A DNA stretch of 64,000 bases from a bacterium (GCA_029561455.1 JAKQIY010000061.1:1-64000), one strand, 5' to 3'. Shown: positions 1-64,000, counted from the first letter of the stretch. Numbers and translations: made by a program. Notes: generated from the sequence alone by a model not told the origin.

Positions 1-19
1 GACTTTAGTCAAATACTTG

Positions 20-86
20 TTTAGGCTAAAGCCCTGTTTTTGCTTTATTTGTCCCACGACCTGAAGGTCGTGGCAATGATGGGATT
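20..86. repeat. Dispersed repeat unit (GGCTAAAGCC plus CCACGACCT hairpin), copy 1
   Basis: The unit begins TTTAGGCTAAAGCC and continues through the hairpin CCACGACCT-GA-AGGTCGTGG to CAATGATGGGATT. A near-identical copy lies at 16905-16971. The two hairpins are perfect, and the copies differ at only a few bases by eye. It is probably a non-coding, REP-like mobile palindrome; that class assignment is inference. Confidence 0.7.
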
Positions 87-114
87 AACTCCAAATCGGT
101 TTTCGGGTAGAGGT

Positions 115-281
115 TCGTCTCGATACATCCCGAAAGATAAAGCAACGGGACTAGCCGATGACCGTAATATATAAAAAAAAATCGGTCGTCGAGTAGGGCC
201 GTACATGGTCTTGAATGATGAACTGCACCAGGTATATAACAGCATTACAGCAGATGCAGATTCGGCCCGTATCGAGACGAC
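115..281. repeat. BIME-like pair of palindromes, copy 1
   Basis: Two palindromic units lie back to back. The first (115-163) has arms TCGATACATCCCG and CGGGACTAGCCGATG. The second (184-281) has arms GGTCGTCGAGTAG and GTATCGAGACGAC around a long core whose ends are GGCC and GGCCC. The same pair occurs at 16413-16520 with a different core, and the second unit alone at 16984-17033. This arrangement resembles REP/BIME elements; no RAYT transposase gene is in the window. Confidence 0.65.
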
Positions 282-301
282 ATTTTCTGACCCGTGTACT
301 A

Positions 302-355
302 TAAAGTGTAGCCCACCTCGCCGCAAACCCAGCACAAGCCCGGTCAGGTTCAGTG
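302..355. repeat. Repeat block A, copy 1 (partial)
   Basis: This block contains AAAGTGTAGCCCACCTCGCC followed by a stretch ending CCGGTCAGGTTC. Related copies lie at 16542-16643, at 55485-55582 (reverse orientation), and in degenerate form near 22678-22711. Confidence 0.6.
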
Positions 356-411
356 GTCTCCCCGTTTCACGTTTCCCGTCTCACGTCTCACGTTTGACAA
401 CTGCCGTCTAG

Positions 412-450
412 TAATAAAAAAAACCCCGGCATGAATAACTCACACCGGGG
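412..450 (-). terminator. Rho-independent terminator of the sigma/anti-sigma/DUF4097 operon
   Basis: Read on the minus strand, the stem CCCCGG/CCGGGG with a 15-base loop is followed at once by a run of T (the A run at 416-423 on the plus strand). It sits about 20 bases after the stop of the last gene of the operon and fits an intrinsic terminator. Confidence 0.75.
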
Positions 451-471
451 CTTGGAGTAAAAGAATATGAT

Positions 472-1464
472 TTATAATTTCTTTAAATTGATATTGCCGC
501 CGGAGGTGCGCAGGTACAACAATGGGCCGCCGCCATTAACCTCGGCCTGCAATTTCGTCTTTGATAGTTCACCCTGCACGGTTACCGGGAATTCGGTATT
601 CACCCGGCCGCCGCTGGTCTTGGCATCCAGGTTAACCTTGAGACCTTCAGCCATATAGACGTTAACACTGCCGCCGGAGGTCGACAAAGTACAATCCGCA
701 TCAGGCTGCGCGGAAATATTGGCGGTAACCGAACCGCCCGAGGTCTTGGCGTCGATTGTGCCCATAACTTCCTGCACGTTAATACTGCCGCCGGAGGTGG
801 AGGCATTGACGGTGCCTTTGGCGCTGTCGATGGTAATGGAACCACCGGACGTATGCGCTTCCACATTGCCGTTCACTTTGCCGACTGTAATACTGCCGCC
901 GGAGGTATTGATCCGCGCATCGCCCACACAGCCATCCAGAACAATGCTGCCGCCGGACGTTTTGCCGGTTACCGGGCCCTGAATTTGTCCGAACTTTAAG
1001 CTGCCGCCGGAGGTCTGGCTATATACACTTCCTTCCAAATCCGCAACCGCAATACTACCACCGGAAGTCTTTAAATCTACATTGTATACCTTGGGAACAG
1101 ATACGACAAAGCGCATTTTAATGCGATTGTGCTTCCAGTTAAACGGTTCACGGTCATATTTGGCAGTGACATACACATCATTGCCGCGTTTATCCATGTT
1201 TATTTCCAGTTCATCCAGAATTTTCTCGGCTTCGTTCTTGGTAAAAGCGTCAACTGTTCTGAACACTTCAACAACCACTTTGTCCCCGGCGCCGGAGGCA
1301 ACTTCGATAGAACCGAAATCGGACTCGATATAAAGAGTACCGCCGGAACTGACATCGAAACTCTCTTTTAAATTGGCGTCAATATCGGCAAAACCCAGAC
1401 CGGTTATTCCCAGCGCCAGTATTGCTGTTAATATCAGGCTTTTAATATAATGTTTACAAGTCAT
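472..1464 (-). CDS. DUF4097-type beta-solenoid protein with TSGGS repeats
   Basis: This is a secreted, repeat-built protein of 330 residues; its molecular function is unknown. A signal peptide is clear (residues 1-26, hydrophobic, ending GLGFA). After an N-terminal domain of about 110 residues come ten TSGG motifs, most of them TSGGSI/TSGGSV. In the central part they are spaced exactly 18 residues apart, which suggests one beta-helix turn per repeat. The family is DUF4097 (putative adhesin-like). It is the last gene of the ECF sigma operon, 68 bases after its paralogue, and is followed by a terminator. It differs from the paralogue in carrying Ser instead of Asp after TSGG in nearly every repeat. 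It probably acts in the periplasm or on the outer surface; that is inference. Confidence 0.8.
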   Translation of the reverse strand: MTCKHYIKSLILTAILALGITGLGFADIDANLKESFDVSSGGTLYIESDFGSIEVASGAGDKVVVEVFRTVDAFTKNEAEKILDELEINMDKRGNDVYVTAKYDREPFNWKHNRIKMRFVVSVPKVYNVDLKTSGGSIAVADLEGSVYSQTSGGSLKFGQIQGPVTGKTSGGSIVLDGCVGDARINTSGGSITVGKVNGNVEAHTSGGSITIDSAKGTVNASTSGGSINVQEVMGTIDAKTSGGSVTANISAQPDADCTLSTSGGSVNVYMAEGLKVNLDAKTSGGRVNTEFPVTVQGELSKTKLQAEVNGGGPLLYLRTSGGNINLKKL

Positions 1465-1532
1465 GTCTCTCTCCTTCTTGTTTTCTATAAATCAACTTAC
1501 GATTTTTTCTATTAATAGTTACAAAACCGGGG

Positions 1533-2789
1533 TTAATTTGCCTTATGGATGGTAATATTGCCATTTTTGGTTTTAAGAATAATCGGATCGCCGCCGCCGT
1601 TTATATCACCGGTGCTTTGTAACGTCCTGTCACCGAACTCACCCGGTTTGGTTTTCGTCAGCGGAAAGTCGCTGTAAATATCATAGCGCTCCCAATCCCG
1701 GCCCGATCTGTTCAAACGTATTTCCGCATTGATAGAGGCCGGAATATTAGCTGGTAAAGTTAAATCAATATCGCCGCCGCTGGTTTCAAGTTCCACACTA
1801 TGCGGTTGGCTAAAATCTTTAAGGGTAATTTCCGCTACAACATCACCGCCGCTGGTTTGGGCAGTTAAAGAGCTTTGGACATCAAGAATTTCGATATCGC
1901 CGCCCGAGGTCTTTACTTCCACGGGTTTATAAAATGTCCTGCCGTCGATATCGCCGCCGCTGGTATTGGCGTTTATTCTGCCTTTGATGTTGATCATTTC
2001 AATCTCACCGCCGCTGGTATGCAAAGCAACCTGTTCGCCGCTGCAATTACTGACAACCACATCGCCACCGGAAGTGCCGATTGAAAGGCTTCCTTCCACA
2101 TTACTTGCTTCCACATCGCCGCCGGAAGTTTGCAACGACACCCGTTGCGTTGCCTTTTCCAGTGTTATATCACCGCCGGAGGTATTGACAGTGCATTCAC
2201 ATAAAATGTTAAATAATTCAATATCGCCGCCGGAGGTATTGGCAGTTAAAGAGCCGGAAATACCTTTAAAACTCATATCCCCCCCGGAAGTTGAAACCCG
2301 CACTACTCCAGTTATTTCGGACACTTCAATATCGCCGCCGGAGGTCCGGGCCTCGATATTGCCTTCCAAGCCGGATATAACAACATCGCCGCTTTTGGTG
2401 TTCAGGTTCAGGTTATATTTACGCGGCACTTTGATCTCAAAATCACTGCCTTCATTATCCCAACCATCGGTGCCGGTAATAGTAACATTGTTACCGTTTT
2501 GTTTATAGTTTTTCTCTTTCTGGCTGACACGTTCTTTCGCTTCTTCCTGGGTGTAAACGTTCAATGCCAGTCGTTCCTGAATATAAACGCGGTTTTTATC
2601 CCAGGTGGTGATCTGGATATCGCTTTCTACATTTTCAATATTTAAAGTTCCACCAGGATTAACATCAAATGTCTTATGGATTGTGGTTTTATAGTATTTA
2701 CCCTCTTTGGTCAGATCCTGCGATGTCGCATAGTGCCAAATTCCGGCGACAAGCAACAGAGCCACAACCAGCATCATAAACTTTTTCAT
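1533..2789 (-). CDS. DUF4097-type beta-solenoid protein with TSGGD repeats
   Basis: A 418-residue exported protein with a signal peptide (residues 1-22). An N-terminal domain precedes eleven TSGG motifs, almost all TSGGDI/TSGGDV, in an 18-residue register from about residue 148 to 340. A C-terminal tail (about 350-418) ends in short beta-rich stretches. It is a paralogue of the next gene (472-1464), but its repeats carry Asp where that one carries Ser. Its ribosome-binding site (AAGGAA) lies in the last codons of the anti-sigma gene, whose stop is 3 bases before this ATG, so translation is probably coupled. Ligand and role are unknown; a cell-envelope structural or sensing role is inference from the operon. 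Confidence 0.8.
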   Translation of the reverse strand: MKKFMMLVVALLLVAGIWHYATSQDLTKEGKYYKTTIHKTFDVNPGGTLNIENVESDIQITTWDKNRVYIQERLALNVYTQEEAKERVSQKEKNYKQNGNNVTITGTDGWDNEGSDFEIKVPRKYNLNLNTKSGDVVISGLEGNIEARTSGGDIEVSEITGVVRVSTSGGDMSFKGISGSLTANTSGGDIELFNILCECTVNTSGGDITLEKATQRVSLQTSGGDVEASNVEGSLSIGTSGGDVVVSNCSGEQVALHTSGGEIEMINIKGRINANTSGGDIDGRTFYKPVEVKTSGGDIEILDVQSSLTAQTSGGDVVAEITLKDFSQPHSVELETSGGDIDLTLPANIPASINAEIRLNRSGRDWERYDIYSDFPLTKTKPGEFGDRTLQSTGDINGGGDPIILKTKNGNITIHKAN

Positions 2790-2792
2790 TTT

Positions 2793-3788
2793 CTATTCCT
2801 TTCTTGATAATTCGTAAGGACCTTTATTACTTTTCTGTTCCTGCAACATTTCCAATAATTGCTCGGATTTAAAACTGATATATTTACTTGAATCATTAAC
2901 TGCCTCATGCAAAAAGCTTTGTAAATCCTTTTCGTCCATCTGCTTGCTCGTCAACGTTTTAAAGGCATCGATGCGCACCGATGTGTTGGAATCATAGAGT
3001 AAAACCCTGACAAGCAAGCTCTTTACTTGGTCATTTAACGGCATGGCCTTTAACGCATCAAGAGCCATCAACTTCAAACCGGGGTTTTCGTCGCTTTGTA
3101 AAATTTTTTCAAGCGGCTGCAAATAATCCATATCCAATGCCGGCCGGCCTTGCGCCGCCGCTTGCATGGCCTTTACAGCGTGCCGGCGGATATTGGTATT
3201 TTCTTCGCTTAACATAGCATAAACCAACAGTTCCTTGATTGCCGGATTATCCAGATTTCCAGCCAGTTGTACTTCATTGATCATATTATATTGAATTTCA
3301 ATTGTCCCATTATCGGGATTGTATTTTAACCTGTCCACACCCATCAGGTATGGATTCATGGCGCCGTTTTCAATTCGTACAGAACCGGAAGCTGTGAGCA
3401 ATTGCTGCAAAGGGTCGATACCGGGTGCAGATGGTTTTATTACCTGCCCCTGTCTGCCAACCAGAAAACCAAATGCAAATAATAATAGAACCAGGGCAAA
3501 TTGCATGGCCGGCTTGAATGATAACACAGTAAATGAAGACGTCCGCACTTTCTTCCTCCGCCCTAATTTTAACTGCATCACATGGCGCATCGCTTCAAGG
3601 GCGGTTTCGGTTACCTGCTCCGGTTGATTTTCCTGCAGCAGGGCGCCGAACTGCTGCATGGCAGCGGCTTCTTGCCGGCAGGCTTGGCATATTTCCAGGT
3701 GTGCCTGGAGCTGCGCCAACTCTATCTCATCCAGTTCTTTATAATGAGCCAGGATGATATTCTTTTTATATGTTTTACATCTGTTCAT
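2793..3788 (-). CDS. Anti-sigma factor: zinc-finger, one membrane helix, HEAT-repeat domain
   Basis: A 331-residue membrane protein that probably holds the upstream ECF sigma factor inactive. Residues 1-50 resemble the zf-HC2 anti-sigma fold (Cys near the start, then HLEICQAC, an H-x3-C-x2-C pattern). One transmembrane helix is visible at about 107-127 (FALVLLLFAFGFLVG). The part beyond the membrane has alpha-helical HEAT-like repeats at about 178-310 (for example NTNIRRHAVKAMQAA and TSVRIDAFKTL). It follows the sigma gene by 16 bases and has GAGGAT before its ATG. The HEAT domain is the likely signal-receiving part. This assignment is from motifs and gene order, without alignment. Confidence 0.8.
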   Translation of the reverse strand: MNRCKTYKKNIILAHYKELDEIELAQLQAHLEICQACRQEAAAMQQFGALLQENQPEQVTETALEAMRHVMQLKLGRRKKVRTSSFTVLSFKPAMQFALVLLLFAFGFLVGRQGQVIKPSAPGIDPLQQLLTASGSVRIENGAMNPYLMGVDRLKYNPDNGTIEIQYNMINEVQLAGNLDNPAIKELLVYAMLSEENTNIRRHAVKAMQAAAQGRPALDMDYLQPLEKILQSDENPGLKLMALDALKAMPLNDQVKSLLVRVLLYDSNTSVRIDAFKTLTSKQMDEKDLQSFLHEAVNDSSKYISFKSEQLLEMLQEQKSNKGPYELSRKE

Positions 3789-3804
3789 AATATCCTCAAC
3801 CGTT

Positions 3805-4380
3805 TCATATATTATAATAAGGAACCAAATGTTTTTTTAATTTTTGCGTAGCCCGGAACAGGTAATTTTTTACGGTTCCCTCCGCACAGTTTAAAATAAC
3901 GGCAATATCTTTGATTTTATAATCCTGATACTGTTTCAAGGTGAATACGGCTCTTTCCTTGCTCGACAGTTTCTGCAAACCTTTTTCGATTTGCTGCCGC
4001 AATTCTGCAGAGGCTTGTTCCATATCCGCAGTCATACTAACATCCTTTACCGGTATTACACATATATCACTATTTTCATCAGCCAGATCAAAAATGGAAA
4101 TGAATTGCCCGATCCGGCGTTTACGCCGCATATTGATCGCCGTATTTATGGCAATACGGGTCAACCAGGTTTTGAAATGGCTTTGAAACCGGAAACCGGA
4201 TATGTTTTGAAACGCGCGCAGGAACGTTTCCTGGTACACATCCTGGGCATCGGCCCGGTTGCCCATCATCAAGTTAGCGATTTGCACGATACTGCGGTCA
4301 TACCTGATCACCAGCTTTTCAAATGCCTTTAAATTTCCTTGCTGGGCTTGCTGTACAAGTTGAATTTCGTGATTGTCCAT
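3805..4380 (-). CDS. ECF-type RNA polymerase sigma factor
   Basis: A 191-residue sigma-70 family factor of the ECF class. Region 2 is at about residues 20-85 (core YDRSIVQIANLMMGN, then DAQDVYQETFLRAF and the melting segment TWLTRIAINTAINMRR). Region 4 is at about 130-185 (LSSKERAVFTLKQYQDYKIKDIA and the recognition helix CAEGTVKNYLFRA). It heads a minus-strand operon with a membrane anti-sigma factor and two DUF4097 proteins, which are probably part of its regulon. A possible autoregulated ECF promoter lies just upstream (4400-4428). Confidence 0.92.
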   Translation of the reverse strand: MDNHEIQLVQQAQQGNLKAFEKLVIRYDRSIVQIANLMMGNRADAQDVYQETFLRAFQNISGFRFQSHFKTWLTRIAINTAINMRRKRRIGQFISIFDLADENSDICVIPVKDVSMTADMEQASAELRQQIEKGLQKLSSKERAVFTLKQYQDYKIKDIAVILNCAEGTVKNYLFRATQKLKKHLVPYYNI

Positions 4381-4399
4381 TCTGTCTCGCTTTTTTTAA

Positions 4400-4428
4400 A
4401 TAGACAGCTCAATGGTTAAAAGGTTTGC
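4400..4428 (-). promoter_or_regulatory. Possible ECF-type promoter of the sigma operon
   Basis: On the minus strand, GCAAACCTTTT is followed about 15 bases later by GTCTAT. This resembles the AAC-type -35 and TCT/GTC-type -10 pattern of many ECF sigma promoters. It lies 20-48 bases before the sigma-factor ATG. The match is by eye to a loose consensus; autoregulation is inference. Confidence 0.35.
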
Positions 4429-4455
4429 ACGAATATGAGGATTGCTTTATAAAAT

Positions 4456-6483
4456 TTAAAATTTTTTCAAATGCAGGAAGGCTAATTCTTTGTCCGGTAT
4501 ATAAAAATCTCTGTCGGCTATATATATCGTGCCGGCAAAAGGAGAACGCCCTGATGAAAAGTTATGAACCCCACGGATTGTGATATTATCACAATTTAAC
4601 AAACGCAGGGCAGCCGCATCGCCTGACGATTGGGTTAGCTGGTGACACACAAACAGGTTATTGAATTCCATATCCAGGCAATTTTGCATAGTAATTGCAT
4701 GGATAGCGGCAGAATCTTTACTTCCTTCAGTATATAGAGCATAAAAAGACCAGTTCCGGACATTTTCCAATATCACTTCCTGAGCCAGGTGATGCTGCGA
4801 GGATAGTAAATACACCTTGCCGGGGGTTTGCGTATTATTAACCAGTACGCCGGCCTGCATATTCATATTAGCCGTCCAGATATTTTTTAATATACCGCCG
4901 CCTTCATTCGTCACCCACAGACTGTAGCCCTTGCCCGGTTCAACTATCTGGCCACCCTCAGCGCCCCAGCCGAACCAAACATCATCAAGACAAGATTTGG
5001 CGCCGGCCTGCCACTGAATTTGCACCGCCCCCCTGTTATTGCCGGCATCAAAACCAATGCCGCTGATAATATTTTCCCCTCCCGGCGGGGTTGTTATCAT
5101 TGGTGTTAAAGAATCGGGATTCGTAAATCCGGCGGTGCTGTCGCGTAGTACTATTTGTGTGGCAAACGGGTGCAGGCCAACCAGGTTCGTCTCTTTCCGC
5201 AATTGCAGCGGTTTACTGATAACATACCTGCCCGACGGCACATAAATCGTTTCGTTATCGTTTATTGCCGTGATGAAAGCTATTGTATCATCGGTGAACC
5301 CATCTCCTTTGGCGCCATACTCTGTAATTGTGAACCACTTTTTTTGCGCCGGTAAATGCGGCGCGGTGGATTTGACCATTTTCACCGGTTCTTTTAAAGG
5401 TTGAAACTTGTACATGGTTTTAATCAGTTTATCATAACTGTCGCTCAACATGCGTTGTATTAGTAAACCATGGTTCAGGTATTCGATAACATAATAAAGC
5501 TGGTCAATATCAACCGGGGCATTACGATCCTGGAAATGTAAAAAATTTGGAACACGGTTACACAGAACATTCAACATGTTGATCTGGTTTCTCTGACTGT
5601 TATACCGGCTGATCAGAAAAGCGCTGCGGGAAATGTTTTCACACCGGCAATCGCGGACGAATAATTTTTCAATGGCATTTTCACGAACAAACACAGCATG
5701 TTGGGTGTTTTTGAATTGTGAACGTATGAGGGTCATACCGGATTCGCCGCATAAAACGGCAGCTTCTTTTTGATTTGAAAAACGGCAATCCATCACCATG
5801 ACCTGCCTGCCGGTGGGACTGGTATCGGTAATAATACCGTAATCACCGCCGGTAAAAGTGCAATCTTCAACCAGGTTGCCAAGCTGTTCAATGGCGGTAT
5901 AACCGGATTCCAGTTCAAAATCGATATGCTGCAGCGCCGATAATTGCGCCACATTAAAACGTACAGCGATGGCGCCGGGATTCCCCGGTGCAATATGCAG
6001 CGCCAGGTTACTCATACCGGAGCCAAAAGACGAGCTGCCGGCATCTTCGGGTGCCTGTCCCGGCAGGGGATAATTATCCCGAAAATGCAGCACTATCTTT
6101 TTTTCGTACAAATATGCCGGGTGATTCTCACGTACAATAAAAACCGGCTTGCGCTTGCCATAACCGATTAATCGGATACCCCGCCATATATTCACCGTAT
6201 TATCCAGGCAGTATTTCCCTTCGGGAATGAACACAATTCCGGCGCCCCAGGTTTTCTCTAATTGATCTATGGCGTTTTGCAGCGCCGCCGAATCATCGGT
6301 TTCACCATCGGCATGAATAGTAAATCGATCGGGAGTAAAATAAACGGCGCCGGCATCGTAAAAAGCGGTTGTATAAAGGGAGGGACGGGAATTGAATAAT
6401 GGTAGTCTGCATGAATTGTTTAAAGCGGCCAGGATTGTTACCAAAAGCAGGATAACCCATTTATATTGTTTATTCTTAAACAT
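4456..6483 (-). CDS. Double pectate-lyase-like right-handed beta-helix protein
   Basis: A 675-residue exported protein, probably a polysaccharide-active enzyme or a polysaccharide-binding protein. The hydrophobic N-terminus ends in NNSC (about residue 25), a weak lipobox, so it may be a lipoprotein. Two copies of the Pectate_lyase_3 (GH55/GH28-like) entry motif are seen: GETDDSAALQNAI near residue 60 and GDGFTDDTIAFITAI near 395. Each is followed by a strand such as FIPEGKY or YVPSGRY, so there are two tandem beta-helix domains, as in GH55 exo-beta-1,3-glucanases. Catalytic residues cannot be assigned by eye. It is transcribed on its own and ends 75 bases before the sigma-factor gene. Confidence 0.75.
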   Translation of the reverse strand: MFKNKQYKWVILLLVTILAALNNSCRLPLFNSRPSLYTTAFYDAGAVYFTPDRFTIHADGETDDSAALQNAIDQLEKTWGAGIVFIPEGKYCLDNTVNIWRGIRLIGYGKRKPVFIVRENHPAYLYEKKIVLHFRDNYPLPGQAPEDAGSSSFGSGMSNLALHIAPGNPGAIAVRFNVAQLSALQHIDFELESGYTAIEQLGNLVEDCTFTGGDYGIITDTSPTGRQVMVMDCRFSNQKEAAVLCGESGMTLIRSQFKNTQHAVFVRENAIEKLFVRDCRCENISRSAFLISRYNSQRNQINMLNVLCNRVPNFLHFQDRNAPVDIDQLYYVIEYLNHGLLIQRMLSDSYDKLIKTMYKFQPLKEPVKMVKSTAPHLPAQKKWFTITEYGAKGDGFTDDTIAFITAINDNETIYVPSGRYVISKPLQLRKETNLVGLHPFATQIVLRDSTAGFTNPDSLTPMITTPPGGENIISGIGFDAGNNRGAVQIQWQAGAKSCLDDVWFGWGAEGGQIVEPGKGYSLWVTNEGGGILKNIWTANMNMQAGVLVNNTQTPGKVYLLSSQHHLAQEVILENVRNWSFYALYTEGSKDSAAIHAITMQNCLDMEFNNLFVCHQLTQSSGDAAALRLLNCDNITIRGVHNFSSGRSPFAGTIYIADRDFYIPDKELAFLHLKKF

Positions 6484-6695
6484 AACTAGTCAACTCCAAA
6501 ACCGCCGGTTTCATTCCAATCCCATAATCCTTGCCTGTAAAGCCTTTACTGCCAATACCGGATAATTTGCACAACAGCTAGTTATAACAAAATACAGTTT
6601 AATAAAAAATACCGGCAAATTCAATCAAATAATACCATTTCAGCAGACAATTATGAAAAAACCTGTAAAGAGCACGCACATTTTTATTGTAGAAA

Positions 6696-6722
6696 TTGAC
6701 AATTATTATTAACTTGTATGTT
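6696..6722 (+). promoter_or_regulatory. Possible promoter for the DUF3467 gene
   Basis: TTGACA (6696-6701) is followed by TATGTT (6717-6722) with a 15-base spacer, a little short. A transcript starting near 6729 would carry the AGGGAG ribosome-binding site at 6736-6741 and start translation at the ATG at 6748. This also argues against the earlier in-frame ATG at 6718. Confidence 0.3.
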
Positions 6723-6747
6723 CACAAACATTTTCAGGGAGAATAAT

Positions 6748-7089
6748 ATGAATCAAAATAGTGCTCCACAACAAATCAATATACAGTTAGGTGAAAAAGA
6801 GGCCGAAGGTATTTATTCAAACATGGCATTAATTTCTCATTCCCCGGCAGAATTTGTTTTTGACTTTACCCGAATCGTCCCCGGCTTGCCTAAAACCAAA
6901 GTTTATGCCCGAATTATTATGACTCCCCAGCACGCCAAATCTTTACTGAATGCACTGCAGGATAATTTGAAAAAATTTGAAGAAGAATTCGGTGAAATAA
7001 AGATCATGCCCCAGGGAAGCGGCGCCAAAGGATCAATCGGCTTTCAACAAGGAAACTATACCCCCGTTGAGTCGGGTGAAAACGCCTGA
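6748..7089 (+). CDS. DUF3467 family protein
   Basis: A 113-residue cytoplasmic protein of the DUF3467 family, function unknown. Typical family wording is visible: EAEGIYSNMALISHSPAEF, then FDFTRIVPG, then KVYARIIMTPQHAKSLLNAL and a charged helix NLKKFEEEFG. The start at 6748 is chosen because AGGGAG lies 6 bases upstream; an ATG at 6718 would add ten residues without a ribosome-binding site. It is followed after 31 bases by an outer-membrane protein gene and may be co-transcribed with it. Confidence 0.85.
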   Translation: MNQNSAPQQINIQLGEKEAEGIYSNMALISHSPAEFVFDFTRIVPGLPKTKVYARIIMTPQHAKSLLNALQDNLKKFEEEFGEIKIMPQGSGAKGSIGFQQGNYTPVESGENA

Positions 7090-7120
7090 CCTGGATTTTA
7101 TCAATTTGTTCGAGGATAAC

Positions 7121-7723
7121 TTGTTACGTAATACATACATTTTAGCGTTGTTGGTGTTTATTCTTCCGGCTTGTTTATTCGCGCAATCACCCGATATATT
7201 TACCCGTGGTAATATCAGTTTGGAATATGGCATCTGGAAGCCGGGCGATTTGGATGAAAACCCGACCAAACCTTTTGAAAATGTTCCGGGCGCCAAGCCG
7301 TTCAAGGGCGCTTCTCTGGTTACACCATCGCTGGGCAGCTTTTCACTATTGTGCTCTTTTATGTTTTGGAAGCAGGATGGCCTGGAGAACAGGACCCCCC
7401 TGGAATATATTTCTTTACAACAGTTATCGGTTGGACTGAAAAACTATATCTTAACCCAATCGCGAATCTGTCCCTATGTCAATTACGGAGTAGCTGTAAT
7501 CTGGTCGCATGAAGACCCGATAGGCCCCAACCAGGAAAAAATAAAACTGGTGCGGGCCGGTTACGGCTTTGATGTCGGCGCGGGCGTCAATATTTATTTA
7601 ATATCGCACTGGGCTATGGCGGCGGAATATTCTTATCTTTATGCCCGCCTGGACAATAAAGTAGGGTTAACCGATAATTACAGCGGTCCAAAACTGGCAG
7701 CGAAATTACTTTACCTCTTTTAA
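7121..7723 (+). CDS. Small outer-membrane beta-barrel-like protein
   Basis: A 200-residue exported protein. The TTG at 7121 is preferred: GAGG lies 5 bases upstream, and the resulting protein begins with a clean signal peptide (MLRNTYILALLVFILPACLF, cleavage near AQS). An upstream TTG at 7067 would overlap the DUF3467 gene and put 18 polar residues before the signal peptide. The mature part has alternating aromatic and polar strands and ends in a strand closing with LLYLF, typical of 8-stranded outer-membrane barrels (OmpA/OprF-like size). No specific function can be read. Confidence 0.7.
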   Translation: MLRNTYILALLVFILPACLFAQSPDIFTRGNISLEYGIWKPGDLDENPTKPFENVPGAKPFKGASLVTPSLGSFSLLCSFMFWKQDGLENRTPLEYISLQQLSVGLKNYILTQSRICPYVNYGVAVIWSHEDPIGPNQEKIKLVRAGYGFDVGAGVNIYLISHWAMAAEYSYLYARLDNKVGLTDNYSGPKLAAKLLYLF

Positions 7724-8043
7724 TCATATTATTCCCGATTACATTTGTATAAACTTGAAGCAGTAATCGTATTCACTTGGAACAAAATAATGATTTGCCG
7801 GACGGACCCCTTTACAGGCACACCTTGTACAAAAAATCATCACGCAAGCCGGGACACCTACAGAAAACACGCTCTTGCAAAACATTGTAAATATTGATAT
7901 TATTAATCAACATTTTTTACAGAAATGATTTACATTCTTTCATAATAAAACCATCACAACATTACCGGCATACTTTTCGGGTACAATCTTTGCATTTTTG
8001 CCCGCAAACTAGTTTAAACAAGTTAATTCCTGGAGGTAACATC
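7724..8043. other. Leader region of the giant secreted protein gene
   Basis: I see no gene in this 320-base stretch. It contains the sigma-54-like promoter at 7979-7994 and the strong ribosome-binding site GGAGGT at 8032-8037. No clear terminator follows the preceding outer-membrane protein gene. Confidence 0.5.
7979..7994 (+). promoter_or_regulatory. Sigma-54 (-24/-12) promoter candidate
   Basis: CGGGTACAATCTTTGCAT carries the invariant GG and GC dinucleotides exactly 10 bases apart and matches most of the TGGCAC-N5-TTGCA consensus (differences at the first T and the first C). It is placed so that a transcript would start near 8005, 27 bases before the GGAGGT and about 40 before the TTG start. 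It is the only site of this quality I found in the intergenic regions I scanned. Confidence 0.5.
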
Positions 8044-11000
8044 TTGTCAATCGCCAAATTAATTGGTACAAAAAGCCGACGTATCATATTAATTCTTTGT
8101 CTATACACCTTGACTATCACCGCAAACCTGAGCGCAACGCATTGGAAGATCATGCCTGTTGGCAATTCGCTCACCTATGGTTACCCGACCGAACCCGGTT
8201 TTCGGGAAGCATTACATACCTTATTAACTGAAGCGGGAATTGATTTTGAATTCGTCGGTCCGGATGGCATTGCCCCGTTGAATGGTTTGTTTGTGAGCGG
8301 CGCCAAAATTGAAGATTTTTATGCGGGTAATAGCAAAGATCTGAGCGCCGCAATAGCCACCTACAAACCCAATTTGCTGCTTATGCATGTAGGCACCAAC
8401 AACTATACCGATGTTGCCGCCCCGTATTCGCCGGATAACGGCATTACTTTGCTATCAAACACCTCATCTGGCAAACTGGCCAAACTTTTAAAACAGTTCT
8501 CCACACAATCAAGCCTGGAGCACATTCTATTATGTAAAATAATATCGCAAATCAATAATGGAGTTTTGGCTAATATCCAGGTTGAAGCCTACAACTCGGA
8601 AATTGAACGCATGTTTTTTGACCGCGCTTCGGGAATTGCGGTCGATAAAATGACCATTGTCGATATGTATTCACAACTTGATATTACCGATTATTATGAT
8701 GAAAAGCATCCCGATCAAGGCGGGTATGATAAAATGGCGCAGGAATATTCCAGGATTGTTCAGGGCATTAACAATAATGATATGAACAAACCCGGTAAAA
8801 TTGCCTGGATACGCGGTGAAGTGCTGGATAAACAAACCGGCACCATTCAACTGCAGTGGAAAGCACCCGGCGACGACGCCTATTACGGCAAAGCCAATTT
8901 ATATGAACTGCGTTATGCAGAATATGAACTTGCCGATTTTTCGGACGGTATTTTGGTGCCGGGGCTGGATGCGCCCAAATCTGCCAACAGCACTGAAACC
9001 AAAATTATCAGCGGTTTAATTCCGGGAATTACCTATCATTTCTACATTCGCGCCTGGGATGAAATGAATAACAAAGGCGCGGTTTCCGATGAATACAGAA
9101 TTTATGTTGAACCCGATGTGGTTCCCGAATACACGGATAATTTTGCCGATCCCGTTCTTAGTGAAAGCTGGTGGGATTTCGACCCCGCTTATGAAATTAT
9201 CAACGAGCAATTGGTGAATACCAATCCCGCAACCGGTTGGGATAACCTGGCCACCTATAAACGGGTTTCGTACAATAAAAACGCTGATTATATTGAAACA
9301 TCCTTTAAATTCATCCAGTTTGGCGACGGCGGCGCGGCTATGATGCTGGACGATACTACATCAACGGCAAACGGATATTTTGTGTTTATCCGCTCCAACC
9401 GTCTGCGCTTGTTTGCTGTTACTAACGGCAGCATTCAAACGGCAGAGATCTATTCTTCCTCCATTTCGAATACCCCCCAGGCCGGGGATGTTATGATCGT
9501 GCAATGTTATCCTAATACTTTCAAAGGTGTTTCCTTTGAGGTTTCGGTGTATAATGAAGTAAACGGCACCCGTTATGTAGGTAATGTGTGGGATGTGAAC
9601 AAAACCCAGGGTAACGCCGATAATCTGTATTCCGGCGTTTTGTTGTATGGCGGTCAACATTATGCCATTGATGATTTTAGCGTAAAAATTCCACCACTGC
9701 CGGCGCATAAAATGGCAATCTATGCCGGTAATAACGAGTCCGGCAGGGTAACAAAGAAACTGGCTAATTCATTGACTGTGCAAGTTACCGATGTGAACGG
9801 CCTGGCGGTTTCCGATGTTCCCATTGATTTCAACGTTACCAGCGGCGTCGGTTATCTTAGCACCCATCCCGATTCCATTGAACAGGATTTTAACAACAAT
9901 CTCTGGATTGAAGCTGAAAGCGGCGATTTACAACTGCCCATGACCAGTTCCGACGATCTGGGCGCATCCAATAACAAATATATAGTCGTGGTTCCCGCAA
10001 CTGATGCACAGGGTAACGGTAATAATGAACTGGGATCGGCTGTATACAGGATTTATGCCCCGGTAGCCGGTATTTATCGCTTGTGGCTTAGGGTGCTTGC
10101 GCCATCGGGCGTCAGCAATTCCTGTTATGTTTCGGCCGCCGGGTCGCAGGAATATCGTTGGGACTTTGAAGCCAATGCCACAGAATGGCGCTGGCGGTCT
10201 CCGGCGAACCACAGTTTTACCCTGGTAAGCGGTTTTAATGATATGGTGATCCGTAACCGCGAATCCGGAACCAGGATAGATAAAATCCTGCTCTCCCGCA
10301 TTGAGTCATACACGCCAACCGGCGAAGGCGACGAAACCCAGCCCTTCTCATTTATCACCAATGCTTCCGGTCTGGCGCGTACTGAAATTACATTTGGTAC
10401 TACCACCGGCCCTGTGCAGGTTACCGCCACCGGCAATGTACCCAATGGATCGCCGCAAGTATTTACCGTCTACGCTCAGGCGCTCGATCCCCTGGCAATG
10501 CAGTATAATTCCCCGCAAAATTATCCGGGAGTTGCCGGGAATCCGCTCGATATCCCATTCTCCGTTATGCTTAAAGATCCTTATAATAACACGTGTTCCG
10601 GTATTCCGGTAGATTTTGAAATCATTTCAGGAGACGGTACGTTTAACGGCGGCGGCATCGATTCCACCCGTATCTCTACAGAAAGCGACGGTACCGCCAG
10701 CATAACCCTCACTCTCGGTTACCAGGAAGAGACTATCATCCGCGCTTCGCTGCCCGACTTTCCGGCAATTTCTCCCCTTGAATTTCATGGCATCGCCGGC
10801 GAGGGCATTCCGGTAGCTATTCAGGTAACCAGCGGCCAAAACCAGACCGCAATTGTTAAACATGAATTACCCCAGCCATTACAGGTACTTATTCTCGATG
10901 AAAAGAATGATCCGGTACAAAGCTATCCGGTTCCTTTTATTGTAATTAAAGGTAATGGTTTACTCGATGGCGAAACATCAAGTAAAACAGTTAAAACCAA

Positions 11001-14000
11001 CGCAGCCGGTTTGGCTAGTGTAACTTTTACCCTGGGCGATACCGCCGGTGTTGAACATAATATTGTCATGGTGGATGTGCCCCTGCCAGGCGCGCCGCTT
11101 TATTTCAAACCGATCGCGATACCCGATTCACCCTGGCAGCTTGTTAAAATCAGCGGCGACGGACAGCAGAAAAACGCCGGCAAGCTGTTTAATGATCCCC
11201 TGGTGGTGAGGATAACCGACCGTTATATGAACGGTATTGAAGATTATCATGTTAAATTCACGGTTGTAACCGGAAATGGAAATTTCTCCGGAAATGAGGG
11301 TACCATGGTAACCGGCGACGAATCGACCGTCATCACCGATTCCACCGGCGCAGCCCAAATATCATATACTGCGGGCAGCATCGAAGGCGTCAACTCTATC
11401 CGGGTTGAAGGATTACCGGCAGTACAGATCGGCTCTCCTGAAACATTTGCATTGACTGTTCTGCCGCGTCAGCCCAACCTTATCAACAAACGTTCCGGCG
11501 ATAACCCGCAGCAAATTGCTACCGTGAATAATTTACTTTCCGAGCCGTTTAAAGTCCGACTGCTCGATCCGTTCGGTAACAGTATGAGTTCCGGAATCAA
11601 AGTGGTATTTAAAGTTACATCCGGCGGTGGCAAGTTTGCCAATCTGGATTCCACCATAATTGAAACAAATTCTTCAGGCGAGGCCGAGGCCTATCTCCGC
11701 CTTGGCATTACCGCCGGCTCGCAAACCGTCAGGGTCTATTTATTGAATTACCAGCAGGTTGCCCCAGTCTCTTTTACCGCCATTGCGGTTCCCGACGCGG
11801 CGGTTAGAATTATCTCTGCAACCGCCAATCCGTTTACATTCAAAGCCGGGTATTCGCCTATCCCCTTGCAGGTTAAAATAGTGGATCAATATGAAAACCC
11901 CAACCCCGGCCACGCGGTGCAGTTTAAAATAACCCAGGGCAACGGCAAACTGGAAGGCAATGTTACCACGCTTACCGTCAATTCCAATAACCAGGGAATT
12001 GCCGGTGTTAACTATCAAATCGGCACCAATGTTTCCGTAACTAACCTGATTACGGCTACTTCGCTCAAAACCAATACACAACAGCAGCTTACCAACAGTC
12101 CGATAACCTTTAGAGCCTTTGTAACTCCGGATACCGCCAGCCAGATCGTCAAGATCAGCGGCGATACTCCCGTGCAGCAAGGCCAAATCGGTTCATTGCT
12201 GCCGGATTCCCTGGTTGTGCAAATTCGTGATCAATACAATAACCCGATTCCCAATCAGTCGGTTTCCTTTCAGGTGCTTTCGGCAACGGGTTTGATTGGC
12301 AATAAAACCGAATCGGATCGTATAACGGATGAAAACGGCAATGCTTATGTTTTTTACACTCTCGGCTTTACTGCGGGTGTCGCCAGCGATTCCGTCCGGG
12401 TTGTTATTAAAAACCGTGCGGATATTGCGCCGGTAATCTTTAAAGCCACGGCCCTGGCCGGCGCACCCGAAAAAATATTCGCCTGGCAGGATAGCACCTG
12501 GCCCGGACTGGTTTTAAGCAACAATCCCATATTATTATCACCCAAAGTAATTGTCCGCGATATACGTAACAATGCCGTCACTAACGCCCTGGTCACCTTT
12601 AAAATCAAGCGTGGACTGGGTAAGGTGAACAATAAAGATTCCGTAAATGTATACACCGGCGCTAACGGTATTGCCAGCGTTAACTGGACGTTGAGTTCAA
12701 CTCCTGACACCAACCTGGTGCAGGCAATTTCCAGGTACAACGGAGCGCCGCTATCCAATTCGCCGGTTATTTTTACTGCCGTTACCATGCCGGGTGTTCC
12801 CTTTTATCTGCAAAGGAAATCGGCGGAAAATGATACGGGGATAGCCAATCAGCGCTTATCTGCACCACTTCAAGTCCGTGTTACCGATCAATTCCAGCAT
12901 GTTATTGCCAATCATCCGGTACAGTTTACCATTACCTTCCCGGAAAGCGGCGCCAAAGGTAAATTTATCCTGGAAAATGACTCGCAGGTGGAATCGGCTA
13001 CCGTTTATACCAACAACGAAGGGTACGCACAAATCTATTTTAAACCGGTCACCGGCATCAACTCGGTCAAAGCGTCATCACAATATAATAGCGTCAAATT
13101 ACAATCCGATCAGACATTTTATATAACCGGCACGGCTCCGCAAGCCAGTTACATTGACTTGTTAAGCGCTCAAGAGATCACTGCGGTAGTTAACAGTAAT
13201 CAAAAGATCAATGTTCAGGTTGGCGCTTATGACGCTGTCGGCAGCCCGGTCGATAAACATGGCATCCATTTTAAAATCCTTAAAGGTTCAGGCTATCTCG
13301 AATCGACCAAATCGCTGCAAAGTTACATAAGCACCCGCAACGGCGTGGCTGAAGAAAAATGGCTGCCGGGGACTGTGGCCGGCGCGGAAAACTGGCTGGA
13401 AATTTCCTCAACCTACGACCAGGTGCATATTACCGGTTCCCCGGATACGGTCAGGCTAACCTTGCTGCCGGCTGCTCCAGATCCCGATTCTTCCAGGATA
13501 ACGGCTACCAGCAATATTATTGCTAATGGTACAGATTATTCACTGATCACCGTGACAGTGAAAGACAAATACAACAATCCCATACCCAACCTCACGGTTA
13601 CCCTGGTTTCGGAAAACCAGGGCGTTAGCATTGAAAATCCGCAAACGCCTACCAATGCCAACGGCATAACCACCGGAAAAGTGCGGTCAACGGTCAGTAC
13701 GGATACGGTACGGGTTACGGCGCACATTGCCGGAACACCCCCGGTAGTGATTTGCTGCGCCCAAATTGTCTTTACACCGGATCGGGCCGGAAAAGTGGTG
13801 GCTATTTCCGGCAACGGACAAACCGGTAATAAAGGCGCCGCCCTTAAACACCCGTTCATAGCAAAGGTTACTGATAATAATAACAATCCTGTTGCCGGGG
13901 TGGATATTAAATTTGAAACCGAGCAAGGCGGCGGCTATCATCTGGATACCGGTCAGCAAAGTTACACCGTCAAATCGGATGCCAACGGCATGGTTAGCGC

Positions 14001-16167
14001 ATTGTGGGCGCTTGGCCCGGATAATGGTACAAATTTGGTAGCGGCAACTATAAAGAGTATGGGACAAAGCAGCCCCAAAGCCCTTTTTACCTGCCAGGCC
14101 AAAACACCGCAGCCGCCATATAGCTTGTTTATTGTCTCCGGTAATAATGCAAATGTTGCCGTGACTGATACTATGACATCTCCGCTCGTTGCCGGACTGG
14201 TCGACGCCGATACCGGCGCCGTTTTTAACGCCCCGGTAACCTGGAAAGCTCTGAACCAGGGCGGCGCTTTTGCCGAAACCAATCCGGTGGCAACCAACAG
14301 CAGAGGGCATGCGCAAATACACTATATTGCCGGAGCGCAGGCGGGACAGCAATTCGTTCAGGCAAACGCTGCCAATGCCGGCAACGCTCTGACATTCACT
14401 GTTAATGCAATATCCGCCATGGCAAGCGACCTGGTTGCGGTTTCAGCAACGTCCGCGAGCGATACGGTGGGACATATACTGCCGGATACAATGATCGTCC
14501 GCGCCCTGGATCAGCACAGCAACCCGGTTGCCAATGTCCCGGTGGTTTTTCAAATTGCCGACGCCCCTGCAGATAATCATTATGCGCAGATGCTTCCACA
14601 GGATTCAGTTATAACCGATCAGAACGGCCTGGCTAAAATTCGTTTCAAGATCGGCCGGCCGGTTGGCGATTATGTGGTAACTGCTACTTCACCGCAAATA
14701 CCGGATGTTAGCGTACTTTTCCAGGTTAACGCCGTACATGGCCCGGCCGCCCGGCTGCATAAATATTCCGGCGATGGCCAGTACATGACGAAAAACCGCA
14801 CTCTCATATACCCGGCGGTTGCGCTGGTTACCGATGAGTTCGGCAATAGTGTGGAAAATGAAGTGGTCTATTTCCAGCCCAAGAATTTCATCGGCAGCGT
14901 CACCAGTCAAAAAGATACAACCGACAGCCTGGGACGGGCCGGAACTTTCTGGCAGCTTGGCAACCAGGCCGAAAATGCTCTATGGGCGTCCAAGCCGGGG
15001 ATGACACCCAACCATGTTGAATTTACCGCTACCGGTGTGGAGAACGCTTTTCCGGAATTCATCGGTCTGACCCACCGCGATACGGTCGATTATACGCTTG
15101 ATGGGTATAATGTCATCATCACCGCCCGTGATGACGATAATGATCCGTTGACCTATACCATTGTGCAAAAACCGGCCAACTCCACTTTTAATCCGGCGAC
15201 CCGGCAGTTCTCCTGGCAGCCCAAAAGCAACCAGAAAAAAACCTGGAATATCGTTTTTAAAGTGGAAGATAACAAATCCGGCGTGGAAAAAGGTTTTGAT
15301 ATTGATTCGCTGGTGGTAACGGTGACCGGCAACCTGCCGCCGCGCATTGTCTCTTACTTTCCGGCCAACCTGAACATCAATGTGACGGAAGACAGGAATG
15401 AAAAATTCACCGTGCTGGCTACCGATCCCGATGACGACCCGCTGCTCTATACCTGGTATGTGGATGACGATGCCTGCGCTTCCGGCGCCGAATTTACCTT
15501 TATCGCCGCCGAGCATCCCGGCGTCCATTCGCTTACCTGTATGGTCTCCGACGGCCAGGATTCTGTTGAGGTTAAATGGGATCGCGTCACTAAAATCGAG
15601 CTGACCAGCTTTAGCGCCAGCCATACGCCCTACCAGGGAATTTCCGTAAACTGGCAAACCCGCAAGGAAGAGCACAACCTCGGTTTCTTTGTCTACAGAA
15701 GCATGGCGGAAAAAGGCGATTATATAAAAATGAATGAAAAACTGATCGCCCCGGAAAAGGATTGCGACTATACCTACACCGACACCACCGCCGCAGACGG
15801 CCGCCGCTATTATTATAAACTGGTCGACGTTAACAGTTCCGGCGTCATGTCGGAAAACGGGCCGGTCATGGCGGAAACCTCCCTGCCCAGGGATTTTCAG
15901 TTGTACCAGAATTTCCCGAATCCGTTCAATCCGACCACCAAAATCCGTTTTGAACTGCCGCGTGAAGCGCAAACGCAAATTACTATCTATAATGTTAACG
16001 GCCAGGTGGTTAAAACCCTGGTCAACAGCAAGTTCAAACCCGGTTACCATGAAATTACCTGGAACGGCCTGAACGAGTTTGACAGCAAAGTCAGTTCCGG
16101 AATTTATTATTTGCAAATTCAGGCCGGGCGCTACAAAGACGTAAAAAAGATGGCCTTTATCAAATAA
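8044..16167 (+). CDS. Giant secreted SGNH-hydrolase / Big_1-repeat protein with T9SS sorting domain
   Basis: A 2707-residue exported protein. The TTG at 8044 is chosen for GGAGGT 6 bases upstream and a signal peptide right after it (about residues 12-31). Domains in order: SGNH/GDSL esterase-like, about 32-245 (GNSLTYG with Ser42, HVGTNN, DEKHP); fibronectin III, about 250-355; a LamG/concanavalin-like module, about 364-553; about fifteen bacterial Ig-like (Big_1) repeats of roughly 100 residues, about 555-2332, the first interrupted by a CBM-like module (620-750); cadherin/PKD-like modules, about 2333-2517; a fibronectin-like module; and a type IX secretion C-terminal domain, about 2613-2707 (YQNFPNPFNPTTKIRF). 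It is probably a surface stalk presenting an esterase to polysaccharide. It stands alone between a sigma-54-like promoter and a terminator. Confidence 0.88.
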   Translation: MSIAKLIGTKSRRIILILCLYTLTITANLSATHWKIMPVGNSLTYGYPTEPGFREALHTLLTEAGIDFEFVGPDGIAPLNGLFVSGAKIEDFYAGNSKDLSAAIATYKPNLLLMHVGTNNYTDVAAPYSPDNGITLLSNTSSGKLAKLLKQFSTQSSLEHILLCKIISQINNGVLANIQVEAYNSEIERMFFDRASGIAVDKMTIVDMYSQLDITDYYDEKHPDQGGYDKMAQEYSRIVQGINNNDMNKPGKIAWIRGEVLDKQTGTIQLQWKAPGDDAYYGKANLYELRYAEYELADFSDGILVPGLDAPKSANSTETKIISGLIPGITYHFYIRAWDEMNNKGAVSDEYRIYVEPDVVPEYTDNFADPVLSESWWDFDPAYEIINEQLVNTNPATGWDNLATYKRVSYNKNADYIETSFKFIQFGDGGAAMMLDDTTSTANGYFVFIRSNRLRLFAVTNGSIQTAEIYSSSISNTPQAGDVMIVQCYPNTFKGVSFEVSVYNEVNGTRYVGNVWDVNKTQGNADNLYSGVLLYGGQHYAIDDFSVKIPPLPAHKMAIYAGNNESGRVTKKLANSLTVQVTDVNGLAVSDVPIDFNVTSGVGYLSTHPDSIEQDFNNNLWIEAESGDLQLPMTSSDDLGASNNKYIVVVPATDAQGNGNNELGSAVYRIYAPVAGIYRLWLRVLAPSGVSNSCYVSAAGSQEYRWDFEANATEWRWRSPANHSFTLVSGFNDMVIRNRESGTRIDKILLSRIESYTPTGEGDETQPFSFITNASGLARTEITFGTTTGPVQVTATGNVPNGSPQVFTVYAQALDPLAMQYNSPQNYPGVAGNPLDIPFSVMLKDPYNNTCSGIPVDFEIISGDGTFNGGGIDSTRISTESDGTASITLTLGYQEETIIRASLPDFPAISPLEFHGIAGEGIPVAIQVTSGQNQTAIVKHELPQPLQVLILDEKNDPVQSYPVPFIVIKGNGLLDGETSSKTVKTNAAGLASVTFTLGDTAGVEHNIVMVDVPLPGAPLYFKPIAIPDSPWQLVKISGDGQQKNAGKLFNDPLVVRITDRYMNGIEDYHVKFTVVTGNGNFSGNEGTMVTGDESTVITDSTGAAQISYTAGSIEGVNSIRVEGLPAVQIGSPETFALTVLPRQPNLINKRSGDNPQQIATVNNLLSEPFKVRLLDPFGNSMSSGIKVVFKVTSGGGKFANLDSTIIETNSSGEAEAYLRLGITAGSQTVRVYLLNYQQVAPVSFTAIAVPDAAVRIISATANPFTFKAGYSPIPLQVKIVDQYENPNPGHAVQFKITQGNGKLEGNVTTLTVNSNNQGIAGVNYQIGTNVSVTNLITATSLKTNTQQQLTNSPITFRAFVTPDTASQIVKISGDTPVQQGQIGSLLPDSLVVQIRDQYNNPIPNQSVSFQVLSATGLIGNKTESDRITDENGNAYVFYTLGFTAGVASDSVRVVIKNRADIAPVIFKATALAGAPEKIFAWQDSTWPGLVLSNNPILLSPKVIVRDIRNNAVTNALVTFKIKRGLGKVNNKDSVNVYTGANGIASVNWTLSSTPDTNLVQAISRYNGAPLSNSPVIFTAVTMPGVPFYLQRKSAENDTGIANQRLSAPLQVRVTDQFQHVIANHPVQFTITFPESGAKGKFILENDSQVESATVYTNNEGYAQIYFKPVTGINSVKASSQYNSVKLQSDQTFYITGTAPQASYIDLLSAQEITAVVNSNQKINVQVGAYDAVGSPVDKHGIHFKILKGSGYLESTKSLQSYISTRNGVAEEKWLPGTVAGAENWLEISSTYDQVHITGSPDTVRLTLLPAAPDPDSSRITATSNIIANGTDYSLITVTVKDKYNNPIPNLTVTLVSENQGVSIENPQTPTNANGITTGKVRSTVSTDTVRVTAHIAGTPPVVICCAQIVFTPDRAGKVVAISGNGQTGNKGAALKHPFIAKVTDNNNNPVAGVDIKFETEQGGGYHLDTGQQSYTVKSDANGMVSALWALGPDNGTNLVAATIKSMGQSSPKALFTCQAKTPQPPYSLFIVSGNNANVAVTDTMTSPLVAGLVDADTGAVFNAPVTWKALNQGGAFAETNPVATNSRGHAQIHYIAGAQAGQQFVQANAANAGNALTFTVNAISAMASDLVAVSATSASDTVGHILPDTMIVRALDQHSNPVANVPVVFQIADAPADNHYAQMLPQDSVITDQNGLAKIRFKIGRPVGDYVVTATSPQIPDVSVLFQVNAVHGPAARLHKYSGDGQYMTKNRTLIYPAVALVTDEFGNSVENEVVYFQPKNFIGSVTSQKDTTDSLGRAGTFWQLGNQAENALWASKPGMTPNHVEFTATGVENAFPEFIGLTHRDTVDYTLDGYNVIITARDDDNDPLTYTIVQKPANSTFNPATRQFSWQPKSNQKKTWNIVFKVEDNKSGVEKGFDIDSLVVTVTGNLPPRIVSYFPANLNINVTEDRNEKFTVLATDPDDDPLLYTWYVDDDACASGAEFTFIAAEHPGVHSLTCMVSDGQDSVEVKWDRVTKIELTSFSASHTPYQGISVNWQTRKEEHNLGFFVYRSMAEKGDYIKMNEKLIAPEKDCDYTYTDTTAADGRRYYYKLVDVNSSGVMSENGPVMAETSLPRDFQLYQNFPNPFNPTTKIRFELPREAQTQITIYNVNGQVVKTLVNSKFKPGYHEITWNGLNEFDSKVSSGIYYLQIQAGRYKDVKKMAFIK

Positions 16168-16212
16168 TTTACCTGCAACTGTTGACCCGGTTGCTCTTGT
16201 AACTCCGAATAA

Positions 16213-16244
16213 ACAGCCGCTGCGGTTTCGCTGCGGCTGTTTTC
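16213..16244 (+). terminator. Terminator of the giant gene
   Basis: The stem ACAGCCGC / GCGGCTGT with an inner GCG/CGC extension is followed by TTTTCATTTTA, starting 45 bases after the stop codon. It fits an intrinsic terminator. Confidence 0.75.
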
Positions 16245-16412
16245 ATTTTATCCCCAACTCTGAGCAGGATTACAAGCTCGGACCGGGGATATACCCTGGC
16301 CGCAGGCCCGACCACAGGCTAAACCCCGTTAGGGGTAAAATGTTTATAGCAAATTAAATAAAAAATTAGTAACCCCGTCAGGGGTGGAACCCGGCAGCGC
16401 GATCAACAGTCA

Positions 16413-16520
16413 TCTCGATACGTCCCGAAAGGTAAAGCAACGGGACTATTCGATGACCGTAATATATTTTAGAATAACCGGTCGTCGAGTAGTCCGCTCC
16501 GGCGGACGTATCGAGACGAC
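16413..16520. repeat. BIME-like pair of palindromes, copy 2
   Basis: First unit 16413-16459 (arms TCGATACGTCCCG and CGGGACTATTCGATG); second unit 16480-16520 (arms GGTCGTCGAGTAG and GTATCGAGACGAC around the self-complementary core GTCCGC-TCCG-GCGGAC). The arms match the copy at 115-281, while the core of the second unit is unrelated in sequence. Confidence 0.65.
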
Positions 16521-16541
16521 ATTTTCTGGTCAGTACGCAAC

Positions 16542-16742
16542 AAAGTGTAGCCCACCTCGCCGCAAATTCGGCATAAGCCCGGTCAGGTTCGAATTCATAG
16601 CATTTTCTTTGTAACAGACTCATACCTCAGGTGGACCACACTGAATTGCTGCCGGGATTCACATCCCGGTGCGGAAAATTCGCCAGGGTTTCTTACCCTG
16701 GAACAAGGGGCTTTTGCCCCTTGTCTTTAACGAGCGTGGAAC
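16542..16742 (+). repeat. Repeat blocks A then B
   Basis: Block A (16542-16643) runs from AAAGTGTAGCCCACCTCG to CAGGTGGACCACAC. Block B (16644-16742) holds three perfect hairpins: CCGGGAT-TCAC-ATCCCGG, CCAGGGT-TTCTT-ACCCTGG and ACAAGGGGC-TTTT-GCCCCTTGT. The same two blocks occur in the opposite order at 55485-55672 when read on the other strand. Confidence 0.65.
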
Positions 16743-16904
16743 TGTGCCCTTTCACAGTGGATGGGTGCAGCCAATCGGTGTATGAGTACCAAAACACAAA
16801 CCCGGCTGGATTTTGAAATGGTGTTACAATCAGAAAATTCATTGCCACGTCATTTATGACGTGGTTAATATTATAATATTGAACTGACTTTAACCTAATT
16901 ATAA

Positions 16905-16971
16905 TTTAGGCTAAAGCCTTGTTTTTGCATTATTTGATCCACGACCTGAAGGTCGTGGCAATGACGGGATT
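16905..16971. repeat. Dispersed repeat unit (GGCTAAAGCC plus CCACGACCT hairpin), copy 2
   Basis: Near-identical to 20-86, including the hairpin CCACGACCT-GA-AGGTCGTGG and the flanking GTTTTTGC and GGGATT. Confidence 0.7.
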
Positions 16972-16983
16972 TGTTTATTGACC

Positions 16984-17033
16984 GGTCGTCGAGTAGGGCC
17001 GGTGCTACATCTTCCGGCCCGTATCGAGACGAC
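16984..17033. repeat. Single palindrome with conserved arms, copy 3
   Basis: Arms GGTCGTCGAGTAG and GTATCGAGACGAC as at 184-281 and 16480-16520; here the core is GGGCCGG-tgctacatctt-CCGGCCC, again self-complementary but different. Confidence 0.65.
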
Positions 17034-17446
17034 TTGACCTGGGATGAGCGCTAAAAAACATCCTGCCGGCTGTCCGAATGATGGGGTATCTGTACTGTTA
17101 TGAATTCTTTATACCATAATCCGGGACGGCGAGTTCAAATCCGGCAAATAGCCGAAAAAACCCCATCCTACTCCCTAACCCATGCCCCAGGTGGACCACA
17201 CTGATGTTCTGCCGGGCCGCAGCCAGATCGCACCGGGATTTATATTGTCTTTTTCCTGATCCACAATTCAATATGTTTTGTAAAATTTTGTTTGTAAATT
17301 TATCGGCCTGAAAAAAACCTGTAACAGGCTGGCTATTGACCCGGCGCAAACCAGGCCAACCGGGGTAATGTGTTCTGTACTTTCATCAGCAGCAACACTC
17401 CTGTCCCCAAGTCATACTATACATATTTTTTGATTTTGGAATTTTT

Positions 17447-18337
17447 ATGCCCTACATCGGTGAACTGGCCGCCTTAACCGGCGCATTTTTTTGGGGAATC
17501 TGCTCCCTGCTTTTCGAGTCCGCCACCAAACGGATCGGCACGATAACAACCAACCTGTTCCGGCTTTTCATGGCGACCCTGTTATTAAGCATCAGTTGTT
17601 TTTTTGCAACCGGCGAATTCTTTCCGCTGCATGCCAGTTCCGCCAATTACCTGTGGCTAAGCATCAGCGGCATTGTCGGCCTGGTCATTGGCGACAGCGC
17701 CATATTTAAAAGCCTGTATATCCTCGGCTCCCGCCGCACCATGTTGTTAATGTCGATTGCCCCGCCAATCACCGCTGCCCTGGCCTGGCTTTTTCTGGGA
17801 GAGACGCTGGCCTGGCTGGCTATCATCGGCATTATTATTACCATAGCGGGTATATTTTGGGTCATTAAAGAAGAAAATGTCCCGGAACCAACCAACGGCT
17901 CTAAATTCAAAGGGGTTATCTATGGCCTGATAGCCGCCCTGGGCCAGGCGGTTGGACTTGTATTAGCCAAATACGGTCTGGTTGACAATATCACCCCGGT
18001 GGCCGCCACTTTACTGCGCATGGCGCCGGCTACCTTTGTGCTGGCGCTGGTAATGCTTGCAACCAACAACCGCCATAAAATAACTCCGGCGCTCAAAAAT
18101 GGCCGGGCGGTGCTGCTCACCTTTGGCGGCGCGATATTCGGCCCCTTTCTGGGCGTATGGCTTTCCATAGTAGCCATTAAACATACCGAAACTGGCATTG
18201 CCTCCACCCTGCTGGCTACTGTGCCGGTGCTGATCTTGCCGATGATCATTATAGTTCATAAAACCAAACTGTCGTTGCGGGCGATTATCGGCGCTGTTAT
18301 TGCTGTCTGTGGTATTGCTTTGTTATTCCTCCATTAA
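17447..18337 (+). CDS. EamA/DMT-family membrane transporter
   Basis: A 296-residue inner-membrane protein with about ten hydrophobic helices in two homologous EamA halves. The second half begins near residue 155 (KFKGVIYGLIAALGQAVGLVLAKYG). Family members export or import small metabolites; substrate cannot be read. The ATG at 17447 has GGAA a few bases upstream. It is not close to any partner gene on the same strand. A second, divergent EamA protein is encoded at 39351-40253. Confidence 0.88.
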   Translation: MPYIGELAALTGAFFWGICSLLFESATKRIGTITTNLFRLFMATLLLSISCFFATGEFFPLHASSANYLWLSISGIVGLVIGDSAIFKSLYILGSRRTMLLMSIAPPITAALAWLFLGETLAWLAIIGIIITIAGIFWVIKEENVPEPTNGSKFKGVIYGLIAALGQAVGLVLAKYGLVDNITPVAATLLRMAPATFVLALVMLATNNRHKITPALKNGRAVLLTFGGAIFGPFLGVWLSIVAIKHTETGIASTLLATVPVLILPMIIIVHKTKLSLRAIIGAVIAVCGIALLFLH

Positions 18338-18391
18338 AGGCCGGGTGGATAGTTTGAACTGGTTATAGAAAAATCGGTTATTTTACCCAAA

Positions 18392-18418
18392 CCCTTTGAT
18401 TGAGGGAACTTTTTTTTC
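18392..18418 (+). terminator. Weak terminator after the EamA gene
   Basis: CCCTT-TGATT-GAGGG forms a short stem (with one G-U pair), followed by AACTTTTTTTT. It lies 55 bases after the stop codon. The stem is short, so confidence is limited. Confidence 0.4.
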
Positions 18419-18546
18419 ATCAGAATTGTTCTATTTTTTAGAAGCGGTTTCATTTCAGGCAGAACCTGTAATGAAATGCAGTGTATAAAAAACAGATAAT
18501 ACCGGGCGATCTCTAAATTCTGTACATCCTTCATTAGAAAAAGGAT

Positions 18547-19311
18547 ATGCAAATGGGTGGAATACGACAAATCCTTATCGTTCCTGTATTTATTCTTTTA
18601 CTTGTTCATTCTCCCGTTCTTGCGGTTGGGAATGAAGACAGTACTCTGACTAGCAGTACAACCGCCATGTACTCATCGTATACTAGTCCTTATGCCAATA
18701 CCGGCGGCACTCAGGCGCTGCCCATTAAAAGCCTGCTGATCAATGAAATCATGTTAAAGCGCAATCTGAACCGCCTTTCCTATATGGGGCACGGTCGTTA
18801 TCTGGACAGCTGCGAATCCACTGCACAACTGTTTTATGATATCAACATGTACCCGGAAGAAAGCAAAAATAAAATATTCCTGCTGGCAATCGGCGGCAGC
18901 ATTGCGGGACAAGCGTTAAAATACAGCCGCAGGGAATTATCAAAACACAACCTGGGTTTCATTTTTCCTAACTTGTCCGGATTGAATGTGATGTACCGGG
19001 TGGAAAAACTGCACAGTACTATCTTTATGCGATTTTCCAATACGGACAAAATTGTAGTGTTTTCGGCATATAACGGCCGTATCAGCGTCAACCTGCACGA
19101 AAACAGTTATGCACAACAAAAAAACCTGGCCGTGCAGCCCCTGCCCGGCTGCCAGTTATTTTATTTAAACACGAGTTACCCGCAGCAAAGCTATCATGAA
19201 ATTGGGATTGCCGCATATTACAAAAAATTCAACCTGTATTTTAACTATATAAAAAATTTTTCCTTTCCGGAACGGAACCGTTTGTCGGTAATTTCCTATA
19301 TTACGCTTTGA
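18547..19311 (+). CDS. Exported protein of unknown function
   Basis: A 254-residue protein I do not recognise. It has a signal peptide (residues 1-26, hydrophobic, ending PVLA before VGNEDS), a Ser/Thr/Tyr-rich linker, a helical stretch at about 65-110, and a C-terminal half with alternating hydrophobic strands (for example HSTIFMRFSNTDKIVVFSAY and KFNLYFNYIKNF) that could be part of a small outer-membrane barrel. The ATG at 18547 follows AAAAAGGAT; a second ATG at 18553 is also possible. It stands alone between EamA and pirin. Confidence 0.65.
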   Translation: MQMGGIRQILIVPVFILLLVHSPVLAVGNEDSTLTSSTTAMYSSYTSPYANTGGTQALPIKSLLINEIMLKRNLNRLSYMGHGRYLDSCESTAQLFYDINMYPEESKNKIFLLAIGGSIAGQALKYSRRELSKHNLGFIFPNLSGLNVMYRVEKLHSTIFMRFSNTDKIVVFSAYNGRISVNLHENSYAQQKNLAVQPLPGCQLFYLNTSYPQQSYHEIGIAAYYKKFNLYFNYIKNFSFPERNRLSVISYITL

Positions 19312-19391
19312 TTTTTGAATATTTTTACACAAATTTCCGTTAATATAAAAAACGGTCTGTTATATCAGGTTCATTAAATCAAGAGGCGGTT

Positions 19392-20309
19392 ATGGACAAA
19401 ACCAGAAAAATCAAACAACTCTATAAAAGTGTACCCACCATAGAAGGCGCAGGGGTACATTTAAAAAGAGCCTTCGGCAACCGCGAACCGGAACAACTCG
19501 ATCCCTTCCTGCTGCTGGATGATTTTCATTCCAGCGATCCGCAGCAATACCGGGCCGGTTTTCCCTGGCATCCGCACCGCGGCATCGAAACAATTACCTA
19601 TATGCTGGAAGGCAGCGTGGAACATGGGGACAGCCTGGGGAACAAGGGCATTATTGGCCCCGGCGATGTGCAATGGATGACCGCCGGTAGCGGTATTATT
19701 CACCAGGAAATGCCCAAAGGTGAAAAGAACGGTGCAATGTGGGGGTTGCAGCTATGGGCTAATTTGCCGGCCGCCGATAAAATGATGAATCCCCGTTACC
19801 GGGAAATCAAAAGCGGCGCGATTCCGGAAATAACTACCCAGGCCGGGGTCAAGATCAGGATCATTTGCGGCAACATTGAAGGCATGCCGGGGCCGGTGCG
19901 CGATGTCGTCATCGAGCCGGAATACCTGGATATCACCATTCCACCGGAAACCACTTTTTCCCATCCTGTAAAATCCGGCCACACCGCTTTTGCCTATGTA
20001 CTCACCGGCGCAGCTTACTTTGACAAGGAACGCGATTCCTGGGCGCGTAAGGAAATTGGCGCCGGGTATATGGATTTACAGCGCGATTGTCTGATTAAAA
20101 ACGAAAGCCTGGTCATTTTTGATAACGGCGATCATATTGTCGTTACAACAGTTGCCGATCCGGTGCGCTTTGTGCTGGTATCCGGCAAGCCGCTGCGCGA
20201 ACCGATTGCCTGGTACGGCCCGATTGTGATGAATACCCAGCAGGAATTACGGGTCGCCTTTAATGAATTCCAGAACGGAACATTTATCAAATATACGGGT
20301 AAAATTTAA
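19392..20309 (+). CDS. Pirin family protein
   Basis: A 305-residue bicupin of the pirin family. The metal-site residues are all present: His60 and His62 in WHPHRGIETITY, then His104 and Glu106 in GIIHQEMP. The C-terminal cupin covers about 165-300. Pirins bind iron and some act as quercetin 2,3-dioxygenases; the substrate here is unknown. The start follows AAGAGGCGG. It has no obvious partner gene; the next gene starts 160 bases later. Confidence 0.92.
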   Translation: MDKTRKIKQLYKSVPTIEGAGVHLKRAFGNREPEQLDPFLLLDDFHSSDPQQYRAGFPWHPHRGIETITYMLEGSVEHGDSLGNKGIIGPGDVQWMTAGSGIIHQEMPKGEKNGAMWGLQLWANLPAADKMMNPRYREIKSGAIPEITTQAGVKIRIICGNIEGMPGPVRDVVIEPEYLDITIPPETTFSHPVKSGHTAFAYVLTGAAYFDKERDSWARKEIGAGYMDLQRDCLIKNESLVIFDNGDHIVVTTVADPVRFVLVSGKPLREPIAWYGPIVMNTQQELRVAFNEFQNGTFIKYTGKI

Positions 20310-20469
20310 ACGCCCATCAGGTAACTTGACGGATTAAAAACCCGTTACCGTGTACGCAGGAGGTAAACCGGCATACCGGTACGACGCTCATACAGGAAAA
20401 GACTTGTTCAATCTAAAACACTTGAAAATCGGCTTATGTTTGGTTATTTTATGCAAAACTGAGAATAAG

Positions 20470-21630
20470 ATGAGTCGTGGAATAAAAAATATATGTTTTT
20501 TTCTGTTTCTGGCTGCGCTTCCCTGCCTGGCGGACTCGTACATCGAATCGCGGCTGAGTAAGGATATGGAAGATCATCGCCTGGATAATTACAGCAAGAT
20601 ACAAGCCGCGTTTATTCTGTCCGGCGCCACTCATCCCGATTCTCTGAGTTATTATCTAAAATGGTACAATACCCTGGTCAAGACCCTCAAAGATTATAAC
20701 TTTGATCCCTTTGACCGCATTAATTCCGCCGGTAATGTGTTTGGTTACCTGCATAGTAACTGGCTCATCACCTACCAGGAAAAAGCCACTACCCTGATCA
20801 ATGTGGTCAAACAAAAACAGTTCAACTGCGTAGCCGGCACTATTCTTTATAACCTGATCTGCGAAGACATGGGCTGGGCCACCGAAGCCTTTGAAACGCC
20901 CACTCATACCTACACTATTTTTACGGATTTCTCCCGGCGGCTGATGGTGGAAAACACCTCCGGTATGGGATTCAACATCATGGAGAACCTGAAAGAGTAT
21001 TCCCAATACCTGTTGCAATTTTACCCGGAAGACCGGCGCTACCAGATCGGCCTGGATAAAATATATGCCTATGAAAATACCCAGGGCCGGCAAATCAACA
21101 ATACCGAACTGTTAGGGCTGCTGGCATATAACCGCGCTTATTTTGCCATGCAGGTCAAGGATTACCGCAGCGCTTTTAATTTTGTCACCCTGGCGCAGCA
21201 ATTCAACCGCGATTCTCGCTCAAATTATAATTTCGAGATCGACCTCTATCACAAATGGGGCAAAAAGTTGTTCGATGAACAGAACTATGAACAGTCTTTT
21301 GAAGTATTCCAGATCGCCCTTAGCCGACACCCGGAAGTGAAAGAATTTGTGCAAAACAGCCGGGCCTGTTTTTTCAATGCGCTCGCAACCAACTGGACGC
21401 AAAAAAACTGGCAATCCACTACCCAGCTTGTCCCTGCCATGCTGGCCCTGCAAATAATGAACGATTCCGATCTGACGAATTTGCAGCGGATGCTGGCCAA
21501 CTGGGGGGATTATTTTTACCGCACGCAAATGAAATTTGAATGTCGGCAAACTGCCGCTTTGTGGGCGGCAGTTGACCCGAATAATCCACAATTACAGCGC
21601 TTCCAGGCTGCCATCGAAACCCTGCCCTGA
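20470..21630 (+). CDS. Exported transglutaminase-like protein with TPR-type helices
   Basis: A 386-residue exported protein. The ATG at 20470 is chosen because it gives a clean signal peptide (residues 1-21, ending PCLA); a longer GTG frame from 20350 would bury it. Residues about 110-170 look like a transglutaminase-like core: Cys120 in QFNCVAGTILYNLICE, His146 in TPTHTY, and MVENTSG, where Glu161 may stand for the usual Asp of the Cys-His-Asp triad. The rest (about 190-386) is helical, with TPR-like pairs such as LLAYNRAYFAMQVKDYRSAF. Function is unknown; a periplasmic peptidase- or amidase-like role is inference. Confidence 0.65.
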   Translation: MSRGIKNICFFLFLAALPCLADSYIESRLSKDMEDHRLDNYSKIQAAFILSGATHPDSLSYYLKWYNTLVKTLKDYNFDPFDRINSAGNVFGYLHSNWLITYQEKATTLINVVKQKQFNCVAGTILYNLICEDMGWATEAFETPTHTYTIFTDFSRRLMVENTSGMGFNIMENLKEYSQYLLQFYPEDRRYQIGLDKIYAYENTQGRQINNTELLGLLAYNRAYFAMQVKDYRSAFNFVTLAQQFNRDSRSNYNFEIDLYHKWGKKLFDEQNYEQSFEVFQIALSRHPEVKEFVQNSRACFFNALATNWTQKNWQSTTQLVPAMLALQIMNDSDLTNLQRMLANWGDYFYRTQMKFECRQTAALWAAVDPNNPQLQRFQAAIETLP

Positions 21631-21779
21631 TGTATACTCTTGCTTGCCCTCTGTCTCCGGCAGATAAAACGGCACAGCAAAAATTTTACAGATAAATTGC
21701 CGGAAATGATAAAAATCCTTTGAATAATGTTGCGGTTGTTTTACATTATAGAAAATATCTTTTATTCAAGGAGGAAGTT

Positions 21780-22577
21780 ATGACCCTGGATTTTTCCAAA
21801 TTCAAAAAAATAAATGAAGGCAAGACCAAGATCATTTACGAAAACCCGGCAGACCCCAAATCTGTCTTTATGCAGTTCAAGGACGATATCACTGCCGGAG
21901 ACGGTGTGAAACATGATATAATCCAGGGTAAAGCCCTGGTGGACTGGCAAACCAACAAGGATATTTTCGAATACCTGAACCGCTGCGGGTTACAAACCCA
22001 CTATATCAGCAGTCCGGCTGAAAAAGTATCGCTGGTCAAAAAGCTGGATCAAAAAATCAACCTCGAAGTGGTGTCGCGGCGGGTAGCCACCGGGTCGATT
22101 CTGCACTGGGGCAATGCGGTGGAAGGCACACGTTACGAAACGCCCATCACCCAGTTCCATTACAAGGATGATCCCCTGCACGATCCCCTGCTCGACCAGA
22201 AATATATTGAATTCATCATCGCCAAAAAGAACGGCTGGCAGTATAAAAAAATGGTGGATTTGAATGTTCAGGTTTTCCTGCACCTGGAACGGGCATTTGC
22301 ACAATTCAAGGTGCAGTTGGTGGATATGAAACTCGAATATGGCATTATCGATGGCGATGTGTACCTGATCGATGAGATCAGTGGCGGCTCGTTCCGGCTG
22401 TGGCCCTATGCCAAAGATAACCCCAACCTGCAACAGGCGAATGTTTTGACCGAACTCGACCCGCAGGGCCGCCTGGATAAAGATACATATCGTATGGGCG
22501 AGGGTCTGGACAAGGTGATCTCTAAATTTGCCATTATTGCCAATATAACCAAAAACTTTAAAGACCTGAAAATATAA
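21780..22577 (+). CDS. purC: Phosphoribosylaminoimidazole-succinocarboxamide synthase
   Basis: A 265-residue SAICAR synthase, step 8 of the classical purine pathway: CAIR plus aspartate and ATP gives SAICAR. Visible motifs are NEGKTKIIYE, the nucleotide-site segment FKDDITAGDGVKHD, the conserved VVSRRVATGS, and DGDVYLIDEISGGSFRLWP. The ATG at 21780 follows an AAGGAGG at ideal distance; in-frame codons upstream lack support. It is a single-gene unit, away from other pur genes, and is followed by a GC-rich hairpin at 22588-22607. Confidence 0.95.
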   Translation: MTLDFSKFKKINEGKTKIIYENPADPKSVFMQFKDDITAGDGVKHDIIQGKALVDWQTNKDIFEYLNRCGLQTHYISSPAEKVSLVKKLDQKINLEVVSRRVATGSILHWGNAVEGTRYETPITQFHYKDDPLHDPLLDQKYIEFIIAKKNGWQYKKMVDLNVQVFLHLERAFAQFKVQLVDMKLEYGIIDGDVYLIDEISGGSFRLWPYAKDNPNLQQANVLTELDPQGRLDKDTYRMGEGLDKVISKFAIIANITKNFKDLKI

Positions 22578-22587
22578 TTCTTTTCAT

Positions 22588-22607
22588 GCGGCGGGTCACT
22601 CCGCCGC
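22588..22607 (+). terminator. Hairpin after purC
   Basis: A perfect GCGGCGG-GTCACT-CCGCCGC stem-loop begins 11 bases after the stop codon. The following run is TTGTATAAT rather than a clean T tract, so termination strength is uncertain. Confidence 0.5.
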
Positions 22608-22611
22608 TTGT

Positions 22612-22790
22612 ATAATACAAAGCTCGTCCTGGGTCGCAGATTCGACCAGGACAGAGATGTTCCCAGGTCGTACCAGGGAAAGTGTAGCATACCTTTCCGC
22701 AAATTCGATAAAAACAAAGGGCTGTGCCAATGTATAGTTTGAAAGTTTAAAGCGAAAAAATTCCGCAGTTGTACTACACTTTCTCATTCT
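22612..22790. repeat. Degenerate repeat fragments between purC and the DUF2809 gene
   Basis: This holds two imperfect hairpins (GTCCTGGGTCG...CGACCAGGAC and TCCCAGG...CCAGGGA) and a degenerate block A (AAAGTGTAGCATACCTTTCC, 22678 onward). Near 22766-22786 the same GTGTAGTAC word occurs on the other strand. It looks like an eroded relative of the islands at 16.5 and 55.5 kb. Confidence 0.45.
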
Positions 22791-22838
22791 ATACTATTTG
22801 ATACAGTCCCCCAAAATAACTTGGACAATTTATTTTAT

Positions 22839-23273
22839 ATGAAACAGAAACTTCGTCTATACCTGTTATTCATACTGCTCGTTCTGATCCCGGCAGGGAT
22901 CTATACAAAATTCTATCATGGACCCGGACAAATTTGGGTCTATAATTACGCCGGGGATATATTATATGCCATGTTCTGGTATTTCCTGTTACTTTTTGCA
23001 GAACCGCTTTTGCCGCCATTAAAAACCGCGCTCGTCACATTACTTTTTTGCAGCATGATGGAATTTTCACAATTATTTACTTCCCCTTTGCTGGAAAAGA
23101 TACGCAGTACCTTCCTGGGTAGAACCCTCATCGGCGTTAACTTTAACACCGCCGATATCTTTTACTATTTTGTCGGTTGCGGCCTGGCATGTATTATTTA
23201 TAAACAGATGCTACACCTTTTTGGTCTTCCATCCGCCCCGCCTGAACCAGAGCGCCATAATGATACCCTTTAA
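22839..23273 (+). CDS. DUF2809 family membrane protein
   Basis: A 144-residue inner-membrane protein with four or five hydrophobic helices. DUF2809 hallmarks are visible: IYTKFYHGPGQIWVYNYAGD near residue 25, MEFSQLFTSPLLEKIRSTFLG near 85, and a final DIFYYFVGCGLA helix. Function is unknown. The ATG at 22839 is preferred to an upstream TTG. Its last 63 bases overlap the 3' end of the convergent MATE gene. Confidence 0.85.
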   Translation: MKQKLRLYLLFILLVLIPAGIYTKFYHGPGQIWVYNYAGDILYAMFWYFLLLFAEPLLPPLKTALVTLLFCSMMEFSQLFTSPLLEKIRSTFLGRTLIGVNFNTADIFYYFVGCGLACIIYKQMLHLFGLPSAPPEPERHNDTL

Positions 23274-24647
23274 ACCCGTAGTGGCGGCGATAGCCCACCA
23301 GATGCCGTTGCTGCCCATTCCCAATGTATTGGCAAGCACAATGGCCAGGGGAATACGCGCCCAGGTGATGGGAACCGATACCAGCATAGGCGGCAGGGAA
23401 TTCCCGGCGCCACCGAACGCGCCCTCGAAAACGATTTCCATTCCCAAAAACACTTCAAACATGGCAATAATGCGCAGGTAACGCACACCCTCGGCAATGA
23501 CCCTGGGATCGTTGATAAAAAACATAATAATCCATTTGCCAAAAAACAGGAAAACCAAAGAAACCGCCAGCAACAAACAACACGTGTACAATACGGACAG
23601 CCAGGCGGCTTTTTCGGCCCGCTCCGGTTTTTTGGCGCCGAGGTTCTGTCCCACCAGGGTGGCCGCAGCCACAGAAAAACCAACCGCGGTAAAATATGCC
23701 AGTCCCTCGATGCGGTGCCCCAGGCCCAGCGCCGCCAGGGGTTCCGAGCCGAACCGGGTGATAACGCGGGTCAGCAGCATGTAACTGATGCTGAACATAA
23801 TGCCGCTGAACGAAATCGGCGCGCCGACCCGGGCAATACGCCAGATCAGATCCAGGTTGATGAATTGTTTCATCCTGGTTACAAATTTAATCGTTACTTC
23901 TCTTTTCCGCAGCAGCCAAACGCTCCAACTAATAGCCAGAACATGACTGAGGACAGTAGCCAGCGCTGCGCCGCCGGTCTCCATACGTGGAAACGGGCCG
24001 ATGCCAAAAATCAGCAGCGGATCGAGGATAAAATTCAACAACAGCGCCACAGAAATGATCTTTAACGGCGTTTTGGTATCGCCCATGCCGCGAAAGGCGG
24101 CATCTGCGGCAAAGGTGGTAAATATGGTGATCATCCCCGCAAAAATAAAATTCATATAATCGCGGGCAGCATGGAGTACATTGCCCTCCAGACCCATATA
24201 GGCATAAATATAATTTTGGAATATATATCCCAAAATGCCAAAGGTGATCGCTAAAATTGAAGCCAGAATGATGCCCTGGCCCACAACCCGACTGGCCAGT
24301 TCATTATCCCTGGCGCCATAAAATCGGGCGACCATGGCGTTAACGCCGGTATCGACCAGGGTGGCAATGGATTGCAGGGTCCACATCATAAACGCCGCCG
24401 CGCTCACCCCGGCCAGCGCTTCAGCGCCCAGTTTGCCCACCCACCAGATATCCACCAGGTTGAATATCATCAACAACAGCATGGAAGTAAAAGCCGGCCA
24501 CGCCAGCTTAAAAATAGCACGACTGAGAGGAATGCGGGTCAGTTCCGGGCCTTCATCCGGCTCAGGCAAAACCACAACCGCTTCAGGGGCGCCGTGCCAG
24601 TCCAAAGGAGGTTCTTTTTTTAAAAAATCTTTATTATATTCACTCAT
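23211..24647 (-). CDS. MATE family efflux transporter
   Basis: A 478-residue inner-membrane antiporter of the MATE family (NorM/DinF-like) with twelve predicted helices. The first half begins LAWPAFTSMLLLMIFNLVDIWWVG and the second half near IARVGAPISFSGIMFSISYMLL. MATE proteins expel cationic drugs or metabolites against Na+ or H+; the substrate is not readable. A hydrophilic stretch of about 40 residues precedes the first helix. Its 3' end overlaps the DUF2809 gene tail to tail. Confidence 0.93.
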   Translation of the reverse strand: MSEYNKDFLKKEPPLDWHGAPEAVVVLPEPDEGPELTRIPLSRAIFKLAWPAFTSMLLLMIFNLVDIWWVGKLGAEALAGVSAAAFMMWTLQSIATLVDTGVNAMVARFYGARDNELASRVVGQGIILASILAITFGILGYIFQNYIYAYMGLEGNVLHAARDYMNFIFAGMITIFTTFAADAAFRGMGDTKTPLKIISVALLLNFILDPLLIFGIGPFPRMETGGAALATVLSHVLAISWSVWLLRKREVTIKFVTRMKQFINLDLIWRIARVGAPISFSGIMFSISYMLLTRVITRFGSEPLAALGLGHRIEGLAYFTAVGFSVAAATLVGQNLGAKKPERAEKAAWLSVLYTCCLLLAVSLVFLFFGKWIIMFFINDPRVIAEGVRYLRIIAMFEVFLGMEIVFEGAFGGAGNSLPPMLVSVPITWARIPLAIVLANTLGMGSNGIWWAIAATTGLKGIIMALWFRRGGWKTKKV

Positions 24648-24766
24648 AGATGTCCCGATATTTTAGAATTAAAATTACAAAAAAATAGTGTAAAGTCATA
24701 GAAAATATATGATAGCGGAGCATAATGTTTCTGTGCAATGCCCATTTAACCTCCCCTCCATACTCC

Positions 24767-25057
24767 AGAGACTGTGTGAAAACGCCTGTAAAAGCCTGGT
24801 TGTCAGCGCATGAAAGTAGCTCAGATTCTACCGGACCCGGAGTACAGTCCCTTTATGGACTGTGGGTCGCCGCAGGCGGCCTCGAATCGGTTTGTTGTTT
24901 CAATAAAAACATATAGTTAAATGGCATGGAGCATATATGTAATAATCAGTAAGGTTTTCTTGTTACAGATGATATTTGGGCCTTCGGCCTAACGCATCGC
25001 ATAAAGGCGATGCACTCCATTTTTTACAGCAAAATTTTTGGTTTTCACACAGTCTCT
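24767..25057 (+). mobile_element. MITE-like element, copy 1
   Basis: A 291-bp non-coding element with perfect 17-bp terminal inverted repeats AGAGACTGTGTGAAAAC. An imperfect outer arm (CTCCA-n-AC) may extend it to 24756. Inside are several perfect hairpins: ACAGTCC-CTTTAT-GGACTGT, GCCGC-AG-GCGGC, GGCC-TTC-GGCC and CATCGC-ATAAAG-GCGATG. A roughly 95 percent identical copy (by eye) lies in the opposite orientation at 33293-33582. No open frame and no clear target-site duplication are seen, so mobilisation in trans is inferred. Confidence 0.8.
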
Positions 25058-25205
25058 CCCAATTGGGAACCCGCTTGTACAAAATCTCTGATTTGAAAGG
25101 TAAAGATCATATTTAAAATAACTGCTTGAAAGGAATCGGAGATTCCTGACCACTCTCTTTCCTGATCATGAGATTAGGAACGAGGAAAAAAACACTCAAA
25201 ACAAA

Positions 25206-25296
25206 CTTGTCATTTCGAGCGAAGCGAGAAATCTTGTTGTACAATATGTTAAATACGAAAGATACTTAGTCGCTTCGCTCCTCGGAATGACATGAA
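25206..25296. repeat. Inverted repeat with GAGCGAAGCGAG arms
   Basis: The left arm TTGTCATTTCGAGCGAAGCG and the right arm TCGCTTCGCTCCTCGGAATG are imperfect inverted copies about 50 bases apart. The word GTCATTCCGAGCGAAGCGAGG is a familiar dispersed repeat in many bacterial genomes. It sits downstream of the NapC-like gene, where the transcript could fold into a hairpin. Confidence 0.55.
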
Positions 25297-25371
25297 AGGC
25301 TTTTTTTACTCAAATTTGTATCCTGGTCTACTTTTTTGGGCTTTTGATACAGTCACGGTATGAGACAGAGG

Positions 25372-26853
25372 TCACCACGAATTCAGCGCATCCTGCAGCA
25401 AATACTCGTACATGGCATAACCGGGCTGATCTTTGGCAACCGGGGTTAAATAACGGAACGGTTGCTGCTCTTCGAAAGCCAGAAATGAATGGCATAGGGT
25501 ACATTCATTGCGGATAAACGAGTCGTCTTCCGCGCGCATATTTTGATTATGGCAGCGGAAACATCCCCCGCCATTGGCATGGTTGAGGTGACTGGGATAC
25601 GTTCCCCAGTCGATTTTCATTTGGTGGTGAATATTACGATTATAAATATTCTGTAACTCGGCAACCGCACCGGCCAATTGCGGTTGCAGCTCAGGCTGCG
25701 GGTTTTGCCGCATATAAAAACTGTTTAAATGCTGTTCGATGCCCTGCATAGCCGCCGACTGCGAGGGATAGTTGCCGCTTACAGCGGCCAATGCCTCCCG
25801 TTTGATGTTTGGCATCGACCGGTCGATTGAGCCGTTGTAAAGCAGGTCGTCAACCGCTTGTTCCACATCCTGGTAAATATGAGTAGCGCGGTTATGACAA
25901 TCCACACAATCCATAGTGCGGGTCTTTTTGTAATTAACCTGCCGGTTGGCCAGCCGGGTGTTAGTGTATTCTTTCCAGGTACTGTCTTTTTGTAATACTT
26001 TAACAGTGATCATTTCTTCCTGTTCATCATCTACCGATGTAAACAACACCGTGCTATGCGCGCCGATATGCCAGTGAATGCCGGTTTTTTCGTCCCGGTT
26101 GCCGGCATCGATTTTCAGGATCAATGTATTATAAAACGTCGTCGACAGGCTATCCGTCCGATAATGCACATGGGTACGGATTTTCCGGCCATAAAATTTT
26201 TCCGGCCAGTGACATTTTTCACAGGTTTCGCGCGTTGGCCGCAGTTGATGCACCGGCGTGGGAATCGGAGTGTGGTAAGCATCAAAGGCCGCCAGGATCA
26301 TCTGCCGGGTGCCGTTGATCTTGGAATTGATCAGCGCCCCGACCCCTTCGCCGACATGACATTCAACGCATTTCACCCGCGCATGGGGGGACTGCTGGTA
26401 GGTAACCCACTCCGGATTCATCACCGTATGGCAGGCAGTGCCGCAAAAATGCGCCTGATCCATAAAATGCAGCATCCGCATTCCCGCTGTGGTAATAAAT
26501 ACAACGTTTATCAAAGTGAACAGTAAAATCGTCAGAAATACCCGCGACCCAAAACTGCGCGCCTGCACATCTTCGCTGCTGAATTTTTCCTCCAGCAATC
26601 GTTTGGTCGGCAGACCGCGTAATTTACGATATTTGTACCAGCCGATGGGTATAAGCACAAGACCGATGATGAATAATGCCGGAAACAACAAATAGGTGAT
26701 CAGCCCGATATATGCATTACGGATCAACCCGAGCGTATGCGCCGCTTCGAACAGAATAAATGTAATAAAAGAAGAAGTCGTTAAAATGACGCCCGCCTTG
26801 CCCCACCAGGTTACGGCCAGGCCCCTGAGAAAATTTCGATATTTTAACAGCAC
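25372..26853 (-). CDS. NapC/NirT-type membrane multihaem cytochrome c (six haem sites)
   Basis: A 493-residue membrane-anchored cytochrome, probably the quinol dehydrogenase that feeds the HAO-like enzyme encoded just upstream. Three hydrophobic helices are seen (about 20-40, 48-72, 104-125), then the haem domain on the outer side of the membrane. Haem sites: CGTACH at 137-142 (a CX3CH form), CVECH 162, CEKCH 211, CVDCH 316, CFRCH 431 and CTLCH 451. NapC/NrfH proteins are usually about 200 residues with four haems, so this is a long variant. It starts 10 bases after the HAO-like gene; the pair is surely one operon. Confidence 0.85.
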   Translation of the reverse strand: MLLKYRNFLRGLAVTWWGKAGVILTTSSFITFILFEAAHTLGLIRNAYIGLITYLLFPALFIIGLVLIPIGWYKYRKLRGLPTKRLLEEKFSSEDVQARSFGSRVFLTILLFTLINVVFITTAGMRMLHFMDQAHFCGTACHTVMNPEWVTYQQSPHARVKCVECHVGEGVGALINSKINGTRQMILAAFDAYHTPIPTPVHQLRPTRETCEKCHWPEKFYGRKIRTHVHYRTDSLSTTFYNTLILKIDAGNRDEKTGIHWHIGAHSTVLFTSVDDEQEEMITVKVLQKDSTWKEYTNTRLANRQVNYKKTRTMDCVDCHNRATHIYQDVEQAVDDLLYNGSIDRSMPNIKREALAAVSGNYPSQSAAMQGIEQHLNSFYMRQNPQPELQPQLAGAVAELQNIYNRNIHHQMKIDWGTYPSHLNHANGGGCFRCHNQNMRAEDDSFIRNECTLCHSFLAFEEQQPFRYLTPVAKDQPGYAMYEYLLQDALNSW

Positions 26854-26862
26854 AACTCCTCC

Positions 26863-28191
26863 TTACCTGGTTTCCGAATACATATCCTTAAAGATCTTTT
26901 GCATTTTGCCGGACTTGATATCCTTTTTCAGTTCCTCGGTCGGGCGGTTCAGCCACTGGTGCATCGGATCATTAGCCAGTAAATTATCGATATATTTGTT
27001 GACATCCGGGTCATTAAACTCGCGGGCTTGCGGCAGGAACTTGAAATAGAAATGCTGCGCCACTTCATACATACCATGCCACCACGTGTAATCGGGGCCC
27101 ATCATAGAGGCGCCATGCCGGCCGCGCCGGCCTTCATGATGCCATAATTCCCAGTAGGTCCATTCAATATCGTTACTGTAACTGGCGGTGTTTTTAAGCA
27201 GCTTTTTGTCGGCGACAATTTTCATTATCGCCCCGGCCGGTTCGGCAAATTTTTTATTATACAACCGCACAGTGGCGTCAAACTGGTAATAGTGACCGTC
27301 CACAAAAGCGCTGCCGTGACAAGTAGTACAAACATCCTGCATGCGGTCGCGTTTTTTCTGCCAGTCTTCTTTATAGACGGAAACCGCCGGACGCAGCGTC
27401 CACGAAATGCGCTGGCCCACATCATGGGTTAGCGGCTGTTTGAGGGCCGCGGACATGTGACAGGTGGCGCAGGTGGGTGCTTCATAATAATCCTGGCCGG
27501 CCACCCAACGGTCGGCCTTTAAATTCATCTGATCGATATGTGTATAATAGGTATTGCCATGCTTGGATTCCTCATAGATCTCTTTTTGCGGGTGGTCGGG
27601 GCCAAGGTGACACTTGGAACAGGCTTCCGGCTGGCGCGCCTGCGAAACCGCAAAAGAATGCCGGGTATGGCAGGCATTACATGCGCCTTTGGAACCATCC
27701 GGATTGACCCGGCCGATACCGGAATTGGGCCATGATTCTTTGGACAGCTTGTTGGGCGATTTGTCATCAATTTTTACTAATGCGCCATGGCAACTTTCGC
27801 AGCCGGTAATAGCTACAGGTTGGCCGGCGGCGACATGCGCCATATATGCATCGTTAGAGTCCAAAATCAATCCGGCCGTGGCATGATAGGAATTTTCCAC
27901 TTCCTGCGACTCTTTGGGATGGCAGCGTGAGCAATCTTTGGGGGTTACCAGGGTGGCAATTTGGGCTTCGTAATGAGTAAATGCGTCTTTATCGCCTTTG
28001 GCGGCGCCATGGCAATCCAGGCACACCACATTATGCCGGCCATGCGCCGAATTATACCATTGATTATATAATCCCCTTGAAACTTCTTTGTGGCAGGTTA
28101 AGCATTTTCCTGCCTGCGTTTGCGGTTTCTGCCCATATACAGATACGGTGAAGTATAAAAATGCAACTGCAATAAACAATCGTTTCAACAT
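26863..28191 (-). CDS. Octahaem cytochrome c of the hydroxylamine oxidoreductase (HAO) family
   Basis: A 442-residue periplasmic protein with a signal peptide (residues 1-20). Eight CXXCH haem sites: 30 (CLTCH), 57 (CLDCH), 87 (CSRCH), 131 (CESCH), 171 (CNACH), 191 (CSKCH), 241 (CATCH) and 288 (CTTCH). HAO family wording is clear, for example YTHIDQMNLKADRWVAGQDY and HHEGRRGRHGASMMGPDYTW. The ATG at 28191 is chosen because GGGAG lies 6 bases upstream; a TTG two codons earlier is less likely. Paired with a NapC-like protein it probably works reductively (nitrite or hydroxylamine to ammonium), as proposed for epsilonproteobacterial HaoA. Whether the tyrosine that cross-links haem P460 is present needs an alignment. 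Confidence 0.88.
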   Translation of the reverse strand: MLKRLFIAVAFLYFTVSVYGQKPQTQAGKCLTCHKEVSRGLYNQWYNSAHGRHNVVCLDCHGAAKGDKDAFTHYEAQIATLVTPKDCSRCHPKESQEVENSYHATAGLILDSNDAYMAHVAAGQPVAITGCESCHGALVKIDDKSPNKLSKESWPNSGIGRVNPDGSKGACNACHTRHSFAVSQARQPEACSKCHLGPDHPQKEIYEESKHGNTYYTHIDQMNLKADRWVAGQDYYEAPTCATCHMSAALKQPLTHDVGQRISWTLRPAVSVYKEDWQKKRDRMQDVCTTCHGSAFVDGHYYQFDATVRLYNKKFAEPAGAIMKIVADKKLLKNTASYSNDIEWTYWELWHHEGRRGRHGASMMGPDYTWWHGMYEVAQHFYFKFLPQAREFNDPDVNKYIDNLLANDPMHQWLNRPTEELKKDIKSGKMQKIFKDMYSETR

Positions 28192-28319
28192 AAGCAACTC
28201 CCGGATTTATGACTTGATGTTTTGTTGGTTTTACGGTCGCCTTATCTTTTTACGATTTTACCAAACCGGTAATGCCGCAAAACGCCGGCTATTATTAAAG
28301 AACTTTTAAATTTTTTTGG

Positions 28320-28338
28320 AACATTTTTAAAAAATGTT
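28320..28338. promoter_or_regulatory. Perfect 19-bp palindrome upstream of the HAO-like gene
   Basis: AACATTTTT-A-AAAAATGTT is a perfect inverted repeat about 130 bases before the HAO-like ATG. It is AT-rich and could be an operator for the cytochrome operon or simply end transcription of the preceding FISUMP gene. I do not recognise it as a known FNR, NarL or HcpR site. Confidence 0.35.
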
Positions 28339-28437
28339 ATTATCAAAATAACAACAAATTAGCGGTTAAAATTATTCATTGCCGGTTATTCACAGAACCT
28401 GCTTACAAGCGCTTTTCCGACAAATGCGTGAATCGCA

Positions 28438-29175
28438 TTAATCCATAACCAACCGCACAGACAACCCGCTTCTTTTATTATAAAAAATATAACGGTTTAT
28501 ATTGGCGTTGGTGCAGGAAAGCTCACGGTACCATGCATAGTCACTGTTCAACTCGGTAGCCGACCAGATTATTGCCGCTTGACCGATAAGATAAAAAGCG
28601 CCGTCATTAAAATTTCGATAGCCCGCAGCCCGCGCTGAAAAGCCGCTGCTATTGGTCGCCCCGGTATTGGGGCTGGCCCAATATCCGAAACCGGCGGACT
28701 TTACTTTTCCACCTTCCCCGGCGCCCCTTAATCCGCTGGCTTCAACATCGGTCTCGCTCATTCCCAGTGTCCTTTCGAGTTGTTTCCATTCCTCGTCGCC
28801 AGGGACATGCCAGCCATCCGGAGCCAGCTTTTTATCACTAGTCACTGCGTACCAGTTATACAAAGCGCCGAATTCCTCGGCGTAATTGCTGTCATTATTA
28901 TAATAACACAAGCCCCCGGTTGTCAGCCCCTTCCATTGGTTATTGCCGGTGATATTCGGGATTGTGTCGCCATTACGATAACGAGTTACCCGCAGATTTT
29001 CAGCCATCCACCATTGGTCGCCGATTTTCACTGTACGATATACATTGCCGTCACAATCGGTCATGGTACCGGTCTCTAATTTCTTTGTTTTCTGGTTGAG
29101 GGGATTTTTTTCTTCACAGGAACTTGTAACCAGGATCATTGTTACAAGCAAAGCCAATAATCTATTTTTTTTCAT
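28438..29175 (-). CDS. FISUMP-domain lipoprotein
   Basis: A 245-residue putative outer-membrane lipoprotein with a signal peptide ending in VTSSC. The Fibrobacter succinogenes major paralogous domain fills the rest: TVKIGDQWWMAENLRVTRY, then ALYNWYAV, then APDGWHVPGDEEWKQLE, then GYRNFNDGAF, a stretch with IWSATE, and a final SGLSVRLV. The domain is found in cell-surface proteins, but its biochemical role is not known. The ATG at 29175 follows GGGAA. It lies between the cytochrome operon and the sacsin-like gene, on the same strand as both. Confidence 0.88.
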   Translation of the reverse strand: MKKNRLLALLVTMILVTSSCEEKNPLNQKTKKLETGTMTDCDGNVYRTVKIGDQWWMAENLRVTRYRNGDTIPNITGNNQWKGLTTGGLCYYNNDSNYAEEFGALYNWYAVTSDKKLAPDGWHVPGDEEWKQLERTLGMSETDVEASGLRGAGEGGKVKSAGFGYWASPNTGATNSSGFSARAAGYRNFNDGAFYLIGQAAIIWSATELNSDYAWYRELSCTNANINRYIFYNKRSGLSVRLVMD

Positions 29176-29453
29176 AATTCCCGGCAATAGTGGTTAAAGG
29201 TAACTGATCACATAAATATAATTCACACTTTTCACAAAAACAACAGCGATAATAATTTAAAATAATTTTACTAATAAAAAATGGCAGCCTGGTATTTCCA
29301 GACACCCACCCCGGTTTTTATGACCCTGTCTTGCCGGTGGTTCGCCAGGGTCTGTAGCAACATTACTGTCCTTGGTGTTCACAACTCCATAATTATTTAT
29401 TAGAAATTTACGGTTTTTCAGATAACAAGATAGCTGCTACATGTCCAATTATT

Positions 29454-32400
29454 TCATGCGTTTACCCTGAACTGCGGAGAATGAGTTGCGGCAGGTCGGG
29501 CAATATGATCGTGACTATCGTTTACTATGCCCAAATCGGCCAGAATTGCCTCTGCTTCTTCCATCGTGTCCGCACTAAGAATCTCTTTAATGCCGGCTGC
29601 CACCAACCCCGCCTGTACAAATGGGTCTATTTGTGAAGCAATTTCCCGGGATATTGCCAGCCACGGTGTTTTATTATTCACTTCCTGGTAATACAATACA
29701 TAATTTTTCCGGTCCAGATATGCTGCAATCGCTTCGCTAGTATTTTTAACAACATCATTATTTATATTCAAAGAGAACTCGATCTTTAACGACCGCATTT
29801 TATAAACAAGCAATTGATCGATAAACGAGAGAATATCTTTATTTATCGGGTGAACAATGATCGATTTGAACAGGCTAAAGATTAAATTTTTCCGCTGTGT
29901 AATGCGCGTCATCAGTTCACGGTCGACTGTCGATTGCTCGCTGTCTACCAGCTTGTACTCGGCTGCATTGTGTAATAACTGTACACCGGTAGAGTTCATT
30001 GCCCGCCAGGTTGCAGGGTTGATCGGTATAAAAGATGATCGCAATTTTTTATCAAACTTTTGCGCCAGGCCGGACTGATCATTAAAGAATAAATTTACTG
30101 GCTCGGTTAAAATATTGTTAGTGTTTGGTATTATTTTTTTCTGGCTCAGATGCGATAATACATTGACCGGTTTGTCGTTCAGCAACTGGTAACAATGATT
30201 CAGAACCTGTAAACCGGTTTCGGGAAGGGGTTTGTTGCCGTCCTGGTATTGTTGATTGATCTCGATAATCACATCGATGATATCCTGGTCTGTGGGATCT
30301 TCCCGAACATTCAGCTTTAAAAGCAAATCGGCATAGTGATACCAATAAGATTCAAGCTGCACCCTGTATTTACCAAAATCATGTTTGCCTAAAAATACCT
30401 TTTGCGCCGGCAAATAACCTTTTCCTTCCACAAAGATAAACGGTTTTCCCTGCAGCAGGTCGATTGCTGGGTCATTCACATATTTGTTTAAAAACCGGTA
30501 GACCAGGGGGGTCACCTTTTCATTGCTTTTAATACAGTTCAGTAAATGCAGTACAACTTTATCACAATCCGGCGTTGTTGGAATTTCCAGGTAATGTATA
30601 AACCCACTGTAACTTTTTTGTTTATCTATATCCAAAAAGAGGGCCGTGGATTTAAAAAGAGCCGCGTTAAAAGTTGTATACAATTCATCAACGGAATGCC
30701 ATTGCACAAAATCGTTTTCCGCCGGCAACCATTTTTCTTTTTTTAACACATAATAATCTTCTTTATCCTTGTCATCAAGTTCTTTCCATATAGAGCCAAC
30801 TATAGCAAAGATATGCTGAATTATATGGCGGTTTTGTTCATCCGGGGGTTGCTTTATCACCTCCCGGATTCTTGATAAAATATCCTGTGAACGCAATTGG
30901 TACGAAATACCCAGCCATTTATAAAATTCAAACAACGATTTTTGCTTTTCTATCATAGGCGCTACAAAGGCAATATTACTGCCGAAAATCTTTTCCCGCT
31001 CCCGGTCATAAAAATACACATCCTGGGGTTTTCTTATCTTGCCGTCATAACACTCGATGATCTCTAACTGCTGATAAATAGTTTTTACCTGGTCATTGCC
31101 AATGAACGTCCCCAGGTTACGGGATAAAAACTGCACCAGTTCCCTGATCTTTTCCCTGCTCAATCTGTTCTTGTCCTGAAAACAACGGGGAACAAACATT
31201 TTTACATAATTGATAATATTCAGTTCCTGAATGCCCAGAATTGTCAACAGGTCCCTGTAATTATTTAAAATATATTTATCAACCAGGGAAGTTATGTTCA
31301 GCGGATCTTCAAAATTCCCGGGGATGAACAGTTGTTCGATTGTATATAATTTTTCTCCGGAAGGCCAGATCGGTAATTTGCGCAACCTGGCTATCAGTTC
31401 CTCATCGCCTTTGATTATTTTCCGCTTTTGATCGAACCATTCGATTAAACCGATTATACTCTGTGGATGGCTTTTCCAATGCGCTTCCAGGTGGTTTTCA
31501 TCGGATGGCTCAAAAATATCCCGAATGCCCAGGTTAATAATGTCAATTGCCGCCGGCACATCAAATTCATTGATCAATTGAGATATCCCCGCCGGGTTAT
31601 TGTTAGCGGCAAATACATAAGCCAGGTTGAGCGCGCTAAAAACATCAACTTCTTCTTTGTCCGCTGCCCATAAACTTTTAGGGGCATTTAATTTATTTAC
31701 AACCGATATAGCTATGCAACAATTCTGGATTTCGGATTTGATAGAAGGTAAAATTTCAATCCTTTCCCTGTTGAGTAAACGCTCAATTTCCGCCCCCAGT
31801 TTTTTTCGCCCTTCATCATCCAAAAACCATTCCGGCGCTTCAACCAGGTCGCGTGGATTGCCAAAGCCCTGTAAATGCAGAGCCCGCGCCAGTTCCAGGG
31901 CTCCAAAACGGGGAATATTAATTGACTCGTGCCGCATCAATTTTTGCTTATCAAACAAATCCGGGTGCACCAGCTTTAATCCCAATGCTTCCAGGATATA
32001 AGCTATTTCATATTCGACTTTATCTTCAAGTAAAAAAGTCTCACGGGGCAGCAGCCATTCACCGGAATTACTGTATACAATCCGCGCCTGCGCCAGATTC
32101 ATTTGTAAAATATCCCAGATCTTCTTTACTACCGGCACATTATGCCCCTCTATAACCTGTTGATGGGCATCGCGAATTCGCTCCAGAAATTCCCAAAACT
32201 CTTTTGGGCCTAAAAATTCGGCTATTGAGGTTAAATTCCCAATCAACGATCTGGCGACCTCAATTATAGCTGTTTCATTCCATATCGCCTGGTAATCATT
32301 TTCAAATATAACCCTTTTCCGGTCGGAGGAAGTAAAAAAATCGGCATTTATATGAAAAGGTAAACTGGTAATTTGAGGAATAGGCAGATATGCATAAAAA

Positions 32401-33188
32401 TGGCCGTGAAAATTTGACATGTCGCCGGGAATAGCAATCGCGACATCAGCCTCGCGCTTTTCTTCGATCTGGTACGGATATTTATTACGCAATTCCGCCG
32501 CAGTATGGTTGAAATCGGTTTTGATCAGGTACCACACTATTTCTTTATTGTTGACCAGTAAAACCTGTTTATTATCCTGAAGCGGCTTTTTGATAATTGT
32601 TTGAATTACCTGACCATTTTCCTTGACAACAATATTATTAATCTTTCTCAGGAATAGAATACTGGTCGGCAGGGTGTGCAACAATTCCTGCTTTAAATTT
32701 TCAATGGATTTTTCTGTAATATGCTCCAGTTTTAATTTGGTTCGCACATTACTATGGGGATTTCTGGCCCAGGGAAAGCCAAAATAAGTTTTACCATAAT
32801 CGTTACAATCAATTTCAACAATGCGCTGACCTTCATCAGCTTCCGGGTAAAAAGTCCATTTGCGCCCGGAAGAAACGATGATCGGGTTATCGGTGATCTG
32901 GTAAGCGGAAAGAAAACCGATGCCGAATACGCCGATAGTATTTAATTCCGTACTTTTAGCGCCTGCGGCAATTTTGCGCATGCGGTCAAAATCCAGTTCG
33001 CGAAAAGAGCCGTTATTTTCAACGAACATGGCCATTTCGTTAATATCAAACGAAACCGAGGTAACGTCCGGGGCATCATCCGCGTTTTGCAAAATTTCAT
33101 TGGTCAGAGTGGCATACCCTTTCAGGTCGCGTAATTTTGCCCCTAAAAACCCCAAAAAATCAACTGTTTGTTCAAGATATCTTTTCAT
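29454..33188 (-). CDS. Large sacsin-like GHKL ATPase
   Basis: A 1244-residue cytoplasmic protein. Residues 1-230 form an Hsp90/GHKL ATP-binding domain of the sacsin type: N-box LTNEILQNADDAPDV at about 28-42, MFVENNGSF at about 54-62 (the D-x-G-x-G position), and GVFGIGFLSAYQITDNPII at about 86-104. The long helical remainder has no catalytic motif I recognise, and the last 70 residues include TMEEAEAILADLGIV, like the C-terminus of other prokaryotic sacsin-like proteins. Such proteins may act as chaperones, and relatives occur in defence islands; a role here is not known. It is a single gene, and a MITE copy sits 104 bases upstream of its start. Confidence 0.8.
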   Translation of the reverse strand: MKRYLEQTVDFLGFLGAKLRDLKGYATLTNEILQNADDAPDVTSVSFDINEMAMFVENNGSFRELDFDRMRKIAAGAKSTELNTIGVFGIGFLSAYQITDNPIIVSSGRKWTFYPEADEGQRIVEIDCNDYGKTYFGFPWARNPHSNVRTKLKLEHITEKSIENLKQELLHTLPTSILFLRKINNIVVKENGQVIQTIIKKPLQDNKQVLLVNNKEIVWYLIKTDFNHTAAELRNKYPYQIEEKREADVAIAIPGDMSNFHGHFYAYLPIPQITSLPFHINADFFTSSDRKRVIFENDYQAIWNETAIIEVARSLIGNLTSIAEFLGPKEFWEFLERIRDAHQQVIEGHNVPVVKKIWDILQMNLAQARIVYSNSGEWLLPRETFLLEDKVEYEIAYILEALGLKLVHPDLFDKQKLMRHESINIPRFGALELARALHLQGFGNPRDLVEAPEWFLDDEGRKKLGAEIERLLNRERIEILPSIKSEIQNCCIAISVVNKLNAPKSLWAADKEEVDVFSALNLAYVFAANNNPAGISQLINEFDVPAAIDIINLGIRDIFEPSDENHLEAHWKSHPQSIIGLIEWFDQKRKIIKGDEELIARLRKLPIWPSGEKLYTIEQLFIPGNFEDPLNITSLVDKYILNNYRDLLTILGIQELNIINYVKMFVPRCFQDKNRLSREKIRELVQFLSRNLGTFIGNDQVKTIYQQLEIIECYDGKIRKPQDVYFYDREREKIFGSNIAFVAPMIEKQKSLFEFYKWLGISYQLRSQDILSRIREVIKQPPDEQNRHIIQHIFAIVGSIWKELDDKDKEDYYVLKKEKWLPAENDFVQWHSVDELYTTFNAALFKSTALFLDIDKQKSYSGFIHYLEIPTTPDCDKVVLHLLNCIKSNEKVTPLVYRFLNKYVNDPAIDLLQGKPFIFVEGKGYLPAQKVFLGKHDFGKYRVQLESYWYHYADLLLKLNVREDPTDQDIIDVIIEINQQYQDGNKPLPETGLQVLNHCYQLLNDKPVNVLSHLSQKKIIPNTNNILTEPVNLFFNDQSGLAQKFDKKLRSSFIPINPATWRAMNSTGVQLLHNAAEYKLVDSEQSTVDRELMTRITQRKNLIFSLFKSIIVHPINKDILSFIDQLLVYKMRSLKIEFSLNINNDVVKNTSEAIAAYLDRKNYVLYYQEVNNKTPWLAISREIASQIDPFVQAGLVAAGIKEILSADTMEEAEAILADLGIVNDSHDHIARPAATHSPQFRVNA

Positions 33189-33928
33189 TTTTTTCCCTGC
33201 ATATCATATTACTACCGATAACACATTACCAGTTCAGCATCCATTATGTAAACAGACTGTCCGAGAACCCAGAGTTCTCCGCTCCAAACAAGAGAGATTG
33301 TGTGAAAACCAAAATTATTACTGTAAAAAGTGGAGTGCATCGCCTTTATGCGATGCGTTGGGCCGAAGGCCCAAATATCATCTGTAACATGAAAACCTTA
33401 CTGATTATTACATATATGCTCCATGCCATTTAACTATATGTTTTTATTAAACAATAAATTGATTCGAGGCCGCCTGCGGCGGCCCACAGTCCATAAAGGG
33501 ACTGTACTCCGGGTCCGGTAAAATCTGAGCTACTTTCAAGAGCTGACAACTAGGCTTTTACAGGCGTTTTCACACAGTCTCAAAAGTCTGGAGCGAAAAT
33601 TAAATGCAAAACTTTGTTTCGCAAATGATTATTGTTTATACAATTATTGAAAACTTTAGTTTTTCACCTCTTGTTAGATAACGAAATTCCTTCAAAACAT
33701 TTTTTGAAAGAAAATACTGGTTCTCAAGCAGTTTGCACAGAACGCTACAGTGAAACAGACATTTATTAATTACCGGAATATAATATATGAACATTGTGCA
33801 ATTAATGCAGATATTTACAAACACCAATCACCGGTAACCGGGTGTACTGGATAAATTTTCCCCCGGCAGGGAATCCTTGTCCGGCTTGAATTATCAATAT
33901 GCCGGTGATCGATATACTCGAAACTTTA
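33189..33928. other. Gene-less stretch carrying MITE copy 2
   Basis: This holds the inverted MITE copy (33293-33582). The sequence at 33583-33928 shows no gene I can support; a 63-codon frame on the minus strand lacks a ribosome-binding site and any familiar sequence. Confidence 0.6.
33293..33582 (-). mobile_element. MITE-like element, copy 2 (inverted)
   Basis: This is the reverse complement of the element at 24767-25057, about 95 percent identical by eye, with the same internal hairpins. One terminal repeat has a single change (AGAGATTGTGTGAAAAC). Further out, CGCTCCAAAC and the complement of GTCTGGAGCG suggest an imperfect outer arm from about 33281 to 33593. There is no open frame. Confidence 0.8.
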
Positions 33929-35026
33929 TTAAAACGGCAACTCTATTTTCAGGTCATAGTCCTTTTTTATTTGCAGCATGGTTTTTTGCATGGTCTCCTT
34001 GATCGGCACGCCATGCTCCATTATATATTGCTCGCGGTTATGGCCTTTTTCACCGGCGGTGTAAATTCTGTCGCAGCCCGGCAATTTGCCGGCGTTACGC
34101 ATGGCGCGAAGTATGTTGCCGGTGATTTGGCGGAATTCGTCCAGATCAATAAAATTGGCCACATTCAAAGCCAGGAAGAAATGGCCCAGTTTGTTGGGGA
34201 TTTTATTACCCTGGTCGTCAAATCCCGATAATCCCCACGAAAACGGCCCGCCGCTTAGAGCGGATGATAAAATCTCTACCATCAGACCCAACCCATAACC
34301 CTTGTGTCCGCCCAGTTCTTCGCCCACTCCGCCGAGGGGCAATAAGGCGGCTTCTTTGCTTCTGAACAGCTCCAGCACCTTTTTGGGATCACTGTGAAAA
34401 TGGCCTTCCTTGTCAATTACCAGTCCTGCCGGCACGGGTTTTCCTTCGCGATCCAGTGTTTCTACTTTGCCTTTTTGAATGATCGAAGTCGCCATATCCA
34501 GCAGAAAAGGGAACTCTTCATCGGTTGGCGCGGCAAAGGCAATCGGGTTGGTGCCGTACATGGGGTCGCGGCTAAAAGTTGGCGCTACGGTCGGCCGGGC
34601 GTTGGTCACGGTGAGGCCGATCAATCCTTCATTTGCCGCCATAAGTGGATAGTAACCGCAAATGCCAAAATGCGTACTGTTACGTACAGCCACTGCGCCG
34701 ATACCGACCATTTTGGCCTTTTCTATGGCCAGCGCCATAGCGCGGTACGAAATAACATGGCCCATACCATAATGACCATCAATTAATGCCGTACTGGGCG
34801 ACTCTTTGATTATTTCAATATTGGTAACCGGAGTTTGCACTTTATCTTTGATAAAATCCAGGTACATCTTTAAGCGGCCAATACCGTGCGATTCTATACC
34901 ATGAATGTCCGAACGAATGAGAACATCCACAATAATTTCAATATCCTTTGCCGGAACGCCAACTTTTAAAAAAGCTTGTTTCATAAACTCTTTCAAATCA
35001 GCCACAGGTACGCGAATTACTGACAT
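33929..35026 (-). CDS. Malate/L-lactate dehydrogenase (Ldh2 family)
   Basis: A 365-residue cytoplasmic NAD(P)-dependent 2-hydroxyacid dehydrogenase of the Ldh2/MDH2 family. Hallmarks are SDIHGIESHGIGRLKMYLD near residue 33, ALIDGHYGMGHVISYRAM, VAVRNSTHFGICGYYPLMA, TNPIAFAAPTDEEFPFLLDMAT and a GGHKGYGLGLMVEILS segment. The family includes malate, lactate and ureidoglycolate dehydrogenases; the substrate cannot be chosen by eye. The ATG at 35026 is preferred (CGGAG 8 bases upstream); a longer frame would overlap the SWIM gene by 4 bases. It is the last gene of a three-gene minus-strand run. Confidence 0.9.
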   Translation of the reverse strand: MSVIRVPVADLKEFMKQAFLKVGVPAKDIEIIVDVLIRSDIHGIESHGIGRLKMYLDFIKDKVQTPVTNIEIIKESPSTALIDGHYGMGHVISYRAMALAIEKAKMVGIGAVAVRNSTHFGICGYYPLMAANEGLIGLTVTNARPTVAPTFSRDPMYGTNPIAFAAPTDEEFPFLLDMATSIIQKGKVETLDREGKPVPAGLVIDKEGHFHSDPKKVLELFRSKEAALLPLGGVGEELGGHKGYGLGLMVEILSSALSGGPFSWGLSGFDDQGNKIPNKLGHFFLALNVANFIDLDEFRQITGNILRAMRNAGKLPGCDRIYTAGEKGHNREQYIMEHGVPIKETMQKTMLQIKKDYDLKIELPF

Positions 35027-35076
35027 GGTTTTCTCCGTTAATTTTATGGTATGACAACAATATTGATTTTGACGTT

Positions 35077-35874
35077 TCACTTTAACCGGCCGACAAGTTG
35101 TTCCAGGTACACTCCTTCATTTTCAGCGGCGGGATGTGATATTAACATATCATATTCAGCTCGGATTGCCTGCCGGTGTATATCAAAATCCGGATCCGAC
35201 AGGGTGGTTTCTTCATAACTATCTGCAATATCCGCCAGGTACCCCTCCGGTAACGACTGGTCAAGCCGGTTATGCACAAGTAATTTCAATAAACAATGCA
35301 AAATTTCAAAAAGCAGCGTCCGGGCATGTTCCCATTTATTTTCATGGCGCAAATACCTGGCGCGCACCAATAATATTTTACAAGCTTCTATTACTTCAAA
35401 GGAACCAACCTTTTCGCCTGCCGGGATCTCTAATGCCAGGGCAACATCCCGGGGTATTTTATGCAACTCTTGCTGAGCGGATTCATGGGCAAAAAAACTG
35501 CTCAATTCCGGCATGGCTTCCGCCAGGTTTACATATAATTCGACCAGAGTATTTTTGTCAATATCGCGAATGGTTTTTCGCAGCGTGGAAAAGCTGATAA
35601 AGCTACCGGGACCGGCCAACCAGGCGAGCAGCATAGCCACTTTATGTTTACAGGGGCGGCTGCCGGCGGCACAGGTACATCTGCCAAATAACTGCCCATC
35701 TTCTACCACCATTTCCACAACATTATTGCCGTTATCGCGAACCGTGGCTTTTAATCCATAATCGGTTTGAAATCGGTATTTAACCAGATTATTTTCAAAG
35801 ATCTGTTTGCCACATTCATAAACATCATTATCAGCATAATTTTTCACATCAAGCGGAGTAATCCTGGCTGGCAT
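35077..35874 (-). CDS. SWIM zinc-finger protein
   Basis: A 265-residue cytoplasmic protein. The SWIM motif C-x-C-x(n)-C-x-H is at about residues 91-101 (CTCAAGSRPCKH), within the usual context of a preceding beta hairpin (VVEMVVEDGQLFGRC) and a following helix (KVAMLLAWLA). SWIM domains bind DNA or protein. The remainder is helical, ending in segments such as ARTLLFEILHCLLKLL. In other genomes similar proteins accompany helicases; none is present here. It follows a small membrane protein gene by 33 bases. Confidence 0.85.
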   Translation of the reverse strand: MPARITPLDVKNYADNDVYECGKQIFENNLVKYRFQTDYGLKATVRDNGNNVVEMVVEDGQLFGRCTCAAGSRPCKHKVAMLLAWLAGPGSFISFSTLRKTIRDIDKNTLVELYVNLAEAMPELSSFFAHESAQQELHKIPRDVALALEIPAGEKVGSFEVIEACKILLVRARYLRHENKWEHARTLLFEILHCLLKLLVHNRLDQSLPEGYLADIADSYEETTLSDPDFDIHRQAIRAEYDMLISHPAAENEGVYLEQLVGRLK

Positions 35875-35907
35875 AGCGGCACTCCTTTGATTTATTTATA
35901 CGCTACT

Positions 35908-36513
35908 TTATTGCTGCAACGCTTTTTTGGCATCTCTGGCTTTTTGTACAACCTTTTTTAACGCTTCTTTATCCAGTTTGTCATTGCGTTTAAATAATTT
36001 CGGAAATCCGGCGGCATCTTCCAGGGTTGCCGGAGAGTAACCGGCAACCGGCGCTACTCCAATTGCCAGCGGTTCCTCGCGGTCTTTGATAGTCAAAAGC
36101 AATGCACCTTCCTGATCGGCAATCTCTTTGACAATTTCCCAGGGTATATATTCCGCCCGCGGGCCCACCGGTTCAGTTTCTGCGCCCGGTCTGGTTATGG
36201 AACTGCCGAAAAGCGAATTGGGTTGAACCAGCGCTTTTTCCGTAATCCGGAATTCCAGTCCATAATAAATATTACGGAAAAATGCCGCGATAATTCCCAC
36301 TATAAACACGACAAAGAAAACGATCCTGGCGCTCATGGCAGAATAAGCGGGTAAACCAATTATTAAAAATACAATAGAAGTAAGAATTCCAGACACAAAC
36401 CCGCCCAGCAACCATGTAAAAATTTTTGTAAAAAAGCGGTTGGTCGCCCGGTAGCGCCAGCTAAACAAGGTTTTGCCAAGGTCTTTATTTTTCTGCTTTT
36501 GCCAGATTTTCAT
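35908..36513 (-). CDS. Two-helix membrane protein with PH-like domain
   Basis: A 201-residue inner-membrane protein. Two hydrophobic helices (about 30-55 and 62-86) are followed by a beta-rich region starting GLEFRITEKALVQ, which looks like a bacterial PH-like (bPH/YcxB-type) domain, and a basic helical tail rich in Lys and Ala (KEALKKVVQKARDAKKAL). I do not recognise a specific family. It heads the run with the SWIM and Ldh2 genes. Confidence 0.6.
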   Translation of the reverse strand: MKIWQKQKNKDLGKTLFSWRYRATNRFFTKIFTWLLGGFVSGILTSIVFLIIGLPAYSAMSARIVFFVVFIVGIIAAFFRNIYYGLEFRITEKALVQPNSLFGSSITRPGAETEPVGPRAEYIPWEIVKEIADQEGALLLTIKDREEPLAIGVAPVAGYSPATLEDAAGFPKLFKRNDKLDKEALKKVVQKARDAKKALQQ

Positions 36514-36739
36514 TATCTGTTATACTCCTCTGCTTTTCGTAAAAAATAATTTCTATCAATCCTGACGGCGATCTTGAAATTACCTCCCCTGCAAGGTGTG
36601 TCCCTGCGGATAGCGAATGAACTACCCTGCTTTTTCATTATACTGCGGCAAATTTATTTCAAAAGCCGGTTACTGCAATATACAAAAATGACGGTTACTA
36701 TTACAAGAAAATAATTACAAATTCGCCCGGCGCCGGTCA

Positions 36740-38011
36740 TTATATTTCTACTTTATGCCTGGTTTGACCATCGCCGGTAATGACAAATTTACGGGTCGTC
36801 AACGCTTCCAGTCCCATTGGCCCAAAAGCATGCAGTTTGGTGGTGGATATACCAATTTCCGCGCCTAATCCCAGTTCGCCGCCATCGGAAAAGCGTGACG
36901 AGGCATTCACAGCCACAACCGAGGAATTGACCTCCCTGACAAACTTTTGCGCGGCCTGCAGGCTGTCCGTTACAATTACATCGGTATGTTCCGAACCATA
37001 TTTCTCGATATGCGCAACCGCCGCTTCAACATCCGGCACAACTCTAATGGCAATGATCAGCGCCAGGTATTCGGCATAATAATCATCTTCCGTTGCCGGG
37101 ACAACTCCGGAAACAAGCGCTGCAGTTTCGGCGCAGCCATGAATTTCCACATTCTTTTTATGTAATGCTGCCGCCGCTTTGGGCAGGAACCGGGCGGCAA
37201 TATCCCGATGCACCAGCAGGGTTTCCAAAGCATTGCACACCCCCGGACGCGATGTTTTGCCGTCAATAAGCAGGTTGACGGCCATTTCCTGATCGGCGTC
37301 TTTATCTACATAGAGATGGCACACGCCTTTATAATGCTTGATGACCGGAATACGGCTGTTTTCCACCACAAAGCGGATCAACCCTTCGCCGCCGCGCGGA
37401 ATGACCAGGTCGATATACTGATCCAGTTTCAGCAACTCCTGCAGCACGGCGCGATCGGTGGTCGGCACAAATGACACTATTTCCTGCGGCAAACCGGCCG
37501 CCTGCATAGCTCGGTGCATGGAATTGACAATAGCCTGGTTGGAATGGAATGCTTCGGAACCGCCGCGCAGCAACACGGCATTTCCGGCCTTTAAACACAA
37601 GGCCGCGGCATCTGAAGTTACGTTAGGGCGAGATTCATATATAATCGATATAACTCCCAGCGGGATACGCATCATGCCCACCTGAATGCCGTTGGGCCGG
37701 GTGCGCATTTCACTCATTTCACCCACCGGATCGTGCAGGGTGGCAATTTCCCGAATTGCCTTGGCCATTCCGGCCAGTCGCGATTCATTTAACACCAGCC
37801 GGTCGATCATTGCCGGCGACAGTCCCTTTTTTTGTCCGTCCTCAACATCGCGGGCGTTGGCAATAAATATCTCCTGCCAGTCATGTTCAAGGTGATCCGC
37901 TATCATGTGCAAAACGCAGTTTTTTTCCGCGGTGGTTAACCGCGCCGCCCGCCGCGACGCTTCTTTGCAAGCCGCAGCTATATCCGCCATTGCTTTATTG
38001 GTTATTTCCAT
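36740..38011 (-). CDS. proA: Glutamate-5-semialdehyde dehydrogenase
   Basis: A 423-residue cytoplasmic enzyme that reduces gamma-glutamyl phosphate to glutamate-5-semialdehyde with NADPH, the second step of proline synthesis. Seen: LGVISIIYESRPNVTSDAA, GNAVLLRGGSEA, the catalytic cysteine Cys259 in SRPGVCNALETLLVH, and a C-terminal segment ELGLGAEIGISTTKLHAFGP. Length is normal. The ATG at 38011 has a strong GGGAGGAG just upstream and lies inside the end of proB (17-base overlap), so the two are translationally coupled. Confidence 0.96.
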   Translation of the reverse strand: MEITNKAMADIAAACKEASRRAARLTTAEKNCVLHMIADHLEHDWQEIFIANARDVEDGQKKGLSPAMIDRLVLNESRLAGMAKAIREIATLHDPVGEMSEMRTRPNGIQVGMMRIPLGVISIIYESRPNVTSDAAALCLKAGNAVLLRGGSEAFHSNQAIVNSMHRAMQAAGLPQEIVSFVPTTDRAVLQELLKLDQYIDLVIPRGGEGLIRFVVENSRIPVIKHYKGVCHLYVDKDADQEMAVNLLIDGKTSRPGVCNALETLLVHRDIAARFLPKAAAALHKKNVEIHGCAETAALVSGVVPATEDDYYAEYLALIIAIRVVPDVEAAVAHIEKYGSEHTDVIVTDSLQAAQKFVREVNSSVVAVNASSRFSDGGELGLGAEIGISTTKLHAFGPMGLEALTTRKFVITGDGQTRHKVEI

Positions 38012-39134
38012 GCTCCTCCCGTTTTATCAAAACCATCTCATCCCGGTTAACGACCTCCTCAGAATAAAAATAATCCACCAGCTTTTCTATTTCCTGACTT
38101 TTTTTGCCGATGATCTTTTTCAAATCCGCACTGCCATATTGGGTAATACCCTTGGCAATAATTATTTCCTGTTCGCCTCCGGCAAAAATGATCTCTATTG
38201 TATCCCCGGCGTTGAATTCACCGCTCAGCTTGTTAATTCCCGAAGGCAGCAGCGATGCGCCTTTGGATACCAGCGCATTGACCGCCCCCGAATCGACATA
38301 TATCTTGCCGGCGCTGGCGCGGGCATGCAGCATCCAGTGCTTTTTACCTTTTAGCGGGTGTTCCGCTTTGGTAAAAATGGTGCCGCAAATGATATTATTT
38401 AATAATAATTCAAAATAACCGCGTTTGGTACCGTTCATAATAATAGTATTAACGCCGCCGCAGGTGGCTTTTTCGGCAGCCTGGATTTTGGTCAGCATTC
38501 CGCCGGTTGCTATGGTATTATCCGTTCCCCCGGCCAGTTTATAAATGGATTCATCAATCATATCGACGCGGGGTATCAACTGCGCGGCGGGATTTTTATG
38601 GGGATCGGCATCATACAAGCCGTCAACATCCGAGCAAATGATAAGTAAATCCGCATCAGCCAGCACGGCTACATAAGCGGCCAGGTTATCATTATCACCT
38701 ACTTTGAGTTCATCAACAGCCACCGTATCGTTTTCATTTATGATCGGCAAAGTCTTCATGCTTAGCAGTTCCATCAGGGTGTTTTTGGCATTGACAAACC
38801 GGTTGCGGTTATAAATATCATCATAAGTAAGTAATAGCTGGGCGCAAGGCAGGTCGAATAACCGCCCCCATAACGCCATAAGCAGGGACTGCCCAATTGC
38901 AGCCAAAGCCTGCTTTTCCGGTATCGTGCGATGTTTTTTGCCGATCAACTGCGGCTGGGTGGATAGCCCTGAAGCGACCGCTCCCGAAGAAACCAGGATA
39001 ATTTCCTTACCCCGGTTGATGCACTCCATGATGAAACTGGCTATGTCCAAAAGATACTTGGTGCTGCATTTATTGCCGCCGGCGGTCACCAGGCCGCTGC
39101 CCACCTTGATCACCGCCCGTTTCCATTCCGGCAA
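37995..39134 (-). CDS. proB: Glutamate 5-kinase with PUA domain
   Basis: A 379-residue cytoplasmic enzyme that phosphorylates glutamate with ATP, the first and usually proline-inhibited step of proline synthesis. The amino-acid-kinase domain covers about 1-260 (RAVIKVGSGLVTAGG, LVSSGAVASG, NENDTVAVDELKVGDND, DVDGLYDADP, GTDNTIATGGMLTKIQAA). A PUA domain follows (about 285-360). The start is probably TTG at 39134, placing the kinase strand near the N-terminus as in the family; the ribosome-binding site is weak, so an upstream non-ATG start cannot be excluded. It is immediately upstream of proA. Confidence 0.95.
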   Translation of the reverse strand: MPEWKRAVIKVGSGLVTAGGNKCSTKYLLDIASFIMECINRGKEIILVSSGAVASGLSTQPQLIGKKHRTIPEKQALAAIGQSLLMALWGRLFDLPCAQLLLTYDDIYNRNRFVNAKNTLMELLSMKTLPIINENDTVAVDELKVGDNDNLAAYVAVLADADLLIICSDVDGLYDADPHKNPAAQLIPRVDMIDESIYKLAGGTDNTIATGGMLTKIQAAEKATCGGVNTIIMNGTKRGYFELLLNNIICGTIFTKAEHPLKGKKHWMLHARASAGKIYVDSGAVNALVSKGASLLPSGINKLSGEFNAGDTIEIIFAGGEQEIIIAKGITQYGSADLKKIIGKKSQEIEKLVDYFYSEEVVNRDEMVLIKREEHGNNQ

Positions 39135-39350
39135 GGTAGCGCCGTTCTTGGGAATAATTTCTATAAACTTTTGCGTAGTATTGCTCCCGTTAATTTTTTA
39201 ACGTTAATAATATATTCATTTTTATTGAATGAAAATAGAAAATATTCTAAAATCGGCAAAGTGGTTTTGTAAATACCAACCAATTAAAAACTAATCAACT
39301 ACCTGGACTAATAAAAATAACTGCCGGCTGCTAGCCGACAATTTCGCCTA

Positions 39351-40253
39351 TCAACTACTTAACACCAGTAAGAAAATCCCGGCCAGCACGCCGCTCAGGG
39401 CGAGTAACTTTATTCGTTTATTGACTTCTTTGAACCAAAAACTGCCGATAAGAAACGAAATAACCACATTCAACCGCCTGACCGCAATAACCAGAACAAT
39501 TAGCGCAGCGCTGTAACTGAGCGCGCGAAAATATAAAAAATCGGAAAACACCAGGAAAATGCCGACGAGCGGAATGCTCCATCGCCACTGGAAAGGAGTG
39601 CTGGTTTTGCGCTGTGGATACCATAATACCAAAGACAGGATTAAAAATATTAAAACGATATAAAAAGAAAACCAGGTCAATACTACAATCGGTGTAAAAC
39701 CCAGCTTTTGAATGAGTTGCTTGTCATAGAGGCCGCTCAGGGAGCCGATGATTGTTTCCAGGATGAGCATATAAATCCATTTATTGCGATGAAATGAAAT
39801 CCCTTCTTGGTTACCTATCAAAGTAAAAGCATAATAAGAAAGTAAAATCAAAATCAACCCGGCCCACTGCATTGCACTGGGCTGTTCATGAAAGATCAGA
39901 ATGGCGCCGATCAGCGTCCAGAACGGCGATGTGGCGCGTATCGGCGTAAAAATGGAAATGGGTAAATGTTTTAATGCGAAAAAGCCCATCGTCCATGACG
40001 AGGCGACAATAACGGCTTTGATGATAAGATAAATATGAGCATCAAGCGGCAAAACAGGGACATATAAACCCCAGTTCTGCATGGCTAGCGGTGTAATTTT
40101 AGATAGCGCGATCACAGGCACAACCAACAAGGCGCCAAACAAGGTTGAGCCTAGTAGCACAGGAATGACCGCATTATCATTTACCGCATGTTTGCGTCCG
40201 ACCTCATAAAAACCCAGGAGAACCGCCGAACAGATACCTAATAAAACCCACAA
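39351..40253 (-). CDS. EamA/DMT-family membrane transporter
   Basis: A 300-residue inner-membrane protein with about ten hydrophobic helices in two EamA halves (the second begins near NKWIYMLILETIIGSLSGLYD). The first half shows HLPISIFTPIRATSPFWTLIGAILIFHEQ, the conserved end-of-domain signature. The substrate is unknown. The start is TTG at 40253 with GGAAGTG upstream. It is only distantly similar to the EamA protein at 17447-18337. Confidence 0.85.
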   Translation of the reverse strand: MWVLLGICSAVLLGFYEVGRKHAVNDNAVIPVLLGSTLFGALLVVPVIALSKITPLAMQNWGLYVPVLPLDAHIYLIIKAVIVASSWTMGFFALKHLPISIFTPIRATSPFWTLIGAILIFHEQPSAMQWAGLILILLSYYAFTLIGNQEGISFHRNKWIYMLILETIIGSLSGLYDKQLIQKLGFTPIVVLTWFSFYIVLIFLILSLVLWYPQRKTSTPFQWRWSIPLVGIFLVFSDFLYFRALSYSAALIVLVIAVRRLNVVISFLIGSFWFKEVNKRIKLLALSGVLAGIFLLVLSS

Positions 40254-40540
40254 GTTATCACTTCCATTTCTAACAAAAATTGAAAATTACTATTACAGGC
40301 TTGTGTCAAAATTCGGTTCCAAAAAAATTTGAAACATTCTCCGCTTCGACAAGTAACATAATGTGCTCCCTGTTACCACTGCTTTTGGCATAAATTGGCG
40401 CAAGAGAGTATGAAATTGGGAATACGTATTGCAATTGCGTCCTGAATTCGTTAAATTAACAAAATTCCGGTATACAAGGGCTAAGAACGGAATCCGGAAA
40501 TAACACAAGCAATAAAAGATAAACTTTAAAGTACAAAATT

Positions 40541-41866
40541 TTGGATCTTTTTCAAACAGAAAATCATCAGCAGCCGTCTACTCCGGCCTACCGGCCCCTG
40601 GCAGACCGGATGCGTCCGCAGACCTTGCAGCAATATGTCGGGCAAACCCATTTGCTGGCCAAAGGGAAAATTTTGCGCGAGGCTATCGAAACGGACAAAC
40701 TGGTTTCGATGCTCTTCTGGGGTCCGCCCGGCGTCGGCAAAACCACCCTGGCGCGGATCATTGCCGGCGAAACCGGTTCGGACTTTAATGCCATTAGCGC
40801 CGTAACCGCCGGGGTTGCCGATATTCGCCAGGTGATCAAACGCGCCAAAGAACTGAAGAAAATCCATAAAAAAACTATCCTGTTCATAGATGAAATTCAC
40901 CGGTTCAACAAAGCGCAGCAGGATGCACTGTTGCATAGCGTTGAAGACGGTACGCTTTTACTTATCGGCGCGACTACGGAAAATCCCAGTTTTGAAGTCA
41001 TCTCGGCGCTGCTTTCCCGCTGCCGTGTCTATAAACTGGAATCGCTCAGCCGTGATGAATTGAATGTTATTCTCGATAATGCCCTGTCTACAGATAGTAT
41101 GCTCACCTCGCTCGCTATCGGGTTGGAAGAAGACGCCCGCGCCATTTTGCTGGATTTGGCCGGCGGCGACGCCCGCAACATGCTGAATGCCCTGGAACTG
41201 GCCGCCCAGCTTTCGGTTACGGATGCGCAAAACAAAAGAATGATCGACCGGGCCCTGGTTGAAGATGCCATGCAGCGCCGCACCTTGCTGTATGACAAAA
41301 AAGGCGAATACCATTACGATGTAATATCCGCTTTTATCAAAAGCGTGCGCGGTTCCGACCCCGACGCCGCGGTTTACTGGCTGGCGCGAATGCTGGAATC
41401 GGGCGAAGACCCAAAATTCATCGCCCGGCGGCTGGTGGTGCTGGCATCCGAAGATATCGGCAATGCCGACCCGCATGGCATGATGGTAGCCACTTCCGCT
41501 TTTACTGCCGTTACCTATATCGGTATGCCCGAAGCGCGCATCGTGCTGGCGCAGGCGGCGACCTATCTGGCCTCGGCGCCGAAAAGCAATGCCTCGTACC
41601 TGGCGGTGGATCAGGCCGCCCAGGATGTACGGCAAAACCTTCCCGGCGATGTGCCGCTGCATTTGCGCAATGCCCCAACCCGGCTGATGAAAGATATGGG
41701 CTATGCCGATGGCTATAAATATCCGCATGATTTTGGCGGTTTTGTTGAACAAGGCTACCTGCCCCCGGAAATGGCAGATAAAATATATTACCGCCCGACA
41801 GAAAACGGCGTTGAAAAACGCATCAAAGAACGGTTAATGCAGTTGTGGCCAAAACGAAAAAGATAA
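40541..41866 (+). CDS. rarA: Replication-associated recombination protein A (AAA+ ATPase)
   Basis: A 441-residue cytoplasmic AAA+ ATPase of the RarA/MgsA/WRNIP1 family, acting at stalled replication forks. Walker A is [13 protein letters not shown] (61-73) and Walker [19 protein letters not shown] (113-130); sensor 1 is [13 protein letters not shown] and the arginine finger LLSRCRVY. A tetramerisation domain follows near [19 protein letters not shown]. The TTG at 40541 is the likely start, since it gives MDLF, the usual start of the family. lptD follows after 17 bases. Confidence 0.95.
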
Positions 41867-41883
41867 GCTCTGTTGCTGAACCT

Positions 41884-44619
41884 ATGCTGAAAAAAGAAGC
41901 CCTTAATCTACTTTGCCTGTACCTGTTGTTGTTAACCTTACCGGCAGCAGCGCAGCAAATCTCCGCCGTAATGGACAGCGTTGCAGGCGCAGCCGATTCC
42001 ACGCTGACGGCGCCGGCTGTGGCAGACAGCGCCTGGCAGGATTCCGTTCAAATGGATCAACCAAAACCCGTCAAGTCCGATATTGATACTACTATTTACT
42101 ATGATGCGGTCAAGATCTATACCGACGTCGATAACCGCTTTACCGAACTGGTAGGCAAGGCGGTGATTAAATATAAAAAAGTGTCCCTGAGCGCCGCCAA
42201 GATCACCCTCAACTGGAATGAAACGCTGATAACCGCCGAACCCTTGCCCGATACGGTGTGGGTGAAAAAGGACTCGACCAGTTCCGATTCGACCATGGAA
42301 ATTACCATGAACGGCAAACCGGTTATTGTGGATGGGGCTTCGGAAATGGTTGGCGACATGATGTTTTATAATTATAAAACCGAAAAAGCCCGCATCCTGC
42401 GCGGCCGCACCGAAATGGAAGGCGGCTTTTACAACGGCGAACAAATCAAACGGATCAACAGTAATACCTTTAATATCAAAAATTCATCCTATACCACCTG
42501 CCAACTGGATACAAGTCCCCATTTTCATTTTGAAGCGCAAAAGCTGAAAATGGTGACCAATGATAAAGTGATTGCCAAAAACATTGTCATGTATATGGGG
42601 CATATCCCTATGGCGTTTTTGCCGTTTGCGGTTTTTCCCAACAAATCCGGCCGGCAGTCCGGCATTCTTATTCCCCGCTATGGCGAAAGCTATATGGAAG
42701 GCCGTTCCTTGCGGGGAATTGGCTATTACTGGGCGCCGAGTGATTATTATGATTCTAATGTACAAATGGACTTTTTTGAAAAATCCGGCTTGTTGTTCCG
42801 GGGCGGCGCCCGTTACAGCGTGCGTTACCTGCTTAACGGCAACTTGTCCGGCTCGTACACCAATAGAAAAATTAACGGCGAGAAAACCCAAAGCTGGGAT
42901 ATGAGGATGTCGCACAACCAGGAAATAGACCCGACTTCACGGCTTAACATTTCCGGTTCATTTGTCAGCAATAAGGACTTTTATAAACAAAACAGCGTTA
43001 ACCTCACCTCCCGGTTAACCCAGCAGGTGCGATCCGATGCAACCTATACCAAAAACTGGCCCAAACAAAAACTCAGTCTAAGCGCCAACATGTCGCGGGT
43101 TCATTATCTTCAGGATGATGTAACCGACATGACTCTGCCGCAGTTGTCATTGCGGTTAGGGCAATCGCAAATTTTCAAGCCGTCAAAAAGCAAGGGACGG
43201 TCCAAACCGGGTGAACGCCGCCGTAATGAATCGCCCTGGTATGAATCCCTGTATTTATCCTACAATTCCAACCTGACCAATAAAAAGCACGAATATCTTG
43301 TCCGAACTACCGTTGATACAACCAAAGATGAAGAAACTACCCGGCGTATCAGCCATGACCTGGATTTCTCGCTGAACAGTCCACAAAAATATTTTGGGAT
43401 ATTATCCGTTAACCAAAACCTAAGTTTTACCGAAGACTGGTTCGATGAAACCCAGGCTTATTCTTACAATTCTGCAACCAACACTATTGACGCCAGCGAT
43501 AAAAAAGGGTTTGCCGCCCGCCACACTTTTTATTATAGCGCCTCTGCCAATACCAAATTCTACGGCATGTTTGCCCCGGGCATCGGTGATATTCAGGCTA
43601 TCCGCCATGTGGTTACCCCTTCTTTAACCTTTAGCTATCAACCCGATTTTTCAGATCTCAAATGGGGGTATTACACCGAAATTAAAAAACCGGACGGCTC
43701 CAGCATAAAAAAGGATCGCTTTGGCGGCACCGGCCAGGGTGCTCGTAAAAATGTTTCACTGAGCGTTAGCAATATTTTTCAAATGAAAAAAGGCTATGGC
43801 GATAAAGAGAAAAAGTTCGACCTGTTCTCGATGAATTTTGGCACCGGCTTTAATTTCGAAGCCGAACAACACAAACTATCGGACTTGACGACCTCATGGC
43901 AGGCAAATCCCGGCAGAGATTTTAGCCTCAGCGCCGGAACCACGCACAGTTTTTACCAATGGCAGTCGGTATCAAGCGGTTCTTTTTCAAGCGGGTCGCG
44001 CTCAAACCGGTATCTGTTTGAAGATGACGGCTGGAAAAAAGGCCGCATTGCGCAACTGACGTCGTTGCGCTTGAATTTCTCTATTCGTCTGCAGGGCAAG
44101 GAAGACAAAGATAAACGGCAGAAAACAGCGCAGGACCCGGATGCCGGCGCTATTGACCGCGAACCGGACCCCTTGCAGGAAGAAGAAGAACTGAGTGTAT
44201 TGGAAGAGGATTTGGTCAGGCGGGGCAGCCGCTTTGATGAGCAGAGCCGGCTAAACACGTTGACCATTCCCTGGAAATCCAATTTAAATTTCAGCTTTAG
44301 CCTGGACAAGAGCGACCCAAATAAGACCAGAAAAATATATTATATGGATATTCAGGGCGCGGAAGTGAGCCTGACCAAAAACTGGCGACTCGCCTATCGC
44401 ATGCATTATGATCTGGGGAAAAAAGCCATCTCCTATCACAGCTTTACCATTTACCGCGATCTGCATTGCTGGGAAGCGACCATCGAATGGGTGCCCTCCG
44501 GCGCTGGAAAAAGAGTTTATGCTATCGTCCAGATCAAATCATCGGTGCTCAGAGATATCAAACTGGAAAAACGCGGCGGCGGCGCTGCCTCGACTATGTT
44601 CGGATACCCCGCTTATTAA
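41884..44619 (+). CDS. lptD: LPS-assembly protein LptD (OstA family)
   Basis: A protein of about 911 residues in the outer membrane, probably the channel that inserts lipopolysaccharide. The ATG at 41884 gives a signal peptide (MLKKEALNLLCLYLLLLTLP, cut after AAA/Q); an earlier GTG would overlap rarA. The N-terminal OstA-like beta domain (about 70-230) includes KAVIKYKKVSLSAAKITLNW and NTFNIKNSSYTTCQLDTSPH. Then comes the barrel, with the family signature MAFLPFAVFPNKSGRQSGILIPRYG (only part quoted elsewhere) and LRGIGYYWAPSDYYD. No LptE partner is adjacent, but lptE is usually elsewhere. Confidence 0.9.
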   Translation: MLKKEALNLLCLYLLLLTLPAAAQQISAVMDSVAGAADSTLTAPAVADSAWQDSVQMDQPKPVKSDIDTTIYYDAVKIYTDVDNRFTELVGKAVIKYKKVSLSAAKITLNWNETLITAEPLPDTVWVKKDSTSSDSTMEITMNGKPVIVDGASEMVGDMMFYNYKTEKARILRGRTEMEGGFYNGEQIKRINSNTFNIKNSSYTTCQLDTSPHFHFEAQKLKMVTNDKVIAKNIVMYMGHIPMAFLPFAVFPNKSGRQSGILIPRYGESYMEGRSLRGIGYYWAPSDYYDSNVQMDFFEKSGLLFRGGARYSVRYLLNGNLSGSYTNRKINGEKTQSWDMRMSHNQEIDPTSRLNISGSFVSNKDFYKQNSVNLTSRLTQQVRSDATYTKNWPKQKLSLSANMSRVHYLQDDVTDMTLPQLSLRLGQSQIFKPSKSKGRSKPGERRRNESPWYESLYLSYNSNLTNKKHEYLVRTTVDTTKDEETTRRISHDLDFSLNSPQKYFGILSVNQNLSFTEDWFDETQAYSYNSATNTIDASDKKGFAARHTFYYSASANTKFYGMFAPGIGDIQAIRHVVTPSLTFSYQPDFSDLKWGYYTEIKKPDGSSIKKDRFGGTGQGARKNVSLSVSNIFQMKKGYGDKEKKFDLFSMNFGTGFNFEAEQHKLSDLTTSWQANPGRDFSLSAGTTHSFYQWQSVSSGSFSSGSRSNRYLFEDDGWKKGRIAQLTSLRLNFSIRLQGKEDKDKRQKTAQDPDAGAIDREPDPLQEEEELSVLEEDLVRRGSRFDEQSRLNTLTIPWKSNLNFSFSLDKSDPNKTRKIYYMDIQGAEVSLTKNWRLAYRMHYDLGKKAISYHSFTIYRDLHCWEATIEWVPSGAGKRVYAIVQIKSSVLRDIKLEKRGGGAASTMFGYPAY

Positions 44620-44632
44620 TACCGAATTACCT

Positions 44633-45184
44633 TCAATCAATCCGGTTATTCATTATCACGTTATCCTGATAAAACTCTTCGTCATCATCATCCATACAAT
44701 CATAGATATTTTGCACAGTTCCCCTCTCAAGGTACTGTATCCACTGGGCGCTTAACTGCACCGGACAATACTTTTTACGCGGATCGCTATTGGGCATGGA
44801 TTGCAGTTCGCCAATAGCCAGGATAATGCTGCCCTTTTTCAAAAATCGTTTGCATTGCAATGCCTGGTTCGACCAAACCACTATGCTGACATAACAAATC
44901 TCTCGTTCCTGTTCTTCCGGGGGTTTCATGCTTTTATCCGGAATGGTATGGATGACAAAATTCGTCACCGCTATACCCCGTTTGGTTTTGCGAATTGGCG
45001 GATCATGGACAAGTACCCCGGCTACCGCAACCTGGTTCACCATCGGGAATTTATAGCCTTTATCAAACCGAAACCGCTGCGTATAATCGGGTTCTGGCGC
45101 ATAAACTCCCATTTCTTCTAAAATAATTATCTCTTTATAACGGTCTTTCTCCCGACTCACCACTTTTCTCCTGGCTGGCGACAT
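44633..45184 (-). CDS. ssb: Single-stranded DNA-binding protein
   Basis: A cytoplasmic OB-fold protein of up to 183 residues. The OB domain begins at about residue 48 (MVNQVAVAGVLVHDPPIRKT) and includes GIAVTNFVIHTIPD, ICYVSIVVWSNQALQC and GSIILAIGELQSM. An acidic tail (DDDDEEFYQ) lies near the C-terminus, as expected for partner binding, though the usual DDIPF end is not present. From the first ATG there is a 47-residue N-terminal extension that typical SSBs lack; internal starts at residue 25 or 48 are possible and no ribosome-binding site clearly decides. It converges with lptD. Confidence 0.85.
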   Translation of the reverse strand: MSPARRKVVSREKDRYKEIIILEEMGVYAPEPDYTQRFRFDKGYKFPMVNQVAVAGVLVHDPPIRKTKRGIAVTNFVIHTIPDKSMKPPEEQEREICYVSIVVWSNQALQCKRFLKKGSIILAIGELQSMPNSDPRKKYCPVQLSAQWIQYLERGTVQNIYDCMDDDDEEFYQDNVIMNNRID

Positions 45185-45259
45185 CTGGTCTACTAATTAA
45201 TTACAGGCGCTGTTTTACTGCTTAATATAGTATATACCTGATACAGACGAATAATTATA

Positions 45260-46087
45260 TTAAATATATTTTTGCTGAATGAATAGCTCTAGACTACCGT
45301 ATGCGGAAGGGCTTGTTAACCTGGTATTCACTCTTAAAAAGCCGGCCAGGGTACAATCGTCGGCCGGTATTATAACAATACTTGTATATTCAAATCTGTC
45401 GCGGGCACGATTACTTTTATCGATAATTTCCCGAACAGACAATGATGTGGAAGCTGTAAAAAGTAATTCCGGTTTGGAATGTGCATTACACTGTATTAAT
45501 CCTGAACTTGTTAAATTTACATCGTCGGGCAGCAGCCCCAGTTCCTCCTCAAGCTCTTTAAACATCGCCTGGCGAATATCCAGGTTAATACTTTTTTCAT
45601 CCATACCAACATGCCCGCCGAAAACATCTATGCAATTACGATATTCACCTACCTGGTTACTTCTACGCATTAAAACCATAAATTGATCCCTGCAAACAAC
45701 CAGAGCGCTGATTCCCAAAGCCCGTGCAAAACAATTAATACCCCAGTTCTCGGCAATCAGCCGGGCATGACTGTTGGTATACATTAGGGTTCTATAATCC
45801 GTTATGCTGGTGTTTAATAACAAGGTATTAGCATCAACAGACCAGGAATCAAGCCGTAATAACAAACCATTAAAAAGGTGTTTTCGATTTCGTATTCTGT
45901 TCCAGTACAATTCTATGTTTTGCTGCATTTCCGCCGGTAATGGATGAAACACCGGATGACAGACAACCCGGACATTGGCAAAACCCAATTCCAGGACGCT
46001 GTATCCTTTACTTTTCTTTTTCAAAGAACATCTCGCTTGTAATAAAACTTTATTTTCCCGTTCTGATCCTGCCGGGGTAACCGGCAT
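45260..46087 (-). CDS. Nudix-fold hydrolase-like protein
   Basis: A 275-residue cytoplasmic protein. A Nudix-like segment is seen at about 150-180: DVFGGHVGMDEKS followed by AMFKELEEELGL, where Lys replaces the Arg of the REuxEExGu core and the spacing inside the box is longer than standard. An N-terminal region of about 110 residues (LELGFANVRVVCHPVFHPLP, then TLLLNTSITDYRTLMYTN) resembles the front part of NUDT22/UDP-sugar-pyrophosphatase-like proteins. The substrate is unknown. No ribosome-binding site is clear before the ATG. Confidence 0.6.
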   Translation of the reverse strand: MPVTPAGSERENKVLLQARCSLKKKSKGYSVLELGFANVRVVCHPVFHPLPAEMQQNIELYWNRIRNRKHLFNGLLLRLDSWSVDANTLLLNTSITDYRTLMYTNSHARLIAENWGINCFARALGISALVVCRDQFMVLMRRSNQVGEYRNCIDVFGGHVGMDEKSINLDIRQAMFKELEEELGLLPDDVNLTSSGLIQCNAHSKPELLFTASTSLSVREIIDKSNRARDRFEYTSIVIIPADDCTLAGFLRVNTRLTSPSAYGSLELFIQQKYI

Positions 46088-46442
46088 GACTAATAATAAC
46101 CACTAGTAATTGTGTTCCTTGTATAAACCTGAAAATTCCTGGCTCTTGCTTGTTTCATGTCTAAATTGACCAGGTAATCGACCGCATTATTAACGAACGC
46201 TGGTCAGAATAACCTGGATCGGAAAGTTAATAACACGGTAAATTGGCAGTGTTGCCGGTATCACCAAGGGATTTTTGCTCACTTGTCATTTTACCGAAAA
46301 AAGGTAACAGAGAGTGTCACCCAAAATCTATTTACTTTTTTATTATTTTTAATGGTGGTTTCCGAACGCCCGGCAACAAAGTTTAAAGGCCTGGTTATCA
46401 AAAACAAATTTTGTTAAAAATTTTTTACAGCAACACATCCTG
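46088..46442. other. Intergenic stretch between Nudix and PduL genes
   Basis: I see no gene in this 355-base stretch. A weak hairpin TTTTACC-GAAAAAA-GGTAA lies near 46290-46307, and the 13-mer AGAGAGTGTCACC at about 46309 also occurs just before phoB (50777 onward); I attach no function to that. Confidence 0.5.
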
Positions 46443-47201
46443 CTAGTTAGTAAAAATATGATGTGCATTGCCCAAATCCCGGGCCGCCGGGGTAACGATG
46501 ATTCCTTTTTTAATGAGAATTTTTTGTTTTTTAAGTATCGCCTGGCGGACATCGCTCTCGGTTATCAGCTTTTTGTCCGGGGCGGTGGGGTCTTCATAAA
46601 AACCTATACTGTTTGACACAATAAAAACCTGGTCGCCGGTCTTTAACCCGATGGCATTCGCCTCATCCATATCGATGTGCATTTGTAATAAAAAATCTTC
46701 GTGCACCCGGATCAAAACATTGCCCATGATACACAGACGCGATTCCATCTTGTCACCCTTTTCATGCGCCGGGGCAACAAATACGGTATCCTTGTCCTTT
46801 ACTCCCAACTCGGCCGCATCGGTGGGATTTATATGAATATGGCGGCGGGCGATCATGATATTTTCAGTTAATACAAGCGATCCTTTCGGCCCTTTAAGCG
46901 TTACCGATTCACCTTCCGGTAAGGCGGCAAACTTGCCGACCGGGGGATGGATGCCAAGATGGTAGGCATCGGTTCCCGACACTTCCACCTGAACATAATT
47001 ACGCAGCGCGCCAAGAATGCGAACATGAGAGAACTTGCCGGCAGGGCCAATCATCTCTACGATCTGCTCCGAAGCAAACTCTCCCTTTTGATACAGACTT
47101 TTGTAGACGGTTAATTCGCTGATTCCGAATAATTTTTCCAGCACTTCACGGGAAACATGCAAATGACGATTCGATACCCCGACCGGGATCAATTTTTGCA
47201 A
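46443..47201 (-). CDS. pduL: PduL-type phosphotransacylase
   Basis: A 252-residue acyl-CoA:phosphate acyltransferase (phosphate propanoyltransferase family), converting acyl-CoA and phosphate to acyl phosphate. Both halves of the PduL fold are visible: IPVGVSNRHLHVS near the start, and IMIARRHIHINPTDAAELG in the second half, whose histidines bind two zinc ions, plus MHIDMDEANAIGL. A C-terminal extension of about 45 residues (ITESDVRQAI...TPAARDLG) resembles the EutQ-type tail. TTG at 47201 is preferred (GGAG 7 bases upstream, giving MQKLIPVGVSNRH); an earlier TTG at 47252 would add 17 residues. No microcompartment shell genes are nearby. Confidence 0.85.
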   Translation of the reverse strand: MQKLIPVGVSNRHLHVSREVLEKLFGISELTVYKSLYQKGEFASEQIVEMIGPAGKFSHVRILGALRNYVQVEVSGTDAYHLGIHPPVGKFAALPEGESVTLKGPKGSLVLTENIMIARRHIHINPTDAAELGVKDKDTVFVAPAHEKGDKMESRLCIMGNVLIRVHEDFLLQMHIDMDEANAIGLKTGDQVFIVSNSIGFYEDPTAPDKKLITESDVRQAILKKQKILIKKGIIVTPAARDLGNAHHIFTN

Positions 47202-47434
47202 ACTCTGGTCTCCATTCCTGTACTTTGTTCCAAGCCCTGATAACGGTAACAATTTGCCAAAAAAAATGTCAGACTATTACAATTTGGAAATTATCATTTA
47301 TTGTGAAAATAATCAAGAAGAAAATTTTAAAATAAACCAAATCAGGAGAAAAAGTCAAAAAAAAATTGTTTAATAGTAAAAATTTTACCATATTACTTTT
47401 TAAGTCAGTACTCTCTATAATTAAGGAAGATATT

Positions 47435-48238
47435 ATGCAGACCAGCACTATTATTTGTGACGCTCATGTCCATATTTACCCGCAATTCGATTTTAACGTC
47501 GCGTTTGATTTTAGCATAAAAAATTTTAAGGCAATTATTAAAAATCAAAAATTGCTGCATGATACAATAGCCGTATGGCTGCTAACCGAGGGACAACAAT
47601 TTAACTTTTTTTCAAAACCACCGGCCCTGCCAGGGTATCAAATAGAAAAAACGCCGGAAAAAGAGAGCCTGGTAGTTGTCGATTCTACTACAGGTAAAAA
47701 GGTTTTATATATACTTGCCGGACGGCAAATAGTTTCAAGTGACAAGCTGGAAATTTGCGCCCTGGGCACTACCGCAGTGTTGCCGGACCGGGAAATGAAC
47801 ACACAGGATACTATAACGTGGGTACTTGAACATGACGGCGTTCCGGCGTTAAACTGGGCGCCGGGCAAGTGGTTTTTTAGTCGCGGTAAAATCGTCAACT
47901 CGGTCATCGACAATAACTCGCCTGAACAATTGTTGATCAGTGAAACGACCATGCGCCCAACCTGCTGGTCAACCCCCGTTTTAATGAAAAAAGCCCTAAA
48001 TAAAGGCATGAAAGTGCTGGCTGGTTCAGACCCACTACCCTTGCCCGGCGAAGAAAAGCTGCTCGCCACTTATGCCAGCATAATGAGCGGCTCTTTCGAC
48101 CCGGCTAACCCGGCAAAATCTATTAAATCACTGTTACTGAATCCCGGCGCCTCGATACAAAACACCGGCAAGCGTAGCGGGCTGGTTGCATTTGCAAAAC
48201 GACAATATGGAATTATGCGGTATAATAAAAAGAAATAA
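47435..48238 (+). CDS. Amidohydrolase/PHP-like protein of unknown function
   Basis: A 267-residue cytoplasmic protein. It opens with CDAHVHIYPQFD, the HxH metal motif of PHP or amidohydrolase barrels, and late in the chain has VLAGSDPLPLPGEEK, which could hold the catalytic Asp. The middle region lacks obvious further metal histidines, so it may be a divergent or inactive member. The ATG at 47435 is chosen for AAGGAAG upstream. It is divergent from the PduL gene and followed by a bidirectional terminator. Confidence 0.55.
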   Translation: MQTSTIICDAHVHIYPQFDFNVAFDFSIKNFKAIIKNQKLLHDTIAVWLLTEGQQFNFFSKPPALPGYQIEKTPEKESLVVVDSTTGKKVLYILAGRQIVSSDKLEICALGTTAVLPDREMNTQDTITWVLEHDGVPALNWAPGKWFFSRGKIVNSVIDNNSPEQLLISETTMRPTCWSTPVLMKKALNKGMKVLAGSDPLPLPGEEKLLATYASIMSGSFDPANPAKSIKSLLLNPGASIQNTGKRSGLVAFAKRQYGIMRYNKKK

Positions 48239-48257
48239 TAAGCCCTGTATAAAAGCA

Positions 48258-48286
48258 AAAACGCCGGCGCTAATGACCGGCGTTTT
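48258..48286. terminator. Bidirectional terminator between convergent genes
   Basis: The perfect 10-bp stem AAAACGCCGG / CCGGCGTTTT with a 9-base loop is flanked by A and T runs on the two sides. It lies between the stops of the amidohydrolase-like gene (plus) and the PiT gene (minus) and can serve both. Confidence 0.85.
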
Positions 48287-48337
48287 ACTTTATAAACTTT
48301 TCCTGTTCTATTCTATTACCCGCCCCCGGATTATAGA

Positions 48338-50572
48338 TTACTTGAACAATTTGGTATCGACTAGCCCCTTGCCTAATTCCATAAACTGAATCGTTATTGA
48401 TTCTATATTGGCCAATATCCCATAATATAAAAGGCTGCGCCTGGTTTTTACTGCCCCTTTTTTAATTCTTTTGATCTGGTTTTTATGCAAGATACGGATC
48501 TGGTGCAGTATATGTTCGCCGGCAATCCGGCTTTCTGTAACAAGTTGTTTATTACGTTGTTCCAACGCTTTTTCAGTTTGTAATACAAATTCAGTAAATA
48601 CTTTTTTTAGCGCTTCCAGTTCCTGAACCTGAACATCGGAAAAGCCGCTATGTTTATTTTCCACATGAACCAGACAACTACTGCTCAACTCGCGTAACCG
48701 GCGGCTGGATTCTTTCAGAGCGGTTAAAATTTCCGGACTCACATCAACATCGGCGTCATTTTCATGGATTTGTAATAATGTGTAAAAACGGGTTATTAAT
48801 TTATTGGCGTTTTTTTCCAGTTTTTTGGATTCATTTACTGCCTGCCGCAGCACATCTCTTTTTTCACTGATCATGCCCTCAAAGGTATCACATACCGTAT
48901 CTAAAAAATTATGCAAATACTTGTGCATTTTAACAAGAATAGTATCGAACTCTTTTACAGGAGATAATTCAAGAATGTCATGTTCATGCTCTGTTTCCTC
49001 TGCATCTCGTTCACGTTCTCTTTTTTTATGCAAAAAGTTGGTATGGAGAACAAAATAAATCGCGGCCAGTATTAAAAAAATGATGGCGGGTAAACGGAAA
49101 TAATAGATTAACAATGCCAGCAGAAAAGCAACGGTAAAAGCCATAAAAGCGGTGAAAAACCAACCGCCGATGACAGTAAGCACCCCGGTTACACGATATA
49201 CAGCGCTATCGCGTCCCCAGGCGCGATCCGAAAGCGACGAACCCATGGCTACCATAAATGTAACATACGTTGTCGAGAGTGGTAATTTCAATGAAGTGCC
49301 GATGGAAATCAAAGCGCTGGACACCACCAGGTTAACGGAAGCACGTAACAGATCGAATGCGGCCAGGTCTTTTTTCTTTTTCTTGTCAACTGGTTTTTCG
49401 AAACGCGCATTGATTTTGTTTCTGACAGTTTCAGGTACAACCAGGTTGATTGGGCGTGCCAGGGACATTGCCATTCGTACAACAATCCGTGAAAGTCCGG
49501 TAGCTTCGAATCGTTCATCGTTTTCATCATCCTGTCGGCCAAGACCGACTTCTGTTTTAGTTACTGTTCTGGCTTTTTTGGAAATCCATAAAGTTACTAC
49601 CATGATAATCCCGGCCACAAGCAGCATCCAGGAATCTGTTTTAATCTTGCCGTTCATGCCTTCCATCGAAGCTACTAACGGATTATCCGGGCTTGCCAAA
49701 GCAATTTGATAAGCATTGAATCCTGCCAGTGGGACGCCAATAAAATTTACCAGGTCATTTGCGGCAAATGCCATAGCCAGCGCGCCAGTACCAATCAGTA
49801 TGATGGGTTTTAAAATATTAATTTTCGTAAAAAGGGTGAGCAGTTGAAAGATCAGCGTAAAAACCAGAAAATTAATGCCCAAAAGCATCCATGTGTGGGT
49901 TTGAATCCAGGCTAAGGCATTTTCGGTAATGAACGAAGCATCTTCCGCCCCTTTGATCAAGATAAAATAATTTATCGCCGTCAGGGCCAGACCACCCCAA
50001 ATACTTCCAAACCGACGCAGGTTCTTCTCAAAATCAAAGGTAAATATTAAACGTGTAAAAAACTGAATGATAGATCCGCAGGTAAAGGCAATAATTATTG
50101 ATACCAGAATACCGGAAATGATCGCCAGGGCTTTGGCTGAATTAATATAATTAATCATCTCTGCAAGGTTATCGCCGGACTGGATAATTTTTATCATAGA
50201 TACAGCAACCGCGGCGCCAATTAATTCAAAGATAATAGATACTGTGGTTGAGGTAGGCAAGCCAAAAGTATTATATAGATCAAGTAATAATAAATCGGTT
50301 ATGGCTACAGCCAGGAAAAGAACCAACAATTCAGAAAGTAAAAAATATTCGGGATGGAAAATTCCTTTTCGCGCCACTTCCATCATCCCACTCGAAAAGA
50401 GCACCCCCAGCATTATCCCCGCACTGGCAATCAGCATTATGATCCAGCGCGGCGCTACCCGCGACCCTACCGCAGAATTTAAAAAATTTACAGCATCATT
50501 GCTCACACCCACGGCCAAATCTGCAATTGCAAAACCAAACAATGCCACGACAATGAACAGGTAAAGTTCCAT
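48338..50572 (-). CDS. PiT-family inorganic phosphate transporter with PhoU-like tail
   Basis: A 744-residue inner-membrane transporter. The two PHO4 signature halves are visible: GVSNDAVNFLNSAVGS near residue 23 with GLPTSTTVSIIFELIGA near 104, and in the second half AANDLVNFIGVPLAG and KLPLSTTYVTFMVAMGSS. About 12 helices are present. The cytoplasmic C-terminus (about 550-744) is a helical PhoU/DUF47-like domain (DTILVKMHKYLHNFLDTV...). It carries H+ or Na+ coupled phosphate uptake. It is transcribed away from phoBR, and a Pho-box-like element lies between the two. Confidence 0.9.
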   Translation of the reverse strand: MELYLFIVVALFGFAIADLAVGVSNDAVNFLNSAVGSRVAPRWIIMLIASAGIMLGVLFSSGMMEVARKGIFHPEYFLLSELLVLFLAVAITDLLLLDLYNTFGLPTSTTVSIIFELIGAAVAVSMIKIIQSGDNLAEMINYINSAKALAIISGILVSIIIAFTCGSIIQFFTRLIFTFDFEKNLRRFGSIWGGLALTAINYFILIKGAEDASFITENALAWIQTHTWMLLGINFLVFTLIFQLLTLFTKINILKPIILIGTGALAMAFAANDLVNFIGVPLAGFNAYQIALASPDNPLVASMEGMNGKIKTDSWMLLVAGIIMVVTLWISKKARTVTKTEVGLGRQDDENDERFEATGLSRIVVRMAMSLARPINLVVPETVRNKINARFEKPVDKKKKKDLAAFDLLRASVNLVVSSALISIGTSLKLPLSTTYVTFMVAMGSSLSDRAWGRDSAVYRVTGVLTVIGGWFFTAFMAFTVAFLLALLIYYFRLPAIIFLILAAIYFVLHTNFLHKKRERERDAEETEHEHDILELSPVKEFDTILVKMHKYLHNFLDTVCDTFEGMISEKRDVLRQAVNESKKLEKNANKLITRFYTLLQIHENDADVDVSPEILTALKESSRRLRELSSSCLVHVENKHSGFSDVQVQELEALKKVFTEFVLQTEKALEQRNKQLVTESRIAGEHILHQIRILHKNQIKRIKKGAVKTRRSLLYYGILANIESITIQFMELGKGLVDTKLFK

Positions 50573-50686
50573 ATACTAACCCTCGGTTAAGCCTTGTTTA
50601 AATAAAAACAAGTGTTTAGATCAACATAATTCCTAAATAAAATTTTTACCTAAAATATATATTATATTAAAAATATATGAATTCAA

Positions 50687-50715
50687 TGTTAAGATAATGT
50701 TAAGAAAATGTAAAA
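50687..50715. promoter_or_regulatory. Pho-box-like direct repeats between PiT and phoB
   Basis: TGTTAAG-ATAA-TGTTAAG-AAAA-TGTAAAA: three 7-base repeats separated by exactly 4 bases, an 11-bp period. This is the architecture of PhoB/PhoP boxes, and the word is close to the TTAACA type of Bacillus. It lies 72 bases before the phoB start and 115 before the PiT start. Confidence 0.6.
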
Positions 50716-50725
50716 AGATTATCGC

Positions 50726-50754
50726 TTGACTTGAATTAAAAAACCGAGTATTTT
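50726..50754 (+). promoter_or_regulatory. Candidate phoB promoter
   Basis: TTGACT (50726-50731), a 17-base spacer, then TATTTT (50749-50754). The Pho-box-like repeats end 10 bases upstream of the -35. A better -10 word (TATAAT, 50754-50759) has too long a spacer, though it could serve if PhoB replaces the -35 contact. Confidence 0.4.
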
Positions 50755-50789
50755 ATAATAAAAAATAACCTGTAAAGAGAGTGTCACCT

Positions 50790-51479
50790 ATGGCAAAAAA
50801 AATCCTGCTTGTTGACGATGAAAAAGACATTATCGATCTGCTGGATTATAACCTGCGCTCCGAAGGCTATGAAACCAGAAAAGCGTATGACGGCAACCAG
50901 GCTATTGAAAAGGCCTGCGCCGAATTACCTGATTTGATCATTCTGGATATCATGCTGCCTTATAAAGATGGCTGGGAAGTGCTGCGCGAACTGCGTAAAA
51001 CCAGGGAAACGCAAAATATCCCCGTTATTTATTTAACTGCCAAAGACAGCGAAATTGATGAGGTAGTCGGGCTGGAACTGGGCGCGGATGATTATATCGT
51101 CAAACCAATTGCCATTCGCAAGCTGCTGGCTCGCGTTAAAAAAGTCCTATACAAACAACCCGTTGACCAACAACCACAAAATTCAACCATCAAGATAAAA
51201 AATCTTGAAATCGATCCTTCCCGTTACCTGGTGCATTATCATGACCAGGATATTGTTTTAACCAAAAAAGAATTTGAGATTTTATTGTACCTGGCGAAAA
51301 GACCGGGACGCGTGGTGACCAGAAAAATATTACTGGAAGAAATTTGGGACGACAATGTCATTGTGATTGATCGTACTATAGATGTTCACATCCGTAAAAT
51401 TCGCGAAAAACTCCAGGATGACGATAATGAGCTCATTGAAACGATCAAGGGCGTCGGTTATCGTTTTAAAGCGGATTAA
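50790..51479 (+). CDS. phoB: PhoB-like response regulator
   Basis: A 229-residue OmpR/PhoB-class response regulator. The receiver domain (1-120) has the acidic pair DDE (9-11), the phosphorylated Asp53 in LIILDIMLP, the Thr in YLTAK and the Lys in YIVKPI. A winged-helix DNA-binding domain follows (about 130-229: LTKKEFEILLYLAKRPGRVV, DRTIDVHIRKIREKL, IKGVGYRF). The ATG at 50790 is preferred over a GTG three codons upstream. It lies 6 bases before a PhoR-like kinase. The name rests on sequence class, a neighbouring phosphate transporter and the Pho-box-like repeats. Confidence 0.88.
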   Translation: MAKKILLVDDEKDIIDLLDYNLRSEGYETRKAYDGNQAIEKACAELPDLIILDIMLPYKDGWEVLRELRKTRETQNIPVIYLTAKDSEIDEVVGLELGADDYIVKPIAIRKLLARVKKVLYKQPVDQQPQNSTIKIKNLEIDPSRYLVHYHDQDIVLTKKEFEILLYLAKRPGRVVTRKILLEEIWDDNVIVIDRTIDVHIRKIREKLQDDDNELIETIKGVGYRFKAD

Positions 51480-51485
51480 CATTAT

Positions 51486-52952
51486 ATGAAAATCTCACTG
51501 CGTCAAAAACTCATCGTCCTCACCTTGTCCCTGGTTGTTTTTGTCACTATTGCCGCCGCGATCCTCTCTTCAGTAGAGATCCAAAGGTATTATACGCTCA
51601 AGATTAAACAACAATTGGAAATGCAGCTATCCGAGGTTGAGTATTTACTGGCAAATTCCGCCCTGGTCGATGAGGATTCCCGCTATACCAAATTTACCGG
51701 TTATGCCCGGCAGGTCAACTTGCGGATCACCTTTATCGATTCCCTGGGAACGGTATTGTACGATTCCACTGTTCCTGAAGATTCTCTGGCTTTTTTGAAT
51801 AACCATCTGACCCGCCCGGAAATACAAATGGCCTTGCATAACAGTTCCGGTTACGATCAACGTCACAGCACATCGGTTCCCGAAACCATGCTTTATGCCG
51901 CTAAAGTATTTAACCGTGAACTTGCCGGCGACAAACCCCTTTTAAACCAAATTTATTTTATTCGCCTGGCAATTCCCCTGCGCGAAATTAATCAAGTCAT
52001 CAATGCCCTGTTGTGGAAAATAGCCGGCGGCAGCCTGATTGCGCTTTTATTGTTTTCGCTGCTTAGTTACTACTTTGCCAACAAGCTCACTTTTCCCATC
52101 CAAAAACTCGCCGCCATCGCCGAATCGATTAAAAAAGGCAATCTCGATGCGCATTTTGAACATAACACCAAAGACGAACTCGGCGAGTTGGCGGAATTAC
52201 TCAATGAAATACTGGATAAACTCCGCTCCGACCTGGTGCAAATGCGTAAACTGGAAAAAATGCGCAGCCAGTTTTTAGGCAATGTTTCCCACGAATTGCG
52301 CACCCCCATTTTTGCAGTACAAGGATACCTGGAAACCCTGTTGCAAAACAAAGAATGTGATGTAAAAATGCAACGCAAATTCATTAAAAAAGCTCATCGC
52401 CAGGCGGTGCGGTTAAACAACCTGTTTACCGATCTGATCGATATTTCCAGAATCGAATCCGGTGAAATGAAGATGGTGTTTCGTAACTTTAACCTGCACA
52501 AATCGCTGCAAAGCATAGTCAACGATCTGCAGGAAACCGCCGATGATCATAATGTTACCCTGGTGTTTGCTAATAAAAATGACGATAAAGTCTATGCGCT
52601 GGGCGATAAAAATCGTCTCAAACAGGTAATCATCAACCTGGTTGTAAATGCTATAAAATATAATGTTCCTTATGGCAAGGTCGAAGTCGGAACCAGGGAA
52701 GAAAAGGGGAAAATTACCATCTATGTCGCCGATACCGGACGCGGTATAGCCAGAGAGCACATTAACAGGATCTTTGAAAGATTTTACCGGGTCGATAAAG
52801 AACGCTCCCGTAATCTGGGCGGCACCGGCCTGGGACTGGCAATTGTCAAGCATATTATCGAAGCTCACCATAGTGAAATTCAAGTGGAAAGTGAGGAAAA
52901 TAAAGGCTCCACTTTTAGTTTCTCTCTGGTAAAAGCAGCTCAGGAATCATAA
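51486..52952 (+). CDS. phoR: PhoR-like sensor histidine kinase
   Basis: A 488-residue inner-membrane kinase that probably phosphorylates the adjacent PhoB-like regulator. It has two membrane helices (about 8-30 and 178-198) with a periplasmic domain between them (VNLRITFIDSLGTVLYDST is typical of PhoR/WalK sensors). A HAMP domain spans about 200-250, and the dimerisation/phosphoacceptor helix has His269 in NVSHELRTP. The ATPase domain has an N-box NLVVNAIKYN, a G1 box VADTGRGI, an F box IFERFYRVD and a G2 box GGTGLGLAIVKHII. No PAS domain is apparent. The stop codon overlaps the mnmA start (TAATG). Confidence 0.9.
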   Translation: MKISLRQKLIVLTLSLVVFVTIAAAILSSVEIQRYYTLKIKQQLEMQLSEVEYLLANSALVDEDSRYTKFTGYARQVNLRITFIDSLGTVLYDSTVPEDSLAFLNNHLTRPEIQMALHNSSGYDQRHSTSVPETMLYAAKVFNRELAGDKPLLNQIYFIRLAIPLREINQVINALLWKIAGGSLIALLLFSLLSYYFANKLTFPIQKLAAIAESIKKGNLDAHFEHNTKDELGELAELLNEILDKLRSDLVQMRKLEKMRSQFLGNVSHELRTPIFAVQGYLETLLQNKECDVKMQRKFIKKAHRQAVRLNNLFTDLIDISRIESGEMKMVFRNFNLHKSLQSIVNDLQETADDHNVTLVFANKNDDKVYALGDKNRLKQVIINLVVNAIKYNVPYGKVEVGTREEKGKITIYVADTGRGIAREHINRIFERFYRVDKERSRNLGGTGLGLAIVKHIIEAHHSEIQVESEENKGSTFSFSLVKAAQES

Positions 52953-54049
52953 TGCCGGTAAAGATAATGGAAAAAAATAACGACAAAACTGTTGCAATCG
53001 CCATGAGCGGCGGTGTAGACAGTTCCGCCGCCGCCGTTCTGCTCTTACAGCAGGGATTCACCGTGTTCGGTGTAACCATGCTGCATTACGATTCCGCCTG
53101 CAAAAAAGAACTGACCGCAGTCAACGATGCGGCGGCCGTGTGTAAAAAGTTATCGATCGACCATCATGTTGTGGAAATAAAACAAGAATTTTTTACCGCC
53201 GTTATTGATGATTTTATTACGGAATACCTGGCCGGGCACACGCCTAATCCCTGTGTGCGTTGCAACCCCCGTATCAAATGGGGCGTTTTACTGCAAAAAA
53301 GTTTGGACTTGGGAGCCGATCTGTTCGCCACCGGCCATTATTGCCGTATTGAATTTGATGCGGCAACCCGTCGGTATTGCCTGCGCAAAGCCCCTACTCT
53401 TAAAAAAGACCAGTCCTATGCCCTGTGGAAACTGCGCCAGGAGCAACTGGCCCGAACCATCTTTCCGCTTTCTCATCTCACCAAACCGGAGGTACGCACT
53501 GTAGCTGCCCAGGCCGGGCTGGCCATTGCCGACAAAGGCGACAGCCAGGAAGTCTGTTTTATTGAAGATGATGATTACAATAGCTATATTACGGAGTATC
53601 TGCGCGCCAAAAACATAGAAATTATCCCCGGAAATATTCTCGACCAACAGGGTCATGTCATTGGTAAACATCGCGGCTATCCTTTTTATACCATTGGCCA
53701 GCGCAAGGGGTTGGGGATCGCTCTGGGCCGCCCGGTGTTTGTTACGGAAATCAATGCGGAACACAATACGATCCGGATTGGCGATAAAGAGGATTTGCTA
53801 TCCCCCGGGCTGACAGCATCGGACATTAACTGGGTGTGCTGCGCCGAACCGCAGCCGGGAATGCCGGTAACGGCGCATATCCGCTATAATGATCCCGGTT
53901 TCCCCGCAACGCTGGAAAAAGTTGACACCCATTCTTTTACTATCCGTTTCGCCGAACCGCGCCTGTCGGTAACCCCGGGACAATCGGCGGTATTGTACGA
54001 CGGCGACCGGCTGCTGGGCGGCGGCATAATTGACAAGGCAATTAAATAA
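52952..54049 (+). CDS. mnmA: tRNA-uridine 2-sulfurtransferase
   Basis: A 365-residue cytoplasmic enzyme that thiolates U34 of Lys, Glu and Gln tRNAs (s2U). Seen: the PP-loop SGGVDSS (19-25), the nucleophile Cys101 with Cys104 in NPCVRCNPRIKWG, and the second catalytic Cys202 in DSQEVCFI. The C-terminal beta domains begin near GNILDQQGHVIGKHRG and include FYTIGQRKGLGIALG. Start and phoR stop share an A (TAATG), with AGGA at suitable distance. It is read as part of the phoBR operon, an unusual placement. Confidence 0.95.
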   Translation: MPVKIMEKNNDKTVAIAMSGGVDSSAAAVLLLQQGFTVFGVTMLHYDSACKKELTAVNDAAAVCKKLSIDHHVVEIKQEFFTAVIDDFITEYLAGHTPNPCVRCNPRIKWGVLLQKSLDLGADLFATGHYCRIEFDAATRRYCLRKAPTLKKDQSYALWKLRQEQLARTIFPLSHLTKPEVRTVAAQAGLAIADKGDSQEVCFIEDDDYNSYITEYLRAKNIEIIPGNILDQQGHVIGKHRGYPFYTIGQRKGLGIALGRPVFVTEINAEHNTIRIGDKEDLLSPGLTASDINWVCCAEPQPGMPVTAHIRYNDPGFPATLEKVDTHSFTIRFAEPRLSVTPGQSAVLYDGDRLLGGGIIDKAIK

Positions 54050-54061
54050 AAAGGAGCGCTG

Positions 54062-55264
54062 ATGAAAAAACTGTTCGTTTTACTTTTATTGCCGCTGTTT
54101 ATGGGCTGCTTTCACGAACATTACCAGTATAATATCAAGATCGAGGCCGGAAATATGGATCGCAGCGCCGGCCCTGTTTATGTGGATGTGCTGCTGCCGG
54201 CGGTGGAATCAAACACCCCGGCATGTATCATGGACGGTAAGGTTAAAATTCCAGGCCAATTGGAAAATCTCGGCGGCGGCATGGCCCGCATCTGGTGGAC
54301 TTGTCCGGCAATGAACGCCGGGCAAATCAAGGAATATACCATCTTTTTCCCGTATAAATGCGCCAAACCGGGTTATCAGTGGGCTATGGAAGCCGACACC
54401 GCCGCAACGCTTACTTTTAACAATATCCCGGTTATAAAATACCTGTATGCGCCTTTTAACCAACAAAATTTTGTCAATACCCAAAAGCCCTATCATCATG
54501 TCTATGCCCCGGATGGAGGGGAAATCATCACCAAAGGTGATAGCGGCGGCTTGTATCCGCATCACCGAGGCATCTTTTTCGGTTATACTACGGTTACCGT
54601 GGGCGACAGCTTGTATAACTCATGGTACTGTAATGGGGGCGAATATACCGCGCACAACTCTTTTGTAACCCAAATGACCGGCGCGGTGTATGGCGGTCAT
54701 GTGGTGAGCATCGACTGGATGAACCGCCAGGGCGAGCCTTATGCTTTGGAAACACGCACAGTCCGTGCTTTTAAACTACCGGACAGTTCGATCCTGATCG
54801 ACTATGCTATAAACCTGGATTCGTTTGGGGATTCGGTGCTGTTAAGCGGCGACCGTCAGCATGGCGGCGTCCATTTCCGCGCCGCCCAATACGTCGCCGA
54901 TCACGACAGCGCCACCCGCTTTATCCGTCACGAACAATGGTCTGCTGTGCCGGCGGACAGCGAATACAACGCCGATGATTTTCGCAACGTCCCCTGGGAT
55001 GCCATGCAATTCAGCATCGATGGGCACGACTATATAGTTGTTTATATGAGCGACCCGGTTAATCCAAAACCGGCGGATTTCTCCGAACGCAAATATGGCC
55101 GCTTTGGCGAGTTCTTTCCATATATGCTGACCCCGGAACAACCGCTTGCAGCGCATTACCGCTTCTGGATTTTAAACGGCCACGATATCAACCGCGAACA
55201 AATTGAGAAACAGTACCAAGCTCTGGTCAACCCGATCAAGATCAGCATCTATAAGTATGATTGA
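54062..55264 (+). CDS. DUF6807 (PmoA-like) family putative lipoprotein
   Basis: A 400-residue exported protein with a short signal peptide ending LFMGC, probably a lipoprotein. Family wording of DUF6807 (often labelled PmoA family, unrelated to methane monooxygenase) is seen: PDGGEIITKGDSGGLYPHHRGIFFG (quoted here in part: GLYPHHRGIFFGY), then DRQHGGVHFRAAQY and NPKPADFSERKYGRFGEFF. Members are thought to be carbohydrate-related and are found near sugar catabolic genes. It starts 12 bases after mnmA with AAGGAGC, the last gene of the phoBR run. Confidence 0.82.
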   Translation: MKKLFVLLLLPLFMGCFHEHYQYNIKIEAGNMDRSAGPVYVDVLLPAVESNTPACIMDGKVKIPGQLENLGGGMARIWWTCPAMNAGQIKEYTIFFPYKCAKPGYQWAMEADTAATLTFNNIPVIKYLYAPFNQQNFVNTQKPYHHVYAPDGGEIITKGDSGGLYPHHRGIFFGYTTVTVGDSLYNSWYCNGGEYTAHNSFVTQMTGAVYGGHVVSIDWMNRQGEPYALETRTVRAFKLPDSSILIDYAINLDSFGDSVLLSGDRQHGGVHFRAAQYVADHDSATRFIRHEQWSAVPADSEYNADDFRNVPWDAMQFSIDGHDYIVVYMSDPVNPKPADFSERKYGRFGEFFPYMLTPEQPLAAHYRFWILNGHDINREQIEKQYQALVNPIKISIYKYD

Positions 55265-55442
55265 TGGTTCAGGAAGATTTTCCAGGCTCTATTCCTGTTT
55301 ATCAAGATTGGCGATCTGCATTCGTATATATCGAATTAAATTACACCAATAAAATATTACATTCAGCATCTGCCCGCCCTGGAACTCCTTATTCAGGGCG
55401 TCTAATCGGTAATTTAACAGAACCGGCAGGTAGAATGATGAT

Positions 55443-55468
55443 CGTCCGGGGTTTCATAACCCCGGACG
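55443..55468. repeat. Perfect 11-bp hairpin
   Basis: CGTCCGGGGTT-TCAT-AACCCCGGACG, with no T run after it. It lies 178 bases after the DUF6807 gene, at the edge of repeat island 3. Confidence 0.6.
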
Positions 55469-55484
55469 GGCAAAAACTGTAAGT

Positions 55485-55672
55485 GTGGTTCACCTGGGGC
55501 ACAGGACTGCTATAAAGAAAATTCTATGAATTCGAACTTGACCTGTCTTATGCTATATCTGCGGCGAGGTGGACTACACTTTTCCACACTCGTTAAAGAC
55601 AAGGGGCAAAAGCCCCTTGTTCCAGGGTTAGAAACCCTGGCGCATTTCCCGCACCGGGATGTGAATCCCGGC
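55485..55672 (-). repeat. Repeat blocks B then A (permuted copy, minus strand)
   Basis: Read on the minus strand, block B comes first (55672-55583) with the hairpins CCGGGAT-TCAC-ATCCCGG, CCAGGGT-TTCTA-ACCCTGG and ACAAGGGGC-TTTT-GCCCCTTGT. Block A follows (55582-55485), from AAAGTGTAGTCCACCTCGCC to CAGGTGAACCACAC. At 16542-16742 the order is A then B. Confidence 0.65.
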
Positions 55673-55953
55673 GCGATCAGCGTAGTTTCCCGGCCGAGCC
55701 GGGTAACTATTGGTTCCAGGCCGGGAGACCTGGAACCAGGAAAAACCATGTAACATCCCCGGTTCTCGTGGCTAAAAGGCACCCCCTCGCTGCGCTTGTC
55801 GGAATGGAAAGAATGGGTAAAGTAAAGACTGTACTTATTGTAACCACTCCCGATCCTGTTATTTACCATTTTGGAAATTTTCAGCCCAACTTTATGGTTA
55901 AGCTATTATATAAAATTTTGTTATTACCATTGTAAAACAATCACGAGGGAACT

Positions 55954-56142
55954 ATGGCTGAAGAAAAAATCACCGAAATCAAAGTCCAGGATCATAAATC
56001 CTATGCCATTACCGGCAAGATCAAAATCATCAAACCGGATGGCAGTGAGGAGATCAAAGAGGGTACGACCTATTTATGCCGTTGCGGCGCCTCCGGCAAT
56101 AAACCCTTTTGCGACGGTTCACATAAAAAGATCGGTTTCTAG
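55954..56142 (+). CDS. CDGSH iron-sulfur domain protein
   Basis: A 62-residue protein with the CDGSH-type [2Fe-2S] site CRCGASGNKPFCDGSHKKIGF spanning residues 42-62 (ligands Cys42, Cys44, Cys53, His57). A short beta-rich stretch precedes it (YAITGKIKIIKPDGSEEIKEG). Such small bacterial CDGSH proteins bind a redox-active, pH-labile cluster; the partner is unknown. The start has GAGGGA upstream. It converges with the GyrI-like gene. Confidence 0.92.
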   Translation: MAEEKITEIKVQDHKSYAITGKIKIIKPDGSEEIKEGTTYLCRCGASGNKPFCDGSHKKIGF

Positions 56143-56194
56143 ATATTGCACAAGGGAAGGAGCAAGAACTCGCCTGTTCCTTATTCTTTCGCTA

Positions 56195-56806
56195 TTACCC
56201 CATCGGCTGGCGGATAACGGTTTTCATTTTTGACCATGATGTTTTACGCGGATCGTTTAAATAAATTTCATGGTGTTTGCCGCGCAACTCTTTGCCCTGC
56301 TCACGGATAAACTGGTGTAGAGCCGCCACGGTCGGGCCTTCGGCGCTGTATGGCCCGATGTGCATGATCTGCGCCGCTCTGCCTTCGTGGTATTTTTCAA
56401 ACCGTATTTTATCAAGCGCCGGGGGATCCTTTTTCTCCCGCACTTGGGTTATGCCATTCTGTACCATTTCCGCAGTTATAAATTCCGGCTGCATGATCAT
56501 CATCGTCCATTTCCAGTCATTCTTGTTTTCGATACTGAAAGCAGCCATATCGTCGCACCACCACAGGCCTTCCAGCGGCGGCACTACATAATCCACATCG
56601 GGATTGTCTTTTTTCACCATGAATTTCAACGTATAGGCTACCGAATATAGCGCTTCGACCGCCTGCTGGTACGCCGGCGCGGTATTGGGATCGCCTTGCC
56701 CGTCGATCATTAAAAAATTCATATCCGGCACCTGTACCTGCACGCACTTTTTATCACCGGGCTGGTAAAGGTTTTTATGTTCTTTTTTCACATCAATTTT
56801 AATCAC
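56195..56806 (-). CDS. GyrI-like small-molecule-binding protein
   Basis: A 203-residue cytoplasmic protein of the GyrI-like (SOUL/AraC effector-binding) fold without a DNA-binding domain. Characteristic segments are VQVPDMNFLMIDGQGDPNTAPAYQQAVEALYSVAYTLKF (here named only by its FLMIDGQGDPN core), VPPLEGLWWCDD, and KYHEGRAAQIMHIGPYSAEG. The start is GTG at 56806; its AAGGAG lies in the last codons of the AlkD-like gene, whose stop is just before it, so they are coupled. Relatives hydrolyse or bind toxic small molecules; the substrate here is unknown. Confidence 0.85.
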   Translation of the reverse strand: MIKIDVKKEHKNLYQPGDKKCVQVQVPDMNFLMIDGQGDPNTAPAYQQAVEALYSVAYTLKFMVKKDNPDVDYVVPPLEGLWWCDDMAAFSIENKNDWKWTMMIMQPEFITAEMVQNGITQVREKKDPPALDKIRFEKYHEGRAAQIMHIGPYSAEGPTVAALHQFIREQGKELRGKHHEIYLNDPRKTSWSKMKTVIRQPMG

Positions 56807-56807
56807 T

Positions 56808-57503
56808 CTATACTCCTTCTCGTAGATTCAGCCGCCTTTGTACAGATTCACTGCGCAGTTCCCGCAGGGCATCCGCGGCAACCCAGCGGGCACATGTCGA
56901 TGATTGTTTCCTGATTTCTTCTCCCACCTGAATTGCTTTTTCACAAAGCGTTAAATTCCGTTTCCCGATCTGCCGTAGCGCCCAGTTGACCGCCTTTTTC
57001 ACGCCGTTACGGCTATCGCCGGCCTCGCGGACAATGTAAGCGAAAAACGGCTCGAACCGGTCATCCGGGGTTTTTTTATCACTCACGGCCAGCCGCGCCA
57101 TTAATACAAATCCGGCCCTTTTCACAAATTCCTCCTGTCTTTCCGCCCATTCTTCCGCTTTACGCCAGGCCAGGGCGGTCTTTTCAAACAGGTTCATAAT
57201 ACACTGGTCGCAGCTTTCCCAGTCATAAAAATCGGCCACCCATTGTTCCATTTGCTGTTCACTCACCTGTTTTGGGTCGTCCGTTAATGCCGCCAGGATC
57301 ATAGTCTCGCGGTATTTGGCCTGCCACAATTGCTGCGCCAGTTCATGATTGCGGCCTAACCGTTTGCCATACTCCCGCAACTGCGGCATGGTCCAGCCGA
57401 ATACCATGTCTGGCTTTATACCGAACCGCGCCATACCCTGCACAGCCTGTGGATTTGCTTGTGTTACCAGTTGGTCGATTATTGTTTTTACATCCGTCGC
57501 CAT
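56808..57503 (-). CDS. DNA alkylation repair protein (AlkD-like HEAT-repeat glycosylase)
   Basis: A 231-residue protein built of short paired helices, as in AlkD, which removes N3- and N7-alkylated bases from DNA. Recognisable parts are MPQLREYGKRLGRNHELAQQLW, KYRETMILAALTDDP, DFYDWESCDQCIMNLFEKTALAW (in part WESCDQ), and KKAVNWALRQIGKRN. The Trp and Asp residues of the AlkD active site (WESCDQ region and NWALRQIG) appear to be kept. The ATG has AGAGGG upstream and lies 37 bases after the M28 peptidase gene. Confidence 0.85.
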   Translation of the reverse strand: MATDVKTIIDQLVTQANPQAVQGMARFGIKPDMVFGWTMPQLREYGKRLGRNHELAQQLWQAKYRETMILAALTDDPKQVSEQQMEQWVADFYDWESCDQCIMNLFEKTALAWRKAEEWAERQEEFVKRAGFVLMARLAVSDKKTPDDRFEPFFAYIVREAGDSRNGVKKAVNWALRQIGKRNLTLCEKAIQVGEEIRKQSSTCARWVAADALRELRSESVQRRLNLREGV

Positions 57504-57540
57504 TTTCCCTCTTATCAGGTATTGATATCTTGAACAAAAA

Positions 57541-59256
57541 TTATAACGCCATAATTAAAACTTGTCTCTCACCTTCACGAACTATCTCCATACTTATAAT
57601 TTGTCCTGTTCTTAACTCGGACAAACGATTCCGATAATCATTGATATTATTCACCGGCGCACCGTCCAGCGCAACAATAATATCTCCCTTTTTCACCCCG
57701 GTAATACTGGCCCGGCGGCCCTTTTGGACATCGGCAATCTTTAAGCCTTTTACCCTGGTCGCCGCAAAATCCGGAATAATGCCAAGCAAAACCTGGGCGT
57801 TTTGTTTAACCGGCTGAATATTTGGTGCGGTTTCAGTAAAGACCAGCCGGGAGTCGCGATTGCCCAGTTCCACAATAATATCACAAGCAAGTTCAGCAAT
57901 TTCCTGCATCCCGGAGTAATTAATACGATCCGCATCATCGGTTGGCTTGTGATAATCGTCATGTGTTCCGGTATGGAACGTCAATACCGGGATATCCTGC
58001 AAACAAAACGAATGTTCATCGGACCACCCGACACCCTCCGGAAAAGCATTAATTATGAATCCAATTTTTGCCGCGCCTTGTTGGATAATATTTTCCAAAC
58101 CCGCTGCTGTTCCTGTTCCCCTGACAGTCAATATTTTTTTTACTGAATCCAGCCGCCCGACCATATCAAGGTTGATCATAATATCTATATCCTGCACCGG
58201 CAACAGCGGATTGTTAACAAAATAGTGAGAGCCCAATCGTCCAATTTCTTCAGCATCAAAAGCAATAAACAACACGGACCGCTTCAAGCCGTTCGGCAGA
58301 GCGGCAAGCTTTTCCGCAATTTCCAGCATGGACGCCACACCGGAGGCGTTATCATCCGCGCCGTTAAATACCACCAGGCTATCCTGTTTGGACGTTTCCA
58401 TACTTTTAACGTCGTAACCCACGTGATCATAATGCGCGCCCACAACAATGACTTGCTTCTTCAACTCTGCATCCCGCCCTTCCAGCATGGCCAGAACATT
58501 GGCGGCTTTTTCAAGGTGCTTGGCAGGCAGAATATTGGCGGTCAGGTTTTTTTTAATGATAAAACCTGATGGCCTTTTAGACTCACACAACCGCTTTTCT
58601 AACTCTTTTATAGTAGTACCGCACTCGCTCAATAACTGGTCGGCAATATTGCGCTTCACCTGCAAAACCGGCAGCTTGTCAGTGAGTTCACTCATATAAA
58701 CAGTCGAATCCGCCGGGGCATTGCCTTTATCATAGTGTTCCCCGGCAACAAAAATCACCCCGGCGGCGCCGCGATCTTTGGCGATCATCACTTTATTATG
58801 CAATTGACTGTGTTGCGCAAACCCACAGGCAGGGTTACCTCTATCAGGGGCGCCCGACAGCAATAAAACCCAACGGCCTTGCACATCCAAACCGGTATAA
58901 TCATGCCAGCTAATACTGTCGGCGTCAAAATCCAGCCCATAACCGGCAAAAGCAACCTGGGTGGACACTCTGGTTTTATCAAAATCCAATACTGTAGAAA
59001 CCAACACCTCAAAATTCTGAAAACCATCCTCGCCTGCGAGTTTTAATTCTTTGCTGCCTTGCAAGTTCTTTAGTATATATACTGCGGCTTTTTTACCGCC
59101 TTCACTACCGGCTTTGCGGCCCTGTAAAGAATCGGCGGCTAAAAAATAAACATGGTTCTTTAATTCTGTTTCCGTTATATCGGCGTCACCGGCAAACATG
59201 GCAACATTAGAAACAATCAGGCCGGCAAGTACTAATAAAAGTGTTTTGTTTAGCAT
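57541..59256 (-). CDS. M28 family zinc aminopeptidase with PDZ domain (paralogue 1)
   Basis: A 571-residue exported metallopeptidase. It has a signal peptide (1-22) and a conserved start ELKNHVYFLAADSLQGRKAGSEGG. A PA-like insertion (about 130-215) precedes the M28 catalytic domain: GAHYDHVGY (His), NGADDNASGVA (bridging Asp), FDAEEIGRLGS (catalytic and metal Glu), NLDMVGRLD (Asp) and THDDYHKPTDD (His). A C-terminal PDZ-like domain (about 495-571) includes GLKIADVQKGRRASITGVKKGD. It probably trims peptides in the periplasm or outside. It is a tandem duplicate of the gene at 59490; its 5' leader (59257-59301) still resembles the 3' end of the CDF gene. Confidence 0.9.
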   Translation of the reverse strand: MLNKTLLLVLAGLIVSNVAMFAGDADITETELKNHVYFLAADSLQGRKAGSEGGKKAAVYILKNLQGSKELKLAGEDGFQNFEVLVSTVLDFDKTRVSTQVAFAGYGLDFDADSISWHDYTGLDVQGRWVLLLSGAPDRGNPACGFAQHSQLHNKVMIAKDRGAAGVIFVAGEHYDKGNAPADSTVYMSELTDKLPVLQVKRNIADQLLSECGTTIKELEKRLCESKRPSGFIIKKNLTANILPAKHLEKAANVLAMLEGRDAELKKQVIVVGAHYDHVGYDVKSMETSKQDSLVVFNGADDNASGVASMLEIAEKLAALPNGLKRSVLFIAFDAEEIGRLGSHYFVNNPLLPVQDIDIMINLDMVGRLDSVKKILTVRGTGTAAGLENIIQQGAAKIGFIINAFPEGVGWSDEHSFCLQDIPVLTFHTGTHDDYHKPTDDADRINYSGMQEIAELACDIIVELGNRDSRLVFTETAPNIQPVKQNAQVLLGIIPDFAATRVKGLKIADVQKGRRASITGVKKGDIIVALDGAPVNNINDYRNRLSELRTGQIISMEIVREGERQVLIMAL

Positions 59257-59301
59257 ATTTTCCCCTTTATCAGGTTGATTTTCACAACATCAGGAAAGTT
59301 T
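59257..59301 (-). other. Leader of M28 paralogue 1 with remnant of the CDF 3' end
   Basis: Read on the minus strand, the 45 bases before the ATG line up with the 44 bases before the ATG of the second M28 gene (61278-61321), which there encode the last residues of the CDF exporter and its stop. Shared words are TGTTGTGAA, ACCTG and GGGGAAAA. Here the frame is broken by stops. This is most simply a fossil from a tandem duplication that began inside the CDF gene. Confidence 0.55.
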
Positions 59302-59377
59302 CATTATCCGGAATTTAGTGTTTAATATAAAAACATACAAAATATTTCATAACACTTTTTTTGCCAATGCGAAAGTT

Positions 59378-59400
59378 CCCCGGACGCCGTTTTGCCGGGG
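59378..59400. other. GC hairpin between the two M28 genes
   Basis: CCCCGG-ACGCCGTTTTG-CCGGGG, about 90 bases past the stop of the upstream M28 gene. It has no T run on either strand, so it may be an attenuator or a processing site rather than a terminator. Confidence 0.3.
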
Positions 59401-59489
59401 GTTATACCTGGGTAACTAAAACATCGCAATATTAACCATCTGTATCACTTTTCATCTTTCATGACATTGTTAAAAATTTTTTGCGATGC

Positions 59490-61277
59490 TTATAATTCCA
59501 CAATTAATAAATGCTTATCACCATCCCGGATGATTTCCACACTGATTATTTGTCCGGTTTTAAAATCGGACAAACGGTGCATATAATCATAGATATTATT
59601 CACCGGCTTGCCGTCCAGCGCTATAATTATATCGCCTTTCTTCATTCCGGCAAATGCGGCCGGACGCTCCTTGATGACGCCGTCGACCCGCAATCCCTGC
59701 ACATCGGTAGAGGCGTGATCCGGCACGATGCCCAGGGTAACTTGAAACTGCCGCCGTAATTCCGGTTGATTTTTCGGTCCGGCTTCGGTAAAGATCAACC
59801 GCAATTCCCGGTTACCCAGTTCACATACCAGGTCGTACACAAGTTCCGTTATCTTTTGCAGGCCGGAGTAATTAATTCGATCCGTATCATCGGCGGGGGT
59901 ATGATAGTCTTCATGCGCGCCGGTAAAGAACATCAATACCGGAATATCTTGCACATAAAACGAGGCATGATCGGAAGGGCCATACCCTTCCGGTGAAGCA
60001 TTAACAGTTAAACCGGATTTTTCCACACTCGGTTTCATAATCGATACCAGACCGGCAGCCGTACCCGTGCCCATAACGGTCAATACATTTTTCACCGAAT
60101 CGAGCCGGCCGATCATATCCATATTCAGCATGATCTCGATATTTTGTAACGGAACGGGCGGATTGCGAACAAACCAGGAAGACCCCAAACGGCCCATTTC
60201 TTCGCCGTCAAAGGCAATAAACAACACCGACCGTTTTAATCCCTGCGGCAAAGCGGCAATTTTTTGGGCAATTTCCAGCATTGCCGCCACACCGGAAGCG
60301 TTGTCGTCGGCGCCATTGTGTACTGCCAGCGTGTCCGGCTTGCGTGATCCCGAATCATAACCGCCATAACCCAAATGATCATAATGAGCGCCAACTACAA
60401 TTACCTGCTTTTTCAGACGGGGATCGCTGCCTTCAATCAATGCCATTATATTAACAGCGTTATCGTATTGACGGTCGATCTCGACAGTGGCTGTAACAGT
60501 TTTATTTATCATAAAACTGTGTGATGTTTTAGAGTCATTAACACGTTTTTCCTGGTCATTAACAGTGGTTCCGCTCTCTTTTAACAACAGGTCGCCAATA
60601 CTCCGTTTAATCTGCAGCGCCGGCAAACCGGCGGTGGATTCGCTCATATCAAAAGTTAAATCCAGTAAGTCGTCGTTTTTATTGACATTTTCACCGGCCA
60701 CAAACAATATACCGGCGGCGCCATGATCCCTGGCGATCATCACTTTATGACGTATCTGGCTGTGTTGCGCAAACGGACTGGAGGGGTTGTCCATATCCGG
60801 GTCGCCTAACAGTACCAGCACCCAACGACCGGTTACATCTATCCCGGCATAATCATGCCAGTGTACACTGTCGGCGTCAAAATCCATACCATAGCCCACA
60901 AATGCGAGCGGCGCGTTTGCAGAGGCATTTTCACTAAAAGACAGGGGAGTGAAATCCTCCATGGCCTTGAACGATTTTTTTCCAACTTTAAAACTGGTGT
61001 TTTCACCGGGTTGCAAAGCAGTAACCACTTTAAAATATTGATAGCCGGCGTCCCCCTCCAACTGCGCTGTTTTACCGTTAAACAGGTGTTGATGAATATA
61101 AGCAGCCGCCAGTTTACTACCGGCGCTGCCCGGTTTACGCCCCTGTAATGAATCGGCTGCCAGAAAATAAACATGCTGCCTTAATTCGGCAATGGTTATA
61201 TCAGAGTTTTGCGAAAAAACGCCAATATTCAAAAACAACAGGCTGGTAATTAATACTGAAAATATTTTTTTTTGCAT
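59490..61277 (-). CDS. M28 family zinc aminopeptidase with PDZ domain (paralogue 2)
   Basis: A 595-residue exported metallopeptidase, close paralogue of the gene at 57541. It has a signal peptide (1-23, ending NIGVFSQ). Catalytic-site residues are all kept: GAHYDHLGY, NGADDNASGVA, FDGEEMGRLGS, NMDMIGRLD, and the His in AHEDYHTPADDTD. A C-terminal PDZ-like domain (about 515-595) includes VDGVIKERPAAFAGMKKGD. The ATG at 61277 is chosen because GGGG lies at the right distance; ten further codons upstream would run into the CDF gene. It starts 10 bases after the CDF stop, so it is in the feoB-CDF operon. Confidence 0.9.
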   Translation of the reverse strand: MQKKIFSVLITSLLFLNIGVFSQNSDITIAELRQHVYFLAADSLQGRKPGSAGSKLAAAYIHQHLFNGKTAQLEGDAGYQYFKVVTALQPGENTSFKVGKKSFKAMEDFTPLSFSENASANAPLAFVGYGMDFDADSVHWHDYAGIDVTGRWVLVLLGDPDMDNPSSPFAQHSQIRHKVMIARDHGAAGILFVAGENVNKNDDLLDLTFDMSESTAGLPALQIKRSIGDLLLKESGTTVNDQEKRVNDSKTSHSFMINKTVTATVEIDRQYDNAVNIMALIEGSDPRLKKQVIVVGAHYDHLGYGGYDSGSRKPDTLAVHNGADDNASGVAAMLEIAQKIAALPQGLKRSVLFIAFDGEEMGRLGSSWFVRNPPVPLQNIEIMLNMDMIGRLDSVKNVLTVMGTGTAAGLVSIMKPSVEKSGLTVNASPEGYGPSDHASFYVQDIPVLMFFTGAHEDYHTPADDTDRINYSGLQKITELVYDLVCELGNRELRLIFTEAGPKNQPELRRQFQVTLGIVPDHASTDVQGLRVDGVIKERPAAFAGMKKGDIIIALDGKPVNNIYDYMHRLSDFKTGQIISVEIIRDGDKHLLIVEL

Positions 61278-61287
61278 ATTTTTCCCC

Positions 61288-62169
61288 TTAGCAGGTTTTG
61301 TATTCACAACACTGGGAAACTGTCTCTATTTCCAGGGTTTCATGTTCAATATCGAGATCATGCAGTATGGTGCGTAATTCCTTTCTCAACTCACCAATTT
61401 CCTCCCAGGACATGACGTCCCGTACTACTATATGCGCCGATAGAACATGGTAGTTGCCATCCAGCGACCACACATGCACATCGTGCACCGATTCAACCTG
61501 TTCAACATGAGACAAGTTATTAATAATTCGCTCAATATCTATAGCGGGGGGAATTCCCTGCAAGAATAATTGCACTATTTCCCGTAAATTCTTTACTACC
61601 CGGTACAGGATATATCCGGCAATTAACAGCGATAAAAGCGGATCGATGACATAAAAATCAAACGCCATGATCACCAAACTGCCAATTAATACCGCGACCC
61701 AGCCCAACATATCTTCCAGCAGGTGTAAACGCACTACCTGTTCGTTACGCGATTTACCGGTTTTTAATTTAATGACGGCAAACCCGTTGACTAGAATTCC
61801 CAGGACAGCCAGTCCCAGCATACCGGTCTTGTGCACCGGGGTTGGATTTATAACCGCCGGAATCGCGCGATAAAGGATGATCATTGAACCGGCACACAAT
61901 ACCACGGAACTGATGAGCGCTGCCGCCAGGGAAAAACGCCGGTAGCCGTAAGAATAATTTTGGTCGCGTTGTTTACGGGAAAATTTTTCCAGGTACAGGG
62001 ACAAACCAATCGTAATCGTATCCCCCAGATCGTGCAGGGCATCGGAGAGAATGGCCATAGAGCCGGTTAACAGTCCCCCGCCAAACTCTATGATGGTAAA
62101 AATCAAATTCAGTGCAAAGGCAACGCGGAGGTTCGCCGGCGCCTCATGTACATGCTGATGTGAATGTGC
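61288..62169 (-). CDS. Cation diffusion facilitator (CDF) metal exporter
   Basis: A 293-residue inner-membrane antiporter that exports divalent metal (Zn, Co, Fe or Cd). Six helices are seen. It has a His-rich N-terminus (MAHSHQHVH) and the metal sites LSDALHDLGDTITIGLSLYL in helix 2 and LHLLEDMLGWVAVL in helix 5 (H-x3-D type, zinc-like). A cytoplasmic domain follows, with VESVHDVHVWSLDGNYHVLSAHIVV. The C-terminus carries extra Cys (QCCEYKTC) that could bind metal. The ATG at 62169 is preferred, with AGGACA upstream; a longer frame overlaps feoB. It is 14 bases downstream of feoB. Confidence 0.92.
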   Translation of the reverse strand, partial: AHSHQHVHEAPANLRVAFALNLIFTIIEFGGGLLTGSMAILSDALHDLGDTITIGLSLYLEKFSRKQRDQNYSYGYRRFSLAAALISSVVLCAGSMIILYRAIPAVINPTPVHKTGMLGLAVLGILVNGFAVIKLKTGKSRNEQVVRLHLLEDMLGWVAVLIGSLVIMAFDFYVIDPLLSLLIAGYILYRVVKNLREIVQLFLQGIPPAIDIERIINNLSHVEQVESVHDVHVWSLDGNYHVLSAHIVVRDVMSWEEIGELRKELRTILHDLDIEHETLEIETVSQCCEYKTC

Positions 62170-62183
62170 CATAAGTGTCCTGC

Positions 62184-64000
62184 CTAAAAGCCGGTAAGAA
62201 CGCCGGCCTGGTAAACAATAAAGGAAACTAGCCATGCCAGCGCAGTTTGAAAAATAATTGAAAACAACATCCAGCGCACGCCGATTTCACGTTTCATAGC
62301 CAGTATCGTTGCTACGCACGCCGTATAGAGCAGTATGAACACCAGGAATGTATATGCGCTCAAACCGGTAATGCCGTCGGCGCGCAGCTTGGCGGCGAGA
62401 CTCACCGTTTCGTCTTCCGCATCATCGCCCATTTGATAGAGAACGCCCAGCGTTGAAACGACCACTTCTTTGGCGGCAAAGCCGGTCAGCAGTGAAACGC
62501 TCATTTGCCAGTTGAATCCCAGCGGTTTAAAAACCGGTTCCAAAAACTTGCCGATCCTGCCGATATAGGAATGTTCCAGGTCTTCATAAACCATTTGTCG
62601 CTGTAATGTTTTAATGTGTTCCGGCGCTTGCGGATCGACCGAGTTTTGCCACAGTTGTATTTCCACCTCATAGTTGCGGCTATAGTGCGTATTACGCGGG
62701 AAATAGCCCAGCGCCCAGAGAATGACCGAGGCGATCAGGATTACTCCACCCATCTTTTGCAAATAGATTTTTGTTCGTTCCCAGATATGGATAACCAGGG
62801 ACTTGCCGGTAGGCCAGCGGTAAGGCGGCAATTCCATAACAAAGGGTAGGCTCTCTTTTTTGAACAGCGTGCGCCGGTATATTCTGGCAATGATAATCGC
62901 CATCACAATGCCCACTATATAGATTGAAAAAACCACATGCCCGGCAAAAGCGCCGAAAAAAGCTCCGGCAACGAGAATATAAACCGGCAGCTTGGCGCTG
63001 CAAGAGACCATCGGTAAAAGCAGGGTCGTAACCACCCGGTCTCGGTGCGATTCCAGGGTGCGGGTTGCCATGATAGCCGGTACGGTACAGCCAAACCCCA
63101 TCAGCATGGGGATGAACGATTTGCCGTGCAGCCCCAAAAAGTGCATAGGCCGGTCGGTAATAAAAGCCGCCCGCGCCATATAACCGGAATCTTCCAGCAG
63201 GGAAATGCCAAAAAACAGGATAACGATGTTTGGTAAAAACACAATCACCGCGCCCACCCCGCCGATAATACCATGCACGATCAAATCGCGCCAGGGACCA
63301 GGCGGCAGCGCGCCATCCAATAACGCTTGCAGCCAGCCGACTGCCGTTTCTATTGCGTTCATAGGCGCCTGGCCGACGGCAAAAGTAGCGTAAAATATCA
63401 GCCACATAATCAATAAAAACAGGGGATAACCCAAAAACGGATGGGTGAAAAAATTATCAATCTGCGTCGAAAGCTGCATGCGGTTGACGGATCGCTTTTT
63501 CACGACTTCGCGGACAATGCCGGCAACGTAGCCCAGTCGGCCTTCCTCAAAAGCCAGGTAAGGATCGAGGGAAATTGTGGCTTTGATGTGCTTTTGCGCG
63601 TGAGCGATCTTGTCCCGCAAATGCGGACGCTTTTCAATGTCTGCGCCATACTGCGCTTTAATTTCAACATCGTCTTCGAGCAGCTTTACAGCAATCCAGC
63701 GGGAATTGCTGTTTGCCAGCGGCAGGCCGCTCTTTTCAATCTCAGCGGCAATTTCGACGATCAAATCGTCAAGTTGTGAACCATAAGAAACCGGCGGATG
63801 ATGGTGGACAGTATGTTTGTTTTCATAAAGATCAATAACGGCCTGAAGTAATTTTTGCACCCCTTCACCCTTGCTGGCCACGGTGGTTACCACCGGCGCC
63901 CCCAGCAGTACGGATAATTTATCAATATCCATGCTTTGCCCGGATTTGACCAGTTCGTCCCACATGTTAATATCTATCACTACATCCAAACCCATAGCAA
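62184..64000 (-). CDS. feoB: Ferrous iron transport protein B (5' end outside window)
   Basis: The last 600 or so residues of FeoB, the inner-membrane Fe(II) transporter; the start lies beyond 64000. Visible are the end of the G domain (G4 NMWDE, G5 VASKGEG), a helical GDI-like linker, then the membrane domain with two Gate motifs: GFGCTVPAIMATRTLESHRDR and TGFAAKEVVVSTLG, plus VSCSAKLPVYILVAGAFFG. The C-terminus has ACVATILAMKREIGVRW. It heads a run with a CDF exporter and two M28 peptidases, so iron uptake and metal export are probably co-transcribed. Promoter and any Fur box are outside the window. Confidence 0.95.
   Translation of the reverse strand, partial: AMGLDVVIDINMWDELVKSGQSMDIDKLSVLLGAPVVTTVASKGEGVQKLLQAVIDLYENKHTVHHHPPVSYGSQLDDLIVEIAAEIEKSGLPLANSNSRWIAVKLLEDDVEIKAQYGADIEKRPHLRDKIAHAQKHIKATISLDPYLAFEEGRLGYVAGIVREVVKKRSVNRMQLSTQIDNFFTHPFLGYPLFLLIMWLIFYATFAVGQAPMNAIETAVGWLQALLDGALPPGPWRDLIVHGIIGGVGAVIVFLPNIVILFFGISLLEDSGYMARAAFITDRPMHFLGLHGKSFIPMLMGFGCTVPAIMATRTLESHRDRVVTTLLLPMVSCSAKLPVYILVAGAFFGAFAGHVVFSIYIVGIVMAIIIARIYRRTLFKKESLPFVMELPPYRWPTGKSLVIHIWERTKIYLQKMGGVILIASVILWALGYFPRNTHYSRNYEVEIQLWQNSVDPQAPEHIKTLQRQMVYEDLEHSYIGRIGKFLEPVFKPLGFNWQMSVSLLTGFAAKEVVVSTLGVLYQMGDDAEDETVSLAAKLRADGITGLSAYTFLVFILLYTACVATILAMKREIGVRWMLFSIIFQTALAWLVSFIVYQAGVLTGF

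Follow-up and report, generated by a model that had tools for sequence, protein, structure and literature searches.

A conserved ECF-type promoter ahead of an operon for a sigma factor, a predicted HEAT-array anti-sigma factor and Toastrack solenoids in an uncultured bacterial phylum

The window analysed here, by which we mean the whole stretch of 64,000 nucleotides of bacterial DNA (GCA_029561455.1 JAKQIY010000061.1:1-64000), carries on its minus strand, from 4380 to 472, four open reading frames: an ECF sigma factor, a membrane anti-sigma factor and two proteins, T1 and T2, of the DUF4097 family, which is now named 'Toastrack' in Pfam (Table 1). The original prediction described four tightly packed genes, and the frames were recovered as described, separated by gaps of exactly 16, 3 and 68 bases. 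Pfam likewise agrees with the identities proposed for them (ECF sigma factor, HEAT-repeat anti-sigma factor, two solenoid proteins), and the single terminator claimed for the operon, the sole good one, lies at 453-421 (minus) and consists of a 15-pair hairpin followed by a T tail. Upstream and codirectional lies a gene for an exported pectate-lyase-like protein (4456-6483, minus; Pect-lyase_RHGA_epim, 1.4e-41), which we left out of the system because it is not an operon neighbour in any of the relatives examined. Reading by eye of a 2757-aa open reading frame on the plus strand (7894-16167) gives a GDSL-type part at the N-terminus, numerous Ig-like repeats and, at the C-terminus, a stretch similar to a type IX secretion sorting domain.

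Table 1. Features of the operon, with positions counted from the first letter of the window
Feature	Position	Strand	Basis
ECF-type promoter GCAAACCTTTTAACCATTGAGCTGTCTAT	4400..4428	-	upstream regions of relatives compared
ECF sigma factor, 191 aa	3805..4380	-	Sigma70_r2, Sigma70_r4_2, NCBIfam sigma70-ECF, tree
Membrane anti-sigma factor, 331 aa	2793..3788	-	zf-HC2 and HEAT_2, profile comparison
Anti-sigma domain, residues 1-63	3600..3788	-	alignment A1, RsiW profile match
Single transmembrane helix (predicted), residues 93-114	3447..3512	-	AF2, hydropathy peak, conservation
Extracytoplasmic part of anti-sigma factor (predicted)	2829..3338	-	AF2 model, pLDDT 76-91 over most of 181-320
T1, exported beta-solenoid of the Toastrack (DUF4097) family, 418 aa	1533..2789	-	DUF4097, AF2, 4QRK match
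T2, second exported Toastrack protein, 330 aa	472..1464	-	DUF4097, alignment A5, orthologues in relatives
Intrinsic terminator of the operon	421..453	-	15-pair stem, then TTTTTATTAC tail

The sigma factor matches Sigma70_r2 (8e-17) and Sigma70_r4_2 (7e-16) in Pfam and the sigma70-ECF family of NCBIfam (5e-29). It has regions 2 and 4 only and its gene adjoins that of an anti-sigma factor, as befits an ECF sigma factor, and in a tree of sigma factors it groups with those of the other sampled operons of the same kind (type A) in one clade (support 96/95).

For the anti-sigma factor, Pfam reports zf-HC2 (2.6e-5) and HEAT_2 (1.7e-10). Over about residues 1-63, a profile of 29 relatives matches RsiW (5WUQ, 1.1e-5) and the membrane protein chain 3HUG_B (6e-4), which we take to be a Mycobacterium anti-sigma factor; residues 184-318 match HEAT/alphaRep chains. 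The N-terminal domain is thus homologous to that of RsiW and RseA (zf-HC2, 5WUQ), which marks a class I (ZAS/ASDI) anti-sigma factor, and through this RsiW-like domain the protein is predicted to bind and inhibit its cognate sigma factor. Alignment A1 reveals a putative zinc motif, C4 and H30-x3-C34-x2-C37, whose H30, C34 and C37 are present in the window's protein and lost in some relatives. The AF2 model (8 sequences; mean pLDDT 74, pTM 0.49) has helices at residues 3-53, 61-76 and 93-114, the last of which is the predicted membrane helix with conserved G107 and G111, and a linker that is poorly predicted, with low confidence. In the extracytoplasmic part, three short strands (151-177) precede an array of helix pairs (182-320) modelled mostly at pLDDT 76-91. 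The segment YNPxxGxIEIxYNTxND of the strand region is among the best-conserved parts of the protein in order-level relatives. Tandem antiparallel helix pairs, as expected of HEAT repeats, are thus indicated by HEAT_2, by the model and by alphaRep/HEAT matches in both sequence and fold, in keeping with the original description of a membrane anti-sigma factor whose outer part is a HEAT array. The best PDB matches of the model are alphaRep/HEAT proteins at E 2e-3 and weaker, and because Foldseek returned nothing below E=0.001 for it, we describe the array as 'HEAT-like'. At its C-terminus (window 2793-2830), the protein ends in a short tail, [LI]xR[KED][EDGN], conserved in the order and in some members of the class (ELSRKE, EISREE, PLRRED and KIEREE are examples) and lacking from other anti-sigma factors.

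Both downstream proteins match DUF4097 in Pfam (T1 2.1e-25, T2 1e-10). They had been described as built almost wholly of 18-residue TSGG turns, and the period holds: SGG repeats at residues 149-336 of T1 are spaced 18, 18, 18, 18, 18, 19, 18, 18, 18 and 24, and those of T2 follow six consecutive spacings of 18 with 21 and 21. 'Almost wholly' is an overstatement, however, as the signal peptide of each protein is followed by an N-terminal part of about 100 residues that lies outside the repeats. T1 also has a conserved C-terminal cap (RxDIYSDFPL...INGGGD), and is modelled by AF2 as an all-beta solenoid (pLDDT 89.9, pTM 0.84). Its best PDB match is 4QRK (E 5.7e-5), followed by 3LYC, 3PET and 4OPW; 4QRK and 4OPW are cited as Toastrack structures by Ravi et al. 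2024 (PMC11237479). We read T1 and T2 as soluble periplasmic proteins, since both begin with hydrophobic segments resembling signal peptides and neither shows a lipobox or a C-terminal anchor on reading of the sequence. Of these two proteins T2 is better conserved, at 53-73% identity in four relatives. Assignment to known Toastrack proteins was considered and rejected, both for LiaG (49-51 bits against an NCBIfam equivalog cut-off of 285) and for LiaX (18 bits against 350), as was an RseB-type partner (MucB_RseB), T1 and T2 matching DUF4097 only in Pfam.

A genome-wide search for a shared ECF promoter had been suggested, and such a site exists. The consensus GCAAACC-WTTT-N12-GTCTAW occurs upstream of the sigma gene in most of 35 operons, mostly 20-57 bases before the annotated start. 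In the window it comprises a -35 GCAAACC, a 16-nt spacer beginning TTTT and a -10 GTCTAT; the start codon of the sigma gene follows after about 20 bases, and the site is the sole exact match in the 5.85-Mb genome. ECF promoters of the RsiW/SigW and RseA/RpoE type have AAC and GTC cores at -35 and -10, respectively, and the conserved site here, upstream of the operon's own sigma gene, has the same AAC-type and GTC-type elements. A matrix score of at least 13.8 is reached in 32/35 operon upstream regions, a partly circular figure as the matrix derives from 26 of the same regions; an independent check with a fairly strict pattern finds it in 24/35 of them, against 52 of ~20,000 windows drawn at random from the same loci. 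A strict scan of 60 genomes yields 28 sites: 21 at the operon, one preceding an unlinked Toastrack gene, and six in other places. The reversed control pattern yields eight. Motif sites at L117, L121, L124, L127, L128, L131 and L145 have no Toastrack or sigma/anti-sigma gene near them and were set aside as apparently chance or unrelated occurrences.

The motif also extends to Toastrack genes outside the operon. A strong site precedes 6/57 unlinked Toastrack genes and 0/70 other genes at the same loci (p=0.007). Outside this count stands one Toastrack gene that was found through the motif itself (L144), with its start codon ~60 bases downstream. For unlinked T2 genes, strong sites number 4/13 in operon-bearing genomes and 0/5 in others, too few for significance, and 8/13 of the unlinked T2 orthologues in operon-bearing genomes are without a recognisable site. 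The window's own genome has no full motif at Toastrack genes outside the operon. Position and conservation lead us to assign the promoter to the operon's sigma factor, and because the motif is almost confined to the operon and some unlinked Toastrack genes, this sigma factor probably activates its own operon and Toastrack genes.

The named relatives are MAGs of candidate division KSB1 and Calditrichaeota. A scan of genome contigs with anti-sigma profile A2 gave 7 loci, the named ones being of the KSB1/Calditrichaeota type. Among 60 relatives, single-sequence search finds the HEAT anti-sigma factor in 41 (strong matches) and T1 in 40 (E below 1e-70); 40 genomes have both, 19 have neither, and one has the anti-sigma gene alone, at a contig end (Fisher 1e-14, phylogeny ignored). 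In the loci examined from the relatives, sigma, anti-sigma and T1 keep this order, usually across small gaps, amid flanking genes that vary. T1 adjoins the anti-sigma gene wherever contigs allow, including 8/8 loci outside the class, in two of which (L218, L222) no sigma gene was recognised upstream. This phylum-wide order indicates that the arrangement is not due to chance and upholds the proposal that the genes form one regulatory unit. T2 follows T1 directly in roughly fifteen operons, has its orthologue elsewhere in about thirteen operon-bearing genomes, and occurs without such an anti-sigma gene in at least five genomes (G002, G004, G012, G014 and G029). The survey of DUF4097 linkage called for at the outset, in which unlinked genes were to count against the original prediction, therefore gives a divided answer: T1, inseparable from the HEAT anti-sigma gene, does not count against it, whereas T2, often unlinked, does so in part. 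On plasmids, tblastn found no HEAT anti-sigma gene, and none of the plasmid DUF4097 matches in Runella, Bradyrhizobium and Pseudoalteromonas lies beside sigma/anti-sigma genes; in the Runella and Pseudoalteromonas plasmids (L236, L238), DUF4097-like genes adjoin large genes with DUF6443, PKD or Hint domains.

The window's genome also contains a second operon with the same kinds of parts. This type-B operon (G000:C51, locus L009:6379-9553, minus) encodes a sigma factor, a HEAT anti-sigma factor and two Toastrack-like proteins slightly under the Pfam cut-off; similar operons occur in L224, L228, L229, L230, L231 and L232, with one Toastrack protein recognised in L231. Type B thus resembles type A, in the same phylum, in its ECF sigma factor, HEAT anti-sigma factor and usually two exported Toastrack-like proteins. 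It differs in its shorter anti-sigma factor (about 275 aa), its shorter Toastrack proteins and its sigma factor, which belongs to a clade very distant from type A (100/100, branch 1.91). That HEAT anti-sigma and Toastrack proteins accompany two sigma lineages so far apart speaks for a functional link rather than descent of a single locus, and the anti-sigma factors of the two types may share ancestry. Ten sites with two mismatches to the motif occur in the window's genome, one of them before the type-B sigma gene (G000:C51:121585; GGCAACCTTTT-N12-GTCTAT), so cross-recognition of promoters between the type-A and type-B sigma factors is possible. A type-C operon (G000:C54, locus L011:4596-8357, plus) comprises a sigma gene, a zf-HC2 anti-sigma gene without a HEAT match and two genes for HEAT proteins; it has no Toastrack gene. 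The HEAT protein encoded first starts with a TPR/YfiO-like part and has five HEAT_2 matches. Type-C sigma factors are nearer to type A than type B is in the sigma tree, and HEAT seems to be a recurrent partner of ECF sigma factors in this lineage.

Toastrack genes have other surroundings as well. In the same genome (G000:C84, locus L010:7754-8545, minus) and in L194, a DUF4097 gene adjoins a large gene for an RND-type transporter; L010 also has what look like genes for an outer-membrane factor, a membrane-fusion protein and a TetR-like protein (roles by reading of the sequence). Unlinked Toastrack genes in L157, L168 and L176, and in part L167, lie near an epimerase-like gene starting ...LIIGGTRFLGKYLTEALLKGNQ, and in some such loci an exported protein of ~281 aa is encoded in between; this is a further conserved setting of Toastrack genes.

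Sequence comparison establishes the parts and their linkage, their predicted topology, the promoter and its recurrence before unlinked Toastrack genes, and on these we build a model that we hold to be reasonably probable: the operon is an autoregulated envelope-response module in which Toastrack proteins are the output, the HEAT array receives the input and T1 probably provides feedback. Through its RsiW-like N-terminal domain, the anti-sigma factor would keep the sigma factor inactive at the inner membrane; the HEAT array, in the periplasm, would serve as input. An envelope signal would lift the inhibition, and the freed sigma factor would use GCAAACC-WTTT-N12-GTCTAW to transcribe its own operon and also, in several relatives, additional Toastrack genes. 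Sigma factor and inhibitor would both be made in greater amounts, and the chief product would be Toastrack solenoids in the periplasm, which may protect the envelope. T1 would most likely dock on the HEAT/strand region and close a feedback loop, whereas T2 would be mainly a periplasmic effector. The operon is probably a cell-envelope stress response of an uncultured phylum, with the solenoids as its product and, likely, as its feedback signal too.

One question is whether the solenoids are signal or product. The original prediction suggested that they could be the ligand that the anti-sigma factor monitors, and a developed form of this idea would have one or both bound by the HEAT anti-sigma factor as RseB is by RseA, the state of the solenoid reporting envelope damage and controlling sigma release. 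The obligate linkage of T1 to the HEAT anti-sigma gene speaks for it, as do the recurrence of the HEAT anti-sigma/Toastrack pairing with a distant sigma clade and the example of LiaX, a surface protein whose DUF4097 domain is C-terminal and which is proposed to inhibit LiaFSR until triggered (PMC10269926). T2, at any rate, being often unlinked and occurring where there is no anti-sigma gene, cannot be such a ligand alone, and the promoter makes the solenoids response products, which for a pure ligand would amount to a feedback loop only. On the promoter evidence the solenoids are the sigma factor's output first; sensing through T1, by analogy with LiaX, is plausible. As a full account we consider the ligand model unlikely. 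The opposite view, that the solenoids are pure effectors (an envelope scaffold or shield) and that gene order only ensures co-expression while the HEAT array senses another cue, for instance an envelope peptide or lipid in the wrong place, is possible, though we doubt it. It fits the narrow regulon, in which Toastrack genes are the sole recurrent members found, and the type-C operon, where HEAT proteins accompany a zf-HC2 anti-sigma factor and Toastrack is missing, so that HEAT does not require a Toastrack ligand. It does not account for the constant association of T1, in contrast to T2, with the anti-sigma gene.

The neighbourhood could also be a lineage-specific product of vertical descent without functional coupling. 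All genomes examined come from one phylum, and vertical inheritance alone yields some linkage, but as anti-sigma identity among relatives falls to about 23-30%, the gene order, the usually tight spacing and the promoter are retained amid changing flanks, and we regard this explanation as already disfavoured and highly improbable. Returning to the feedback module, a bolder version of it can be put forward as a tentative conjecture: the HEAT anti-sigma factor might directly read the occupancy or assembly of its own sigma factor's Toastrack solenoid, keeping the amount of external solenoid homeostatic, an arrangement that would have arisen or been recruited with two distant sigma clades. If true, such a reading of its own Toastrack would define a class of envelope-stress switch not described before. 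DUF4097/Toastrack proteins occur widely and are tied to envelope stress and antibiotic tolerance, with a poorly known route to transcription; in the main published view, most of them are intracellular. In the uncultured phylum, four genes make up a compact, sigma-driven version that has exported Toastracks, a defined promoter, a defined candidate sensor and a countable regulon, so that the role of Toastrack as signal, effector or both becomes directly testable in a heterologous host.

Compared with known systems, the operon resembles the class I pairs RsiW/SigW and RseA/RpoE in its N-terminal anti-sigma domain, single membrane helix and extracytoplasmic sensor, and in the type of its autoregulated ECF promoter (judged here by position and conservation). 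Unlike in RsiW and RseA, the outer part is predicted to be a HEAT array after a short strand region, and the accessory exported proteins are Toastrack solenoids where RseA has RseB. In the open-access papers searched, no description of a HEAT-repeat anti-sigma factor with DUF4097 partners was found. Sigma-linked Toastrack neighbourhoods are already known: Ravi et al. 2024 (PMC11237479) report that some include an operonically linked sigma factor. The main text of that paper does not contain the term 'anti-sigma', and no HEAT-repeat anti-sigma factor was found there. What is new, as far as these comparisons reach, is the conserved ECF promoter GCAAACC-WTTT-N12-GTCTAW ahead of the sigma/HEAT-anti-sigma/Toastrack operon. 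The extended PSP/Lia neighbourhoods (PMC11237479) are alike in coupling a Toastrack beta-helix to a membrane-linked transcriptional switch. Ravi et al. argue that Toastrack is generally intracellular (PMC11237479), whereas T1 and T2 carry predicted signal peptides. The operon is also set apart from the Lia/PSP system by its gene content, as Pfam finds no PspA, PspC, LiaI-LiaF-TM or two-component gene among the four genes or in the upstream neighbour. The enterococcal LiaX-LiaFSR system (PMC10269926, PMC11779154) shares with the operon, as modelled here, a DUF4097 protein located outside the membrane and made by the system that it restrains. LiaX, however, has a helical, antimicrobial-binding N-terminal domain and acts via LiaF and a histidine kinase (PMC10269926, PMC11779154), while the system described here would operate with a sigma/anti-sigma pair and all-beta proteins.
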